Shown piece after piece: positions 1 to 64,000 of a stretch of DNA of 64,000 bases. How positions within the stretch are numbered: position 1 is the first letter of the stretch; the number at the start of each line of letters is the position of its first letter. Made by a program: the position numbers and the translations under genes. The notes under the pieces are model-generated. The model had not been told where the DNA came from. It saw nothing but the letters and a program-made list of their open reading frames with translations, and did not search any database. This DNA is from Rhodocyclaceae bacterium (GTDB lineage: Bacteria; Pseudomonadota; Gammaproteobacteria; Burkholderiales; Rhodocyclaceae): the NCBI GenBank assembly GCA_028687645.1, contig JAQTZQ010000002.1, forward strand, positions 23,781 to 87,780, in the 5' to 3' direction.

Positions 1-697
1 CCAGCATGGCATATTGACCAAGGCGGCTTTTGCGATCACTGTTGCCGTGAATGCGCGGCAGCAAGTCACCAAAGGCGATATACAAAAAACTCGCTGCTGA
101 AATCGCCAAGGCATAAGGAATCAGGCTTTTGGCCTCGGCCAGCAGGTAATAGCCGAGCAAGGCACCGGGCAGGGTGCTGAGCGCTGAAAGCAGATTCCAC
201 AGCAATGCCTGCCAACGCCCAAGGCCGGATTCAACCAGCACCGCGTAGTCACCCATTTCCTGCGGAACTTCGTGGGCGATGACGGCCAGGGTGGTAGCTA
301 CGCCCACTGCCGGCGAGGTTAAAAAAGCAGCAGCAATGACCACGCCGTCGACAAAATTATGGAAGGCATCACCGACCAGAATCAGCCGACCGCTTTGTCG
401 CCGCTGGCCGCAATCACTGTCGTGGCAATGGTGCCAGCGACTGTAGCGCTCGATCAAAAACATCAAGCCGAGGCCGAGCAGCACAGTGGCGCCCGCCGCC
501 ATTGGCGACAAGGATTGGTAGGCACGCGGTAGCATGCCGAGAAAAGCGGCGGCCAGCATGCTCCCCGCCGAGTAAGCCAGCAGCAGCGGTAGCAGGCGTT
601 GCCGCCAGCGCGTCGGGGCTGCAGCAATACTCGCTGCACCGGCCATGGCGCCAACGCTCCCCAAACTGGCCAAACCAAGAACGGCAAGGACAGACAT
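1..697 (-). CDS. ZIP family divalent metal transporter (C-terminus cut by window edge)
   Basis: This gene is absent from the ORF track because it runs off the left edge without a stop. Reading the minus strand from the ATG at 697 gives an open frame of about 232 residues starting MSVLAVLGLASLGSVGAMAG. The ZIP signatures are present: GDAFHNFVDGVVIAAAF in one helix and IAHEVPQEMGDYAVL in the next, whose His, Asn, Asp and Glu residues form the metal site of the family. A short His/Cys loop (WHHCHDSDCGQ) sits before them, as in ZIP variable loops. Family members import Zn, Fe or Mn across the inner membrane. The start is 18 bp after the end of the preceding small gene, so the two are probably cotranscribed. 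The metal cannot be told from sequence. Confidence 0.88.
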   Translation of the reverse strand, partial: MSVLAVLGLASLGSVGAMAGAASIAAAPTRWRQRLLPLLLAYSAGSMLAAAFLGMLPRAYQSLSPMAAGATVLLGLGLMFLIERYSRWHHCHDSDCGQRRQSGRLILVGDAFHNFVDGVVIAAAFLTSPAVGVATTLAVIAHEVPQEMGDYAVLVESGLGRWQALLWNLLSALSTLPGALLGYYLLAEAKSLIPYALAISAASFLYIAFGDLLPRIHGNSDRKSRLGQYAML

Positions 698-715
698 GGC
701 TAATTCGACCTCAGA

Positions 716-1105
716 TCAAGCATTGCGCAGCCCCAGTGTCCAGGCTTCCATGGCTTGATTGGCCGGCTGCATCGGGGCTTCCATGAAGCTGATGACGAAT
801 TTGTCGCCCATCTCGGCAATACCGATCGAACGGGGGCGAACTGCCAGCATTTGCGGTGTCGGGATGGCAAAACCAAAGCAAAAAATGACGTCGACCGCAG
901 CACTCATGCCTTCGACAATGGGGCCTTCGATCTTGCGGGTATGCGCGTAGTGATCAAAGACGCCGATGAAATGCACCTTCGGGTTCTCGGCAATTTTGGC
1001 CTGGTAATAGGCGACCAGCGCTTCAACCGTTTGATAGGTGGTTTCGGATTTGCCGATTTCGGTGACAAAAATGGGATATTTTTCCTGCAATAGGGTTTGT
1101 TTCAT
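716..1105 (-). CDS. Small conserved cytosolic protein of unknown function (DUF6858-like)
   Basis: 129 residues, start MKQTLLQEKYPIF, with AGGA placed about 7 nt before the ATG. There is no signal peptide, membrane segment or cofactor motif. The C-terminal half (FCFGFAIPTPQMLAVRPRSIG, then DKFVISFMEAPM) reads like a conserved domain I associate, from memory, with small proteins of anaerobic and sulfur-metabolising Proteobacteria. The DUF number is a recollection and was not checked. It lies between the orphan Rieske gene and the ZIP transporter on the same strand, so it may belong to the same redox-responsive unit. I do not assign a function. Confidence 0.7.
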   Translation of the reverse strand: MKQTLLQEKYPIFVTEIGKSETTYQTVEALVAYYQAKIAENPKVHFIGVFDHYAHTRKIEGPIVEGMSAAVDVIFCFGFAIPTPQMLAVRPRSIGIAEMGDKFVISFMEAPMQPANQAMEAWTLGLRNA

Positions 1106-1140
1106 CTGATATTCCTGAGTGTGGGTTAACTTGCCAAAAG

Positions 1141-1170
1141 CCAGGTTGGTGCGCGGTCAACCCGGTTTTT
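1141..1170. terminator. Possible hairpin between the Rieske gene and the DUF6858-like gene
   Basis: CCAGGTTG and CAACCCGG can pair over 8 bp (one G-T wobble) around a 9-nt loop, followed on the plus strand by TTTTT and on the minus strand by CTTTTGG. It lies 28 bp past the Rieske stop. The T-run is better on the plus strand, where no gene needs it, so it may be only a weak attenuator for the minus-strand unit. Confidence 0.3.
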
Positions 1171-1197
1171 GAGGGGATTTTTTCTTTGCACTGCCAA

Positions 1198-1818
1198 TCA
1201 CGCCTTGCGCTCTTCGTCGCTACCAATAATCAGGCGGGAATCTGTCAGATATTGGTGCGGTGGCACTTCAAGATTGGTCGGCGCCGGTTTGTTTTTAAAC
1301 ACGCGGCCAGCAAAATCAAAGGTTGAGCCGTGGCAGGGGCAGAGAAAACCGCCCGGCCAGTCGGCGCCCAAAGCTGCATCTCCCGGCGTAAAGGCCTGCG
1401 AGGGCGAGCAACCGAGATGGGTACAGATGCCGACCGCAACCAGCATCTCCGGGCGCCGCGAGCGGGTTTCGTTGGTGGCATAGGCGGGTTGTTGCGGCAC
1501 GCCAGAAGCGGGATCGGCCAGCATTGGCTCGGCTTTTTTCAGTGCTGCGAGCATCTCCGGGGTTCGGTTGAGAATCCATACCGGCTTGCCGCGCCATTCA
1601 ACGATCATCATGTTGCCTGGTTCAAGCTTGCCGATATCCACCTCAACCGGCGCACCGGCAGCCTTGGCCCGCTCTGACGGCAGCATGCTGGCAACAAAAG
1701 GGGTGACAGCGGTCAGCGCCAAAGCACCACCGACGCCAGCAGTCGCCATGATCCATTGGCGACGCGAGCTGCTATCACAAACGGCGAAGGACTCGCCCTG
1801 ACATACACAAGCACTCAT
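1198..1818 (-). CDS. Stand-alone Rieske [2Fe-2S] protein (PetA-like, orphan)
   Basis: 206 residues. The two Rieske cluster boxes are intact: CTHLGCSP (about residue 132) and CPCHGS (about 160), each supplying one Cys and one His to the 2Fe-2S centre plus the disulfide Cys. A twin-arginine segment (SSRRQWIM) precedes a hydrophobic stretch, as in bc1 Rieske subunits that are Tat-exported and keep the anchor, and FVASMLPSERAKAAGAPVEVD is typical PetA hinge sequence. Two things are odd: there is no cytochrome b or c1 gene beside it, and the N-terminus carries three cysteines (MSACVCQGESFAVC) before the Tat motif. The start is supported by CAGGAG upstream. It faces a sigma-54 activator and has a sigma-54-like promoter, so it is probably a second, conditionally expressed Rieske subunit or a component of a different quinol oxidase. 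Confidence 0.9.
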   Translation of the reverse strand: MSACVCQGESFAVCDSSSRRQWIMATAGVGGALALTAVTPFVASMLPSERAKAAGAPVEVDIGKLEPGNMMIVEWRGKPVWILNRTPEMLAALKKAEPMLADPASGVPQQPAYATNETRSRRPEMLVAVGICTHLGCSPSQAFTPGDAALGADWPGGFLCPCHGSTFDFAGRVFKNKPAPTNLEVPPHQYLTDSRLIIGSDEERKA

Positions 1819-1850
1819 TAGACTCTCCTGGGTAATATTATTGATTACTT

Positions 1851-1867
1851 ATCAAGAGTCGTGCCAC
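1851..1867 (-). promoter_or_regulatory. Sigma-54-like -24/-12 promoter for the Rieske gene
   Basis: On the minus strand the sequence reads TGGCACG-ACTC-TTGAT, matching the sigma-54 consensus TGGCACG-N4-TTGCW at every position except the -12 C, which is A. It lies about 33 bp before the Rieske start codon, giving a short leader with a good ribosome binding site. The same TTGAT variant occurs in the promoter of the octaheme cytochrome operon, which strengthens both calls. Confidence 0.68.
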
Positions 1868-1960
1868 CTTCGAAAATTAATTTTATCAACGAAAAATCAG
1901 TTGCTTACGCTACTTGCAAGGGATTGCCACAGGATGGATTTTGCCTATTTTCATTGGCTA

Positions 1961-2007
1961 TGGCAGCATAATCAATATTGTGGCAGCGGAGTGGCAGTTG
2001 ATGGCAG
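1961..2007. promoter_or_regulatory. Helically phased TGGCAG repeats, candidate enhancer for the sigma-54 activator
   Basis: TGGCAG occurs at 1961, 1981, 1992 and 2002, with spacings of 20, 11 and 10 bp, so all four lie on about the same face of the helix. They sit roughly 95-140 bp upstream of the Rieske -24 element and overlap the start of the activator gene, the place expected for an upstream activating sequence and for autoregulation. TGGCAG is also the core of the sites upstream of the octaheme operon. Confidence 0.5.
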
Positions 2008-3299
2008 CAGAAAAATCACCCCCCAGTGAACTTGTTTCCTTTCTCGAAAGCCTGACGGAGCCACATATTCTTTGCGACCGTAACTACCGTATTTTGGCCG
2101 CCAACCCAGCTTATCGGAGCAAATGGGAGGGGAGCCGCGAGATCATCGGTCGTACTTGTTACGACGTTTCGCATCACTACAAACTGCCTTGCGATCAAGT
2201 GGGGGAGTCTTGTCCGCTGCAACGCTCCTTGCGTTCCGGGCAACGCGAGCGTGTCGTCCATTTGCACCATACCCCGCATGGCGAGCGTTTCGAGAATATC
2301 GAACTGTCGCCGATCCGCGATGCTTATGGCGACATTGCCTACTTCATTGAAAAAATTGACCCGCTCCCCGTGCCGCGCAGTGACGAGCACGCGCGCGGAC
2401 TGATTGGCCGTTCGCCGACTTTTATGGCGATGATGGATCTGGTTGCCCGCGTCGCGCCGGCTGATGCCGTGGTTTTGCTCCAAGGCGAATCCGGTACCGG
2501 CAAAGAGTTGGTCGCCAACGCCATTCACCAGATGAGCCGGCGGTCGGATCGGCCTTATATTGCGGTCGACTGTTCAGGCCTTGCCGAAACCTTGTTTGAA
2601 AGCGAACTCTTCGGCCACGAGCGCGGCGCGTTCACCGGTGCAGTGGCGCGTAAAACCGGGCTGGTCGAGGCGGCTTCAAGCGGCACGCTATTCCTTGATG
2701 AGGTCGGCGATATTCCGCTGTCGATCCAGGTCAAACTGCTGCGCCTGCTGGAAACCGGCACCTACCGCCGGGTCGGTTCGCCGGAAGTATTGCAGGCGGA
2801 TGTTAGAGTCATTTCAGCGACGCATCGCCCGCTGGCCGAGATGGTCGAGGCCGGTAGTTTCCGTCAGGATCTTTATTATCGTCTCAACATTTTCCCGATA
2901 TTTCTGCCCGCTCTGCGTGAGCGCCGGGATGACATCGTGCTGCTGGCTGAGAGCCTGCTTACCCGCGTTTCCGGTACGCGCTCCCTGAAGCTCTCGCGAG
3001 ATGCTATCAACTGGCTGCGGGATTACGATTTCCCCGGCAATGTGCGCGAGTTGCGCAATCTGCTCGAACGCGCCTGTCTGCTCACCGACGGCGATGAAAT
3101 CGACCTTCGTCACCTGCCAGCCGGTACCTTGGATCAAGTGTTACGGTCAACGCGGAAAACTGGGCAAAAATCGAAGTTGACTGATGAACAGTTGCTGGAG
3201 GTGGCGAAAAACTTCCCGGGAAGCCGCAAGGAACTGGCGCGCCATCTCAATCTTTCGGAACGCACGCTTTACCGTCGCCTGAAAGAGCTGGGCATTTGA
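2001..3299 (+). CDS. Sigma-54 dependent transcriptional activator with PAS sensor, AAA+ and Fis-type HTH domains
   Basis: About 432 residues. I place the start at the ATG at 2001 ([11 protein letters not shown]), which has GGAG 9 nt upstream; the ORF track start at 1914 would add 29 unlikely residues. Domains in order: a PAS sensor (about 12-125) holding the unusual segment [17 protein letters not shown] with two cysteines near histidines; an AAA+ core (about 140-370) with Walker A GESGTGKE, the sigma-54 contact loop GAFTGA and Walker [11 protein letters not shown]; and a C-terminal Fis-like helix-turn-helix ([20 protein letters not shown]). There is no receiver domain, so it should sense a signal directly, plausibly redox, metal or a small ligand through the PAS cysteines. 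It is divergent from the Rieske gene and convergent with the octaheme/cytochrome b operon, both of which carry sigma-54-like promoters. Confidence 0.93.
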
Positions 3300-3327
3300 T
3301 TTTTCGGAATAGGCAAAAAATCCAGGC

Positions 3328-3354
3328 AAAAAAAGGGCGGGAATAATCCCGCCC
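3328..3354 (-). terminator. Rho-independent terminator after the cytochrome b gene
   Basis: Perfect 8-bp stem GGGCGGGA / TCCCGCCC with a 4-nt loop. On the minus strand it is followed by seven T residues. It lies 23 bp past the cytochrome b stop, in the convergent gap with the sigma-54 activator. Confidence 0.85.
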
Positions 3355-3376
3355 AAACACGCAAGGTAAATCTTGA

Positions 3377-3991
3377 TCAGGCCTTGTGATGACCGTCCAC
3401 ATCTTCCCAGCCGGTGATCATGGCTTTGATGTGAGCAAAGATCGTGTGGCCGGTCGTCGTCAGATAGACGTGAATAAAGAAGAAGGCAGTAATCATGAAA
3501 GCGCCGAGGGTGTGCGCAACGGCAACAACCTCCAGCGTCAGATACTGGTCAATCCCGAATTTAGCCCAGTCACCATAGAACAGATAAAACAGCCCGGAAC
3601 CCCAGATCAGCGGCGAAATGAAGGCCAGCAACGCCAGATAAGCCAAACGCTGCAAGGGATTGTGTTTCTGCACGACAGTTTTACGGAAGGGATGCGGTGA
3701 GTGCGTAAAGATACCGATGGTGTAGTAATGAATCATCGCCATCACATTCTTCAGCGAAGGCAGGTATTGGCGCCATTCTCCCGTCGTGAATTGCCAGAAA
3801 ATGGTGAACGCCCACAGCGTTAGCAAGGTCCAGGCGGCTAGCGTGTGCAGATTACTGGCCTTGGCAAAGCCCAAAATGCTGTAGCTGCCATGAACCTCGA
3901 AGCCGGTGATCATCATGACGATGATCAAGAGCGCCTGTGACCAGTGCCAGAACCGCTCATAACGCTTGTAGATGTAAATACGTTCGCTCAT
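3377..3991 (-). CDS. Membrane b-type cytochrome, quinol-oxidising partner of the octaheme cytochrome
   Basis: 204 residues with about four hydrophobic helices and histidines placed as in the cytochrome b561 / Ni-Fe hydrogenase b-subunit superfamily: FWHWSQALLI in helix 1, NLHTLAAW in helix 2, AVAHTLGAFM and FFFIHVYLTTTGH toward the C-terminus. Such subunits hold two b hemes and move electrons between the quinone pool and a periplasmic redox partner. The start overlaps the stop of the octaheme cytochrome gene by ATGA, so the two are translationally coupled and very likely form one complex. A terminator follows. Direction of electron flow is inferred from the partner family, which usually reduces substrates. 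Confidence 0.88.
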   Translation of the reverse strand: MSERIYIYKRYERFWHWSQALLIIVMMITGFEVHGSYSILGFAKASNLHTLAAWTLLTLWAFTIFWQFTTGEWRQYLPSLKNVMAMIHYYTIGIFTHSPHPFRKTVVQKHNPLQRLAYLALLAFISPLIWGSGLFYLFYGDWAKFGIDQYLTLEVVAVAHTLGAFMITAFFFIHVYLTTTGHTIFAHIKAMITGWEDVDGHHKA

Positions 3992-5652
3992 TTTGCTTGC
4001 TCCTTGCGGCGGGTCAGATAACGGGTTAGGCCATGAATGAAGCCGACACCAATGGCACCGACGATGGCCAGGCCACCAAATAGATCAACCCAACTGTTAC
4101 GGTCACGGCCAGGCATATAGATACCGGTAATCGAGGCAAGACGACCACTTGCTTCACGGGTATGGCACTCAGCACAGGGAACCGCTTTCTCTTTCGGCGC
4201 AACCATGTGAGTGATGAACCAGTGCATACGGGTTTCGATAAAGTCGAATTTGCCACTGTAGGGCAGGCCGGCAGTATCCATACCCGCTTTGATGGCTTTC
4301 GCGTAATCGTAATGCTTCCAGAACGCCGTATCGTCGTCGCCGAAAACGTGATTGACCACCAGCGTGTTATTGACCGGATCGTAGGCTTGCTTGCCACGCA
4401 TGACTTTAAATGGCCAGATGCGGGCATCTTTGTCGCTTGCTGAACCCTCGATGCGGTTCAGTTCGAGAACGCCATCCTTGCCAATGTACTTGTCCAGTTT
4501 GTCAATAATCGATACCTGCTCGACAGTCCCGTTGTACCATTTGTACTCGGGGCGAACATTTTCACCGTACTCGAAGTTACCCTTTGCTGCCGAGTACTTC
4601 AGATGCCCATGGTCATCCTTGATGAATAATGGTTTGCCGTCAGCATCCATTTTTCCGGCGGTAGACCAGTCCCAGACCATCTTCGTGGCGATTCCGCCAC
4701 GTGCAAACTCAGGGATATGGCAAGTCTGGCAGGCCACCTTGTTGGTGTGGGTGTTGATCTTGGCTTCCTTGTGCGGCGTGAAGCCGTGGCAGGACTCGCA
4801 AGTGGCGCGGTTGTGGTCATCCTTGGGCAGGTCAAAACCATGCTTATCCTTGGAAGTCACCGCATAACGGCTACCGGAAGGCTGGTGTCCATTGAATGTA
4901 TGGCAATCTGCACAAACCATGTTGGCGCCGTCCTCGGCCATGTGCACATCGAGTTCCTTCTTTGGTTTGGTCAGCGAAGAGTCGAGGTCGCCGTGCTTCA
5001 CCGCATCACCACCGCCACCACTGAAGTGGCAGCTACCGCAATTTTTGCGGCCGGGCTTGCCGACGTGCTGGGCGATGTTGGTCAGGTCAGGTGCCTTGAA
5101 CAGCTTCTTGCCAGGAGGCCCTTCCATCGGCTCGAATTCACGATCGGCATAGAGCGGGTGCCCGGCATCGGTGCCGAATTTTTTGTAGGTGCCGGTGTTG
5201 TCATGACAGGCGAGACAGTCGACGTTGCTCTGGTCGGTAAAGTCAAAATTTTTGTCCTTCCAGCCATAGCCGGCGTGACAACTGGTGCAGCGCGTCTCGT
5301 TGGAAATGGGTGAGCCGCAGAAGTTATTGGCCGCCCACTTCTTGCCCAGGGTCTTGCCGGTCGTTGGGCTCTTGGCTTCCCAGGACCAGTGGATACTCTT
5401 CATGACCTGATGGCCTGCGGTGTTATGGCAGGACAGACAGGCTTTGGTCACTTCAGGCCCGGTCTTGAACGGCCCTTTCAGGGCTTCAAGTTTGCTGTGG
5501 TCGGTGGTGGTGTTGCTAAACGACTTGATGGCCGCAGCCGGGCTACTCACCGCGTCAGGATTGGCAACCGCCGCCGGATTGGCGTGTACTCCCAAAGCAA
5601 TACTGCCTAAAAAACAGATAGCCCCAATGAATTTTGATGATCTGGAAAACAT
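3988..5652 (-). CDS. Octaheme c-type cytochrome, tetrathionate reductase (OTR) family, membrane-anchored
   Basis: 554 residues with an N-terminal export signal and exactly eight CXXCH heme sites (CLSCH about 72, CTSCH 122, CLACH 146, CGSCH 205, CADCH 247, CESCH 285, CQTCH 308, CAECH near 490). The blocks CHDNTGTYKKF after heme 3 and CGSCHFSGGGGDAVKHGD at heme 4 are characteristic of the octaheme tetrathionate reductase family; in the Shewanella enzyme a lysine takes the place of histidine as ligand of the active-site heme, and the YKK lysines are the likely equivalents. Unlike a soluble OTR it ends in a hydrophobic helix (LAIVGAIGVGFIHGL) and positive tail, which should anchor it to the inner membrane facing the periplasm. 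The physiological substrate is open: homologues reduce tetrathionate, nitrite or hydroxylamine in vitro. The RBS is a G-run (TAGGGGGGG) just before the ATG. Confidence 0.93.
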   Translation of the reverse strand: MFSRSSKFIGAICFLGSIALGVHANPAAVANPDAVSSPAAAIKSFSNTTTDHSKLEALKGPFKTGPEVTKACLSCHNTAGHQVMKSIHWSWEAKSPTTGKTLGKKWAANNFCGSPISNETRCTSCHAGYGWKDKNFDFTDQSNVDCLACHDNTGTYKKFGTDAGHPLYADREFEPMEGPPGKKLFKAPDLTNIAQHVGKPGRKNCGSCHFSGGGGDAVKHGDLDSSLTKPKKELDVHMAEDGANMVCADCHTFNGHQPSGSRYAVTSKDKHGFDLPKDDHNRATCESCHGFTPHKEAKINTHTNKVACQTCHIPEFARGGIATKMVWDWSTAGKMDADGKPLFIKDDHGHLKYSAAKGNFEYGENVRPEYKWYNGTVEQVSIIDKLDKYIGKDGVLELNRIEGSASDKDARIWPFKVMRGKQAYDPVNNTLVVNHVFGDDDTAFWKHYDYAKAIKAGMDTAGLPYSGKFDFIETRMHWFITHMVAPKEKAVPCAECHTREASGRLASITGIYMPGRDRNSWVDLFGGLAIVGAIGVGFIHGLTRYLTRRKEQAK

Positions 5653-5684
5653 GACCCCCCCTATTTAAGTATTCGAATACTCTT

Positions 5685-5701
5685 ATCAATTTATGTGCCA
5701 A
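5685..5701 (-). promoter_or_regulatory. Sigma-54-like promoter for the octaheme cytochrome operon
   Basis: The minus strand reads TTGGCAC-ATAAA-TTGAT, matching the -24 box fully and the -12 box except that GC is GA, the same deviation as in the Rieske promoter. It lies about 33 bp before the start codon. The expected transcription start is near 5674. Confidence 0.62.
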
Positions 5702-5761
5702 GGGGTGGCAATTGGGTGAATAAGTTACGTACCAATGAATCAGGAGGTATTGGCAAACCCA

Positions 5762-5805
5762 TTGGCAGTGCCAAATAAATCTGCCAAATACAATTTGGCA
5801 GATTT
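5762..5805. promoter_or_regulatory. Pair of palindromes, candidate activator binding sites upstream of the octaheme operon
   Basis: Two dyads sit side by side: TTGGCA-G-TGCCAA at 5762-5774, and AAATCTGCCAAAT-ACA-ATTTGGCAGATTT at 5777-5805, a perfect 13-bp inverted repeat with a 3-nt centre. Both contain TGGCA(G) cores like those upstream of the Rieske gene. They lie about 90-130 bp upstream of the predicted transcription start, a usual distance for a sigma-54 enhancer. A hairpin-RNA role is unlikely because nothing is transcribed across it in an obvious way. Confidence 0.6.
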
Positions 5806-5863
5806 GACAGACGCTTGCGCTATGTAATGGGCAGGCTATTGATGAGCGTTTTACTTCATTTGC

Positions 5864-5881
5864 CTAGTTAAAAATAACTAG
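5864..5881. repeat. AT-rich inverted repeat after glnD
   Basis: CTAGTTA-AAAA-TAACTAG, a perfect 7-bp dyad, lies 9 bp beyond the glnD stop. It lacks a T-tract on the minus strand, so it is at best a weak terminator and could be a protein-binding site for the octaheme operon's upstream region. Confidence 0.35.
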
Positions 5882-5889
5882 ACAAACCC

Positions 5890-8448
5890 TTAAACCTTAA
5901 GCCTTTCCATCAATTCTGTTTCCAGCTTGATGCGCTTTGTACTCTCACGCAAATCACCACCGCTGATCAAAAAGACGTCTTCCGCACGCTCGCCCAAGGT
6001 GGTAATTTTGGCAGTATGCAACGAAGCACCATGCTCGGTAAGTGCGTTGGCAACGGTGTAGAGCAAGCCGGGGCGATCGGCAACAATCAACGAGAGAATG
6101 AAATGTGCGCCACGTTCATCGCCTTGAATAGTCACTTCTGGTTTGATCGGGAAATGTTTGACTTGGCGCGACAAACGTCCAGCGGAGGGCTTCTCTGCCG
6201 GAAGTTGCCGGATCAGACGATATTCGAGTTCATGTTCGATATAGGTGAGCATCTCGCGATCATTGTCACGCTGGGAAATATCGAGCAAAACAAAACTGTC
6301 CAATGCGTAGCCATGGGCCGTGGTATGAATTTTTGCATCGACAATGTTGTAGCCAGCGCGGGCAAAAAAGCCAACGATACGGGCGAATAGATCAGGCTGA
6401 TCTTTGGTGTACACCATGACCTGAAGCCCCTCGCCATCCTGATGCAGGCGCGCCCGAACCACTGGCTGGTCATTGGAAATCCGATAGTGCAGCGAGCGTG
6501 TATGCCAGGCGATTTCCTCGGCGGAGTGACGTAAAAAATAAACAGTATCGAGTTGTTTCCACAAGCGTTCATGAACAGTTGCCGACAGCGCAAAATAGCG
6601 CAGCAGTCGCATGGCTTCGGCCTGGCGTTCGGTAATCACCCCGTGCGGTGCCGTTACGTTTTCCTGCCCAAGCTGGTCATGGGTTAACGAAAACAGGTCA
6701 TACAGCAGTTTGCCTTTCCATTGATTCCAGACTTTTGGGCTGGTACCGCGAATATCGGCATGGGTCAGCAAATAAAGTCCGGTCAGATGGCGTGTATCGC
6801 CCATCAGGCGGGCAAAAGCACCAATTACGTCAGGATCGCTAAGATCCTCCTTCTGCGCCACACGCGACATAACCAGGTGGTTGCGGACGAGCCAGACGAC
6901 TAACTCGGTATCCTCTTCGGAGAGCAGGTGATCTTCACAAAAAGTGCGGGCATCGACCGTACCGAGTTCTGAGTGATCGCCACCGCGACCTTTGGCAATA
7001 TCATGAAAAATTGCAACCACATAGAGTAACCATGGCCGCTCAAAATCACTGATGGAACGCGTACAGAAGGGGTACTCGTGGGCAAATTCACTCATCGTGA
7101 AACGGCGAATATTGCGCAGTACCTGCAAAATATGCTGGTCAACCGTGTAAACATGAAATAAATCATGTTGCATCTGGCCGACAATGCGCCCAAAAGCGGG
7201 CAGGTAGGTACCCAGAATATCGAGCTGGTTCATTCGGCGGAACTCATGAACTACGCCGCGCTCACTTTGAAACAACGCCAAAAATGCTGCACGGACTGCT
7301 GGATCAGCACGGAACTCAGGGGTGATGAGCTTGCGTGCACGCCACAAGGCTCGCAGCGTCCGTGCAGTCATCCCTTGCAGTTCCCGGTTCTCCTGCATTA
7401 CCTTGAAAGTGTCGAAAATGGCTACAGGTTTGCGCTCGAATAGATTTTCATCACGTAGATCGAGCAAACTGCCAACTGATTGAAAATCTTCATCGATGGC
7501 GAATGGCTGTTTTTCGTTTTCCGGCGCCAGTGCGGTGCCAATGTTTTGCAGCAAAATCGTATTAAGCAGGGTGATCGCCTTGGCATTACGATAGTACCCC
7601 TGCATGAACTGTTCGGACGCACGCGTTTCTTGCGTAGATTCAAAACCGTATTGATTGGCCAGGGTATTTTGATAATCGAACAGCAGACGATCTTCGCGCC
7701 GACCAATCTGAAAGTGCATCCGGATACGCAAATGACGCAAAAATAATTCACAAGCCTCAGCCTGCACCTTGTCATCTTCAGTCAAAAAGCCATTCTTTAC
7801 AAAGTCAGCCCATGTCGTACCAAAGCCAGCTGCTTTGGCAATCCAAAAAATGACCTGTAAATCGCGTAGACCGCCAGGCGCCTCCTTGAAATTCGGCTCC
7901 AGGCTGTAAGGTGTTTCGTTGAAACGCAGATGGCGTTCCTGTTGCTCCAATCGTTTTGCTTCACAAAAAACCATCGGATCGAGATTGCCGTGCAGGCGCT
8001 TCTCGAAGGTGTTGAATATTTTTTCGTTGCCGATGACAAAGCGGGCTTCGAGCAGCGCTGTTTGGATCGAAATATCGTTACTGGCTTCATCCAGACACTC
8101 CTGAATAGTGCGTACGCTATGACCGATCTCCAGCCCAATATCCCAGAAATAGCTGACCAGTTTTTCCAGTTTTTCCTGCAATACCTGACTGGGTGGCTGG
8201 TTCAGGAGAATCAGCAAATCAATATCTGACGCCGGGTAGAGTTCCCCGCGACCATAGCCACCGACTGCGGCGAGAGTCAATGAACTGGGGAAATCGAGAC
8301 TCTGCCAGAGGCGAATGAGAACTTCATCAACTTGCCGACTGCGGGTTTGAAGCAAGGCCAAGGCATCATGATCCTGCTCGTAAGCCGCACGCAGCGCCAA
8401 CTGCATGGCCTTTACTTCACCGCGCAGAGCGGTAATTTGCTCAATCAT
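5890..8448 (-). CDS. glnD: Bifunctional uridylyltransferase / uridylyl-removing enzyme
   Basis: 852 residues, normal for GlnD. It senses glutamine and adds or removes UMP on PII proteins, setting glutamine synthetase activity and nitrogen gene expression. The N-terminal nucleotidyltransferase motif is [20 protein letters not shown] (about 63-82). The central HD phosphohydrolase motif ([15 protein letters not shown], about 480) does the deuridylylation. Two ACT domains at the C-terminus (from about 680 and 790) bind glutamine. Its start codon overlaps the map stop, so map and glnD form one operon, an arrangement common in Proteobacteria. Confidence 0.97.
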
Positions 8449-9248
8449 CAGGAAATCCAGTCAGGTTTCGGACGGCTGCCAGCAGAGTGGGTTAAAACCT
8501 CGTATCCAGTTTCAGTGACCAGGACGGTATGCTCCCATTGCGCTGACAAACTGTGGTCTTTGGTAACAATCGTCCAGCCATCAGCCAATTCCCGAATAGC
8601 CGCTTTGCCAGCGTTGATCATCGGCTCGATGGTAAAAATCATCCCGGCTTCCATTTTTGGTCCGGTACCCGCTTTCCCGTAATGTGTTACTTGCGGTTCT
8701 TCATGAAATTTTGCACCGATACCATGGCCGCAAAACTCACGAACCACCGAGTAGCCATTTTTTTCTGCGTATTTCTGAATGATGGCGCCAATATCACCAA
8801 AATGAGCCCCCGGGCGCACGACGGATATCCCCAACCACATGCAATCAAAGGTGATTTCACAAAGTCGTTTGGCTTGAATTGACGGCTCCCCAATCATAAA
8901 CATACGACTGGTATCGCCGTGATAGCCATTTTTGATCGGGGTAACATCAATATTGATGATGTCGCCATTCTTGAGTACGCGATCACCAGGAACACCATGG
9001 CAAACCTGATGATTGACGGAAGTGCAGATAGCCTTGGGATAGGGGTCATAGCCCGATGGCGCGTAATTGAGCGGGGCAGATATGGCGTGCTGAACATTGA
9101 CTGTGTACTCATTACACAAACGGTCAATTTCTCCGGTCGTTACCCCAGCCTTGATAAAGGGAGCAACGTAATCGAGCAACTCTGAGGCGAGACGACCTGC
9201 GACGCGCATTTTCTCGATTTCTTCTGGCGTCTTGATGGAAATGCCCAT
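8448..9248 (-). CDS. map: Methionine aminopeptidase, type I
   Basis: 266 residues from the ATG at 9248 ([18 protein letters not shown]), which has AGGA upstream. The ORF track extends to 9401, but those 51 residues resemble no MetAP and would run over rfbD upstream sequence. The enzyme removes the initiator methionine from nascent proteins. Metal ligands are visible in [17 protein letters not shown] (two Asp), [13 protein letters not shown] (His), FTIEPM (Glu) and QWEHTVLV (Glu). It is the first gene of the map-glnD pair. The usual map/rpsB divergence is kept here with rfbD inserted between them. Confidence 0.96.
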
Positions 9249-9378
9249 GAAAATCCTGATATTGGATGAATGAATAAAGGTCGATTTTAGCGGGAATCGG
9301 TGACTTCCACAGCCCTCTTCGGCCCTGTGCACTTGTGATGAGATGGCATAATCGCCCTCTTTGTTCCCGGAAAAGCAA

Positions 9379-10290
9379 ATGACGATTCTGCTACTTGGCA
9401 AAGAGGGCCAGCTTGGCTGGCAGTTGCAGCGCTCGCTGGCGCCGCACGGTAATGTGCTGGCTTGTGGACGCCAGGAATGCGATCTGGCCGATTTTGATCA
9501 ATTGCGCGCGCTTATCCGGCGGGTAAATCCCTCGGTCATCGTCAATGCCTCCGCATATACCGCAGTTGACAAGGCCGAGAGTGAGCCGGCGTTGGCGATG
9601 AAAATCAATGCCGAGGTGCCGGGGCTAATGGCGCAAGAGGCGGCACGCAATGGCGCATTGCTGATCCATTATTCAACCGATTATGTTTTTGATGGCAGCA
9701 AGGAAACGCCATATTTGGAGAGCGACGCACCAGCACCCTTGAGTATTTATGGGCATAGTAAATTGGCGGGGGAGCAGGCGATTACCGCAGCAAACTGCCG
9801 TTCCGTAATTTTCCGGACAAGTTGGGTTTTTGGTGCGCGCGGTGCAAATTTCGTCAAAGGCATCTTGCGCCTGGCTCGGGAAAAGGAATCCCTCAATATC
9901 GTTGCTGATCAGATCGGCAGCCCAACCCCCGCCGCCCTTATCGCTACTGTGAGTGGGGTGGTCCTGGGTATGCTGCGCCAAGGACGGGCGATGGAAGTGG
10001 TGGAGCATCGCCTCTACCATTTGGCAGCGGCCAATCCAGTCAGTTGGTGTGAGTTTGCAAAAACAATTTTAACGATGGCGTCGGCCATGCCTGGCTTTGA
10101 TTTGCGCCTGCAAGCCGAGGCTATTCATGCCATTCCCAGTCTGGAATATCCAACGCCAGCAAGACGACCGATGAATTCCCGACTGGATTGCACGCAACTC
10201 GAATCCGACTTTGGATTACTGATGCCGGATTGGCAGCCTTACCTGGGGCGCATGCTGCAACTGCTCTCACTCAAGCAAAATGGCTATTGA
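9379..10290 (+). CDS. rfbD: dTDP-4-dehydrorhamnose reductase
   Basis: About 303 residues from the ATG at 9379 (MTILLLGKEGQLGWQL); the ORF track uses a TTG six codons earlier. It makes dTDP-L-rhamnose for lipopolysaccharide or other glycans. The Rossmann motif is GKEGQLGWQL, the catalytic pair YxxxK is YGHSK, and STDYVFDGS is the usual substrate loop. The other three rml genes are not in the window, so it stands alone between map (divergent) and the rpsB cluster. The C-terminal ARRPMNSRLDC block is standard for RfbD. Confidence 0.93.
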   Translation: MTILLLGKEGQLGWQLQRSLAPHGNVLACGRQECDLADFDQLRALIRRVNPSVIVNASAYTAVDKAESEPALAMKINAEVPGLMAQEAARNGALLIHYSTDYVFDGSKETPYLESDAPAPLSIYGHSKLAGEQAITAANCRSVIFRTSWVFGARGANFVKGILRLAREKESLNIVADQIGSPTPAALIATVSGVVLGMLRQGRAMEVVEHRLYHLAAANPVSWCEFAKTILTMASAMPGFDLRLQAEAIHAIPSLEYPTPARRPMNSRLDCTQLESDFGLLMPDWQPYLGRMLQLLSLKQNGY

Positions 10291-10292
10291 GC

Positions 10293-10321
10293 TTGGGAGA
10301 AGTCGGCTCTTTTGCTATAAT
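10293..10321 (+). promoter_or_regulatory. Strong sigma-70 promoter for rpsB-tsf
   Basis: TTGGGA (10293-10298), 17-bp spacer, then TATAAT (10316-10321) preceded by TGC, which gives an extended -10. The promoter starts 3 bp after the rfbD stop and leaves a leader of about 150 nt before rpsB. Confidence 0.85.
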
Positions 10322-10391
10322 CGAAAAGTTTTTCCAAGCCTAAAAGCTTGCTAAATCGGTTGTGCGCGAGGTGCGCATCGCCAAATCCACA

Positions 10392-10471
10392 CATCCGCCG
10401 ATTAAGGGTGTTCGTCAGAATCTAACAATGACGGGCGTTTCAGGCGGATGGAGGTTCAACCCTTAAAGGAG
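10392..10471 (+). promoter_or_regulatory. rpsB leader with pseudoknot potential (probable S2 autoregulatory element)
   Basis: CATCCGCC (10392-10399) can pair with GGCGGATG (10443-10450). Inside that loop TTAAGGGT (10402-10409) is exactly complementary to ACCCTTAA (10459-10466), which abuts the Shine-Dalgarno AAAGGAG (10465-10471). Both 8-bp helices can form together as an H-type pseudoknot next to the ribosome binding site. In enterobacteria ribosomal protein S2 represses its own operon through a structured rpsB leader; this looks like the betaproteobacterial counterpart. The fold is inferred by eye. Confidence 0.65.
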
Positions 10472-10477
10472 TTTTAG

Positions 10478-11227
10478 ATGTCCGTTACTATGCGTGAAAT
10501 GCTGGAAGCCGGTGTCCATTTCGGTCACCAGACCCGTTTTTGGTCCCCCAAAATGGCACCGTACATTTTCGGTGCCCGCAACAAGATTCATATCGTCAAC
10601 CTCGAAAAGACGTTGGCCAAATACAACGAAGCTTCTGCTTTCGTCAAAAAACTATCAGCTAACCGTGGCAATGTGCTTTTCGTTGGCACCAAGCGTCAGG
10701 CTCGCGAAATTATTGCTGAAGAAGCGCAGCGCGCTGGTGTACCGTATGTCGATCAGCGTTGGCTGGGTGGCATGCTAACCAACTTCAAAACGGTCAAAAC
10801 CTCGATCAAGCGTCTGAAAGATATGGAAGTTGCCGTTGAAGCCGGTGATCTTGAGCGTATGCCCAAAAAAGAAGCGCTGACCTTCCGTCGCGAAATGGAA
10901 AAGCTGCAAAAATCCATCGGTGGTATCAAGGAAATGAACGGTTTACCGGATGCGATTTTCGTCATCGACGTTGGCTACCACAAGATTGGTATTACCGAAG
11001 CCGGCAAGCTAGGTATCCCGGTCATTGGCGTGGTTGATACCAACCACTCACCGGAAGGCGTTGCTTATGTTATTCCCGGTAACGATGACTCATCCCGTGC
11101 GATTCGTTTGTATGCGCGCGGCATGGCCGACGCCATTCTTGAAGGCCGTAGTCAGGTTATTCAGGAAATTGTTGCTGCCAGCGGCGGCCAGGATGAGTTC
11201 GTTGAAGTTGTAGAAGCGGCTGAGTAA
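10478..11227 (+). CDS. rpsB: 30S ribosomal protein S2
   Basis: 249 residues starting [26 protein letters not shown], the conserved S2 N-terminus; length is standard. S2 binds late to the 30S subunit near the head-body junction. The second signature block ([28 protein letters not shown], about 150-185) is intact. It is followed by tsf after 66 bp, the usual rpsB-tsf operon, and it is probably feedback-regulated through its leader. Confidence 0.99.
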
Positions 11228-11293
11228 GCTGCATTAAGTCAGTCCAAAGGCGGGGCCTTGGGCCCTGTCTGCATTAAAGCTCAGGAGAAAAAT

Positions 11294-12193
11294 ATGGCGG
11301 CAATTACCGCAGGCATGGTAGCAGAACTGCGCGGCAAGACCGATGCACCGATGATGGAGTGTAAAAAAGCACTAACCGAGGCTGATGGTGATATGGTCAA
11401 GGCGGAAGAAATCCTTCGCGTCAAACTTGGCAACAAGGCTTCCAAGGCGGCGACTCGTATCGCGGCTGAAGGTATCGTCGCGATTAGTATTTCTGCGGAT
11501 GGTAAGCAGGGTGCGATTATCGAAGTTAATAGTGAAACTGACTTCGTTGCTAAAAATGACGAATTCATCTCACTGGCCAACGGCTCGGCTGCTCTGGTAG
11601 CCGACAAAAATCCCGGTGATGTTTCTGAGTTGTCCGCATTGGCAATGGGCGAGGGCACAGTTGAGTCAACCCGTTCTGCGTTGGTTGGCAAAATTGGCGA
11701 GAACATGAGCATTCGTCGTTTCGCTCGTTTTGAAGCCAAAGGCAAGCTGGTTCCTTACATTCACGGTGGTTCCAAGGTTGGTGTTCTGGTCGACGTTGTG
11801 GGTGGTGATGAGCAGTTGGGCAAGGATCTGGCGATGCATATCGCTGCTTCCAAGCCGAAATCTCTCGACTCTTCAGGCGTTTCAGCTGAGTTGCTCGACA
11901 CCGAGCGTCGTATCGCCATTGAAAAGGCGCGCGAAGCGGGCAAGCCGGAAGAAATGCTGGAAAAGATTGCCGAAGGCACGGTTCAGAAATATCTGAAAGA
12001 TGTCACCCTGCTGGGTCAGGTTTTCGTCAAGGCCGCTGATGGTAAGCAAACCATTGAGCAGCTACTGAAGTCCAAAGGCGCTTCCGTCGCTGGCTTTACG
12101 CTGTTCGTAGTGGGCGAAGGCATTGAGAAGAAGGTTGATGACTTTGCTGCTGAAGTCGCTGCTCAAGCCGCTGCTGCCGCTGCCAAGAAGTAA
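11294..12193 (+). CDS. tsf: Translation elongation factor Ts
   Basis: 299 residues from the ATG at 11294 ([27 protein letters not shown]), preceded by CAGGAG. The ORF track start at 11258 adds 12 residues without support. EF-Ts recycles EF-Tu by releasing GDP. The UBA-like N-terminal domain and the [10 protein letters not shown] contact segment, which inserts into EF-Tu, are present. A short GC-rich dyad in the rpsB-tsf gap (GGGCC/GGCCC) may attenuate read-through from rpsB. Confidence 0.98.
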
Positions 12194-12209
12194 TTTGTAG
12201 GAATACACC

Positions 12210-12926
12210 ATGACCACACCCAAATATAAACGCATCCTCCTGAAACTCTCTGGCGAAGCCCTGATGGGCAATGACGCCTATGGCATCAATCCGCAAACCA
12301 TCGCGGCGATTGTCGGTGAGATCAAGGCGGTTGCTGATATGGGTGTGGAAATTGGTGTCGTCATCGGCGGCGGCAATATTTTTCGCGGCATGGCGGGTAC
12401 CGCTACCGGGATGGATAGAGCCACTGCAGATTACATGGGCATGATGGCGACGGTGATGAATGCAATGGCACTGTCTGATGCTTTCCGTCAGGCGGGTTTG
12501 AATGCTCGCGTGCAGTCTGCTTTGAATATCGAGCAGGTGGTTGAACCCTATATTCGCGGCAAGGCTATTCGCTACCTGGAAGAGGGGAAAATTGTTATTT
12601 TTGGTGCTGGCACTGGAAATCCATTCTTTACAACCGATACTGCGGCAGCTTTGCGTGGCTCGGAAATCGGTGCAGAAATTGTCCTCAAGGCGACCAAGGT
12701 GGATGGTGTTTACACGGCTGACCCGAAAAAGGACGCCTCCGCGACACGTTATGACCAGATCAGCTTTAATGAAGCGATCTCGAAAAATCTTGCAGTGATG
12801 GATGCGACAGCTTTTGCGCTGTGTCGTGATCAAAAATTACCGATCAATGTATTTTCAATCTTCAAGGCCGGCGCACTGAAGCGCGTGGTGCTTGGAGAGA
12901 ATGAGGGTACGTTGGTGTACTATTGA
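12210..12926 (+). CDS. pyrH: Uridylate kinase
   Basis: 238 residues, full length. It phosphorylates UMP to UDP in pyrimidine synthesis and belongs to the amino-acid kinase fold, hexameric in bacteria. The phosphate-binding motif KLSGEALMG and [12 protein letters not shown] are present, as is the UMP site region with [16 protein letters not shown]. It is 16 bp after tsf and 11 bp before frr, the standard gene order. Confidence 0.98.
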
Positions 12927-12937
12927 AGGACAACGAG

Positions 12938-13495
12938 ATGATTGCCGAACTCAAAAAAGCGCTCGAAGGAAAAATGCTTAAGTCGCTTGAGGTGCTCAAG
13001 CTGGACTTGCAAAAAGTGCGTACAGGTCGTGCTCATGTGGGTTTGCTTGACCATGTTCAGGTGGATTATTACGGCTCCATGGTGCCGGTTAATCAGGTCG
13101 CCAACATTACGCTGGTTGATGCTCGCACTATTGGTGTTCAGCCATGGGAAAAACCCATGCTGCAAAAGGTGGAAAAAGCAATTCGCGATTGTGATCTGGG
13201 TTTAAATCCCTCATCGCAAGGTGACCTGATTCGGGTACCAATGCCGGCTTTGACGGAAGAGCGTCGTCGTGACCTGATTAAGGTGGTCAAAACCGAAGGT
13301 GAAGATACCAAGATCGCCTTGCGCAATTTGCGTCGTGATGCCAACGCTCATCTCAAGGATGCCTTGAAGAAGCACGAAATTCCCGAAGATGATGAGCGCA
13401 AGGCACAGGATGATGTACAGAAACTGACCGATAAATACGTCGCCGAAATCGATAAGATGCTCGCCCTTAAAGAGGCCGAGCTGATGCAGGTATAG
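12938..13495 (+). CDS. frr: Ribosome recycling factor
   Basis: 185 residues from ATG 12938 ([21 protein letters not shown]), exactly the usual RRF length; the track's TTG start at 12923 overlaps pyrH and is not needed. GAAGGA precedes the ATG. With EF-G it splits post-termination ribosomes. [22 protein letters not shown] and the basic LTEERRRDL block are conserved family sequence. Confidence 0.98.
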
Positions 13496-13506
13496 CGCCG
13501 CGCCGA

Positions 13507-14268
13507 ATGGCTTTTTTTTCCAGCTCAACCCGTCAGGTACCGGACGCCGTGGCGGTGCCTGATCATGTCGCAGTCATCATGGATGGTAACGGGCGCTGGG
13601 CGAAATCTCGGTTTTTGCCACGTTTTACGGGGCACGTCAAAGGTGTGGAATTGGTGCGCGAAATGGTGCGTGCCTGCCTTGAGCGGAAAATTCACTACCT
13701 GACTCTTTTTGCATTTAGTTCGGAAAACTGGCGTCGACCGCAAGAAGAGGTGACCATGTTAATGCAGCTTTTTGCCAAATCGCTGCAGCAAGAAGTTGAA
13801 AAGCTTCACCGTAACGGGGTGCGTCTGCGCGTCATCGGTGATTTGTCGCGCTTTGACTCAAGCTTGCAATCCCTGATTCGTGATGCCGAACTTGGTACGG
13901 CAGACAATACCAAGCTGGAATTGACGATCGCAGCTAATTATGGCGGTCGCTGGGACATCATGCAGGCGGTCAATAAAATGTTGGCCGCCCAGCCAAGTAA
14001 GCGTGATACCTGGAGTGAATCTGATCTCGAACCTTATTTGTCAATGGCTTTCGCCCCTGAGCCCGACCTGTTCATCCGTACCGGTGGCGAGGAGCGAATC
14101 AGTAATTTTTTACTCTGGCAATTGGCTTATACCGAACTCTATTTTACGAAGACGCTTTGGCCCGCCTTTAACACCACTGAGTTTGACCGGGCTATCCTTT
14201 CCTATCAGCAGCGTGAGCGTCGCTTTGGCCGAACCAGCGAGCAGTTGACCGGACAGTCGGATGCTTAG
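13507..14268 (+). CDS. uppS: Undecaprenyl (isoprenyl) diphosphate synthase
   Basis: 253 residues. It builds C55-PP, the lipid carrier for peptidoglycan and O-antigen, by cis additions of IPP. The active-site motif [11 protein letters not shown] (about 24-34), FSSENWRRP, and the C-terminal [24 protein letters not shown] are intact. The fourth and fifth codons contain a run of eight T residues, a possible slippage site right after the start. The end overlaps cdsA by 8 bp. Confidence 0.97.
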
Positions 14269-15097
14269 AACGCGCGTCGTTACCGCGCTAGTTTTACTTG
14301 GGCTGTTTTTGCCATGCTTGTTTTATCTTTCACAAGTTCACTGGGCACTGTTGATGGCAGCGGTTATTGGCGTTGGCGCTTGGGAATGGGGGGGGATATT
14401 GCGTTGGTCAGAGTTGCGCCGCCGTCTGCTTGGCATCCTGATGGCTTCGTCCTGTGCCGGAGTTTCTCTAATCGCGCCGGAAGCCATTGGTGCCGGTAAC
14501 GCCGCCACTTACTCAGCGCCCTGGGTTGTGGTTATTTACGTTTTGGCGGCTGCTTTTTGGTGCTTGCTGATTCCCCTCTGGTTACGCATGCGTTGGGCCT
14601 TGGGCACTGGCGCTGCTGGATTATTAACCGGCTTGGTGGTGCTTTTCCCGACTTGGCTGGCCATGGTTCAGTTGCGCACCCTTGGTCCTGCTGTCTTGCT
14701 GGCTTTGTTTGCTGTCGTTTGGGTGGCCGATGTGGCGGCGTATTTTTCCGGCAAAGCCTTTGGTAAGCACAAACTGGCTCCGAGTATCAGCCCTGGAAAA
14801 ACCTGGGAGGGGGCGATCGGCGCTGTCGTTGCGGTCATTGCTTATGGCTTGACCATTCGCTTCAGCACAGGCTATGCGCCTCTTTCGTTGCCTCTGTGGG
14901 TGCTCGCACTGATTCTCGTGACCGCAGTCAGTATTATTGGTGACCTTTACGAGTCGATGCTTAAGCGCCAGGCCGGGATCAAGGATAGCAGCAAGGTTTT
15001 GCCCGGCCATGGTGGCGTGCTTGATCGTATCGACAGTCTGACCTCCACCATGCCCATTGTCGGCTTGCTTTGGTTGATTACTTCCGGCGTGCAATGA
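14261..15097 (+). CDS. cdsA: Phosphatidate cytidylyltransferase
   Basis: 278 residues, very hydrophobic with about 7-8 membrane helices. It makes CDP-diacylglycerol, the precursor of all phospholipids. The family signature [20 protein letters not shown] followed by GVLDRID near the C-terminus is complete. The start overlaps uppS and the stop overlaps dxr by ATGA, so translation is probably coupled along uppS-cdsA-dxr. Confidence 0.96.
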
Positions 15098-16284
15098 AGC
15101 CACAAAACATTACGATTTTAGGGGCGACCGGATCGATCGGGGTTAGTACGCTGGATGTTGTGCGCCGCCATCCTGAGCGTTATCGCGTCTTTGCTCTTTG
15201 TGCGCATAGCCAGGTTGAAAAGCTATTCGATCAATGCCAGGAATTTAGGCCCAGCTTTGCCGTGGTCCGCGATGCCTTGCTGGCTGATCAACTGAGTACT
15301 TTATGTCGGGCCGCCGGGCTAAAAACTGAAGTTCGTTTTGGGCTTGAAGCCTTGGCGGAGATGTCATCGGCACCTGAAGTGGATTCGGTGATGGCGGCAA
15401 TTGTCGGCGCAGCGGGGCTTGAACCCACCTTGGCAGCAGCCCGGGCCGGCAAGAAAATCATGCTGGCCAACAAGGAAGTGCTGGTCATGGCCGGTGAATT
15501 GTTCATGCACGCGGTGCGTGAACATGGGGCCACTTTACTGCCGGTCGACAGCGAACATAACGCCATTTTTCAGGCATTACCTGCCGATTTCTCACGCGGG
15601 CTGAGCGCTTGTGGTGTGCGCCGGATTCTCCTGACCGCCTCGGGCGGGCCTTTTCGCACCAAGGCGCTGGATGAATTAGACCAAGTTACACCTGAAGCCG
15701 CTTGCGCCCATCCCAACTGGGTCATGGGCAGGAAGATTTCGGTCGACTCAGCGAGCATGATGAACAAGGGACTGGAGGTGATCGAGGCGCACTGGCTGTT
15801 TGCCGCCCCCCCTGAGCAGATTCAGATTGTTGTGCACCCGCAAAGCGTGATTCATTCTGCGGTCGAATACAACGACGGCTCGGTGCTGGCGCAAATGGGC
15901 AATCCGGATATGCGCACGCCGATTGCTTACGCGCTGGCGTATCCGCAGCGTATTGACTCGGGTGTCGAGGCACTGGATTTGTTTAAAATCGCCCGGCTTG
16001 ATTTTTATCCGCCAGATTTTGAGCGTTTTCCCTGCTTGCGTCTGGCTTACGATGCCTTGGGGCAGGGCGGCACGGCGCCGGCGATTCTCAATGCTGCCAA
16101 TGAAGTCGCAGTTGCCGCATTTCTTGATCGCCAGTTGCCTTTTTTGGGCATTCCACGATTGATCGAAACGGTACACAACACCATGCCTGCGGGCCCTGAA
16201 GGCAGTCTGGCCGATGTTCTGGCCGCCGATGCTGAGGCACGGCGAATTGCCCAACATTTAATAACGGATCAACGTTTCGCGTGA
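15094..16284 (+). CDS. dxr: 1-deoxy-D-xylulose 5-phosphate reductoisomerase
   Basis: 396 residues from ATG 15094 ([21 protein letters not shown]); the track start at 15070 lies inside cdsA. It converts DXP to MEP, the committed step of the non-mevalonate isoprenoid pathway that supplies uppS upstream. GATGSIG binds NADPH; the metal and substrate site [11 protein letters not shown] and the flexible-loop region are conserved. The stop overlaps the GTG start of rseP. Confidence 0.97.
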
Positions 16285-17648
16285 GTAATTTCCCTTTTTA
16301 TTTGGTCGCCTTTATCGTTGTTTTGGGCGTACTGGTCGTCATTCACGAACTTGGCCATTATTTGGCGGCGCGTTACTGCGGCGTCAAGGTTTTGCGCTTC
16401 TCCGTCGGTTTCGGAAAAACAATTTTTCAGCGCAAATTCGGCGTTGACCGTACCGAATGGGCGGTGGCAGCTATACCCTTGGGTGGTTTTGTCAAAATGC
16501 TTGATGAGCGGGAAGGCGACGTTGCCCCCGAAGAACAACATCGTGCTTTCAATCGGCAAAGTGTCGGCAAACGCAGTCTGATCGTTGTCGCCGGGCCGCT
16601 GGCTAATTTCGCCCTTGCCATCCTGCTTTATTGGGCCATCTTCATGCATGGCACGAACGAATTGCTGCCAGTACTCGGCCCACCGCCCGCCGATTCACCC
16701 GCAGCCATGGCTGGTGTGGTCAATGGTGAGCGGGTTCGTGCCGTGGATGGTGAAGCAGTGGCAACCTGGGATGATTTTCGCTGGCGCTTGCTGCAGAAAG
16801 CAACGGATCGGGAATCCGTTGAGCTTGAAGTCGTTAACGAACAGCAAGAAGTTAACCTACGGCGTTTACATCTGGCTGCGGCAGGCGAGCAGGGTTGGGA
16901 AGGTGATGCCCTGGCGCGGCTAGGCATCAATTTTTTCCGTCCCAAAATCCCGCCAATTATCGGCAAGGTTTCTACCGGTGGTCCGGCAGAAGCAGCCGGA
17001 GTGCTGGTCGGCGATGAAGTGCTGACGATCAATGGTACTAAGATCGTCAGTTGGTTTGACTTTGTGCGTTACGTCCGAGACGCAAGCGGTGCCAGTTTGC
17101 AACTGGAAATTGAGCGAAATGGGCAGAGAGTTACGGTTAACGTCATTCCGAAGGTGATTTCTGAGGGCGGTCGCCAAGTCGGCAAAGTGGGGGTGGCTGT
17201 TGCAGAATCACCCGAAGCCAGCCAGGAAGTGCGTACCTTTGTCAGTTACGGTTTTTTTGCAGCGGGCGCCAAAGCAATGACTGAAACCTGGGACAAATCG
17301 GTATTCACCCTGGTTATGATGGGTAAGATGCTGACCGGCGAGGTCTCCTGGAAAAACATCTCCGGGCCGGTGACGATTGCCGATTACGCTGGGCAATCGG
17401 CACGACTGGGGCTGGAGTATTACCTGAAGTTCATGGCGCTGGTCAGTATCAGCCTTGGCGTTCTCAATCTGCTGCCCATTCCGGTTCTGGATGGGGGGCA
17501 TTTGTTGTATCATGCCATCGAAGTCGTCAGGCGCCGCCCCTTGTCGGAGCGTGCGATGGAATTGGGGCAGCAATTTGGTATGGCTATCCTGTTCACCTTG
17601 ATGGCTTTTGCCTTTTTTAACGATATAAATCGCCTGGTCTCCGGCTGA
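16281..17648 (+). CDS. rseP: Site-2 intramembrane zinc metalloprotease
   Basis: 455 residues, GTG start coupled to dxr. RseP cuts the anti-sigma factor RseA within the membrane in the sigma-E envelope stress response and clears signal peptide remnants. The zinc motif HELGH (about 22-26) is in helix 1, and the third ligand motif [14 protein letters not shown] is in a C-terminal helix. Two PDZ domains lie between (about 115-185 and 220-290), as in E. coli RseP. It is followed immediately by bamA. Confidence 0.97.
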
Positions 17649-19925
17649 ATGATGAAGAAAACCCTGCTCTCTCTCCTGGTTGCCAGCCTTTTTGCGGCGC
17701 CCGCAATTGCCTTCGATCCATTCGTCGTTAAGGATATTCGTGTCGAGGGCATTCAACGCACTGAAGCTGGGACCGTATTCAGCTATCTGCCAGTTAAAGT
17801 CGGCGATACGCTCAATGACGAAAAAGCCGCGCAATCCATTAAAACCCTTTTTGCCACCGGTTTTTTTAAGGATGTACGAATCGAGATTGATGGCAAGGTG
17901 ATGGTCGTTTTGGTCCAGGAGCGGCCGGCCATCGCCAAAATCAATTTCGTCGGTCTCAAAGAGTTCGAAAACGATGTGATCATTAAGGCGCTCAAAGAAA
18001 CCGGGATTTCTGAGGGGCGAATTTTTGACCGTGCTCAACTCGACAGGGCTGAACAGGAACTCAAACGCCAATATCTGACGCGCGGCAAATACGCAGCGAC
18101 GATTACGACCACGATCACGCCACTTGAACGCAATCGTGTTGGCATTAATTTCAATATTGAAGAAGGCGCCGCAGCGCGTATCAAGCAGATCCACGTTGTC
18201 GGAGCCAAAGCTTTTACAGAAAAAGAGTTGCTCGGGTTGATAGAACTGACAACGTCCGGCATGCTTACTTGGTACACCAAAAATGACCAGTATTCGCGCC
18301 AGAAACTCGGTGCTGATCTGGAAAAGATTAAATCCTTCTATTTGAACCGTGGCTATCTCGAATTTAATATCGAATCCACTCAGGTCTCGATCTCTCCTGA
18401 CAAGCAGGATGTTTTCATTACTGTCAATGTCATTGAAGGTGAGCGTTACCAGGTTTCGTCAGTCAAGTTGGCGGGAGATTTGATTGTCTCGGAAGAAGAA
18501 TTACGCGGACTGGTTACGCTGATGCCGGGGGACGTATTTTCCCGCGAGCGTTTAAATCAAACCACCAAGGCAGTTGGTGATCGTTTGGGTAAGGAAGGCT
18601 ATGCCTTTGCCAACGTCAATGCTGCGCCGGAAATTGACAAGGAAAAACGTCAAGTCGCCTTTACGATATTTGTCGATCCGGGCAAGCGTGTTTATGTCCG
18701 CCGTTTGAATATCTCTGGCAACACCAAGACGCGTGATGAGGTGATTCGTCGTGAAATGCGTCAGATGGAAGGCGGTTGGTACGATGCAGAACGAGTCTCT
18801 GCATCCAAACTACGTCTTGATCGCCTGGGGTATTTTTCAGAGGTAGCGGTTGAGACGCCTGCAGTGCAGGGTACATCTGACCAAATTGACGTCAATATGA
18901 ATGTTACTGAAAAGCCAACCGGCAATTTAATGCTGGGTGTTGGCTTTTCCAGTACTGAAGGCCTTGTGCTATCGGGCTCGATTGCCCAGAACAATTTCAT
19001 GGGTAGTGGCAATAACGTCGGTATCCAAGTCAATACCGGCAAAATCAACACGGTCTACTCTTTTTCTTACACCAATCCTTATTTCACCAAGGATGGCGTT
19101 AGTCAGGGTTTTGACGTTTATCACCGTAACGTAGATACCACCACGACCTCGGTTGCGCCGTACAGGACATCGTCGACCGGCGGTAATATCAGGTTTGGTT
19201 TCCCGCTCAGCGAAAAGGAATCCTTGAGTTTTGGTGCTGGCCTTGACAGCACCTCCATCGAAACCTTTGACGATAGCCCCTTGCGCTACAAAGAGTTCTC
19301 TAGTGCTTTTCCCGGCGCCAACCTGACCATTCCGTTATCCATTAATTGGGTCAGTGACGGAAAAGACAGTTATTTGTTCCCAACAATGGGGCGTTACCAA
19401 AAAGCCGGTATTGAAGTTGCGATTCCCGGTGGCGATCTGACTTTCTATCGCGCCTCTTACCAGATCCAGCAGTATTTCCCGCTCAGCAAAACTTTTACCC
19501 TGATGCTCAATGGCGATATCGGCTACGCTGATGCTTATGGAGACACCACCATCCTGCCGTTCTACAAGAATTTCTACGCCGGTGGCGTAAATACGGTACG
19601 TGGCTACAAAGCAGGCAGTTTGGGTCCGCGTGACATTAACGGCGACAGTCTCGGCGGAACCCGCCGGGTGATTGGCAATGCCGAAATTCTGTGGGGTATT
19701 TCCGGCATGGAAAAAAGCCTCCGCATAGGCCTGTTCCTTGATGCGGGGCAGGTCTATGGTGCGGGTCAGGATTTATCCTTGGGTGATTTGAGGTATTCTA
19801 CTGGCTTGTCGGCCGCCTGGATTTCACCGATCGGACCGCTTAAATTCAGTTTTGGTCAGGCGCTTAATAAGCAGGAGGGCGATAAAACCGAGTCCTTCCA
19901 GTTCCAGTTAGGTACTACTTTTTGA
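17649..19925 (+). CDS. bamA: Outer membrane protein assembly factor BamA
   Basis: 758 residues with a signal peptide (MMKKTLLSLLVASLFAAPAIA). It is the Omp85 core of the BAM complex, which folds beta-barrel proteins into the outer membrane. Five POTRA repeats occupy about 22-420. The barrel follows, with the conserved VRGYKAGSLGPR motif on the loop-6 segment and a C-terminal phenylalanine (FQFQLGTTF), the recognised outer membrane sorting end. Two ATG codons in tandem can serve as start. It is 12 bp before skp. Confidence 0.98.
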   Translation: MMKKTLLSLLVASLFAAPAIAFDPFVVKDIRVEGIQRTEAGTVFSYLPVKVGDTLNDEKAAQSIKTLFATGFFKDVRIEIDGKVMVVLVQERPAIAKINFVGLKEFENDVIIKALKETGISEGRIFDRAQLDRAEQELKRQYLTRGKYAATITTTITPLERNRVGINFNIEEGAAARIKQIHVVGAKAFTEKELLGLIELTTSGMLTWYTKNDQYSRQKLGADLEKIKSFYLNRGYLEFNIESTQVSISPDKQDVFITVNVIEGERYQVSSVKLAGDLIVSEEELRGLVTLMPGDVFSRERLNQTTKAVGDRLGKEGYAFANVNAAPEIDKEKRQVAFTIFVDPGKRVYVRRLNISGNTKTRDEVIRREMRQMEGGWYDAERVSASKLRLDRLGYFSEVAVETPAVQGTSDQIDVNMNVTEKPTGNLMLGVGFSSTEGLVLSGSIAQNNFMGSGNNVGIQVNTGKINTVYSFSYTNPYFTKDGVSQGFDVYHRNVDTTTTSVAPYRTSSTGGNIRFGFPLSEKESLSFGAGLDSTSIETFDDSPLRYKEFSSAFPGANLTIPLSINWVSDGKDSYLFPTMGRYQKAGIEVAIPGGDLTFYRASYQIQQYFPLSKTFTLMLNGDIGYADAYGDTTILPFYKNFYAGGVNTVRGYKAGSLGPRDINGDSLGGTRRVIGNAEILWGISGMEKSLRIGLFLDAGQVYGAGQDLSLGDLRYSTGLSAAWISPIGPLKFSFGQALNKQEGDKTESFQFQLGTTF

Positions 19926-19937
19926 TTCAGGAGTGTC

Positions 19938-20444
19938 ATGTTGAAAGCTAAATCCCTCGTTCTCGCATCGTTGATGTCTGCCCTGTTCGTTACCGGCGTT
20001 GGCGCGACCGAGTTGAAGGTCGGCTATGTAAATACCCAGCGTATTTTCCGTGATGCGCCAGCAGCTCAAAAGGCTGCTAAAAAGCTGGAAGGCGAATTCT
20101 CGCGCCGCGATGAAGAGCTCAAAAAAATGGCCAAGCAGCTTCAGGGGCTGCAGGAAAATCTTGAGCGCAATTCAGTCACCATGGCCGAAAGTGACCGGCG
20201 CACCAAGGAAAAAGAATTCGGCGATTTATCTCGTGAATTCCAGCGTAAACAGCGTGAGTTCCGCGAAGATTTGAACTTGCGTCAAAATGAAGAAAATGCC
20301 GCCGTTATTGAAAAAGCGAACCGGGCAATCAAGCAGATTGCCGAATCAGAAAAGTACGATCTGGTTTTGCAGGATGTGGTTTGGGTCAGCCCGAGACTGG
20401 ACATGACCGACCGCGTGATCAAGGCGCTTGCCGAAGGTAAGTAA
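19938..20444 (+). CDS. skp: Periplasmic chaperone Skp/OmpH
   Basis: 168 residues with a cleavable signal ending near [16 protein letters not shown]. Skp holds unfolded outer membrane proteins between Sec and BamA. Most of the mature chain is a charged coiled coil rich in K, E, R and Q (about 45-130), matching the tentacle helices of the trimer. The location between bamA and lpxD is the standard one. The stop shares a base with the lpxD start. Confidence 0.95.
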
Positions 20445-21487
20445 TGCCTGCTGCTGCGGGTGTGGTGCTCTCTTTAGCCGACATCGCCGCCCATTTGGGC
20501 GGCGATGTATTTGGTGATGCGCAAACACAAATTTCCCAGGTAGCAACGCTCGCCTCGGCTGGAGCGGGTGACATTGGCTTTTTAGCTAACTTGAAATATC
20601 GGCAACAGTTGCAGACGACACGCGCTTCGGCAGTCATCGTTTCGCTAGATTTTGTCGATGCCGTCGATCTACCGAGGATCGTCAGCAAAAATCCTTACGC
20701 TTACTATGCACGAGTAGCGGGTTTGCTCAATCCGCGCAGTAAAACCCCGTCTGGCGTTCATCCCTCTGCCAATTGTGCTTCAACCCTGCCCGATACGGTG
20801 TCAATTGGCCCCAATGTCACGATTGGCAGTAATGTGGTTTTGGGAGAATCCGTTGTTATCCATGCTGGCTGCGTTGTGGCTGATGGCGTCAAAATAGGTG
20901 CGGGTACGGTGCTCTACCCGAATGTGACGATCTACGCATACTGTGAAATTGGTTGCGATTCGATTATTCATGCCGGCGTGGTGATTGGGGCCGATGGTTT
21001 CGGTTTTGCGCCAGATGCCGGTCAATGGGTCAAAATCCCACAAATCGGCCGGGTGGTGATTGGCAACGACGTTGAAATTGGGGCCAATACGACGGTTGAC
21101 CGTGGGGCTTTGGACGATACGCTGATTGGCGATGGCTGCAAGATCGACAATCAGATCCAGATCGGCCACAACTGTGTGCTTGGTAAGCATTGCGTGGTCG
21201 CCGCCTGTGCTGCAATTGCTGGCAGCGTAACGCTTGAAGATCATGTCACGATTGGTGGGGCAGCGATGATTGCTGGCCATGTGACGATTGCTTCGGGTGC
21301 GGTGATTTCCGGCGGCTCCTTGGTGATGAAAAACATTACCCGGCCCGGGCAATACACCAGCGTTTTTCCGCTGGAGGAACATAGTCACTGGTTGCACAAT
21401 GCAGCGCAGATTCGGCACCTGGCCAAGTTGGCCGGGCGCGTTTCTGAACTTGAGAAAACACTTAAAAATATTACTATAAAGGATTGA
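20444..21487 (+). CDS. lpxD: UDP-3-O-acyl-glucosamine N-acyltransferase
   Basis: 347 residues. It adds the second hydroxyacyl chain in lipid A synthesis. An N-terminal uridine-binding domain (about 5-100) precedes a left-handed beta helix of hexapeptide repeats ([18 protein letters not shown] and onward). [16 protein letters not shown] holds the likely catalytic histidine. A short helical tail ([17 protein letters not shown]) completes it. It is coupled to skp upstream and 4 bp from fabZ downstream. Confidence 0.97.
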
Positions 21488-21491
21488 TTAA

Positions 21492-21926
21492 ATGGATATC
21501 CATGAAATTCTGGAACACCTACCTCATCGCTATCCCTTCTTGCTCGTTGATCGGGTGCTGGAGGTGGTGCCGGGTAAATCAATCCATGCCTATAAAAATA
21601 TCACCATGAATGAGCCGTACTTTGTCGGCCATTTTCCGCATCATCCGGTGATGCCTGGCGTGCTGATCATGGAAGCCCTGGCGCAGGCAGCAGGCATTCT
21701 TTCATTCAAAACGATGGAGTCAAAGCCGGATCCCAACTCAGTATTTTATTTTGTCGGTATCGATGATTGCCGCTTCAAAAAGCCGGTGATGCCGGGCGAC
21801 CAGTTGCATCTGCACATTGAAATCATCCGCCACATGCGTGGTATCTGGAAATACAAGGCTGAGGCCAAAGTGGATGGTCAAGTGGTGGCCGAGGCTAATT
21901 TAATGTGTGCCAAACGCGATGTCTGA
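21492..21926 (+). CDS. fabZ: 3-hydroxyacyl-ACP dehydratase
   Basis: 144 residues, usual length. It dehydrates 3-hydroxyacyl-ACP in fatty acid elongation and competes with LpxA/LpxD for the same substrates, which explains its place between them. The hot-dog active site is [20 protein letters not shown], with the catalytic His and Glu. The end overlaps the lpxA start. Confidence 0.98.
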
Positions 21927-22698
21927 GATGATTCATCCGACCGCCATTGTTGATCCCGCAGCCAAAATCGGCGCGCACGTCAAGATCGGCCCTTACTCGA
22001 TCATCGGCCCGCATGTCGAGATCGGTGAGCATACGACCATTGGTCCGCATGTCGTCATTAAAGGCCACACGCGAATTGGTCGCGAGAACCAGATTTTCCA
22101 GTTTTCGTCGCTGGGCGAGGTGCCACAGGACAAAAAATACGCCGGCGAACCGACGCGGCTTGAAATCGGTGATCGCAATACGATTCGTGAATTCTGCACC
22201 CTGAATCTAGGCACCGCGCAGGATGCCGGGGTGACGCGTATCGGTGACGACAACTGGATCATGGCTTATGTGCATATCGCCCATGATTGCCAGGTGGGCA
22301 ACAAAACAACCTTTGCCAATAATGCCCAACTGGCCGGGCATGTGGTGGTCGAGGACTGGGCAATTCTCGGCGGTTACACCGGCGTGCATCAATTTTGCCG
22401 CGTTGGCGCGCATGTCATGACGGCGGTCGGCACCGTGGTTTTGCAGGATGTTCCGCCTTATCTGATGGCAGCCGGCAATACCGCACAGCCTTATGGCATC
22501 AACGTTGAAGGCCTGAAGCGGCGTGGCTTTACCGCTGACTCGCTGACTGCGCTCAAGCGTGCTTACCGTACCTTGTACAAATCGGGTCTGTTGCTCGAAG
22601 AAGCCAAACTCAAACTGGCTGAAGAGGCCAAAACGCAGCCGGATGTTCAGCGCTTTGTTGATTTTCTGGCGGTTTCCAAGCGCGGCATTATTCGCTGA
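21919..22698 (+). CDS. lpxA: UDP-N-acetylglucosamine O-acyltransferase
   Basis: About 259 residues. It performs the first step of lipid A synthesis and is made of hexapeptide repeats ([20 protein letters not shown]) forming a trimeric beta helix. The catalytic His lies in [11 protein letters not shown]. The start is uncertain: the track uses GTG 21907, while ATG 21919 ([11 protein letters not shown]) or ATG 21928 (MIHPTAIV) fit the family better; none has a clear Shine-Dalgarno, suggesting coupling to fabZ. The stop TGA overlaps the lpxB ATG by one base. Confidence 0.95.
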
Positions 22699-23846
22699 TG
22701 GGTAGCGTCGTGCGCATCGCCATGGTGGCAGGCGAGGCCTCCGGTGACCTCTTGGCCAGCCATTTGATGGCCGCGCTCAAGGCCAAACTGCCGAATGCCG
22801 TATTTTTCGGCATTGGCGGCCCGCGCATGGAAGCACAAGGTTTTGACGCCTGGTGGCCGATGGAAAAGCTCTCAGTTATGGGCTATGTCGACGCCCTCAA
22901 GCATTACCGCGAAATTTCCGGCATTCGTCGGCAGTTGAAAAAGCGGCTGCTTGATCTCCGGCCAGATATTTTTATCGGTGTCGATGCGCCGGACTTCAAT
23001 CTGGGACTGGAGACTAATCTCAAAGCAGCAGGGGTCAAGACCATTCACTACGTCAGCCCCTCGATCTGGGCCTGGCGCGGTGGGCGGATCAAGAAGATTG
23101 CCAAGGCAGTCGACCGAGTCCTGGCGCTGTTCCCCATGGAGCCGCCACTTTACGAAAAGGAGCGGATTCCGGTGACCTATGTCGGGCATCCACTGGCCGA
23201 TATTATTCCACTGAAAACCGACAAATTGCTTGTGCGTGAAAAGCTCGCCATGCCGCGTGATATGCCGATCTTTGCCTTGCTGCCGGGGAGTCGTAAAGGC
23301 GAGCTGGATAAAATGGCCGAGACCTTCGTTCAAACTGCAAAAATCATTCGCGAACGCTTTTTGCCCAACGCCCTGTTTGTGGTGCCCTTTACCACTCGCG
23401 AAACACGTTTGCAATTTGAAATGGCGATTTATACGCAACAGGCCAGTGATGTACCTTTCAGACTGTTATTTGGCCACGCTCAGGACGCCCTGGGTGCTGC
23501 TGACGTATCGCTGGTGGCCAGTGGCACCGCAACCCTGGAGGCTGCGCTGATCAAGCGACCGATGGTGATTACCTACAAAATCGCCAAGCTGTCGTACTGG
23601 ATCATGAAGCGCATGGCCTATCAGCCGTTTGTCGGGCTGCCCAATATTCTCGCCGGACGTTCAGTGGTGCCGGAAATTCTGCAAAACGAGGCAACGCCGG
23701 AAAATCTCGCCGAGGTGCTGGTTAAGTTGTACGAAGACAAGGAAAACGCCGAGGCGGTAGCGGAGGCCTTTACCGAAATTCATCTTCAATTGCGCCAAAA
23801 CACTGCCGAGAAGGCCGCCAACGCGGTCATTGAATGCCTGAACTGA
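22698..23846 (+). CDS. lpxB: Lipid A disaccharide synthase
   Basis: 382 residues, full length. This GT19 glycosyltransferase joins UDP-2,3-diacylglucosamine and lipid X. The N-terminal [15 protein letters not shown] motif, the central [17 protein letters not shown] block and [13 protein letters not shown] are all typical. It overlaps rnhB by 13 bp. Confidence 0.97.
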
Positions 23847-24424
23847 TCGTTCCAGCGGGGCTGGTTTGCGGTATTGATGAAGCGGGTCGTGGCCCGCTGG
23901 CGGGATCGGTGGTTGCAGCCGCAGTTATTCTTGACCCACTGCGCCCCATCGCTGGCCTCAACGACTCCAAAAAACTTAGCGAAAAGAAGCGCGATGCGCT
24001 GGCGCTGCTGATTCGCGAACGGGCCATTGCCTGGTCTGTGGCCTCGGCCTCGATTGAAGAAATCGATCGTTTGAATATCCTGCACGCCACCATGCTTGCC
24101 ATGCAGCGGGCGGTTGCTGGATTGGCGGTACGCCCGGTCAGCGCCATGGTGGACGGCAATCGTTGCCCGAAACTCGATATCCCTTGCGAGGCGGTGATCA
24201 AAGGCGATGGCAAAATTGCCTCAATCGCCGCTGCTTCAATTTTGGCCAAGACCGTGCGCGATGCCGAAATGCTGGTTTTGCATGCGCAATACCCGATGTA
24301 CGGATTTGATCGTCACATGGGCTATCCGACTGCAGCGCATTTCAAGGCGCTCGAAGAGCATGGCGCCTCACCAGTCCATCGGCGTAGTTTTGGCCCGGTT
24401 GCCCGCCAGCTTTCTCTGTTATGA
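23834..24424 (+). CDS. rnhB: Ribonuclease HII
   Basis: 196 residues. It removes single ribonucleotides and RNA from RNA-DNA hybrids. The type 2 RNase H motif [21 protein letters not shown] is at the N-terminus (Asp-Glu pair); further acidic residues are in VDGNRCPK and [12 protein letters not shown]. It overlaps lpxB and the methyltransferase gene (ATGA), so this cluster is translated as a chain. Confidence 0.97.
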
Positions 24425-25194
24425 AACTGATCCAGTCGCGCGACAACCCGTTTTTCAAGTCACTCAAGCGCCTGGCCGAATCCGGGCGCGAGCGGCGCAA
24501 AGCCGGGCAGACTTTGCTGGATGGCATGCACTTGGTTGAAGCTTACGAGGCTGCATTTGGCCCGGTTGATTCGCTGATGGTGACCGAATCGGCGCTGAAG
24601 CCCGGTAGCGAAATTGCCGCATTTATCGCCGGACGGGAAACCGTGGTGCTGGCTGATAGCCTGATGCGTGATCTCGGTTTGGTCGAGTCACCGAGTGGTT
24701 TGCTGGCACTTGCCAAGGTGCCAAGCGCAATTGTTACGGTCAACGCCGAAATTGACGCCATTTTGTTGGACCAGGTGCAAGACCCTGGCAATGTCGGGAC
24801 TTTGCTCAGGACCGCAGCCGCCGCCGGTATCAAGCAAGCCTTGCTCTCGCCCGGTTGCGCGGGGGCTTGGTCGCCAAAGGTGTTGCGCGCAGGACAAGGC
24901 GCGCATTTTGCCCTGACGATACACGAAGAGGCCGATCTCGCTGGTTTCATTGCCGAGTATCAGGGCTCGACCGCCGTTACCACCTTGGGCGAGGCGATCT
25001 CGCTGTATGAAGCGCGTTGGGCTGGCCCGCTGGCTTGGGTTTTTGGTGCCGAAGGGCAGGGCGTGCGCCCTGAACTGCTGGCCGCGGCTCAACTCAGAAT
25101 CCGGATTCCGATGCCGGGTGCGGTGGAATCGCTGAATGTCGCAGCGGCAGCAGCCATTTGTTTGTTTGAGGCGGTACGGCGGCGGTTGGGTTAG
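24421..25194 (+). CDS. SpoU/TrmH-family RNA 2'-O-methyltransferase
   Basis: 257 residues. The N-terminal substrate-binding domain ([23 protein letters not shown]) is followed by the knotted SAM-binding fold with motif 1 [16 protein letters not shown], motif 2 [10 protein letters not shown] and motif 3 [20 protein letters not shown]. It resembles rRNA methylases of the RlmB/TsnR group; the target base cannot be read from sequence. It is the last gene of the long plus-strand cluster and converges on the LuxR-type regulator 35 bp on, with no clear terminator between. Confidence 0.92.
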
Positions 25195-25229
25195 TCTTTA
25201 GCGGATTGGCTCAACAAAAGTGGCGTCAG

Positions 25230-26027
25230 TCACTTGAGTCCCATGCGAGCGGCAAAGCCAATCAATTGCGCATCACCATCGGCCTTCAGTTTTTCAAGCA
25301 CCCTTGAGCGATAAGTTGAAATACTTTTTTTGCTCAGATCGAGACGGGTGGCTGTTGCTGCGTTGCGTTCCCCGCGAACAATACCCATCAAGACTTCAAG
25401 TTCGCGGTTTGATAGCGATTGCAAAAGTGCCGCATCTGACTGATGGGTTCGTTGTGGCTGAATTGCTTGCAAGCTCATCTCAGATTCAGTGCTCGGGAAT
25501 GGCTGCTCTATCATCAACGTTCGATTGATTTCCGTTGCAAATGTTTGTAACTGGGCAAGTGCAGCACTGAGTTCTTTTTGCTTTGACAAGGACTCCATTT
25601 CAGCGAGTCGTTGCTCGGTAATATTTGCATGAATGACCACGACTTCTCTTGGCTTGGAACGAGGAAGCGGTTTCACTTTCATTGAAAACCACCGTCGCTG
25701 ATTCGGGCTGTGGCAAGGATATTCAAGGCAAAACTCTTTCTTTTTGCCACCCAGTACGGCTTTTATTCCTTCGTAGGCCAAAATGGCTGATTCTGATGTC
25801 GGCCCGGAGGTTTCCAAACAGACGTCGAGATAACTCGAACCTATGCTCACCTTCTGCGCATGGCTTCCGTCAACCAGCGGATTTTTATTGGCAAAATCAC
25901 GCCAGGATTTGTTTGTCGTGATGATGAATCCCTGATGGTCGAGCACAGCAACATTGGCCTCTATGGTATCCAATGCTTTTGCCGCTCGCTCGATTTCTCT
26001 GGCTTTGGAATCACGTTCGATTTTCAT
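25230..26027 (-). CDS. PAS-domain LuxR-type transcriptional regulator
   Basis: 265 residues. A PAS domain (about 18-135: ANVAVLDHQGFIITTNKSWRDF through VIHANITEQ) is followed by a coiled linker (MESLSKQKELSAALAQLQTF) and a C-terminal LuxR/GerE helix-turn-helix (LSNRELEVLMGIVRGERNAA through KSISTYRSRVLEKL). There is no receiver domain, so the protein should sense a ligand itself or bind a partner. It is divergent from a large histidine kinase across a 174-bp gap that contains dyad symmetry, suggesting autoregulation or control of the kinase. Confidence 0.88.
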   Translation of the reverse strand: MKIERDSKAREIERAAKALDTIEANVAVLDHQGFIITTNKSWRDFANKNPLVDGSHAQKVSIGSSYLDVCLETSGPTSESAILAYEGIKAVLGGKKKEFCLEYPCHSPNQRRWFSMKVKPLPRSKPREVVVIHANITEQRLAEMESLSKQKELSAALAQLQTFATEINRTLMIEQPFPSTESEMSLQAIQPQRTHQSDAALLQSLSNRELEVLMGIVRGERNAATATRLDLSKKSISTYRSRVLEKLKADGDAQLIGFAARMGLK

Positions 26028-26054
26028 ATCATTTTTTGAAAAAATAGTAGGACA

Positions 26055-26114
26055 TGTCTGACAGACAAATTATAACGATAAGTGTAGCCTTCGCTACCTG
26101 AAGTACGCTGTAGC
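26055..26114. promoter_or_regulatory. Dyads in the divergent LuxR/kinase promoter region
   Basis: TGTCTG-A-CAGACA (26055-26067) is a perfect palindrome. GTAGC-CTTC-GCTAC (26084-26097) is another. TGTAGC-N4-GC occurs twice, at 26083 and 26109, 26 bp apart. These are plausible operator sites for the adjacent PAS-LuxR regulator; which of them it binds is unknown. Confidence 0.45.
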
Positions 26115-26201
26115 AAAGGCGATCATTGAGTCTGCAATTGCCTGAATATGGCGATTTTTTGACAAAAATATCGAACACACTCCATTTTCGTCAATCATTC
26201 A

Positions 26202-28736
26202 ATGGCAACAAAGACCTCTCGATTCAGCCCGCTCAGTGGTGTGGCAATGCTCTTGCTCATTCTCGGCGCAGTCATGGCGCTTAATCTGTACCAGGAATGG
26301 CAGCGCACGCTGAAACGGGAACAAGACAAGCTCATCACCCAGGCTCGGGTTATTCAGATGAATATTGCCGATAACCTGCAATCTGTGAATGCTGTTCTTG
26401 TCGCCTTGAGTAATGATTCGTCGACACGCAAGGCCGATAGCGAGCTTAATCAGCATCTGCAACTTATCGGCCAAGCCATGCCAGCCATGCGAACACTGCT
26501 GGTCGTCGATGCCGAGGGTGTTATTCGTGCCTCAAATCGGAGCGAAGTGATTGGTAAGGATGTCAGTCATCGAGACTATTTCCAGGTACCGAAGAATCAT
26601 CCCCAGGCCGATACTTTCTATATCTCACCACCGTTTCGCACCTTGCTGGGTACATTTACCATCAATGTCACCCGCACCATGACGGGGCCAGACGGCAAAT
26701 TCATGGGAGTAGTTTCCGCCGGACTAGACCCTGCTTACTTCAGCACCCTGCTGGAGTCTGTGCGTTATGCCCCGGATATGTGGGTTGCCATCACCCACGA
26801 TGCTGGCGAAATTTTCATGACGCTCCCGGAGAAAGAAGGGGCGCTTGGCAAAAATCTTGCCCGAGCGGAGACCTTCTTCTCCCAACATCAGGCAAGTCGC
26901 AAAACAATCAGCACACACCAAGGCTTATCTTTCATCACCAATCAGCCGCAGATACTGATCTGGGCAACGGTTACCGCAAACAACATCAAGCAGGATCATC
27001 CGCTGTTGATTGCCGTGGCTCGCGATGATCTTGAGGTCTTTGCGGTTTGGCGTCGGGATGCCTTAATCCAGGGCGGCCTTTACGCAATCCTCGTTATCAG
27101 TCTGTTGCTCGGAGTTGTCCGATTGAACCGCAGCCAGCGCAAATTTGATCTCAAAGAGGAGGCGAGTGCCCAATCGCTGCATGAGAAAGTTCAAGAACTA
27201 GACATGATTCTTGACAACTCCAGCGTCGGAATCGCCTTTCTCAAGCGGCGGCGGATTCTTTGGCTAAACAAGCGGATGCTTGAAATGTTTGGCTACACGA
27301 TGGAAGAAACCCTGAATCAGACGACTGCGATGCTCTACCCCTCGCAGCAAGCTTACGAAGATTTTGGTCATTGTGCCTATGTGGAAATTACTGCCGGGCG
27401 GCGTTTTGCCGCCGAACTGCCAATGCGACGCCATGATGGGACAGCGATTTGGGTGCGTGTTTCCGGCCAATCAACCCCTAACGATTATTCTGCGGGTGAC
27501 AGTATTTGGGTGCTTGAGGACATTAGTGAACGCAAGAAACAAGAAGTTGAACTAGAAGGATACCGCGCCAATCTGGAAGACTTGGTCAAGGAAAGAACCA
27601 AGGCGCTGATGCAAACCGAGGCGCGTACCAGCCATATTCTGGATTCAAGTGCCGATGGCTTGTATGGAACGGATATGCAAGGCCGCATCACTTTCATCAA
27701 CCCTGCCGCTTGCAAGATGCTTGGCTACTCATCCGAGCAAGCGATCGGAAAGGATGCTCACCCCCTTTTCCATCACTCATACCCAGACGGAAAGCCTTAC
27801 CCAGAAATGTTTTGCCCCAACTTGGCTGCTTTGCAACAAGGCGAGGTCATACGCGTGGATAACGAGGTTTTTTGGCACGCCGATGGGCAGGCACTGCCGG
27901 TCATGTATAGCGTGCACCCGATGTGGCACGAAGGAAAAATCATCGGTGCCGTTACCAGTTTTGTAGACGTCAGCGTGCAGCGTGCAGCAGCCCAAGCGCG
28001 AGAGCAGGCCTTGATGGCAGCAGAGACGCTAGCACGGATGAGAAGTGAATTTTTGTCGAATGTAAGCCATGAGTTGCGCACGCCGCTGAATGGCATTCTT
28101 GGTTTTGCCAGTATTGGTTATCGCAATTATCAGAATGCCGACAAAGCACGCAATGCCTTTGCAAAAATTCAGGACTCTGGCAACCGTTTGTTTGAAGTGG
28201 TGAGCGATATTCTGGATTTTTCAGATATCGATACCGGCCAGCTAACCATCACGCAAACCAGGATTTCGCTATCTGAACTAATTGAACAAGTTGTTGAGGT
28301 GATTCATGATCGGGCACTCGCCAAGCATCTGGATTTGCTGTTAGATCTCTCACCGACCTTACCAAACGACTGCATTGGAGATCTCCTGCGCATTAAACAG
28401 GTACTGCTCAAGCTGTTATCGAATGCGGTCAAATTTACGGAAGCAGGCAGCGTGAGCTTATCAATCGCGCTGATCGGTGATCAATTGCAATTCCGGGTTA
28501 GCGATACGGGCATTGGCATCTCCAGCTCAGAATTGGAAGGCTTGTTTAATCCCTTCCAGCAGCTTGATGGCTCTGCCAGTAGAAAATTTGGCGGCACAGG
28601 GCTTGGCTTGGCCATCAGCCAACGACTAATAGAACTCATGGGTGGGGATATCCGCGTTGAAAGCCAGCCGGGTATCGGCACCGTCGTTGAATTTCACTTG
28701 CCCTACCTTAAAGCAGATCCTGAATTTTTCGCTTAG
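26202..28736 (+). CDS. Membrane sensor histidine kinase with Cache and two PAS domains
   Basis: 844 residues. Helix 1 (about 14-30) and helix 2 (about 288-308, YAILVISLLLGVVRL) flank a periplasmic double-Cache-like sensor (VVDAEGVIRASNRSEVIGKDVSHRDYF fragment). Two PAS domains follow (about 330-445 and 475-600), then HisKA with the phosphoacceptor in NVSHELRTPLNGILGF and a HATPase domain with N box NAVKF, G1 DTGIGIS and G2 GGTGLGLAIS. It ends there without a receiver, and no response regulator with a receiver is nearby, so it is an orphan kinase. The divergent PAS-LuxR protein is the only obvious partner, but it lacks the phosphoacceptor domain. Confidence 0.93.
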   Translation: MATKTSRFSPLSGVAMLLLILGAVMALNLYQEWQRTLKREQDKLITQARVIQMNIADNLQSVNAVLVALSNDSSTRKADSELNQHLQLIGQAMPAMRTLLVVDAEGVIRASNRSEVIGKDVSHRDYFQVPKNHPQADTFYISPPFRTLLGTFTINVTRTMTGPDGKFMGVVSAGLDPAYFSTLLESVRYAPDMWVAITHDAGEIFMTLPEKEGALGKNLARAETFFSQHQASRKTISTHQGLSFITNQPQILIWATVTANNIKQDHPLLIAVARDDLEVFAVWRRDALIQGGLYAILVISLLLGVVRLNRSQRKFDLKEEASAQSLHEKVQELDMILDNSSVGIAFLKRRRILWLNKRMLEMFGYTMEETLNQTTAMLYPSQQAYEDFGHCAYVEITAGRRFAAELPMRRHDGTAIWVRVSGQSTPNDYSAGDSIWVLEDISERKKQEVELEGYRANLEDLVKERTKALMQTEARTSHILDSSADGLYGTDMQGRITFINPAACKMLGYSSEQAIGKDAHPLFHHSYPDGKPYPEMFCPNLAALQQGEVIRVDNEVFWHADGQALPVMYSVHPMWHEGKIIGAVTSFVDVSVQRAAAQAREQALMAAETLARMRSEFLSNVSHELRTPLNGILGFASIGYRNYQNADKARNAFAKIQDSGNRLFEVVSDILDFSDIDTGQLTITQTRISLSELIEQVVEVIHDRALAKHLDLLLDLSPTLPNDCIGDLLRIKQVLLKLLSNAVKFTEAGSVSLSIALIGDQLQFRVSDTGIGISSSELEGLFNPFQQLDGSASRKFGGTGLGLAISQRLIELMGGDIRVESQPGIGTVVEFHLPYLKADPEFFA

Positions 28737-28763
28737 CCCTGTTTCTCATTGCTGGCGTGGTGC

Positions 28764-29582
28764 TCAGCGCAGGTTGAGCACCTGCAAAATCGTCGTCGAG
28801 ATTTCTTCAATCGATTTGCTCGACGAATCAAGCCAGCGTATTCCTTCCCGCCGCATCATTTTTTCCGCTTCGGCGATTTCGTAGCGGCAGTTGGCCAGCG
28901 CGGCATATTTGCTGCCGGCGCGGCGTTCTTCGCGGATGGCATGGAGGCGGGCCGGTTGGATGGTCAAGCCAAATAATTTGCTGCGATGTTTTTCCAGCGT
29001 ACTTGGCAGGCAACCGCGATCGAAGTCTTCGGGAATGAGGGGGAAGTTGGAGACTTTCAGGCCAAATTGCATGGCCAGATAAAGCGAGGTTGGGGTTTTG
29101 CCGCAGCGTGATACGGCGACCAGAATCACGTCTGAGGCGGCTAGGTCGCTATCGGTAATTCCGTCATCGTGGGCCAGGGTGTAGTTGATCGCTTCGATGC
29201 GTTTTTTGTAGTCGGTGCTATCGGTCGCATCCCGCGAGCGGCCAACGGTATGGGTTGATTTGGCCCCTAGCTCTTTTTCCAGCGGTGCCAGAAAACTTTC
29301 GAAAAACGACACGTTGTAGCCATCGGCTTGATGAACAATCTCGGCGTGTTTCTGATTCACCAGCGTGGTGAACACAATCGGCCGGATGCCGTCCATTTCG
29401 GCTTGGGCGTTGATGCGGGCGAGCGCTTCACGCGCTTTGTCCACGTCGTCGAGAAAGGGAATGCGGATGTGTTTGAATTCGACGTTTTCGAATTGACTCA
29501 ACAGGCTGTGACCCAGCGCTTCGGCGGTGAGGCCGGTGCTGTCGGAAACGAAAAATACGGTACGGGCAATAGGATTAGGCAT
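28764..29582 (-). CDS. ppsR: PEP synthase regulatory protein (kinase/pyrophosphorylase)
   Basis: 272 residues. PSRP proteins (DUF299) inactivate PEP synthase by ADP-dependent phosphorylation of a threonine and reactivate it by Pi-dependent removal. The N-terminal [20 protein letters not shown] and the P-loop-like [17 protein letters not shown] with NFPLIPEDF are family hallmarks. Its target ppsA lies about 10 kb away in this window, and ppc is directly upstream on the same strand (8-bp gap), so C3/C4 flux genes are grouped. Confidence 0.95.
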
Positions 29583-29590
29583 CCCTCATT

Positions 29591-32434
29591 TTATCCGCTA
29601 TTTCTCAGCCCGGAAGCCACGCCATTGATGGAAAGATGGATGCCGCGCGCCACGCGTTCGTCAGTTTCGCCGGCACGATGGCGCTTGAGCAGTTCGACCT
29701 GCAAATGGTTGAGTGGGTCGATATAAGGCGAACGCAGTTGCAGCGAACGCTTGAGCATGGGGTTGTCGGCGAGGAAATCGTCCTGTTCGAGAATGGCCAG
29801 CAGGTGCTTTTTGGTCAGCGCCCATTCGGTCTTGATCTGGCTGAAAATGCGTTCACGCAGGCCGGCATCTTCGACCAATTCTGCATAACGCGAGGCGATG
29901 GCGAGGTCGGTTTTGGCCAGCACCATGTCCATGTTCGAGAGCAGGCTTTGGAAGAACGGCCAGGCTTTGACCATGCGGCGCAGGGTGGTCAGGCCGTCAG
30001 AATTTGCCGCTAAATAGCCGTCGACCGCAGCACCGAAGCCGTACCAGCCGGGCAGCATCAGGCGGCATTGCGCCCAGGAGAAAACCCAGGGAATGGCGCG
30101 CAGGTCTTCGATGCGCTCCGAGGCTTTGCGCGAGGCGGGGCGGCTGCCGATGTTGAGCAGGGCGATTTCGGAAACCACCGTCGATTGACGGAAATAGGTG
30201 GTGAAGCCCGGCGTTTCATAAACCAAACCGCGATAGGCGTTGAAGGCACGCAGCGAAAGTTCGTCCATCACGGCGTGGAACTGCTCGGCGGGTTCGACCT
30301 TGTTTTCGTGGTCGGTCAGGCTAGCTTCGAGCGTCGCGGCGAGTAGCACTTCGAGGTTGCGACGACCGGTGTCGGCGTTGCCGTATTTGGTCGAAATGAC
30401 TTCGCCCTGTTCAGTCAGGCGGATCTGGCCGGAAACGGCGCCAGCCGGCTGGGCCAGGATGGCGTGATAGGTCGGGCCACCACCGCGACCCACCGAGCCG
30501 CCACGACCGTGGAACAGGCGCAGGCGAACGCCGTGCTGCTTGAAGACCTGGGCCAGTTCAATCTCGGCTTTGTAGAGTTCCCAGCCGGAAGTCAGGAAAC
30601 CGCCGTCTTTGTTGGAGTCGGAATAGCCGAGCATGACTTCGTGTTCGTTGCCGAGGCCAGCGATCAGTTCGCGATAGGCCGGGATGGCGAAGATGGCGGC
30701 CATGGTGGCGGCGCTCTTTTGTAGGTCTTCGATGGTTTCGAAGAGGGGGATGATGTTGACGTCCAGGCGTGGCTGGCGAGACCCATCCCCACCCCGGCCC
30801 TCCCCTTGAAGGGGAGGGAGAGTATTTTTCCCGCCTTCACCCCCTTGAAGGGGAGGGAGTGAGGGCAATAGCAAGCCGGATTCTTTGAGCAGCAGCGCCA
30901 GTTCGAGCAAATCTGAGACGCCATCGGTCTTGGAGATGATGAAATTCGGCAGGGCCTCGACGCCATATTTTTGGCGCAACTCACGCGCCGCGAAGAAGAT
31001 GGCGAGTTCGCCCTGCGTTTCTTCGGAATAGCTTAAATAAGGCGAATACAGTGGGCGCGGGGTGCTGATTTCGGCAATCAACAGATTGTTACGGTCAACC
31101 TCGGAAAGCGCCTCATAATTTGGGCAACGACCGGCGGCAGCGAGCAATTCTGCGACGCTGCGGGCATGGACCTCAGAGTTTTGGCGCAGATCAATCGGTG
31201 CCAGATGAAAGCCAAAAATCTGCACGCCACGCAGCAAGCGGCGCAAACGGCCACCGGCCAGATTGGCGCTACCGTTGAGTTTGAGTGAGTTGGCCAGCAC
31301 CTTGAGGTCGCGGCGCAGGTCGTCGGATGCGGCATAAGCTTCGGCGTGGCCGATTTCATGGCGCAGCGGCTCAACTTTGTCCAGCGCCCTGGCGGTTGCC
31401 GCGACCCGGGCGTAGATGCCGGATAAAGCCTGGCGATACGGCTCATCGGCGCGTTGTGGGGAATGGTCAGTGGAGTGCTCGGCGAGCGCCAGCAAGTCGG
31501 GTGTGACCTTGATGAGCAAATTGGATAGGGGCAATTCGCCGCCCAGCTCGTGGATTTCTTCAAGGTAATAATTGAGCGCGGCGGAGGATTGCAAACGCAG
31601 GGTTTCGCGCAGGATTTCAGCGGTCACGAAAGGGTTGCCATCGCGGTCGCCGCCGATCCAGCTACCAACACGGAAGAAGGGTGGCAGCGCCCAGATTTTT
31701 TCCGGGTAGCGTTTTTGTAGCTGTTGCGTGGCCTGAATGTAAAGGCGTGGCAACTCGGTAAAAAAGGTTTCCTTGAAATAGGTGATACCGTTTTTGACCT
31801 CATCGAGCACCTTGAGACGCACCGGGCGCAGCATGCGCGACTGCCATAAAGTCAGGATGGAATTGGCGATCCCGAGGTCGTTTTCGGCTGATTCTTCCGG
31901 CGTCATTTGCAGGCGCTCGCGTTGGTCGAGCAGACGGGCGATATCGCGGTGATTGCGGATCAGGCTCTGACGCTGAACTTCAGTTGGGTGTGCGGTGAGC
32001 ACCGGAGCAACGACGGCGTGGGCGAAAAAGTCGGCAATCGCCTCCGGCGAGACGGCTGCGGTCAACAGGGAATCCAGGGCAAAAATCAAACTGCCTTCGC
32101 GCGGCGGCGAGCCGACCAGATCGTGGGCACGGCGACGGCGGATGTGGTGCTCGTCTTCAGCGATATTGGTCAGTTGTAAAAAGTAGCTAAAGGCACGCAC
32201 CACAGCCTGCGTGGTGTCACGCGGCAACGGGTCAAGCAGGGCGGCAAGCTCGCTGCGTGCGCTCTGGTCGCCATCACGGGCAAAACGCACCGCCGTTTGG
32301 CGCACGCGCTCGATAATCTCAAAAACCGCTTCGCCTTCTTGCTCGCGCACCGTATCGCCGAGGATGCGGCCAAGGTGTCTGATGTCGTTGCGCAGCGGTT
32401 CGTCTTTGTTGCTATCGAGCGCGTTGTCTAACAT
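29591..32434 (-). CDS. ppc: Phosphoenolpyruvate carboxylase (with repeat-derived insertion)
   Basis: 947 residues, somewhat longer than usual. It carboxylates PEP to oxaloacetate, replenishing the TCA cycle. Catalytic regions are intact: VLTAHPTEVQRQSL (active His, about 150), FHGRGGSVGRGGGPTYHAI and GYSDSNKDGGFLTSGWELY. The extra length comes mostly from about 33 residues of low-complexity sequence (LPPLQGGEGG, then LPPLQGEGRGGD) inserted in frame before LDVNIIPLFETIEDL. It is encoded by a palindromic repeat and probably loops out of the fold. The start codon directly abuts the uspA stop. Confidence 0.96.
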   Translation of the reverse strand: MLDNALDSNKDEPLRNDIRHLGRILGDTVREQEGEAVFEIIERVRQTAVRFARDGDQSARSELAALLDPLPRDTTQAVVRAFSYFLQLTNIAEDEHHIRRRRAHDLVGSPPREGSLIFALDSLLTAAVSPEAIADFFAHAVVAPVLTAHPTEVQRQSLIRNHRDIARLLDQRERLQMTPEESAENDLGIANSILTLWQSRMLRPVRLKVLDEVKNGITYFKETFFTELPRLYIQATQQLQKRYPEKIWALPPFFRVGSWIGGDRDGNPFVTAEILRETLRLQSSAALNYYLEEIHELGGELPLSNLLIKVTPDLLALAEHSTDHSPQRADEPYRQALSGIYARVAATARALDKVEPLRHEIGHAEAYAASDDLRRDLKVLANSLKLNGSANLAGGRLRRLLRGVQIFGFHLAPIDLRQNSEVHARSVAELLAAAGRCPNYEALSEVDRNNLLIAEISTPRPLYSPYLSYSEETQGELAIFFAARELRQKYGVEALPNFIISKTDGVSDLLELALLLKESGLLLPSLPPLQGGEGGKNTLPPLQGEGRGGDGSRQPRLDVNIIPLFETIEDLQKSAATMAAIFAIPAYRELIAGLGNEHEVMLGYSDSNKDGGFLTSGWELYKAEIELAQVFKQHGVRLRLFHGRGGSVGRGGGPTYHAILAQPAGAVSGQIRLTEQGEVISTKYGNADTGRRNLEVLLAATLEASLTDHENKVEPAEQFHAVMDELSLRAFNAYRGLVYETPGFTTYFRQSTVVSEIALLNIGSRPASRKASERIEDLRAIPWVFSWAQCRLMLPGWYGFGAAVDGYLAANSDGLTTLRRMVKAWPFFQSLLSNMDMVLAKTDLAIASRYAELVEDAGLRERIFSQIKTEWALTKKHLLAILEQDDFLADNPMLKRSLQLRSPYIDPLNHLQVELLKRHRAGETDERVARGIHLSINGVASGLRNSG
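30798..30859. repeat. GC-rich palindromic repeat pair inside ppc
   Basis: The 19-mer CCCCTTGAAGGGGAGGGAG occurs at 30802-30820 and again at 30841-30859, exactly 39 bp (13 codons) apart. The first copy is part of a 21-bp perfect palindrome with arms CCCTCCCCTT and AAGGGGAGGG. It looks like a small intergenic (REP/MITE-like) element that landed in the gene in frame. Similar LPPLQGEG peptides are seen in other proteobacterial proteins; that comparison is from memory. Confidence 0.75.
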
Positions 32435-32881
32435 TTAGTGCTTTCTGACGAGGAGTACGGAGGCGTCGGAAATTCTAGCAAGCTGTTCTGCGACGGAGCC
32501 CAAAATAAATGTCGCCAGGCCACGCTGGCCGTGGCGGCCGATGATGATCAACTCGACGCCGAGTTCTTTGGCTTTATCAGCAATCGTTTCCGAAATGCGG
32601 CGCTTGAAGGCTTCCAGCAAAATAACCTCGGCATCAATTCCTTCTGCCGTTTGCAACGCTTCAGCGAGCAATTGGCGACCAGCCGCGCAAAGGGTGGTTG
32701 CGGCATCGTCTGAGCTACCCATGTCAAGCTTGGCATGGCCGTGCATGTTGAGCAAAATTTCATCCACAACATGGGTGATGAAGAGCTTGGCATTACTGGC
32801 TTTGGCAATATGAATGGCCTCAGCCAGCGCGCTGCGGGAGGTTTCGCTATCGTCGATGGCAACCAGAATTTTTTTGTACAT
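32435..32881 (-). CDS. Universal stress protein, UspA family
   Basis: 148 residues, start MYKKILVAIDDSETSRSALAEA. The ATP-binding pattern GRHGQRGLATFILGSVAEQL is present, so it is probably of the nucleotide-binding class. UspA proteins accumulate under stasis and stress; a specific role is not known. It ends exactly where ppc begins and follows dld by 72 bp. Confidence 0.93.
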   Translation of the reverse strand: MYKKILVAIDDSETSRSALAEAIHIAKASNAKLFITHVVDEILLNMHGHAKLDMGSSDDAATTLCAAGRQLLAEALQTAEGIDAEVILLEAFKRRISETIADKAKELGVELIIIGRHGQRGLATFILGSVAEQLARISDASVLLVRKH

Positions 32882-32953
32882 GATGACTTCCTTGGATTTT
32901 AAGAATGGGCGTAGCTTAGCAATTGGCCGAGGATTCGGCAGTTAGGGAAATCC

Positions 32954-35716
32954 TCAACAAGTTTGTTGCGGTCGACTGCATTTTTCGAGCAAATAAGCGA
33001 TTGACTGGTAGGTGATCCCGGTCTCGGCGGTTAACCCGATTTCGCAGGTACGGTTGGTTGAAACGCCACAGGCACAGCCTGACGGCAGTTCGTTGTGTAT
33101 TTTGCGCAGAGCGTGTTGATTGAGTTCCGGCACGATAAAGCCGCGATCACCGGCAAAGCCGCAGCAGGTAACGCCGGCTGGTTCGATAATTTGCTCGACG
33201 CAAGCGGCGAGCAGTGTTTTTAACTTGGCATCCGAACCGGTACGTTTGACACTGCAATTAACGTGCAGCGCGATGGGCCCGGCTTCTTTTTGGATCATCA
33301 GGCGCGGCAGCAAGGCGTCGTGGGCGAATTCATGGAAATCATAAAGTTTCAGACGACCGGCCAGGTGTTTCTGCATGCGTACCGAACAGGCGCTGCCGTC
33401 CATGATGACCGGGTAACGGCCATTGTCGCTGGCCTTGATCAGCACTGCTTCCAGGGTGTTGGACATCGCCTCGGCTTCTTCTGCCATGCCTTTGCTGGAG
33501 AGCATTTGGCCGCAGCAGAGTTTGTCGAAACCTTCCGGCAAAATTGGCGCATAGCCGGCGCGAATCAGCAGCTCGCTGATAACGTCACCGAGTTGCGCTT
33601 CGCCGGGCGTTGAAGGGCCGAAGATGCGGCCACCACAAGTCGGGAAATAGACCACCGGGTCGCCTTTGGCTGAACGCGCCAGCGGCACTTTGCCGGCGTG
33701 CGGCATGTTTTTCTTCCAGGCGCCGGCGGAAATTCGTCCGAGAAAATTGTCGCCCAGCACGCCGGAAACAGCATGGCCCATTTTCAGGCCAAGCCGTGAG
33801 GCGTTAGCCAGGGTGCCAAAATTATTGCCGGTCCAGGCGTTGACCGCGCGCGTTGTATCGCCGAGTTTGCGCCCACGCAGGCGGCGGGTCATTTCTCCGG
33901 TGTCGATACCGACCGGGCAGGCGGTCGAGCAGAGGCCACAGCCGGCACAGGTGTCGAGGCCCATGTAGGCATAATCTACCGCCACCTGGCCAGCTGGTTC
34001 GCCATTGGCGGCGCGCCGTGCCAACTCGCGGACGCTGGTAATGCGTTGGCGTGGGCTGAGAGTCAGGCCATGCGAGGGGCACAGCGGTTCGCAGAAACCA
34101 CATTCAATACAGCGGTCGACAATATCTTCCGCCGCTGGCATGGGCTTGAGGTTTTCAAGGTGGGCGTGCGGGTTGTCATTGAGAATAACGCCGGGGTTGA
34201 GCAGCTTTTCCGGGTCGAAGAGATGCTTGATCTTGCGCATCAGGTCGGCGGCTTCCTTGCCCCATTCCATCTCGACAAAGGGCGCCATGTTACGACCGGT
34301 GCCGTGTTCGGCCTTCAATGAACCGTCGTATTTGGTGACAACCAGTTCGGCGATATCTTCCATAAATCGGGCGTAGCGGTCAATTTCGCTTTGGTCACCA
34401 AAATCCTGGGTGAAGACGAAGTGGACGTTGCCTTCAAGCGCATGGCCAAAAATGATCGCTTCGTGATAACCATGGTGGCGCAGCAGTGCCTGCAAATCCA
34501 GGACGGCATCGGCCAGCGAGGTGATCGGGAAAGCGACGTCTTCAATAATCACCGTGGTGCCGGTACGGCGCATGGCACCCACGGATGGAAAGGTGCCTTT
34601 ACGGACTTTCCAGTACATCTCGCAAGTGGCTGGATCGGTCGAAAACACCATCGGCTCAACCGTGGTAACACCTTGCATGGCGGCATGAACCAAAGAAATC
34701 CGCTCATTTAGGCCGTCGACCGTATCAGAACGCACTTCGATCAGCAGGGCGGCGGCTTCCTCGCCAAGTTGGCGCATGATGGCCGGTAGCCCCGGCTTGT
34801 TTTCAACCGAGTGCAGGGCAGGGCGGTCGAGCAGTTCGACGGCAGATACCGGCTGCGGTTTGAGGCGAATGACGGCTTCGCAGGCGGTGCGAATATCCGG
34901 AAAAAACACCAGCGCGCTGGCTTTGAAGGGATCTTCAACGACCGTGTTGTAGGTGATGCGTGAGATAAAGCCGAGCGTGCCTTCCGAGCCGATCATCAGG
35001 TGCGACAGAATATCGATGGGGTCTTCGTAATCCACCAGCGCGTTGAGGCTGTAACCGGTGGTGTTCTTGATCTTGAACTTGCGCCGGATGCGTTCAGCGA
35101 GTACGGCATTCTCCCGCGTATCGCGGCCAAGACGCTCCAACTCGCCGAGCAATACGGCATGACTGTGCGAGAAGGCATCAACGCTGAGTGGATCTTCGGT
35201 GTCGAGCAAACTGCCATCGGCGAGCATGACGCGCAGGCCGGCCAGGGTGCGATAGCTGTTCTGCGCCGTACCGCAACACATGCCGGAGGCGTTGTTGGCA
35301 GCAATGCCGCCAATTTTGCAGGCATTGATCGAGGCTGGATCAGGACCGATTTTTTTACCGTGCGGGGCAAGTCGGCGATTGACTTCGCCACCGATGATGC
35401 CGGGGCCGACTTTGACCTTGCTGGCATCGGCATTTAGCTCGTAAGTGGCGAAACTTTCACCAATCAGCGCCAGCACGCCGTTGCTGATCGCCTGCCCGGA
35501 AAGGCTGGTACCAGCGGCGCGGAAGGTCACCGGGCGCTGGTTGGCCTTGGCTGCGGTCAACACCGATTTCAGGTCATTTTCTGTTTCGATAATGGCGATG
35601 ACTTCAGGCGTCAGCCGATAAAAACTGGCGTCGGTGCCATAAGCCAGGAGACGCAGTTCGTCAGTGATGACCTGATGCGCAGGCAGCACCTGCTTTAACG
35701 AATCGACAACACTCAT
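32954..35716 (-). CDS. dld: FAD/Fe-S D-lactate dehydrogenase (Dld-II type)
   Basis: About 920 residues from ATG 35716 (MSVVDSLKQVLPAHQVITDE), which overlaps the lutB stop as ATGA; the track's longer start at 35812 lies inside lutB. The N-terminal FAD-binding PCMH domain (VTFRAAGTSLSGQA, about 75) and FAD-oxidase C domain are fused to two 4Fe-4S motifs (CIECGFCEPLCPSHG; CAGCGLCSTACPVG) and CCG-type cysteine domains (CCGQMLSSKG, CCGFAGDRGF). This architecture matches the respiratory D-lactate dehydrogenase found next to lldEFG in Shewanella. D-2-hydroxyglutarate or glycolate are alternative substrates. Its place in the lut operon favours lactate. Confidence 0.9.
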   Translation of the reverse strand: MSVVDSLKQVLPAHQVITDELRLLAYGTDASFYRLTPEVIAIIETENDLKSVLTAAKANQRPVTFRAAGTSLSGQAISNGVLALIGESFATYELNADASKVKVGPGIIGGEVNRRLAPHGKKIGPDPASINACKIGGIAANNASGMCCGTAQNSYRTLAGLRVMLADGSLLDTEDPLSVDAFSHSHAVLLGELERLGRDTRENAVLAERIRRKFKIKNTTGYSLNALVDYEDPIDILSHLMIGSEGTLGFISRITYNTVVEDPFKASALVFFPDIRTACEAVIRLKPQPVSAVELLDRPALHSVENKPGLPAIMRQLGEEAAALLIEVRSDTVDGLNERISLVHAAMQGVTTVEPMVFSTDPATCEMYWKVRKGTFPSVGAMRRTGTTVIIEDVAFPITSLADAVLDLQALLRHHGYHEAIIFGHALEGNVHFVFTQDFGDQSEIDRYARFMEDIAELVVTKYDGSLKAEHGTGRNMAPFVEMEWGKEAADLMRKIKHLFDPEKLLNPGVILNDNPHAHLENLKPMPAAEDIVDRCIECGFCEPLCPSHGLTLSPRQRITSVRELARRAANGEPAGQVAVDYAYMGLDTCAGCGLCSTACPVGIDTGEMTRRLRGRKLGDTTRAVNAWTGNNFGTLANASRLGLKMGHAVSGVLGDNFLGRISAGAWKKNMPHAGKVPLARSAKGDPVVYFPTCGGRIFGPSTPGEAQLGDVISELLIRAGYAPILPEGFDKLCCGQMLSSKGMAEEAEAMSNTLEAVLIKASDNGRYPVIMDGSACSVRMQKHLAGRLKLYDFHEFAHDALLPRLMIQKEAGPIALHVNCSVKRTGSDAKLKTLLAACVEQIIEPAGVTCCGFAGDRGFIVPELNQHALRKIHNELPSGCACGVSTNRTCEIGLTAETGITYQSIAYLLEKCSRPQQTC

Positions 35717-37143
35717 GATTTGTCCTTGAGGAGATCGCGCAAGCGCTTCGGCGCAGGTTTCAACGGGGTTCTGACCGACGTCCATGGGCCTTGGTTCGCT
35801 GGCGTCAGCCAATTGAAACGGCTGGCCAGCCAGGAATAGGTGCGGTACAGCGTTGGGCTACGGTACACCGTAGCCCAGGCTTGCCAGATCATCGTGATCA
35901 AGCGGCTGTAACCGGCGCCCTGACCGCGCATGGTCGGGTTGGCATGCGGTTCGCTAAACGACTCTTCACGCAGGCGCATCAACAAATCGGGAATCGGAAT
36001 TCGCACCGGGCAGACTTCACCGCAAGCGCCGCACAGCGAAGAGGCGGTCGCCATGGTTTTGGTCGCTTCCAGCCCCAGCATGTGCGGCGAGATGATTTTG
36101 CCAATCGGGCCGGGGTAGGTTGTGCCGTAAGCGTGGCCGCCGATGCGCGTATAAACCGGGCAGTGATTCATGCAGGCGCCGCAACGAATACATTGCAACG
36201 TTTTGCGTAACTGCTCGTCGGCATAAGCCTGGGTGCGACCGTTGTCGAGCAACACCAGATGGACTTCCGTCGGCCCGTCTTTTTCATCGGCCTTGCGCGG
36301 ACCGGAGATCATGTTGAAGTAGGTCGAGATGTTCTGGCCGGTGGCCGAGCGCGTCAGCAGCGAGAGCAGCGGCGGGACATGGTCGAGTTTTTCGACGATT
36401 TTCTCGATGCCAGTGATGGCAATATGCACGGGTGGCGCGGTGGTGCTCAAACGGCCATTGCCTTCATTCTCGACCAAGCAGAGTGTGCCGCTTTCGGCAA
36501 CGGCAAAATTAACGCCGGACAGACCAATGTCAGCAACCAGAAACTTCTCGCGCAATACCTTGCGGCCGATCTGGATTAACTCGTCGACGTTGTCGGTGTA
36601 ATCAACGCCTTCGACTTTTTCGTGGAATAGCTTGGCGATTTCTTCCTTGGTCTTGTGAATCGCCGGCATGATGATGTGCGACGGCTTTTCACCCGCCAAC
36701 TGGACAATGTACTCACCCATGTCCGACTCCATCGCCTCAATGCCGACCGCCTCGCAGGCGTGATTGAGCTCGATTTCCTCGCTAACCATCGACTTGCCCT
36801 TGACCATCAGCTTGGCCGAGTGCTTCTGGCAGATGCCGAGGATGATGGCGTTGGCTTCATCCGGCGTTTCTGCCCAATGTACTTTAATGCCATTGCGCGT
36901 CAGGTTTTCTTCAAGCTGCACCAGCAGTGCTGGCAGCTTGCCAAGGTTGTACTGGCGAATCTGCTCGCCAAGCGTGCGCAGGGTTTCGAGTTCTTCAGCG
37001 CTGGGAAACTGCGTGATGCGCTTGTTGATCAGAAAATCCATCGCGCCACGGAAACTCTGGCGCAAAAAGGGGTTTTCGACCACATCTTTGGCGCGGGCGC
37101 GAAAGCCCTCGGAGGGCATGAAATTCAGTGCGTGTTCACTCAT
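35713..37143 (-). CDS. lutB: L-lactate dehydrogenase complex iron-sulfur subunit LutB (LldF)
   Basis: 476 residues. An N-terminal LUD-type domain (about 60-300: LMVKGKSMVSEEIELNHACEA, GVNFAVAESGTLCLVENEGNGR) is followed by two 4Fe-4S motifs, CIRCGACMNHCPVYTRIGGH and CGACGEVCPVRIP, and a C-terminal domain. LutA, LutB and LutC together oxidise L-lactate to pyruvate and feed electrons to the quinone pool. It overlaps lutC upstream and dld downstream by 4 bp each. Confidence 0.95.
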   Translation of the reverse strand: MSEHALNFMPSEGFRARAKDVVENPFLRQSFRGAMDFLINKRITQFPSAEELETLRTLGEQIRQYNLGKLPALLVQLEENLTRNGIKVHWAETPDEANAIILGICQKHSAKLMVKGKSMVSEEIELNHACEAVGIEAMESDMGEYIVQLAGEKPSHIIMPAIHKTKEEIAKLFHEKVEGVDYTDNVDELIQIGRKVLREKFLVADIGLSGVNFAVAESGTLCLVENEGNGRLSTTAPPVHIAITGIEKIVEKLDHVPPLLSLLTRSATGQNISTYFNMISGPRKADEKDGPTEVHLVLLDNGRTQAYADEQLRKTLQCIRCGACMNHCPVYTRIGGHAYGTTYPGPIGKIISPHMLGLEATKTMATASSLCGACGEVCPVRIPIPDLLMRLREESFSEPHANPTMRGQGAGYSRLITMIWQAWATVYRSPTLYRTYSWLASRFNWLTPANQGPWTSVRTPLKPAPKRLRDLLKDKS

Positions 37144-37805
37144 GCTTCGTCTCCCACCAGCAAAACAATCAGTTCTTTAGGGCCGTGCGCGCCGTAGGCC
37201 AGGGTGACCTGAATGTCGGCGGTTTTTGACGGGCCGGATACCAGCAGGGCATTGGTCGGCAAGCCACCCCCCCAATTTTCGGCAGTCATTACCTCGTAAA
37301 AGGTGTTGTAGATGGTTTTGGCGTCGAGCAGAACAATATGCACCGGCGGCACCAGCGACATCAGGCGCGGCTCGTGGCTATCGGGCCACAGCACCAGCGT
37401 ACCGGTTTCGGCGATGGCACCACGGGCAGCGGTCAGGCTGGCCGGGATGTCGTGAAACATTTCTTCCTTCCAGTCTTCAATCGATTGCTCGTAAGCGCGA
37501 CAGTGGATGCCGCTTTCGGAAAGCACGGTGATGGCGCGCTGGCCGTGCGCGGTGCCCGGTGCAACCAATAGTTTCTCAAGCTGCTTGGCGGCCAGCACTT
37601 CCCAAAGTTTCTGCGGCCAACTGGCCTGGGTCACGGCATAAACCTCGGCGTGGGCAAACTCGATACAGCCGCGAAAACGGGCAACCTTTTCCGCCGTGCT
37701 TTCTGCGCTGCGATGGGCAGCATACCAGGCAGCAACATCCGGTGCCGCTTTGGGCAAAACCGGTGCTGCGTTCAATTTGGCGAGAATACGATCACGGGCG
37801 CTCAT
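37140..37805 (-). CDS. lutC: L-lactate utilization protein LutC (LldG)
   Basis: 221 residues, a single LUD domain (AIAETGTLVLWPDSHEPRLMSLVPPVHIVLL). It is required for LutABC activity though it lacks cluster ligands of its own. Here the order is lutA-lutC-lutB rather than lutA-lutB-lutC. Both ends overlap their neighbours by 4 bp, so the four lactate genes are translationally coupled. Confidence 0.92.
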   Translation of the reverse strand: MSARDRILAKLNAAPVLPKAAPDVAAWYAAHRSAESTAEKVARFRGCIEFAHAEVYAVTQASWPQKLWEVLAAKQLEKLLVAPGTAHGQRAITVLSESGIHCRAYEQSIEDWKEEMFHDIPASLTAARGAIAETGTLVLWPDSHEPRLMSLVPPVHIVLLDAKTIYNTFYEVMTAENWGGGLPTNALLVSGPSKTADIQVTLAYGAHGPKELIVLLVGDEA

Positions 37806-38584
37806 TTTGCCGTCCTCCGCAACAGAAAGCTGGCGATATGTTCGCCGGGCAGGCTCGGCGTCTTCCGCCCCTCTTGTTCATCTTTCCAGGCGGCGTGACC
37901 GAGGATATTCATCAGGCAGCCACAGTCGGCGCTAACCACGCGTTCCGCACCGGTGGCCTTGAGCGATTTAACTTTATCTTCAACCATCGCCCCGGAGATT
38001 TCCGGTTGCTTGATCGAGAAGGTACCGCCAAAACCACAGCATTCAGATTCGTGATCCTGCTGCGCCACGGTCACTTTATTCAGGCCGCCGAGTAGTTGGC
38101 GACCCGTCAGGTGGACGCCCATTTCACGACGTGCCGAACAGGAGGTGTGCAGCACGACGGTGCAGTTACTACCTTTGTCTTCCGGTTGCCAGCCGAGAAC
38201 ATTGACCAGAAAATCGGTGAATTCGTAAATGCGTGACGACAGCGCTTCAGCCTGAGCCTTGCGCGCCGGGTCAGCAGCAAACAGGGTAGGGTAGTGATGC
38301 TTCATCATCCCGCCACAGGAGCCGGAGGGCACTACGACCGGCCAGTTTTCCGGGAACAGCGTTAATTGATGCGCAGCGACCTTGCGCGCCTCATCGGGAA
38401 ATCCGCTCGTAAAAGCCGGTTGACCGCAACAAGTCTGCTCCTGCGGGAAATGAACGCGGATGCCTTCGCGTTCCAGCAGCGTGATGGCGTCCATGCCGGC
38501 GCCGGGAAAGAACTGATCGATCACGCAGGTTGCAAAAAAATAGACATCGGTTGGGCGTTGCCCGGCTTTACCTTGTATTTGCAT
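37802..38584 (-). CDS. lutA: L-lactate utilization Fe-S oxidoreductase LutA (LldE)
   Basis: 260 residues starting MQIQGKAGQRPTDVYFFATCVIDQF, with GGAG before the ATG. Two CCG domains carry the cysteine motifs EQTCCGQPAF, LHTSCSAR and ECCGFGGTF that bind an unusual cluster in heterodisulfide-reductase-like proteins. It is the first gene of lutA-lutC-lutB-dld; a PdhR/LldR-type operator lies 18 bp upstream of its start codon. Confidence 0.93.
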   Translation of the reverse strand: MQIQGKAGQRPTDVYFFATCVIDQFFPGAGMDAITLLEREGIRVHFPQEQTCCGQPAFTSGFPDEARKVAAHQLTLFPENWPVVVPSGSCGGMMKHHYPTLFAADPARKAQAEALSSRIYEFTDFLVNVLGWQPEDKGSNCTVVLHTSCSARREMGVHLTGRQLLGGLNKVTVAQQDHESECCGFGGTFSIKQPEISGAMVEDKVKSLKATGAERVVSADCGCLMNILGHAAWKDEQEGRKTPSLPGEHIASFLLRRTAK

Positions 38585-38601
38585 TTTGTCTCCGCTGGTA
38601 A

Positions 38602-38616
38602 ATTGGTCAAACCAAT
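38602..38616. promoter_or_regulatory. GntR (LldR/PdhR-type) operator in front of lutA
   Basis: ATTGGT-CAA-ACCAAT, a perfect 6-bp dyad with a 3-nt centre, equals the published PdhR/LldR box form ATTGGT-N3-ACCAAT. It lies just before the lutA start, where binding would block transcription. The adjacent divergent GntR gene is the likely reader, with lactate or pyruvate as inducer (inferred). Confidence 0.75.
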
Positions 38617-38699
38617 ATTCGGTGGGGTGAAAATGTAATGTATAACTGGTACTTAGTCAATTAACTAAGGGAAAATCCCTAGCTTGCGCTTTAAGATTT

Positions 38700-38729
38700 A
38701 GCTCATTAGAATGAGCTGGTCTTACCAAT
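38700..38729. promoter_or_regulatory. Second operator-like site and palindrome before the GntR gene
   Basis: AGCTCAT-TAGA-ATGAGCT (38700-38717) is a perfect 7-bp dyad. Overlapping it, GCTGGT-CTT-ACCAAT (38715-38729) keeps the ACCAAT half and the inner four bases of the GntR operator seen at 38602. The two operators are about 113 bp apart, near the spacing that allows DNA looping; it lies 19 bp before the regulator's ATG, fitting autoregulation. Confidence 0.5.
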
Positions 38730-38747
38730 CGAGCGACTGCTTACAAG

Positions 38748-39524
38748 ATGCCAAACAAGGTTCAGGTTCCGCGTATTTCCGATGCTATTGCTGCTTCTTT
38801 GGAGCGCCGCATCCTTGAGGGTTCGCTCAAGCCTGGCGACCGGCTGTCTCCGGAACGCGATTTGGCGCTGGAGTTTGGTGTCTCGCGCCCATCATTGCGT
38901 GAAGCCATCCAGAAACTCGCCTCCAAAGGCTTGGTGCAAAGTCGGCAGGGCGGCGGTACTTATGTGACTGATACGCTCGAATCCTCCTTTTTTGATCCCT
39001 GGCAAGACATGATGGGCGCCCACCCCAATCTGCGCGAAGACATGCTCGAATTCCGCCGTATGCTTGAAGGCCAGGCCGCCGAGTGGGCCGCCGAGCGCGC
39101 CACCGAGGCCGATTTGACGCGTCTGGAGCAATCATATACTGCCTTGGGTGATGCATTCACAGCGGATGATCTGGTGCGCCGCTCCAGTGCCGATATCGCT
39201 TTTCATCAAGCGGTGGGTGAGGCCGCCCACAACGTGTTGCTCGGCCACCTTTCCGCCGCGCTGTTGCGCCTGATGCACGACAACATCAGTCTCAATCTTG
39301 GCGAACTCAAAAGTATTCCCGCCGCCAGCCGGCTATTGATGAGCCAGCACGCCGCGATCTACAAAGCCATTGCCGAACGCAAGCCCGCTGCCGCCCGCGC
39401 CGCCGCTGAAACCCATATTGATTTCGTCCGCGAAACCCTGGCTCAGTCATTGCGCTCTGCCGCTCGCCGAGAGACTGCCGAGCGGCGTTTGAATACCGAT
39501 TTCTCACCCTCCCTCACTTCTTGA
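38748..39524 (+). CDS. GntR/FadR-family regulator of lactate utilization (LldR/PdhR-like)
   Basis: 258 residues. The winged helix-turn-helix (about 8-75: [48 protein letters not shown]) is joined to an FCD ligand-binding domain (about 95-225) whose His/Asp residues bind metal and a carboxylate ligand in the family. It is divergent from lutA with two operator-like sites between, so I infer repression relieved by lactate or pyruvate. It is 25 bp before ppsA on the same strand and may be cotranscribed with it. Confidence 0.9.
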
Positions 39525-39549
39525 ATTAACCCCTCTGAAAGGAAGCTTC

Positions 39550-41925
39550 ATGGAAGCACTGGTTATCCCGTTTGAAAAACTGCGCGTGACCGACGTTGAA
39601 CAAGTCGGCGGCAAAAATTCATCGCTGGGCGAAATGATCAGCCAGCTGGCTGACTCCGGCGTCCGTGTGCCGGGTGGTTTTGCCACGACAGCGCAGGCTT
39701 ACCGCGATTTTCTGGCGCAAAGCGGGCTAGACAAGAAAATCAACGCAGCACTTGATGCACTGGATGTTGAAGATGTGAACGCCTTGGCCGCTTGCGGTGC
39801 CGAGATTCGTCAATGGATCATGGAAGTGCCGTTTCCGATGGATTTGACCATCGCCATCACCGAGCAATACCAGCGCCTGGTCGCTGACTCCAGCGCTGAT
39901 ATGTCCTTCGCCGTGCGTTCCTCCGCTACGGCTGAAGACTTGCCGGATGCTTCTTTTGCCGGCCAGCAAGAAACCTTCCTCAACATCGTCGGCCTGGAAA
40001 ACATCCTGCACGCAATCAAGGAAGTCTTTGCCTCGCTCTACAACGACCGCGCCATTTCTTACCGCGTTCATAAAAATTTCGTTCACGCCGATGTCGCTTT
40101 GTCGGCAGGCATTCAGCGCATGGTGCGCTCCGACAAGGGCGCTGCCGGCGTGATGTTCACGCTAGACACCGAATCCGGTTTCCGCGATGCTGTTTTCGTG
40201 ACGTCTTCCTATGGGCTGGGCGAAACGGTGGTGCAGGGCGCCGTTAATCCAGACGAGTTCTATGTGCATAAGCCGATGCTCGCCGCTGGTAAAAAAGCCG
40301 TCGTGCGCCGCAATATTGGCTCCAAGATGATCAAAATGACTTTCTCCACCGAAAAAGTGGCCGGCAAGTCAGTGATTACCGAAGAAGTCCCTGAGTCTTT
40401 GCGTGACCAGTTCTCGATCAATGACGAAGAAGTCATGGAACTGGCGCGTTACGCGATGATTATCGAAAAGCACTACGGTCGCCCGATGGACATCGAATGG
40501 GGGAAGGACGGTATCGACGGCAAGCTCTATATTTTGCAAGCCCGCCCGGAAACCGTGCAGTCGCAAGCCGGCGCCGGCAAGGTTGAGAAATTCAAGCTCA
40601 AATCCTTCTCCAAAGTCCTCGCTTCCGGTCGTGCCATTGGCCAGAAGATTGGTGTTGGCCCGGTGCGTATCGTCAAGGACCCGAAGGAAATGGACCAGGT
40701 TAAACCGGGTGATGTACTGGTTGCCGACATGACCGATCCGAACTGGGAGCCGGTGATGAAGCGCGCTTCCGCCATTGTCACCAACCGCGGTGGTCGTACC
40801 TGCCACGCCGCCATCATCGCCCGTGAGCTGGGCATTCCGGCAATTGTCGGTTGTGGCGATGCGACGCAAACGCTGCACGAAGGTGAGATCGTTACCGTCT
40901 CCTGCACCGAAGGCGACACCGGCCACGTTTATCGCGGCAGCCTGGATTTTGAAGTGACGACGCGTGATATCGCCGCCATGCCGGAAATTCCGCTCAAAAT
41001 CATGATGAACGTCGGTAACCCAGAGCTGGCTTTTGACTTTGCCCAATTACCGAATGCTGGCGTTGGCCTAGCCCGCGTCGAGTTCATCATCAACAACGTG
41101 ATTGGCATTCACCCGAAAGCCATTCTCGATGTTGAACGCCTGCCGGCTTCCAAGCGCGAAGAAATCAAGCGCCGGGCGCGTGGTTACGCTTCACCGAAGG
41201 AGTTTTTCGTCGAGAAGCTGGTTGAAGGCGTTTCGACTATCGCCGCCGCCTTTTGGCCGAACCCGGTCATCGTTCGTCTCTCCGACTTCAAATCCAACGA
41301 ATACCGCAAGCTGCTTGGTGGCGAGTTGTACGAGCCGGAAGAAGAAAACCCGATGCTCGGCTTCCGTGGTGCCTCGCGTTACATCGCCCAGTCCTTCCGC
41401 GACTGTTTCGAGATGGAATGCCGCGCCATGAAGTATGTACGTGAAGACATGGGCCTGACCAACGTGCAACTGATGGTGCCGTTTGTCCGCACCGTTAGCG
41501 AAGGGCAGGGCGTTGTCGACCTGCTGGCCGAACATGGCCTGAAGCAGGGCGAGAATGAACTCAAACTGATCATGATGTGCGAAATCCCGTCCAACGCGCT
41601 GCTGGCCGATGAATTCCTGGAAATCTTCGACGGTTTCTCGATCGGTTCCAACGACCTGACCCAGCTCACCCTCGGCCTCGACCGTGACTCCGGCCTGGTT
41701 GCCAACCTGTTCGACGAACGTGATCCAGCAGTCAAAAAACTGCTGGCAATGGCCATTGCCTCAGCCAACAAGGCCGGCAAATACATCGGCATCTGCGGCC
41801 AGGGGCCGTCCGATCACCCGGATCTGGCCGAATGGCTGATGGATCAGGGGATCAACAGCATTTCCCTGAACCCGGACACCGTTGTCGATACCTGGACACG
41901 TCTGGCCGGTCATAAAAAGGGCTGA
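39550..41925 (+). CDS. ppsA: Phosphoenolpyruvate synthase
   Basis: 791 residues, standard length. It makes PEP from pyruvate and ATP (AMP and Pi as products), needed for growth on lactate or pyruvate. The N-terminal PPDK ATP-binding domain ([20 protein letters not shown]), the phosphohistidine swivel domain ([21 protein letters not shown], His about 420; the Thr beside it is the PpsR target) and the C-terminal PEP/pyruvate domain with the [17 protein letters not shown] cysteine are complete. AGGAAGC precedes the start. A terminator follows. Confidence 0.97.
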
Positions 41926-41962
41926 TTTTCGCGGTCGACCGTGATAATTGCCAGAAATTTAG

Positions 41963-41988
41963 AAAGCCGGGTCTCCCCGGCTTTTTTT
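41963..41988 (+). terminator. Rho-independent terminator of ppsA
   Basis: AAAGCCGGG and CCCGGCTTT form a perfect 9-bp stem with loop TCTC, followed by more T residues (seven in total from the stem end). It lies 38 bp after the ppsA stop; on the minus strand the A-run gives partial bidirectional function for the rhodanese gene. Confidence 0.88.
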
Positions 41989-42009
41989 GGCAAATTATTG
42001 ACGCGGCAG

Positions 42010-42450
42010 TCAAGAATTCTGCTGTTGCAACTTCTTCCACGCCACAAATCCACCAGCCACTGACAGAGCCTTCGGGTAGCCCAGGGTGCGCAGTAGTGAA
42101 GCAGCACTCAAACTACGACGACCGCTATTGCAGATACAAAGCAACAGGTGATCGCTAGTGTGGTGCAGTTTATTGATCGTCGTGAAAAACGATTTCGCAT
42201 CCATTTCCTTGATCTCGCCAGCGTCGAGAATATCCTGCTCATCTTCGGTCAGGGTATGGCCCAGCATCACCTTGAGTTCAAACATCGGAATATGCTCGGT
42301 ATCCGGGATTGCGCCTTTTAGCTCGATTTCAAAAGTCTGGCGAATATCGATCATGGTCGCCAAACCAAGGCGACAGAGTTCGAGCGAAGTCGGCAAGGAA
42401 ATTTCCAGCTTGGCAATTTCTTCCGACGTGAAGTTTTCTTCTGTTGTCAT
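42010..42450 (-). CDS. Rhodanese-like domain protein
   Basis: 146 residues from ATG 42450 (MTTEENFTSEEIAKLE), with AAGGAA upstream; the track's 181-residue form adds an unsupported N-terminus. A leading segment (LCRLGLATMIDIRQTFEIELKGAIPDTEHIPM) precedes the active loop CNSGRRS, where the Cys is the persulfide carrier of rhodaneses. It is cytosolic; sulfur transfer or cyanide/thiosulfate chemistry is possible. It stands alone between ppsA and mfd on the opposite strand. Confidence 0.85.
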   Translation of the reverse strand: MTTEENFTSEEIAKLEISLPTSLELCRLGLATMIDIRQTFEIELKGAIPDTEHIPMFELKVMLGHTLTEDEQDILDAGEIKEMDAKSFFTTINKLHHTSDHLLLCICNSGRRSLSAASLLRTLGYPKALSVAGGFVAWKKLQQQNS

Positions 42451-42650
42451 TTTGAATGTTCCTTGGCGTTTGTCTTTCAAGCGAAATAAGACATTACAGC
42501 ATTTCAGATATAGCCGCCTATTTTGGCTCAACCAAACCCAATTACTACCGCGCATAATTTGTATTATGTAAAATTATAATTATTTTACAGGATCGCCCAG
42601 ATCAGCCTGCCAGCTATAATTCTCACCCCGCACTGTTTTGAAGCATCACT

Positions 42651-45600
42651 GTGTCCGTTCCCAAACCGTTGCTTTCCCTCGTTGCCCTACCCAAGCCCGG
42701 CGCCCGTATCGATATTCCGCCGCTGGCTGGCTCTGGTGATGCCCTGGCGCTGGCCGAACTGGCGCAGCAGAACAAGGGCCGCACGTTGGCCGTAATCACC
42801 GCCAGCGCCGCCGATGCTCAGCGCTTGCTGGATGAAATTCCGTGGTTTGCACCGGGGATCAAGGTGCGTTTGCTGCCGGACTGGGAAACGCTGCCTTACG
42901 ATCATTTCTCGCCGCACCAAGATCTAGTTTCCGAGCGGCTTGCGACGCTATGGTCCGCCTTGCAGGGTGAGGTGGAAATCTTGCTCGTTCCGGCGTCGAC
43001 CGCAGTCAATCGGCTGGCACCGCCGGAGTTCATGGCGGCTTACACCTTCGAATTCAAAAAGGGCCAGAAGCTCAACGCCGACAAGTTCCGCAGCCAGGTC
43101 ACGCTGGCCGGCTACGCTCATGTTACGCAGGTAGTTTCGCCCGGCGAATACTCGATTCGCGGTGGGCTGATCGACCTCTTCCCGATGGGTTCGCAATTAC
43201 CTTACCGGCTTGATCTGTTTGATGACGAGATCGAAAGTATCAAGACCTTCGACGTCGACACCCAGCGCACTGTCTACCCGGTGCCGGAAATGCGCCTGCT
43301 GCCGGCGCGCGAATTCCCCATGGATGACAAGGGCCGCACGCATTTTCGTCAGAGTTTCCGTGACCGTTTTGAGGGCGACCCGGCCAAATCGGGCATTTAC
43401 AAAGACATTTCCACCGGCATCGCCAGTGCCGGTATCGAGTATTACCTGCCGCTGTTCTTTGATGAAATGGCGAGCATTTTCGATTACCTGCCGAAGGATG
43501 CCGTTTTCGTCACCCACGGCGATGCACCGGCTGCCATTGCTGCGTTCTGGGCTGATACCAAATCGCGCTACAACCTGTTGCAGGGCGACAAATCACGGCC
43601 ACTGCTGCCGCCTGATGAATTATTCCTGACTGATGAGGCATTCTTTAGCGCCGCAAAGTCTTACGGTCGACTGGCTTTCGATGCCAAAAATCGTGACGCC
43701 GGAAAACTGCCCAATATCGCCGTTGACCGTAGAAGCGACGACCCGCTCGGTGCGCTGAAAAATTATCTAGCCAGCTTCAATGGCCGCGCGCTGCTGATCG
43801 CCGAAACCGCAGGCCGGCGCGAAACCCTGGCCGCGATGTTCTCCGAACATGGCCTGAAACCTGAAACCAGCGCCGATCTGGCCGGCTTTCTCGCCAGTAA
43901 CGCCAAACTGGCGCTAGGCATTGGCCCACTACAAAACGGCTTCGCACTCCCCCTCAATCCCCAATCCCCCATCCCCCCTCCCCCGCCCCTCGCCTTCATC
44001 ACCGAAACCGAACTCTTCGCCGGCTCACCCCGCCGCACCCGGCGCGAATCGCAGAAAAAGGCCAGTTTCGATAACTGGCTGAAAGATCTCACCGAACTCA
44101 AAGTCGGCGACCCGGTGGTGCACGAAAGCCACGGCATTGGCCGCTACCAAGGACTGGTACGCATGGATTTAGGCCTCGGCGAGCAGGAATTCCTCGAGCT
44201 GCATTACGCCAACGACGCCAAGCTTTTTGTCCCGGTCGCTCAGTTGCACGTTATTTCGCGCTATTCCGGCGCCGACCCGGAAAGCGCCCCGCTGCATACA
44301 CTAGGCTCTGGCCAGTGGGAAAAAGCCAAACGCAAAGCCGCCGAACAGGCGCACGACACCGCCGCCGAACTGCTCGCCCTCTACGCCGCTCGCGCTGCTC
44401 GTCAAGGCCATGCCTTCGATTTTCAGGAAAACGATTACGAAGCCTTTGCCGACGGTTTCGGCTTTGAAGAAACCAACGATCAAGCACAAGCCATTCTCGC
44501 CGTGATTCAGGACATGCGTTCGGGCAAGCCGATGGATAGACTGGTTTGCGGCGATGTCGGTTTCGGCAAGACTGAAGTGGCTCTGCGCGCCGCCTTCTGC
44601 GCCGTGGCTGGTGGCAAGCAGGTGGCCGTTTTGTGCCCGACCACCCTGCTCTGCGAACAGCATTACCAGACCTTCGCCGACCGCTTTGCCGACTGGCCGG
44701 TGAAAATCGCCGAAATTTCCCGCTTCAAGACCGCCAAGGAGTCAGCCCAAGCCTTGCAGGAATTAAGTGAAGGCAAGATCGACATCATCATTGGTACGCA
44801 CAAGCTGATCGGCAAGGACGTCAAGTTCAGCCGCCTCGGCTTGGTCGTTATCGATGAGGAACACCGTTTTGGCGTCCGTCAGAAAGAAACACTGAAAGCC
44901 ATGCGCGCCGAAGTCGATGTTCTCACGCTGACCGCAACGCCCATCCCGCGCACGCTGGCGATGAGCATGGAAGGCCTGCGCGACTTCTCGGTCATCGCCA
45001 CCGCGCCGCAGAAACGCCTGGCCATCAAAACCTTTGTCAGCAATTTCTCCGACGGCATCATCCGCGAAGCCGTGCTGCGCGAACTCAAGCGCGGCGGCCA
45101 GGTGTATTTCCTGCATAACGAAGTCGACACCATCGCCAACATGCAGGAAAAACTGGCCAAGCTGGTGCCGGAAGCGCGTATCGTCATCGGCCACGGCCAA
45201 ATGAACGAGCGCGAGTTGGAACGCGTCATGCGCGACTTCACCGGCCAGCGCGCCAACGTCTTGCTGTGCACGACCATCATCGAAACCGGCATCGACAACC
45301 CACACGCCAACACCATCCTGATCAACCGCTCAGAGAAATTCGGCCTCGCCCAGCTACACCAACTGCGTGGCCGCGTCGGTCGTTCTCACCACCAGGCCTA
45401 CGCCTACCTGCTGGTGCAGGATGACAAGGCGCTGACCAAGCAGGCCAAAATGCGCCTGGAGGCAATTCAGTCGATGGAAGAACTCGGTTCCGGCTTCTTC
45501 CTCGCCATGCACGATCTGGAAATTCGCGGCGCCGGCGAGGTGCTGGGTGATAACCAGTCCGGCGAAATGCAGGAAGTCGGCTTCACGATGTATGCCGACA

Positions 45601-46121
45601 TGCTCAACCGCGCCGTTGCCGCCATGAAGCAAGGCAAACACCTCAACGCCACCGACCTTACGCAGCCGCTCGGCATCGGCACCGAAATCAACCTGCGCAC
45701 GCCGGCACTGCTGCCAGACGGCTATTGCCCCGATGTGCATGAACGCCTGACTTTGTACAAACGGCTGGCCAATGGCGACAGCGCTGAAGATATTGACGCC
45801 ATGCAAGAAGAGTTGATCGACCGCTTTGGAGAATTACCGATTCAGGCACAAAGCCTGCTCGCCACGCATCGGCTGCGTTTGCTGGTCAAACCATTGCTGA
45901 TTCAGAAGCTGGATGCAAGCAACGATCAGGTAACGATCCAGTTCAGCCCGGAATTTTCCAAAAATCCGCCTATCGAACCGATCAAGATAATCAATTTGAT
46001 TCAGAAGAACCGCAGCTATAAGCTGGCCGGACAAGATAAAATCTCCCTTTTACGCCACTGCCCGACCCTCAACGACAAGGTAACAGCAGTCAAAGACATG
46101 ATACGCGAGCTGACAAAATGA
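42651..46121 (+). CDS. mfd: Transcription-repair coupling factor
   Basis: 1156 residues with a GTG start. Mfd removes RNA polymerase stalled at DNA lesions and recruits UvrA. Domains in order: UvrB-like N-terminus (1-340), a linker, the CarD-like RNA polymerase interaction domain (VGDPVVHESHGIGRYQGL, about 490), the translocase with Walker A GDVGFGKTEVALRAAF and DEEH box VVIDEEHRFGVRQ, and the TRCF C-terminal domain. The linker around 432-447 contains a proline-rich stretch (LNPQSPIPPPPPLAF) encoded by a C-run that looks inserted. The stop overlaps aroG by 4 bp. Confidence 0.97.
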   Translation: MSVPKPLLSLVALPKPGARIDIPPLAGSGDALALAELAQQNKGRTLAVITASAADAQRLLDEIPWFAPGIKVRLLPDWETLPYDHFSPHQDLVSERLATLWSALQGEVEILLVPASTAVNRLAPPEFMAAYTFEFKKGQKLNADKFRSQVTLAGYAHVTQVVSPGEYSIRGGLIDLFPMGSQLPYRLDLFDDEIESIKTFDVDTQRTVYPVPEMRLLPAREFPMDDKGRTHFRQSFRDRFEGDPAKSGIYKDISTGIASAGIEYYLPLFFDEMASIFDYLPKDAVFVTHGDAPAAIAAFWADTKSRYNLLQGDKSRPLLPPDELFLTDEAFFSAAKSYGRLAFDAKNRDAGKLPNIAVDRRSDDPLGALKNYLASFNGRALLIAETAGRRETLAAMFSEHGLKPETSADLAGFLASNAKLALGIGPLQNGFALPLNPQSPIPPPPPLAFITETELFAGSPRRTRRESQKKASFDNWLKDLTELKVGDPVVHESHGIGRYQGLVRMDLGLGEQEFLELHYANDAKLFVPVAQLHVISRYSGADPESAPLHTLGSGQWEKAKRKAAEQAHDTAAELLALYAARAARQGHAFDFQENDYEAFADGFGFEETNDQAQAILAVIQDMRSGKPMDRLVCGDVGFGKTEVALRAAFCAVAGGKQVAVLCPTTLLCEQHYQTFADRFADWPVKIAEISRFKTAKESAQALQELSEGKIDIIIGTHKLIGKDVKFSRLGLVVIDEEHRFGVRQKETLKAMRAEVDVLTLTATPIPRTLAMSMEGLRDFSVIATAPQKRLAIKTFVSNFSDGIIREAVLRELKRGGQVYFLHNEVDTIANMQEKLAKLVPEARIVIGHGQMNERELERVMRDFTGQRANVLLCTTIIETGIDNPHANTILINRSEKFGLAQLHQLRGRVGRSHHQAYAYLLVQDDKALTKQAKMRLEAIQSMEELGSGFFLAMHDLEIRGAGEVLGDNQSGEMQEVGFTMYADMLNRAVAAMKQGKHLNATDLTQPLGIGTEINLRTPALLPDGYCPDVHERLTLYKRLANGDSAEDIDAMQEELIDRFGELPIQAQSLLATHRLRLLVKPLLIQKLDASNDQVTIQFSPEFSKNPPIEPIKIINLIQKNRSYKLAGQDKISLLRHCPTLNDKVTAVKDMIRELTK

Positions 46122-47191
46122 CCAAAAACACAGAAAACCTCAACGTAAGCGCCTTCGACGCGATGCCGACGCCGGAAGAAATCCACGCCAAGCTGCCGAT
46201 TTCTGACAAGGCGGCCAAAACCATCACGCATGGCCGCAACCTGCTGCGCAAGATTCTTGACCGCAAGGATCACCGTTTGTTTGTGGTGGTCGGCCCCTGC
46301 TCCATTCACGATCCGGTAGCCGGCCTTGATTACGCCCACCGCCTGAAAAAGCTCGCGGATGATGTCGGCGATACCTTGCAAATCATCATGCGCGTCTATT
46401 TTGAGAAGCCGCGCACCACGGTGGGCTGGAAGGGTTACATCAACGATCCGTTCATGGATGACAGCTTCCGTGTCGACATCGGCATGGAAAAAGCCCGTCA
46501 GTTCCTGCTTGAGATCGCCGAAATCGGCCTGCCGACCGGCACCGAGGCGCTCGACCCGATTTCGCCGCAATACTACGGTGACTTGATCACCTGGACGGCT
46601 ATCGGCGCACGCACCACCGAATCGCAAACCCACCGCGAAATGTCCTCCGGGCTTTCCACCCCGGTTGGTTTCAAGAACGGCACCAGCGGCGACCTCGGCG
46701 TTGCGGTCAACGCCATTTTGTCGGCCTCGAATCCGCACTCCTTCCTCGGCATCAACGGCCAGGGTCGGGTGGCAGTGGTGCGCACTAAAGGCAACAACCA
46801 CGGCCATATCGTGCTGCGCGGCGGTGATGGCCGTCCGAACTACGATACCGTTTCTGTCGCCATGGTTGAACAGGCGCTGAGCAAGGCCAAATTGCCGCAC
46901 AACATCGTCGTCGATTGCTCACACGCCAACAGCTCCAAAAAGCCGGAATTGCAGCCGCTGGTTATGGCCGACATCGTCAATCAGATCCGCCTCGGTAACA
47001 ATTCCCTGCTCGGCGTGATGATCGAATCGAATATCGAAGCCGGCAATCAGCCGATCCCCGCCGATCTCAGCCAACTCAAATACGGCTGCTCGGTCACTGA
47101 CGGCTGCGTGGATTGGGAGACCACCGAAAAAATGATCCGCGACGCCGCAGTTTTGTTGCGTGATGTGTTGCCGGAACGCCTGCCCGACTAA
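46118..47191 (+). CDS. aroG: 3-deoxy-7-phosphoheptulonate (DAHP) synthase, class I
   Basis: 357 residues, typical of the feedback-sensitive AroF/G/H type. It condenses PEP and erythrose 4-phosphate to start aromatic amino acid synthesis. VVGPCSIHDPVAGLDYA, YFEKPRTTVGWKGYINDP, and VDCSHANSSKK hold the PEP-binding and metal-binding residues. Which amino acid inhibits it cannot be read safely. It is coupled to mfd by an ATGA overlap, which is probably only positional. Confidence 0.96.
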   Translation: MTKNTENLNVSAFDAMPTPEEIHAKLPISDKAAKTITHGRNLLRKILDRKDHRLFVVVGPCSIHDPVAGLDYAHRLKKLADDVGDTLQIIMRVYFEKPRTTVGWKGYINDPFMDDSFRVDIGMEKARQFLLEIAEIGLPTGTEALDPISPQYYGDLITWTAIGARTTESQTHREMSSGLSTPVGFKNGTSGDLGVAVNAILSASNPHSFLGINGQGRVAVVRTKGNNHGHIVLRGGDGRPNYDTVSVAMVEQALSKAKLPHNIVVDCSHANSSKKPELQPLVMADIVNQIRLGNNSLLGVMIESNIEAGNQPIPADLSQLKYGCSVTDGCVDWETTEKMIRDAAVLLRDVLPERLPD

Positions 47192-47202
47192 CAGTAAATT
47201 TC

Positions 47203-47499
47203 ATGGCTCGCTCACAACCCGCCAGCGTCAGCGAAATCGAGAGTTTCGTCACCCTGCTGCGGGTTGCCTGCGAAAACCCGGCCATTCATGCCACGCTCAC
47301 AAAACTGCTCACCCAGCCCAATGATCAGCGCCAAGGCATGATTCATTTTCTGGTGCAGGAGATGAACAGCAAAGGCGCTCCCGTCGAGTTGATTGCCGCC
47401 ATCGAATGCCTGCAAGATGATGCCCTTGCCAAAAAAGCCAGCAAAATCATTTCCCGCAGCCCACCTAAACGTGGATTTTTCGACTTCTTGCGTTCCTGA
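47203..47499 (+). CDS. Small conserved protein of unknown function
   Basis: 98 residues, starting 11 bp after aroG. It is predicted all-helical (ESFVTLLRVACENPAIHATLTKLL; GMIHFLVQEMNSKGAPVELIAAIECL) with a basic tail SPPKRGFFDFLRS. There is no signal, membrane segment or known motif that I recognise. Codon use matches its neighbours, and its place right after aroG suggests core genome rather than the island that follows. Confidence 0.65.
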   Translation: MARSQPASVSEIESFVTLLRVACENPAIHATLTKLLTQPNDQRQGMIHFLVQEMNSKGAPVELIAAIECLQDDALAKKASKIISRSPPKRGFFDFLRS

Positions 47500-47554
47500 G
47501 ATTGCGGATCAGGCACAACAAGTAACCATCCCCCTCGCTTTCGATCACACGCCA

Positions 47555-47600
47555 TTGACAGAGAAATTGCCCCGCTATAACCTAGTCATTCAACTAGTCA
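47555..47600 (+). promoter_or_regulatory. Promoter and operator of the phd/PIN toxin-antitoxin pair
   Basis: TTGACA (47555-47560) and TATAAC (47576-47581) are 15 bp apart, short of ideal but close. Directly after them CTAGT-CATTCA-ACTAG (47582-47597) is an inverted repeat, and CTAGTCA occurs twice 12 bp apart. This is where a Phd-type antitoxin would bind to repress its own operon. The RBS GAAGGGG follows. Confidence 0.55.
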
Positions 47601-47613
47601 GAAGGGGCTAAAA

Positions 47614-47877
47614 ATGCATACTTGGCCAGTTCAGGATGCCAAAGCAAGATTCAGTGAGTTTCTTGATGCCTGTATCGCTGAGGGACCACAAATGGTAACG
47701 AAGCGTGGGGCTGAAGCCGCAGTTTTAGTCCCTGTGCAGGAATGGCGGCGACTGCAATCCGCAGCACGCCCCACGCTCAAGCAACTTTTACTCTCGGATA
47801 CAGCGCGCGGCGAATTGATCATTCCAGAGAGAGGCCAAGCCCGGCGGCGCGAAGTCAACGCTTTGGCGTTTGAATGA
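47614..47877 (+). CDS. Antitoxin, Phd/YefM family
   Basis: 87 residues. The N-terminus HTWPVQDAKARFSEFLDACIAEGPQMVTKRGAEAAVLVP is the Phd/YefM DNA-binding fold, and the C-terminal tail (SDTARGELIIPERGQARRREV) would wrap the toxin. It represses its own operon in known systems and neutralises the PIN toxin encoded 4 bp downstream. It is the first gene of the accessory island. Confidence 0.92.
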   Translation: MHTWPVQDAKARFSEFLDACIAEGPQMVTKRGAEAAVLVPVQEWRRLQSAARPTLKQLLLSDTARGELIIPERGQARRREVNALAFE

Positions 47878-47881
47878 ACCG

Positions 47882-48292
47882 ATGTACTTACTCGACACCA
47901 ATATCATCTCTGAATTGCGCAAACCTCGTCCGCATGGGGCTGTGCTGAGTTGGCTAAATTCAATCGACGATGCACAACTTTATTTGTCCGCCGTCACACT
48001 GGGGGAAATACAGGCCGGCATTGAGTTAACGCGAGAACAGGACGAAGCCAAAGCAAAAGAAATTGAAGCCTGGCTTGAACTTGTTGCCGCCACCTATAAT
48101 ATTTTGGCAATGGATGCTGCCACCTTCAGGTGTTGGGCTCGCTTGATGCACAAAAAATCAGACACCCTATACGAAGACGCGATGATTGCAGCAACGGCCA
48201 AAATACATCATTTGGTGATAGCCACACGAAATACCGCTGATTTCAACGCACTTGGGGTAAACGTATTTAATCCGTTTGAATTTTCTGGCTGA
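47882..48292 (+). CDS. PIN-domain ribonuclease toxin, VapC family
   Basis: About 136 residues from ATG 47882 (MYLLDTNIISELRKP); the track uses TTG 47870, which overlaps the antitoxin. PIN acidic residues are visible: the Asp of LLDTN, the Glu of LGEIQAG, and the Asp of LYEDAMIAATA and RNTADF. Such toxins cut tRNA or rRNA when free of antitoxin. It is coupled to a Phd-family rather than VapB-family antitoxin, a common mixed pairing. Confidence 0.93.
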   Translation: MYLLDTNIISELRKPRPHGAVLSWLNSIDDAQLYLSAVTLGEIQAGIELTREQDEAKAKEIEAWLELVAATYNILAMDAATFRCWARLMHKKSDTLYEDAMIAATAKIHHLVIATRNTADFNALGVNVFNPFEFSG

Positions 48293-48311
48293 CAAAGAAG
48301 GATTTCGAAAC

Positions 48312-48926
48312 ATGGCCTTACCGAAAGCCCTTAAACCATCTTTTACCTACGCCGACTACCTGAAATGGCCAGATGACGAACGCTGGGAGCTGATCGACGG
48401 CGAAGCGTATGCCATGGCGCCAGCGCCGACCATCAGCCATCAGACGCTCGCTGGACAACTATTCCGCCAAATCGACGAAGCCCTCGACGGCGCCCCATGC
48501 CGCGCCCTCATCGCGCCGGTCGACGTCCTGCTCCCGGCCTCGGATGAGGCCGACGATCACGCCACCACCGTCGTCCAGCCTGACATCCTGGTTGTTTGCG
48601 ACCCCAAAAAACTCACCGAACGCAACGTGCGCGGCGCACCGGACTGGATCATCGAAATCCTCTCCCCCGCCACCGCACGACACGATCACCTGACTAAACG
48701 CAATCTTTACCAACGTGCAGGCGTTCGCGAATATTGGCTGGTTCACCCGGTTGACCGTGTGCTGACTATTTATGTCCTGCAAGATGGCCAATACGACGGC
48801 CCGGAAATCGCCGAAATGGCTGGAGAACGTGCCCCGACCATTTTCTCGGAGATCGTGATTCGCTGGCAGCCGATTCTGGATAAATTACTTCATAACGACA
48901 TACATCCGGAAGACAGGCCGGTATGA
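48312..48926 (+). CDS. Uma2-family (DUF820) putative endonuclease
   Basis: 204 residues from ATG 48312 (MALPKALKPSFTYADYLKWP), with AAGAAGGA upstream; the track's TTG start overlaps the PIN toxin. The fold is PD-(D/E)XK-like: ELIDGEAYAMAPAPTISHQ, the catalytic VVQPDILVV and PDWIIEILSPATARHDHLTKR, and YREYWLVHPVDR are standard Uma2 blocks. The family is expanded in cyanobacteria and scattered elsewhere; its role is unknown. It sits 19 bp after the toxin gene but is probably independent of it. Confidence 0.88.
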   Translation: MALPKALKPSFTYADYLKWPDDERWELIDGEAYAMAPAPTISHQTLAGQLFRQIDEALDGAPCRALIAPVDVLLPASDEADDHATTVVQPDILVVCDPKKLTERNVRGAPDWIIEILSPATARHDHLTKRNLYQRAGVREYWLVHPVDRVLTIYVLQDGQYDGPEIAEMAGERAPTIFSEIVIRWQPILDKLLHNDIHPEDRPV

Positions 48927-49003
48927 GTTTCACCTCTAATCGCCATATAAATAGAACTACGCTCCATTTGCACCACAATCATTAGTCCTCAAAAGAAGTC
49001 ATC

Positions 49004-49885
49004 ATGGCACTCAATTACGAAAAACTGATCCACCTCAAACTTAAGACCCATCCGACGCTAAACGAAAAATGGGTACAAGATCGCATCTCCGAAGACCCAA
49101 CAATTTTGGGGCTGGATGACGTTATTCTTAAAGACCGCGAAAGGAATCAACCTCGCGCCGGCAGACTGGATTTGCTTCTGCAAGAAGCAGAGGGAAACCG
49201 ACGATACGAGGTGGAAATTCAGCTTGGGAAAACTGACGAGTCTCACATTATCCGAACTATCGAGTACTGGGACATTGAGCGAAAGCGGTATCCACAGTAC
49301 GACCACACTGCTGTTATCGTTGCTGAAGAGATCACAAGCAGATTTCTCAACGTGATTTCTTTGTTTAACGGCACCATTCCACTTATTGCAATCCAAATGC
49401 GGGCAGTTCAGCTTGGCAATACCGTATCCCTTATTTTTACAACTGTATTGGATCAGGTACAGCTTGGTCTCGTTGATGAGGACGAAGAAGTTCATGAAGC
49501 CACGGACAGGGCATACTGGGAAGCGCGCGGCTCCAAAGCAACCGTAGCAATGGCTGACGAGTTACTGGAAGTTCTCAAACAACTTGATCCGTCGCTTGAG
49601 CTCAAATTCAACAAGTTTTATATCGGTCTTGCAAGACAAGGACAGGCAGACAATTTCGTCATTTTCCGCCCTCAGAAGATTTCCATGCGCGTGGAGCCTA
49701 GGCTAAAAAAACAGGATGAGATTGAACAGAAGATAGAAACTGCCGGGCTAGATGTTTTGGACTATGACAGTCGTTGGAATCGGTACAGAATTCGGCTCGG
49801 CAAAGGAGATGTAAAAAAGCACGCAGAGTTACTTCAGGAACTTTTTTCTGCTGCACATGGTGAGTCCGGTGGAAACGAAAGCTAA
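49004..49885 (+). CDS. PD-(D/E)XK-like protein with C-terminal DUF5655-like domain
   Basis: 293 residues. The N-terminal half carries a nuclease-like core (GRLDLLLQEAEGNRRYEVEIQLGKTD), in which the usual ExK is ExQ. The segment ESHIIRTIEYWDIERKRYPQYDH looks like a conserved family block. The C-terminal part (FVIFRPQKISMRVEPRLKK through RWNRYRIRLGKGD) resembles DUF5655 domains; this is from memory. Base composition is more AT-rich than in the core genes around it, hinting at transfer. I cannot assign a function; a nuclease with restriction or defence role is possible, and the altered K residue may mean it is inactive. Confidence 0.65.
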   Translation: MALNYEKLIHLKLKTHPTLNEKWVQDRISEDPTILGLDDVILKDRERNQPRAGRLDLLLQEAEGNRRYEVEIQLGKTDESHIIRTIEYWDIERKRYPQYDHTAVIVAEEITSRFLNVISLFNGTIPLIAIQMRAVQLGNTVSLIFTTVLDQVQLGLVDEDEEVHEATDRAYWEARGSKATVAMADELLEVLKQLDPSLELKFNKFYIGLARQGQADNFVIFRPQKISMRVEPRLKKQDEIEQKIETAGLDVLDYDSRWNRYRIRLGKGDVKKHAELLQELFSAAHGESGGNES

Positions 49886-49954
49886 CCCGCTTTTCCAGAA
49901 GAGGAAAAATAGGGCACGGCCCACATTTTCCAGACAATACGAAAGGAAGATTTC

Positions 49955-50173
49955 ATGACTCACACCGATCTTGCCAAAATGCCTGTCTCGGAAAAAATCC
50001 AACTGATGGAATCGCTCTGGGAAAGCCTAAGTAGCAGCGAGTCAAGTGCTGTAGCGATTCCCGCTTGGCATGGTGATGTTCTTGCCCAACGTCAAGTAAT
50101 GCTCAATCAGGGAGCAGAGTCAATATCCGCCTGGAGTGATGCGAAACAACGTATTCGTAGCCGTACCGCTTAG
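49955..50173 (+). CDS. Antitoxin, putative addiction module component (TIGR02574 type)
   Basis: 72 residues. The layout (LAKMPVSEKIQLMESLWESLSS, then IPAWHGDVLAQRQ) is that of the small antitoxin component found next to RelE/ParE toxins. GAAAGGAAG precedes the ATG. It ends 7 bp before the toxin gene. Confidence 0.88.
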   Translation: MTHTDLAKMPVSEKIQLMESLWESLSSSESSAVAIPAWHGDVLAQRQVMLNQGAESISAWSDAKQRIRSRTA

Positions 50174-50180
50174 GGAATAA

Positions 50181-50483
50181 ATGAAGACTTTCCTAACCCG
50201 CTCTGCCGAGCAAGATTTGCTGGATGGCTATGGGTTGTACGAGCAACAGGCTCCGGGTGTTGGCACCTATTTTCTCGATAGCCTTTTTGCTGACATCGAC
50301 TCTCTCGTACTTTACGCAGGCATCCATCCCAAACCCAATTGTCGTTTTCACCGAACCTTGGGTAAGCGTTTCCCCTTTGCGGTGTACTACCCGATGGATG
50401 GTGAATTGGTCACCGTTATGGCGATTCTTGACTGCCGCCAAAACCCGCGACAAATCCGAAACAGGCTCAGCGAGAGACAATGA
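50181..50483 (+). CDS. RelE/ParE-family toxin
   Basis: 100 residues with the short alpha-beta fold of the family: AEQDLLDGYGLYEQQAPGVGTYFLDSLFADID, then RFPFAVYYPMDGELVTVMAILDCRQNPRQI. RelE types cut mRNA on the ribosome; ParE types poison gyrase. The RFPFAVYY and C-terminal region fit the ParE-like group slightly better. It is coupled to the antitoxin upstream. Confidence 0.9.
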   Translation: MKTFLTRSAEQDLLDGYGLYEQQAPGVGTYFLDSLFADIDSLVLYAGIHPKPNCRFHRTLGKRFPFAVYYPMDGELVTVMAILDCRQNPRQIRNRLSERQ

Positions 50484-50512
50484 GCTGAGCGTTTACAAGG
50501 ACAAAAGGCACC

Positions 50513-51697
50513 ATGCTGACAGAAGAACAATTAAAAGCACTGCTATCTGATCTGGAGTCAGATCGTATTGAGCGTACGGCATCTACTAATAATTCAGACA
50601 AATTCGGCCAAGCAATCTGTGCTTTCGCGAATGATTTGCCCAATCATCGGCAATCGGGCTATTTGCTCGTCGGCGTAAATGACAACGGGACACTCTCTGG
50701 GCTGACTGTTACCGACGAACTTCTAAAAAATCTTGGGGGCATTCGGTCTGATGGCAACGTCCTGCCGCAGCCCGTAATTAACGTTGCAAAATATTCTTTT
50801 GAAGCGGGTGATATTGCGGTTGTTGAAGTCATTCCATCCGACCTGCCCCCTGTCCGTTTCAAAGGGCGCATTCACATACGCGTTGGTCCGAGAAAGGCGA
50901 TTGCCAATGAGCAGGAGGAACGCCTTTTATCCGAACGCAGAGTTGCCTTGGCTCGTTCATTCGATGCGCGCCCCTGTACGGAGGGAACGCTGGACGATCT
51001 GGCATTGGGTCAATTTGATGCCTATCGTAGAGAGGTGGTTGATCAAGAAACTATTGCGGCCAATCATCGCCCTGTTGAGCTACAGCTTGCTTCCCTACGA
51101 TTGTTTGACCCCGAACGCGCATGCCCAACCCATGCCGGGATTCTTCTTTTTGGTAAGAATCCACGCTTTTTCCTGCCGGGAAGCTATGTTCAGTTTCTAA
51201 AGCTACCCGGCACTGACCTGACAGATATGCCCGAAGACCAGGCTGAAATCTCCGGGGATCTACATTCCATCCTGCGCGAGTTGGAAGGTCGACTTAAGCT
51301 ATTGATAAAGACAACAATGCACCCAATCAGCACATTTGAAGAAAAACTGCTGCCGGATTACCCGGAATGGGCATTGCGCGAGCTACTGATGAACGCCGTC
51401 ATGCACCGAAATTACGATAGCAATAGTCCGATCCGCTTCTACGCATTTTCAGAGCACATCGAAATACAAAGCCCCGGCGGACTCTACGGTGAGGCCACTC
51501 CTGAAAATTTTCCTACACGCAATAGCTATCGGAACCCCGTAATCGCTGAAGGCATGAAGTCTTTGGGATTTGTGAACAGGTTTGGTTATGGCGTCCAGCG
51601 CGCCCAGGCATTACTTGAGCAAAACGGCAATCCACGGGCTCAATTCGAGTTCGATGAGCATAGTGTGCTGGTCAAAATTCTCCGGAGGCCTGCATGA
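50513..51697 (+). CDS. AlbA_2 (Schlafen-type) and HATPase_c_4 protein
   Basis: 394 residues. The N-terminal AlbA_2 domain (about 10-130: ESDRIERTASTNNSDKFGQA, YLLVGVNDNGTLSGL, RFKGRIHIRVGPRKAI) is related to the Schlafen core, where some members cut tRNA. The C-terminal part is a GHKL-like ATPase fold (ALRELLMNAVMHRNYD, IEIQSPGGLYG, FVNRFGYGVQRAQALL). Proteins of this layout are often labelled RecG-like by mistake. Its stop overlaps the ParA-like gene by ATGA, a tight two-gene unit. The DNFSDK segment and absence of nearby core homologues support a transferred cassette. Function is unknown; a defence or stress role is inferred. Confidence 0.85.
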   Translation: MLTEEQLKALLSDLESDRIERTASTNNSDKFGQAICAFANDLPNHRQSGYLLVGVNDNGTLSGLTVTDELLKNLGGIRSDGNVLPQPVINVAKYSFEAGDIAVVEVIPSDLPPVRFKGRIHIRVGPRKAIANEQEERLLSERRVALARSFDARPCTEGTLDDLALGQFDAYRREVVDQETIAANHRPVELQLASLRLFDPERACPTHAGILLFGKNPRFFLPGSYVQFLKLPGTDLTDMPEDQAEISGDLHSILRELEGRLKLLIKTTMHPISTFEEKLLPDYPEWALRELLMNAVMHRNYDSNSPIRFYAFSEHIEIQSPGGLYGEATPENFPTRNSYRNPVIAEGMKSLGFVNRFGYGVQRAQALLEQNGNPRAQFEFDEHSVLVKILRRPA

Positions 51698-52677
51698 AGA
51701 CTATCGCCTTCTTCAACAACAAGGGCGGCGTGGGTAAAACTTCTCTCGTTTACCACCTGGCCTGGATGTTTGCTGATCATGGCATCAAAACCCTGGCTGT
51801 CGATTTGGACCCCCAAGCCAACCTCACTGCCATGTTTCTGGACGAAGATCGTTTAGAAAGCCTCTGGCCGGACGATGAGCATCCTGACACGGTCTATGGT
51901 GCAATTCGGCCAATACTCAGGGGCATTGGGGATATTGCCCATCCCCATGTAGAGAAAATCCACCCAAAGCTTGGTCTCTTGCCAGGCGACCTCGGTTTAT
52001 CCAGATTTGAAGACAAACTGTCCGACGCTTGGCCTCGTTGCCATAATCGTGACGAATCTGCCTTCCGCACAATGACAGCATTTCACAGACTAGTGCAACA
52101 AGGTACTGAGTGGGGGGCTGAACTCGTATTGATTGACGTCGGCCCGAATCTCGGCGCAATCAATCGTGCTGCCCTTATTGCCTCTGATCAAGTTTGCTTG
52201 CCGTTGGCTCCCGATCTTTTCTCGCTACAAGGTTTGAAAAACCTGGGGCCTACACTCCGCGAATGGAGACATGTCTGGTCAGACATGCTATCCAAAGCAC
52301 CAGCAGACCTGTCATTGCCCAAGGGCGCCATGCAACCGATTGGCTACATCGTTATGCAGCACGGAATTCTCGATAGCCGTCCAGTCAAAGCCTACAAGCG
52401 ATGGATGGATCGCATACCAGGCGTCTATCGTGAATCCGTTTTGGGAGAAGAAAATAAAACGCTTCCGAGCACAGCCCAAGACCCTTATTGTTTATCCTTG
52501 CTTAAGCACTATCGGAGTCTGATGCCTATGGCGAAGGAAGCACGCAAACCGATTTTTTTCCTAAAATCAGCGGATGGAGCAATTGGTGCTCATATTGAAG
52601 CCGTAAGAAGCTGTTACACAGACTTTAACAAGCTGGCATCAAAAATTGCGGCACATGCTGGAATTGCATTTAGTTAG
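51694..52677 (+). CDS. ParA/Soj-like ATPase coupled to the AlbA_2 gene
   Basis: 327 residues. The deviant Walker A KGGVGKTS (about 11-18), LAVDLDPQANLT (Walker A') and ELVLIDVGPNLGAINRAAL (Walker B) mark the ParA/MinD group. There is no ParB gene or centromere-like array beside it, so plasmid-style partition is unlikely. The long C-terminal extension (about 200-327: RPVKAYKRWMDRIPGVYRESVL) is specific to a subgroup. The ATGA overlap with the AlbA_2/HATPase gene implies they act together. I recall the same pair elsewhere in Proteobacteria without a known role. Confidence 0.88.
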   Translation: MKTIAFFNNKGGVGKTSLVYHLAWMFADHGIKTLAVDLDPQANLTAMFLDEDRLESLWPDDEHPDTVYGAIRPILRGIGDIAHPHVEKIHPKLGLLPGDLGLSRFEDKLSDAWPRCHNRDESAFRTMTAFHRLVQQGTEWGAELVLIDVGPNLGAINRAALIASDQVCLPLAPDLFSLQGLKNLGPTLREWRHVWSDMLSKAPADLSLPKGAMQPIGYIVMQHGILDSRPVKAYKRWMDRIPGVYRESVLGEENKTLPSTAQDPYCLSLLKHYRSLMPMAKEARKPIFFLKSADGAIGAHIEAVRSCYTDFNKLASKIAAHAGIAFS

Positions 52678-52732
52678 AGGCTGACTAATCCGCAGTAAAC
52701 TCACTTCGTTACACGCTTTTTATAGCTCAACC

Positions 52733-53572
52733 ATGACTTTGATAATCCAAAGCGGCGCACTGCCCACTTTTTTGCTTGAACGCATTGTTGCCGCCACCGG
52801 TGCGTTGACCGTTGAACCTCGACCGCCGCAAGTGGTTTGCCTGCACGGCGCCACTCGCACGCCAGCATTCGACGGACTCATCCCGCTCATTGAAGCCGAG
52901 CATCTCGACTGGGCCTTTGTCGAACCCAGCAAAAAGCTCTCTGATTTCGGCCTTATCTGCTTCGACATGGATTCAACGCTGATCACCATCGAGTGCATCG
53001 ATGAACTGGCCGATTTCGCCGGCAAGAAGGAAGAAGTCTCAGCAGTGACCGAAGCCGCCATGCGCGGTGAAATCGACTACAGCGAAAGCCTGCGCCGTCG
53101 TCTCTCGCTGCTCGCCGGCCTCGATGCCCGCGTTCTGGCCAAAGTATTTGGCGAACGTTTGTTACTCTCGCCCGGCGCCCGCGAACTGCTCGAAGCCGCG
53201 CAAAATTCTGGCCTACGCACCGCCATTTTGTCCGGTGGCTTTACCTATTTCACCGAGCGTCTGCGCATCGAACTAGGCTTTGATTTCGCCACCTCCAACG
53301 AGCTGGAAATCTCTGGCGGCAAGTTGACCGGCCGCGTCGTTGGCGAGATCGTCGATGCGACCGTCAAGGCCCGTCATCTCCTGCGCCTAACCAAGGAGCT
53401 GGGGCTGCAAAAAGAACAGGTTATTGCCGTCGGCGATGGTGCCAACGATTTGCTGATGATGGCTGAAGCCGGCCTTTCAGTTGCCTTCCGAGCCAAACCA
53501 GCAACCCGCGCCAAGGCAGACATCGCGATCAATTTCGGCGGTCTCGATTCGCTGTTGAATCTGTTCGACTGA
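52733..53572 (+). CDS. serB: Phosphoserine phosphatase
   Basis: 279 residues. It is the last step of serine synthesis. An N-terminal ACT-like region precedes the HAD domain with the nucleophile motif FDMDSTLITIECIDELAD, motif II LSGGFTYF, and motif III/IV AVGDGANDLLMMAEAGLSVAF. It resumes the core genome after the accessory island and is 6 bp before menD. Confidence 0.95.
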   Translation: MTLIIQSGALPTFLLERIVAATGALTVEPRPPQVVCLHGATRTPAFDGLIPLIEAEHLDWAFVEPSKKLSDFGLICFDMDSTLITIECIDELADFAGKKEEVSAVTEAAMRGEIDYSESLRRRLSLLAGLDARVLAKVFGERLLLSPGARELLEAAQNSGLRTAILSGGFTYFTERLRIELGFDFATSNELEISGGKLTGRVVGEIVDATVKARHLLRLTKELGLQKEQVIAVGDGANDLLMMAEAGLSVAFRAKPATRAKADIAINFGGLDSLLNLFD

Positions 53573-53578
53573 GCCTGG

Positions 53579-55183
53579 ATGCCTGATACCGGCACTCTCA
53601 ATTTCCAGTGGTCGCAAGCCATGGTCGCCGGCTTTGTTGCTGCCGGCGCGACGCACGCCGTTATTTCCCCCGGTTCACGCTCGACCCCGCTGGCACTCGC
53701 CATGCTGCGCCAAGCCGGACTGATTTGTAATGTTACGGTCGACGAGCGAAGTGCGGCCTTTTTTGCGCTGGGTATCGCCAAAGCCAGCCAGCGCCCGGTC
53801 TTGCTGCTGGCCACTTCGGGTACCGCTCCGGCCAACTGGTTTCCGGCCGTCATTGAAGCCAGCCAGGCCGGCATCCCGCTGATCCTGATCTCGGCGGATC
53901 GCCCACCAGAACTGCAAGGCTGCGGCGCCAACCAGACCATCGACCAGATCAATCTTTTTGGCTCGCATGTGCGCGCCAGTCACGCCCTGGCGGCGCCTAA
54001 CGCTGGCTTTACTCCGGCCTATTTGCACCACCTCGCCGCGCGGGTTTATGAGCAAGCCACCTGGCCGGACCCGGGGCCGGTGCATATCAATCAGCCCTTT
54101 CGTGAGCCCTTGATTCCTCAAGATGCGGGTTTATCGGCATGCCCCCCCAAAACCATTCACGTTCGCCCGCCGCTACTCCAGCCCTCCCCGCTCGCTGTTG
54201 AGGAATTGGCTGCCGCGATATCGGGAAAGCCCGGCCTGATTATCTGCGGTGAACTAACGCGAAACCCGGATTTCCCCGAAGCTGTCACCCAACTGGCCGC
54301 ACAACTGGATTGCCCCCTCCTGGCCGAACCGCTTTCCAACCTGCGCTTTGGCCAGCATGAGCGCAGCCGGATTTGCGTTCACTACACAAGTTGGTTGGCA
54401 AAAGCCGAATTTCGCCCCGAGTGGATCTTGCGCTTTGGTGCATATCCAGTCACCCGGGCGCTTCAGAACCTCATCACCCAAGTTCCGGTTCAACTGCTGG
54501 TCGAACCACGACCGCGCTGGAGTGATCCGAATCAGCACCTTACCCAACTGCTACGCGCCGACTCCGTTGCCGCCTGCCAAGCGATTCAGGCGGCTTCGCC
54601 AAAGCCCGCACCTGATGGCTGGCAAGCGTCATTCACCCAACTTGAGGCGGAATCAAGGCCACCAAAAGCGATAAACCACATCACCACGCTGATCGACGAA
54701 CTACCCGAGAATTGCCCACTTTTCATCGGCAACTCGCTAGCCATCCGCCAACTCGACACTCATTCAGGCAGTGGCGAAAAATCGCTGATTTTCTATGGCA
54801 ACCGGGGCGCCAGCGGTATCGATGGCAACATCTCGACCGCTTTGGGTATCGCCGCCATCCATGGCCGTGTCGTTGCTCTTTTGGGCGACCTCACCAGCCA
54901 GCACGATCTGGGCGGCCTCGCCCTGGCGCAGGGTCGCAATGCGGTAATCATTACGGTCAACAACGCGGGAGGCGGTATTTTTGACCTGCTGCCGCAAGCT
55001 GCATTACCTGAGTTTGAACAAGGCTGGCGCACGCCGCAAGCCATCAATTTTGAACATGCAGCGCTGACCTTTGGCCTCAACTACGCCCGCGCGGAAAATA
55101 ACGAAACCTTTAAGACCGCGCTGCATCAAGCCATCCAGCAAGGCGGCCCGCATTTGCTCGAACTACTTACGCCCCCCGCCTGA
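53579..55183 (+). CDS. menD: SEPHCHC synthase of menaquinone biosynthesis
   Basis: 534 residues. This ThDP enzyme joins isochorismate and 2-oxoglutarate. The N-terminal VISPGSRSTPLALAM and TVDERSAAFFALGIAKAS, and the C-terminal ThDP motif region GDLTSQHDLGGLALAQ with TVNNAGGGIFDLL are conserved MenD sequence. Most betaproteobacteria use only ubiquinone, so menD suggests that this organism also makes menaquinone, as some Rhodocyclales do; no other men gene is in the window. It would suit a low-potential anaerobic respiration such as the octaheme module. Confidence 0.93.
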   Translation: MPDTGTLNFQWSQAMVAGFVAAGATHAVISPGSRSTPLALAMLRQAGLICNVTVDERSAAFFALGIAKASQRPVLLLATSGTAPANWFPAVIEASQAGIPLILISADRPPELQGCGANQTIDQINLFGSHVRASHALAAPNAGFTPAYLHHLAARVYEQATWPDPGPVHINQPFREPLIPQDAGLSACPPKTIHVRPPLLQPSPLAVEELAAAISGKPGLIICGELTRNPDFPEAVTQLAAQLDCPLLAEPLSNLRFGQHERSRICVHYTSWLAKAEFRPEWILRFGAYPVTRALQNLITQVPVQLLVEPRPRWSDPNQHLTQLLRADSVAACQAIQAASPKPAPDGWQASFTQLEAESRPPKAINHITTLIDELPENCPLFIGNSLAIRQLDTHSGSGEKSLIFYGNRGASGIDGNISTALGIAAIHGRVVALLGDLTSQHDLGGLALAQGRNAVIITVNNAGGGIFDLLPQAALPEFEQGWRTPQAINFEHAALTFGLNYARAENNETFKTALHQAIQQGGPHLLELLTPPA

Positions 55184-55201
55184 AAGCGACTCACGCGCAC
55201 C

Positions 55202-57772
55202 ATGTCTATTGATCTCTCCAAGCACACCCCCGTCATGCGCCAGTGGTTTTCCATCAAGGAAAAGCATCCGGACAATTTACTTTTTTTCAGAATGGGAGAT
55301 TTCTACGAGCTGTTCTTTGACGATGCGGAGAAAGCCGCTCGCCTGCTCGACATCACGCTAACCACGCGCGGCCAAACGGCGGGTACGCCGATCAAGATGG
55401 CCGGTGTGCCTTTTCATTCACTGGAGCCGTACCTCGCCCGCTTGGTCAAGCTCGGCGAATCGGTCGTCATTTGCGAACAAATCGGTGACCCGGCGACCAG
55501 CAAAGGCCCGGTCGAACGTGCCGTCAGTCGTATTGTCACGCCGGGCACACTGACCGATGCTGCGCTGCTCGACGACAAACGCGATATCTGGTTGCTGGCA
55601 CTGACTTCAACGCGCAACACAGCAGGCATGGCCCGGCTGAATCTGGCTAGCGGTGAATTTATCCTGACCGAAATCCCCAACGACCAGATTGCCGCAACAC
55701 TTGAACGCATCCGTCCGGCTGAAATCCTTTACCCGGAATCCTGGCAGCCCGATTTCCCGCTCGACATTGCCCGCACCCGCCAGCCGGACTGGTATTTCGA
55801 GGTCGACTCGGCCAAGCGTCTGCTCTGCGAACAGTTCAAGGTGGCGTCGCTATCCGGCTTTGGTACCGACGGACTGCGCCCAGCCATCGGCGCTGCTGGC
55901 GCTTTGCTGCAATTCGCCCAAGCCACGCAATCAGGAAATTTGCCGCATTTAAAGGCGTTGACCGTAGAACTCGAAGGCGCTTACCTCGGCCTCGATCTGG
56001 CCACCCGGCGTAATCTGGAACTGACCGAAACCCTGCGTGGCCAGCCGTCGCCAACGCTGTTCTCGCTGCTCGACAACTGCGTCACCAGCATGGGTTCGCG
56101 CCAGTTGCGCCACGCCTTGCACCATCCGCTGCGCGAACGGGAGATTCCGGCAGCACGCCATTTTGCCGTCGAATCACTCTTGGAAGATTACGGCCGCATC
56201 GCCGGTGAGCTGCGTCGTGAATTGCGCGGGATTGCCGACATCGAACGCATTGCCGGGCGCATCGCACTGAGGAATGCCCGCCCACGCGACCTCGCCAGTC
56301 TGCGCGAATCACTCAAGCAACTGGCTCCGCTACGTGCACCGCTGGACAACTCGCCATCGCCATTGCTCCAGCATTTATTCGCCGATCTGGAGACCCCAAC
56401 CGATACCCTGACCCTGCTGATCAACGCCATCGCCAACGAACCCGCCGCTTTGGTGCGCGAAGGCGGCGTCATCGCCACGGGCTACGATGCCGATCTCGAT
56501 GAACTACGCTCGATCAACGATAACTGCGGTGCTTACCTGATCGATATGGAAATCCGCGAACGCGAGCGCAGCGGAATTAACAGTCTGAAGGTTGAATTCA
56601 ACAAGGTGCATGGCTTTTACATCGAGGTCACGCACGCCAACACCGACAAAATCCCCGACGACTACCGCCGCCGGCAAACACTAAAAAATGCCGAGCGTTA
56701 CATCACCCCGGAGCTGAAAGCCTTTGAAGACAAGGCGCTTTCCGCCCAGGAGCGTTCCCTGGCGCGTGAAAAATTGCTCTACGAAGGCATCCTCGATCAA
56801 CTTTTGCCAGCGGTAAGCAGCCTGCAAACCATCGCCCGCGCCATCGCCCAGCTTGATTTACTCGCCGGTTTTGCCGATACGGCGCTCAAACGCAACTGGA
56901 ACAAACCAGAATTTGCCCCGGAAATCGGGTTGACCGTAATAAATGGCCGCCATCCGGTCGTTGAGGGTGAAATGGCCAACAGCGCCGCCCCCTTTATCGC
57001 CAATGATTGCCTCCTAGCTGAAAACCGTCGCCTGCTGCTGATCACTGGCCCCAATATGGGCGGCAAATCAACCTACATGCGCCAGACGGCGCTGATCGCC
57101 CTGCTCGCCCACATCGGCAGTTTCGTGCCAGCCGAACGCTGCATTCTCGGGCCACTCGACCGCATCTTTACCCGCATCGGCGCCTCCGACGATCTCGCCT
57201 CCGGGCGCTCGACCTTCATGGTCGAAATGACCGAAGCCGCCGCCATTCTGCACCACGCAACGCCCAACAGCCTGGTGCTGATGGATGAAATCGGTCGCGG
57301 CACCTCGACCTTCGACGGTATGGCGCTGGCCTTCGCCATCCTCCGTCACCTGATCGACAAGAACCGCTGCCTGACCCTATTCGCCACGCACTACTTTGAA
57401 ATGACCCGCCTCTCACACGAGTACAGCGAACTGGCCAACGTGCATCTGGGCGCTGTCGAACACAACGACCGCATCGTCTTCATGCACTCAGTCCAAGAAG
57501 GTCCGGCCAATCAAAGTTACGGCATTCAGGTGGCAGCGCTGGCCGGTATTCCCAATGCGGTCGTTAAAGCCGCCCGCAAGCAACTGCGTGAATTTGAGCA
57601 ACGGGCAACGGTCGACCCGCTACAGCCTGATCTTTTCGCCCAGAGCGCACCGGAACCAGCAGAAGCTGAACCTCACCCGGCGCTGAATCAGCTCGCCACC
57701 CTCGACCCCGACCGCCTGACCCCGCGCGAAGCGCTTGACGCACTTTATGCCCTGAAAGGACTGCTCGAATGA
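55202..57772 (+). CDS. mutS: DNA mismatch repair protein MutS
   Basis: 856 residues, standard length. The mismatch-reading Phe-x-Glu is FYE within [12 protein letters not shown] near residue 40. The ABC ATPase has Walker [15 protein letters not shown], the signature [14 protein letters not shown] and Walker [18 protein letters not shown]. The C-terminal dimerisation tail ends in a family-type LALKGLLE segment. It overlaps the phosphoesterase gene by 4 bp. Confidence 0.98.
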
Positions 57773-58689
57773 AACGCTGGCTCATCGTTTTCCTGCTGGT
57801 GATCGGCCATTCAGCTCAAGCTGAAATCTGGAATTTTGCATTGATCGGCGATACGCCTTACTCCGCTGAAGAACGTGGCCAGTTACCGCTCATGCTGCAA
57901 GCGATCAACCAACAACCGATGGCCTTCATCGCCCATGTCGGTGACTTCAAAAATGGACAGGATCGCTGTGACGACGAGCTATTCACCGATCGCCAAAAAT
58001 TATTCAACACCAGCCAGGCGCCCTTCCTTTTTATCCCCGGCGACAATGAATGGAGCGATTGCGAGCGACTATCAAACGGCGCCTACGACCCGCTTGAACG
58101 CCTGAACAAGCTACGCGAGCTATTCTGGCAAAACAATTTTTCCCTCGGTCAGAAAAAACTCGCCCTTGAGCGACAGGCCGGTGACTACCCTGAACACAGC
58201 CGCTTCCGTATCGGGCCGGTGTTGTTCGTCACCCTGAACATCCCGGGCGGTAACAATAATTTTGGTTTGCGCGAGGAGCCCAGTCGCGAATTTACTGCCA
58301 GAAATCCGGCCATTTTGGCTTGGCTAAAAGAAAGTTTTGCCCTCGCCAGGCGTGAAAAATTGAGCGGAATTGTGGTGCTGTTTCAAGCCGACCCGCACTT
58401 CAAGCACTTCACGCAAGGCTTGGCGCATCGCGGTTACGAGGATTTTTTGAACAGCCTATCCGCCGAAACGCAAAATTTCACGGGTCAAGTCGTCGCGGTT
58501 CACGGCGACTCGCACAACAGCCGGATTGATCATCCGCTGCGTAATGCCCAAGGCAAAAAACTACCTAATTTCACCCGCGTAGAAACCTTCGGCTACCCCA
58601 CTATGGGCTGGACGCGGGGAATCATCGATACCGATTCCCCCACGCCGATCCGCTTTGAAGCGAATCCTTGGCTCCCCAAACCTCAGTGA
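57769..58689 (+). CDS. Exported calcineurin-like metallophosphoesterase
   Basis: 306 residues with a signal peptide ([18 protein letters not shown]). Metallophosphoesterase motifs are present: [25 protein letters not shown] and a C-terminal [13 protein letters not shown]. It should act in the periplasm on an unknown phosphoester. The start overlaps the mutS stop; the end overlaps convergent slyD by 7 bp, so there is no room for a terminator between them. Confidence 0.88.
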
Positions 58690-59183
58690 CAGGTTTCCTC
58701 GTCATCGTCCGGATTATGGACATGACCATGTTCCAACTCTTCAGCACTGGCCGGGCGAATCGCTGTTACCGTGCAGGTAAAGACCAGCGCCATACCCGCT
58801 AGCGGGTGGTTGCCGTCCAGCACCACCTTGTCATCGGCAATATCGGTGACGCGATAAATGATGAATTCGTCGTCGCCTTCGCCCTCTTCCGGCCCGCCTT
58901 CAAACTGCATGCCGACTTCGATTTCTTTCGGGAAATCTTTGCGCGGCTCGACTTGCACCAGTTCAGCATCGTAATCGCCAAAAGCCTCGTCCGGCTGTAG
59001 CTTGACCTTGACCGACTCGCCGACTGCCTTGCCCTGCAGCGCCTCTTCGATCAACGGAAAAATATCGTCGTAACCGCCGTGCAGATAAACCAGCGGCTCA
59101 CGGCCCTCATCGACCACCTCACCGTCCGGGTCGGTTACGTGGTAATCGAGGGTAATGACACAATTTTTAGTAACCGTATTCAT
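58683..59183 (-). CDS. slyD: FKBP-type peptidyl-prolyl isomerase, SlyD-like
   Basis: 166 residues. The FKBP domain (VITLDYHVTDPDGEVVDEGREPLVYLHG) is interrupted by the IF chaperone insert (about 70-130: VKVKLQPDEAFGDYDAELVQ onward) as in SlyD. The tail [18 protein letters not shown] is His- and acid-rich and may bind nickel. SlyD assists folding and nickel delivery. It shares a 4-bp overlap with bcp upstream. Confidence 0.93.
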   Translation of the reverse strand: MNTVTKNCVITLDYHVTDPDGEVVDEGREPLVYLHGGYDDIFPLIEEALQGKAVGESVKVKLQPDEAFGDYDAELVQVEPRKDFPKEIEVGMQFEGGPEEGEGDDEFIIYRVTDIADDKVVLDGNHPLAGMALVFTCTVTAIRPASAEELEHGHVHNPDDDEETCH

Positions 59184-59653
59184 GAATTCAATTCCTTGAC
59201 GAGGCGCAGCACTTCCATGGCGTGGCCCTTGTAATTAACGTTGTAGAGCGCGTGGCGAATAATGCCTGCGCGATCAATGATGAAGGTGGAGCGAACGATG
59301 CAAAATTTTTTATGCCCGTCCACCTCTTTAGCCTGCCAAACTCCGTACAGCTTACATACATTGCCTGACGCATCAGAAAGCAACTCCGTGCCAATACCTT
59401 CCTTGTCGCGAAACTCGGCATGCTTCAGGCAATCATCCCGACTAACTCCCAGCAAAACACAATTTTGCGCACCAAAATCATCTTCATGATCGGAAAAATC
59501 AGTCACTTCCTTGGTGCAACCCGGCGTGCCATCCTTGGGATAAAAGAAAATAACCAGATTACTTTTACCCAGAAATCCTGCCAAATCAATCGATGCCATA
59601 TCTGCATCCGGCAAAACGAAGCCCGGTGCCTTGTCTCCAACCTTGAGCAGCAT
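59180..59653 (-). CDS. bcp: Thiol peroxidase, Bcp/PrxQ family
   Basis: 157 residues. The peroxidatic Cys lies in FFYPKDGTPGCTKEVTDFSD and a second Cys in GAQNCVLLG may resolve it. It reduces peroxides with thioredoxin. The gene starts at MLLKVGDKAPGFVLPD. A perfect AGAGCGCTCT palindrome (59665-59674) and a copy of the TTACGGTC(A/G)AC motif lie in the gap to ftsB. Confidence 0.95.
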   Translation of the reverse strand: MLLKVGDKAPGFVLPDADMASIDLAGFLGKSNLVIFFYPKDGTPGCTKEVTDFSDHEDDFGAQNCVLLGVSRDDCLKHAEFRDKEGIGTELLSDASGNVCKLYGVWQAKEVDGHKKFCIVRSTFIIDRAGIIRHALYNVNYKGHAMEVLRLVKELNS

Positions 59654-59712
59654 ATCGTTCTCCTAGAGCGCTCTGAGGGACTTGCTGTGAGCGATTCTAG
59701 CGGAGGCAAATG

Positions 59713-59723
59713 TTACGGTCGAC
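59713..59723 (+). repeat. Intergenic copy of the recurring 11-mer TTACGGTC(A/G)AC
   Basis: Exact copies also occur at 3141-3151, 24734-24744, 31089-31099, 43661-43671, 53733-53743 and 54951-54961 on the plus strand, and at 56929-56939 on the minus strand. This copy lies in the bcp-ftsB gap; the others are inside genes in different frames and strands. A random 11-mer with one two-fold position is expected about 0.06 times in 64 kb, so the recurrence is not chance. The related core CGGTC(A/G)AC is also frequent. See findings. Confidence 0.7.
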
Positions 59724-59736
59724 GTCTTTATTAGCG

Positions 59737-60021
59737 TTATTTTCCGGGAACTTTTTCAGGAATCTGAATAAAACTTTCATCCTGCTTGATCATCCCCAAA
59801 TCGAAGCGCGCCCGTTCTTCAATCGCGTCGTAACCCTGCTTCAAATCCCGAACCTCTGCATCAAGTCCGGCATTGCGGATTTCCAGGCCTTTGGTCACTT
59901 CCTTTTGCTGCTCCAGTTGCCGGTCGTACTCCCAAACCCGCAACCAGCCGCCCTTCCCCAGCCAGAGCGGGTACTGGATGAGGCCGATAAAAACGAGCAG
60001 AGCGACCGTCAGCCAGCGCAC
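59737..60021 (-). CDS. ftsB: Cell division protein FtsB
   Basis: 94 residues. One N-terminal membrane helix ([18 protein letters not shown]) is followed by a periplasmic coiled coil ([26 protein letters not shown]) and the family end segment [14 protein letters not shown]. FtsB links FtsL and FtsQ in the divisome. Location downstream of eno is the common arrangement in Beta- and Gammaproteobacteria. Confidence 0.93.
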
Positions 60022-60042
60022 AGGGAATGATAAGGCGTGAGA

Positions 60043-60093
60043 GGGGATTAGTTAATGGGAATTGGGGTTGCCTTTCCCCAATGACTAATCCCC
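60043..60093. repeat. Imperfect palindrome between eno and ftsB
   Basis: GGGGATTAGT (60043-60052) pairs with ACTAATCCCC (60084-60093), and ATTGGGG (60061-60067) with CCCCAAT (60076-60082). No T-run follows on the minus strand, so it is not a standard terminator. The word AATCCCCAAT is shared with the C-rich stretch inside mfd, suggesting a dispersed repeat. Confidence 0.5.
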
Positions 60094-60102
60094 AATAACC
60101 AA

Positions 60103-61398
<1,296 letters not shown>

Positions 61399-61435
61399 TT
61401 ATCAATAGGTTGAAATAGAAATTTAAACTAGATTG

Positions 61436-63999
<2,564 letters not shown>

Positions 64000-64000
64000 T

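Follow-up and report, generated by a model that had tools for sequence, protein, structure and literature searches.

Two overlapping genes in a Rhodocyclaceae genome raise the question of what a Schlafen-type protein and a ParA-type ATPase do together. The genes, here called A and B, lie in a window of 64,000 nucleotides, the whole stretch of DNA that was analysed (contig JAQTZQ010000002.1, positions 23,781 to 87,780). An original prediction, made from the letters alone, had proposed that they form an undescribed sensor-effector pair, possibly antiviral. Our main reading, to which we give a probability of roughly 0.6, is that A and B form a horizontally mobile two-gene anti-phage module in which A is an RNase effector held inactive by the ParA-type protein B. 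The features referred to below are as follows, in window coordinates.

50513..51697, + strand: gene A, 394 aa, SLFN_AlbA_2 plus HATPase_c_4 (GHKL-like), predicted effector (Pfam, AlphaFold, Foldseek)
50555..50899, + strand: SLFN_AlbA_2 domain of A, residues 15-129 (Pfam 1.3e-16; E15/E20 invariant, D57 >90%)
51392-51406, + strand: N-box N294/H298 of A, just upstream of HATPase_c_4
51425..51676, + strand: HATPase_c_4 domain of A, residues 305-388 (Pfam 8.6e-16)
51684..51688, + strand: GGAGG, Shine-Dalgarno-like for B, within the A coding sequence (read directly)
51694..52677, + strand: gene B, 327 aa, ParA-type deviant Walker A ATPase, predicted regulator/sensor (Pfam, profile, AlphaFold)
51715..51741, + strand: Walker A NNKGGVGKT of B, residues 8-16 (family alignments)
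52516..52587, + strand: C-terminal signature of the effector-linked ParA family in B, residues 275-298, SLMPMAKEARKPIFFLKSADGAIG (family alignments)

Domain architecture of the two proteins

Both predicted ORFs were found, and the stop codon of A and the start codon of B share the sequence ATGA at 51694-51697, a 4-nt overlap. The GGAGG lies 6 nt upstream of the B start codon, inside A. Pfam confirmed the fusion of an AlbA_2 domain to a GHKL-like fold in A, with PF04326 (SLFN_AlbA_2) scoring 61.6 bits against a curated cut-off of 25.3. No further Pfam domain was detected after HATPase_c_4, and A ends at residue 394. In family alignments, E15 and E20 were invariant in 43 sequences and 98% conserved in 76, and in a sequence alignment they coincide with the SLFN11 motif ESxxxE, with E-x4-E spacing. 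Schlafen13 requires the equivalent glutamates to cleave tRNA/rRNA (PMC5862951). D57, which is more than 90% conserved, aligns one residue off the third Schlafen acid (D248 of rat SLFN13), whose counterpart in A is thus less certain. The AlphaFold model of A (mean pLDDT 91.5, pTM 0.66) was most similar in Foldseek to DIP2311 of Corynebacterium diphtheriae (3lmm, E 9e-21), followed by human SLFN12, SLFN14 and SLFN11 and the rSAMD9 tRNase domain, while its C-terminal half matched histidine-kinase CA domains. The two glutamates and the structural matches suggest that the AlbA_2 domain is a Schlafen-type RNase, and by analogy tRNA would be its likeliest target. In the GHKL-like part, N294 and H298 are invariant and the glycine motifs are kept. 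The N-box glutamate E290 is frequently Q among relatives, so that A may not hydrolyse ATP.

B matched Pfam AAA_31 (3.3e-28) and also CbiA. The lysines of its Walker A motif are conserved at 100% (K10) and 96% (K15), and family alignments revealed a conserved extended C-terminus, LMPMAxEARKPIFxLKxADGAIGxH. This agrees with the predicted ParA-type protein with a long, specific C-terminus, and the predicted lack of a ParB partner also held, since neither the ORF list nor Pfam placed a ParB gene adjacent to the pair. The parB gene that stands beside parA in canonical ParABS is thus missing from the window locus. The AlphaFold model of B (mean pLDDT 92.9) was closest in a structure search to C. diphtheriae DIP2308 (3pg5), followed by Soj, Delta and McdA, and a sequence profile identified DIP2308 as a full-length relative (E 1.6e-75). 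DIP2311 and DIP2308, to which the models of A and B come closest, are structural-genomics proteins of unknown function with ~20% identity to A and 25-30% to B, respectively. Their genes belong to the same C. diphtheriae locus, with tags three apart.

Conservation and distribution of the pair

A phylum search of 399 genomes returned B relatives of at least 48% identity in ~20 genomes, and nearly all of those in which the contig extended upstream had A or an A fragment directly upstream of B. Scanning a single genome for each species yielded 80 named loci, 76 of them with B at 47% identity or above, and A was directly upstream in 75 of these 76. The overlap was exactly 4 nt in 51 of 86 loci when the longest ORF was taken as the start. 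In the reverse search, with A as query, A of the window clade was found in 16 of 237 genomes, in each case at a locus already known through B, and none of the 237 carried an A of this clade without B. The pairing in 75 of 76 loci and the outcome of the reverse search make A-B an obligate module. The pairwise distances of A and B are also correlated (Pearson 0.70, 75 loci), and the recurrence of the same pair and order, usually with the same overlap, in dozens of species is far beyond chance.

By record titles, over 15 phyla are represented, among them Cyanobacteriota, Actinomycetota, Bacteroidota, Acidobacteriota, Chloroflexota, Planctomycetota and Fusobacteriota, along with several candidate phyla. 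Because many of the records are metagenome bins, single assignments may be wrong. Isolates among the carriers include Kutzneria, Streptomyces, Larkinella and a complete Nostocales chromosome, and the E. coli genomes gave no A-B match, which leaves the pair without a copy in a well-studied strain. Nearly every copy is chromosomal: among plasmid records there were only B relatives below 60% identity, and viral contigs held just a few copies. In the window, A-B has a GC content of 0.50 compared to 0.58-0.59 in flanking genes, and a GC3 of 0.49 compared to 0.64-0.75. The low GC and the patchy distribution fit a horizontal gain of the pair.

The GC content of 0.50 extends over the aroG-serB interval (47600-52677), where GC3 is 0.47-0.49 and the flanks again have 0.58-0.59 and 0.64-0.75; this composition is consistent with the interval being a gained island. 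The genome also encodes two more near-full-length A relatives at 28-30% identity (L034 on G000:C217 and L035 on G000:C213).

ParA relatives with other partners

More distant ParA relatives of B (25-36% identity) have the C-terminal motif in common and other genes at the partner position. Among 151 distinct ParA relatives, A was upstream in 100, and the partner was a SIR2 protein in 15, a HEPN protein in six and a RelA/SpoT protein in five. No partner was recognised for the remaining 25, many of which are loci with a broken or cut A; the ParA lineages without a recognised partner are L024, L040, L041, L042, L196, L194, L199 and L203. The SIR2 genes (PF13289) are downstream of ParA, mostly with a 4-nt overlap, as are, in position, the HEPN genes (PF18735; L027, L030, L038, L043, L152 and L178) and the RelA/SpoT genes (PF04607), so that gene order differs from that of the window pair, where A precedes the ParA gene, a difference that weighs against our main reading. 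The actinobacterial search gave a single genome with a PIN_12 partner. When 30 Soj control loci were compared with the partner profiles, none matched (0/30). SIR2-type relatives on viral contigs (L262-L264) adjoin integrase-like genes.

A tree of 59 sequences, comprising effector-linked ParAs and Soj, placed all effector-linked ParAs in one clade relative to Soj (support 100/100), with B separated from Soj/ParA proper by a branch of 3.4 changes per column. The AlbA_2-linked (100/100), SIR2-linked (96/91) and HEPN-linked (97/77) ParAs each formed one clade, and the RelA/SpoT-linked ParAs formed two. The partner labels required six changes on the tree, where the minimum is five and the shuffled mean 32.9. 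This clustering suggests that partners were exchanged few times and long ago, and that each type then spread.

ParA/MinD ATPases are known for the placement of DNA and cell machinery. B has the deviant Walker A ATPase fold of the ParA/Soj partition proteins, but differs from them in its separate clade, its own C-terminus, the lack of ParB and the effector-type partners found in its clade. One could still suppose a partition-like system in which A takes the place of ParB as adaptor for a mobile element, given that B is a true ParA-family ATPase with no ParB nearby. We consider this very improbable, because most copies are chromosomal and lie between housekeeping genes, no replication gene was noted beside A-B copies, and B is so distant from Soj/ParA proper.

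A closer precedent is the dyad of a HEPN protein (MAE_18760 family) and a ParA/Soj protein, predicted in 2013 by Anantharaman et al., who proposed the ParA/Soj protein as the antitoxin (PMC3710099). Like that dyad, A-B consists of two genes for a predicted RNase and a ParA/Soj-like ATPase, and some B relatives do have HEPN partners. B is likewise coupled to a predicted effector gene and belongs to the same clade as the HEPN-linked ParAs. A-B differs in that the partner is an AlbA_2/HATPase_c_4 protein, is upstream rather than downstream and is linked to a ParA clade of its own. The combination of a common ATPase with interchangeable enzymes suggests a regulatory role for B and an effector role for A. 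Judging from the SIR2, HEPN and RelA/SpoT effectors, A would halt growth, most likely via tRNA cutting.

We see an even chance that the generalisation holds, namely that one ParA-type ATPase clade is the shared regulator/sensor for Schlafen RNases, SIR2 NADases, HEPN/PIN RNases and a RelA/SpoT-like synthetase, forming an immune superfamily that works alone, in prophages or as inserts in BREX/Hma operons. If true, the ParA/MinD fold gains a role in immunity as the fixed half of effector-swapping modules.

Genomic context and proposed function

Three loci, titled Proteobacteria (L061), WOR-3 (L063) and Elusimicrobiota (L093), have the order hmaA-A-B-hmaB-hmaC, with the pair nested in an Hma operon; in L061 two extra ORFs, one of them an AbiLi-like ATPase gene, separate B from hmaB. 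On an IMG/VR contig (L261) the order is brxC-pglX-A-B-pglZ-brxL, nested in a BREX operon, and pglZ overlaps the end of B by 4 nt. In Nitrosospira (L047), the mod-res genes of a type III R-M system are just upstream of the pair and mutS follows it. The link to defence neighbourhoods proposed with the original prediction was found for the three Hma loci, the BREX locus and the R-M locus, but nesting was confined to four loci (three Hma, one BREX), and elsewhere the neighbours of A-B are mostly housekeeping genes rather than large defence islands. PADLOC matches came from 16 families among 76 adjacent proteins and from six among 55 distant ones, a modest enrichment that is weak and not our main evidence; proteins above 700 aa were excluded, and several models are generic.

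The nesting and the SIR2, HEPN, RelA/SpoT and PIN partners of B relatives both speak for a sensor-effector pair that may act against viruses. The same observations count against a reading of A as a DNA-binding regulator and B as a ParA-type positioning ATPase, acting jointly in non-defence regulation or placement. In favour of that reading, proteins with the AlbA_2/HATPase_c_4 architecture frequently bear the annotation of transcriptional regulator or RecG-like protein, and positioning of cargo on DNA is a common task of ParA ATPases. Such a role nevertheless seems improbable to us, as no constant third gene or cargo accompanies A-B across loci, the pair is scattered across many phyla and nested in defence operons, and the partners of B relatives are typical toxin/effector enzymes.

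A toxin-antitoxin or addiction module, in which the ParA-like B neutralises an RNase toxin, A, with self-maintenance the main role and any phage effect secondary, is unlikely in our judgement but deserves more weight. The ATPase of the related HEPN-ParA/Soj dyad was proposed as an antitoxin (PMC3710099), and the window copy is preceded by two TA pairs, a Uma2 gene and a 293-aa gene, with mutS close by. The predicted proximity to two TA modules is real in the window but a local feature, since no relatives of the PIN, antitoxin and RelE-like genes there were found beside other A-B copies. Copies with a broken A and an intact B (~12-15) also outnumber those with a broken B and an intact A (two), as expected if A alone is harmful, but this excess is biased, and not part of our main evidence, because the loci were gathered via B, and the reverse search is too small to serve as a correction. 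The almost entirely chromosomal location speaks against addiction, and the Hma/BREX nesting favours immunity over plain addiction. In genome G219, one A gene (L235) is split by a transposase gene (6673-7668, IS30-like by sequence), with B intact.

Under the anti-phage reading, A would be an effector in which a Schlafen-type AlbA_2 RNase is joined to a GHKL-like regulatory domain. B would bind A and keep it inactive by means of a dimer switch that depends on ATP/ADP and acts on DNA or some other scaffold. Infection would alter the state of B and release A, which would then halt translation; this arrest could be an abortive response or could back up BREX, Hma or restriction systems. Alternatively, the nucleotide state of B might switch A on. 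We infer the RNase activity, direct A-B binding, which protein senses, the trigger and phage protection, and a role in abortive infection is possible.

As predicted, the pair is not one of the named systems of PADLOC 2.0: neither A nor B gave a full-length match to any system model. Assignment of A to a pAgo-type system was rejected because the matches were partial and within much longer profiles, and assignment of B to PDC-M28B because the match was partial only. PMC12839542, which cites a preprint (doi 10.1101/2025.07.24.666596), describes bacterial Schlafen RNases that carry a fused minimal histidine kinase (with wHTH) as widespread in BREX and BREX-related loci. A resembles these proteins in having AlbA_2 followed by a HATPase-type domain and in occurring in BREX/Hma operons; it differs in always having a ParA partner, a gene not mentioned in the passages on them, and in having no later Pfam domain. 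The claim of an undescribed system is upheld in part. The individual domains are already known, as are the HEPN-ParA dyad (PMC3710099) and the occurrence of Schlafen effectors in BREX (PMC12839542); these two papers were the only relevant ones in the open-access literature searched. Neither that literature nor PADLOC 2.0 contained the Schlafen-ParA pair or the effector-swapping ParA family, though an earlier description may exist in subscription papers or preprints.

If true, our reading adds bacterial Schlafens with a dedicated regulator and bears on the control of animal Schlafen antiviral RNases. For many gene pairs that lack annotation, one of them in phage Pf1, the partner map gives concrete predictions that can be tested.

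The 293-aa protein in the window (49004-49885) has no Pfam family and a weak match to PADLOC PDC-S18, and is 59% identical to the product of the gene after brxL in L261; its motif RLDLLL...YEVEIQLG suggests a PD-(D/E)xK nuclease. In L193, a 244-aa protein without a Pfam match (3039-3773) directly follows a ParA of B's family, and its start, FLDVLGFSAMV, resembles a nucleotide-cyclase-like domain. The small RelA/SpoT-domain proteins adjoining ParA in L025, L155, L179, L187, L188 and L129, with the ParAs falling in two separate clades, may be toxic alarmone synthetases that have a ParA as regulator. In phage Pf1 (L038, AY324828.1), an unannotated 175-aa HEPN ORF (4019-4546; PF18735, 2.4e-9) overlaps Orf317, a ParA-like gene, at its end, so that the phage appears to carry a ParA-HEPN dyad.
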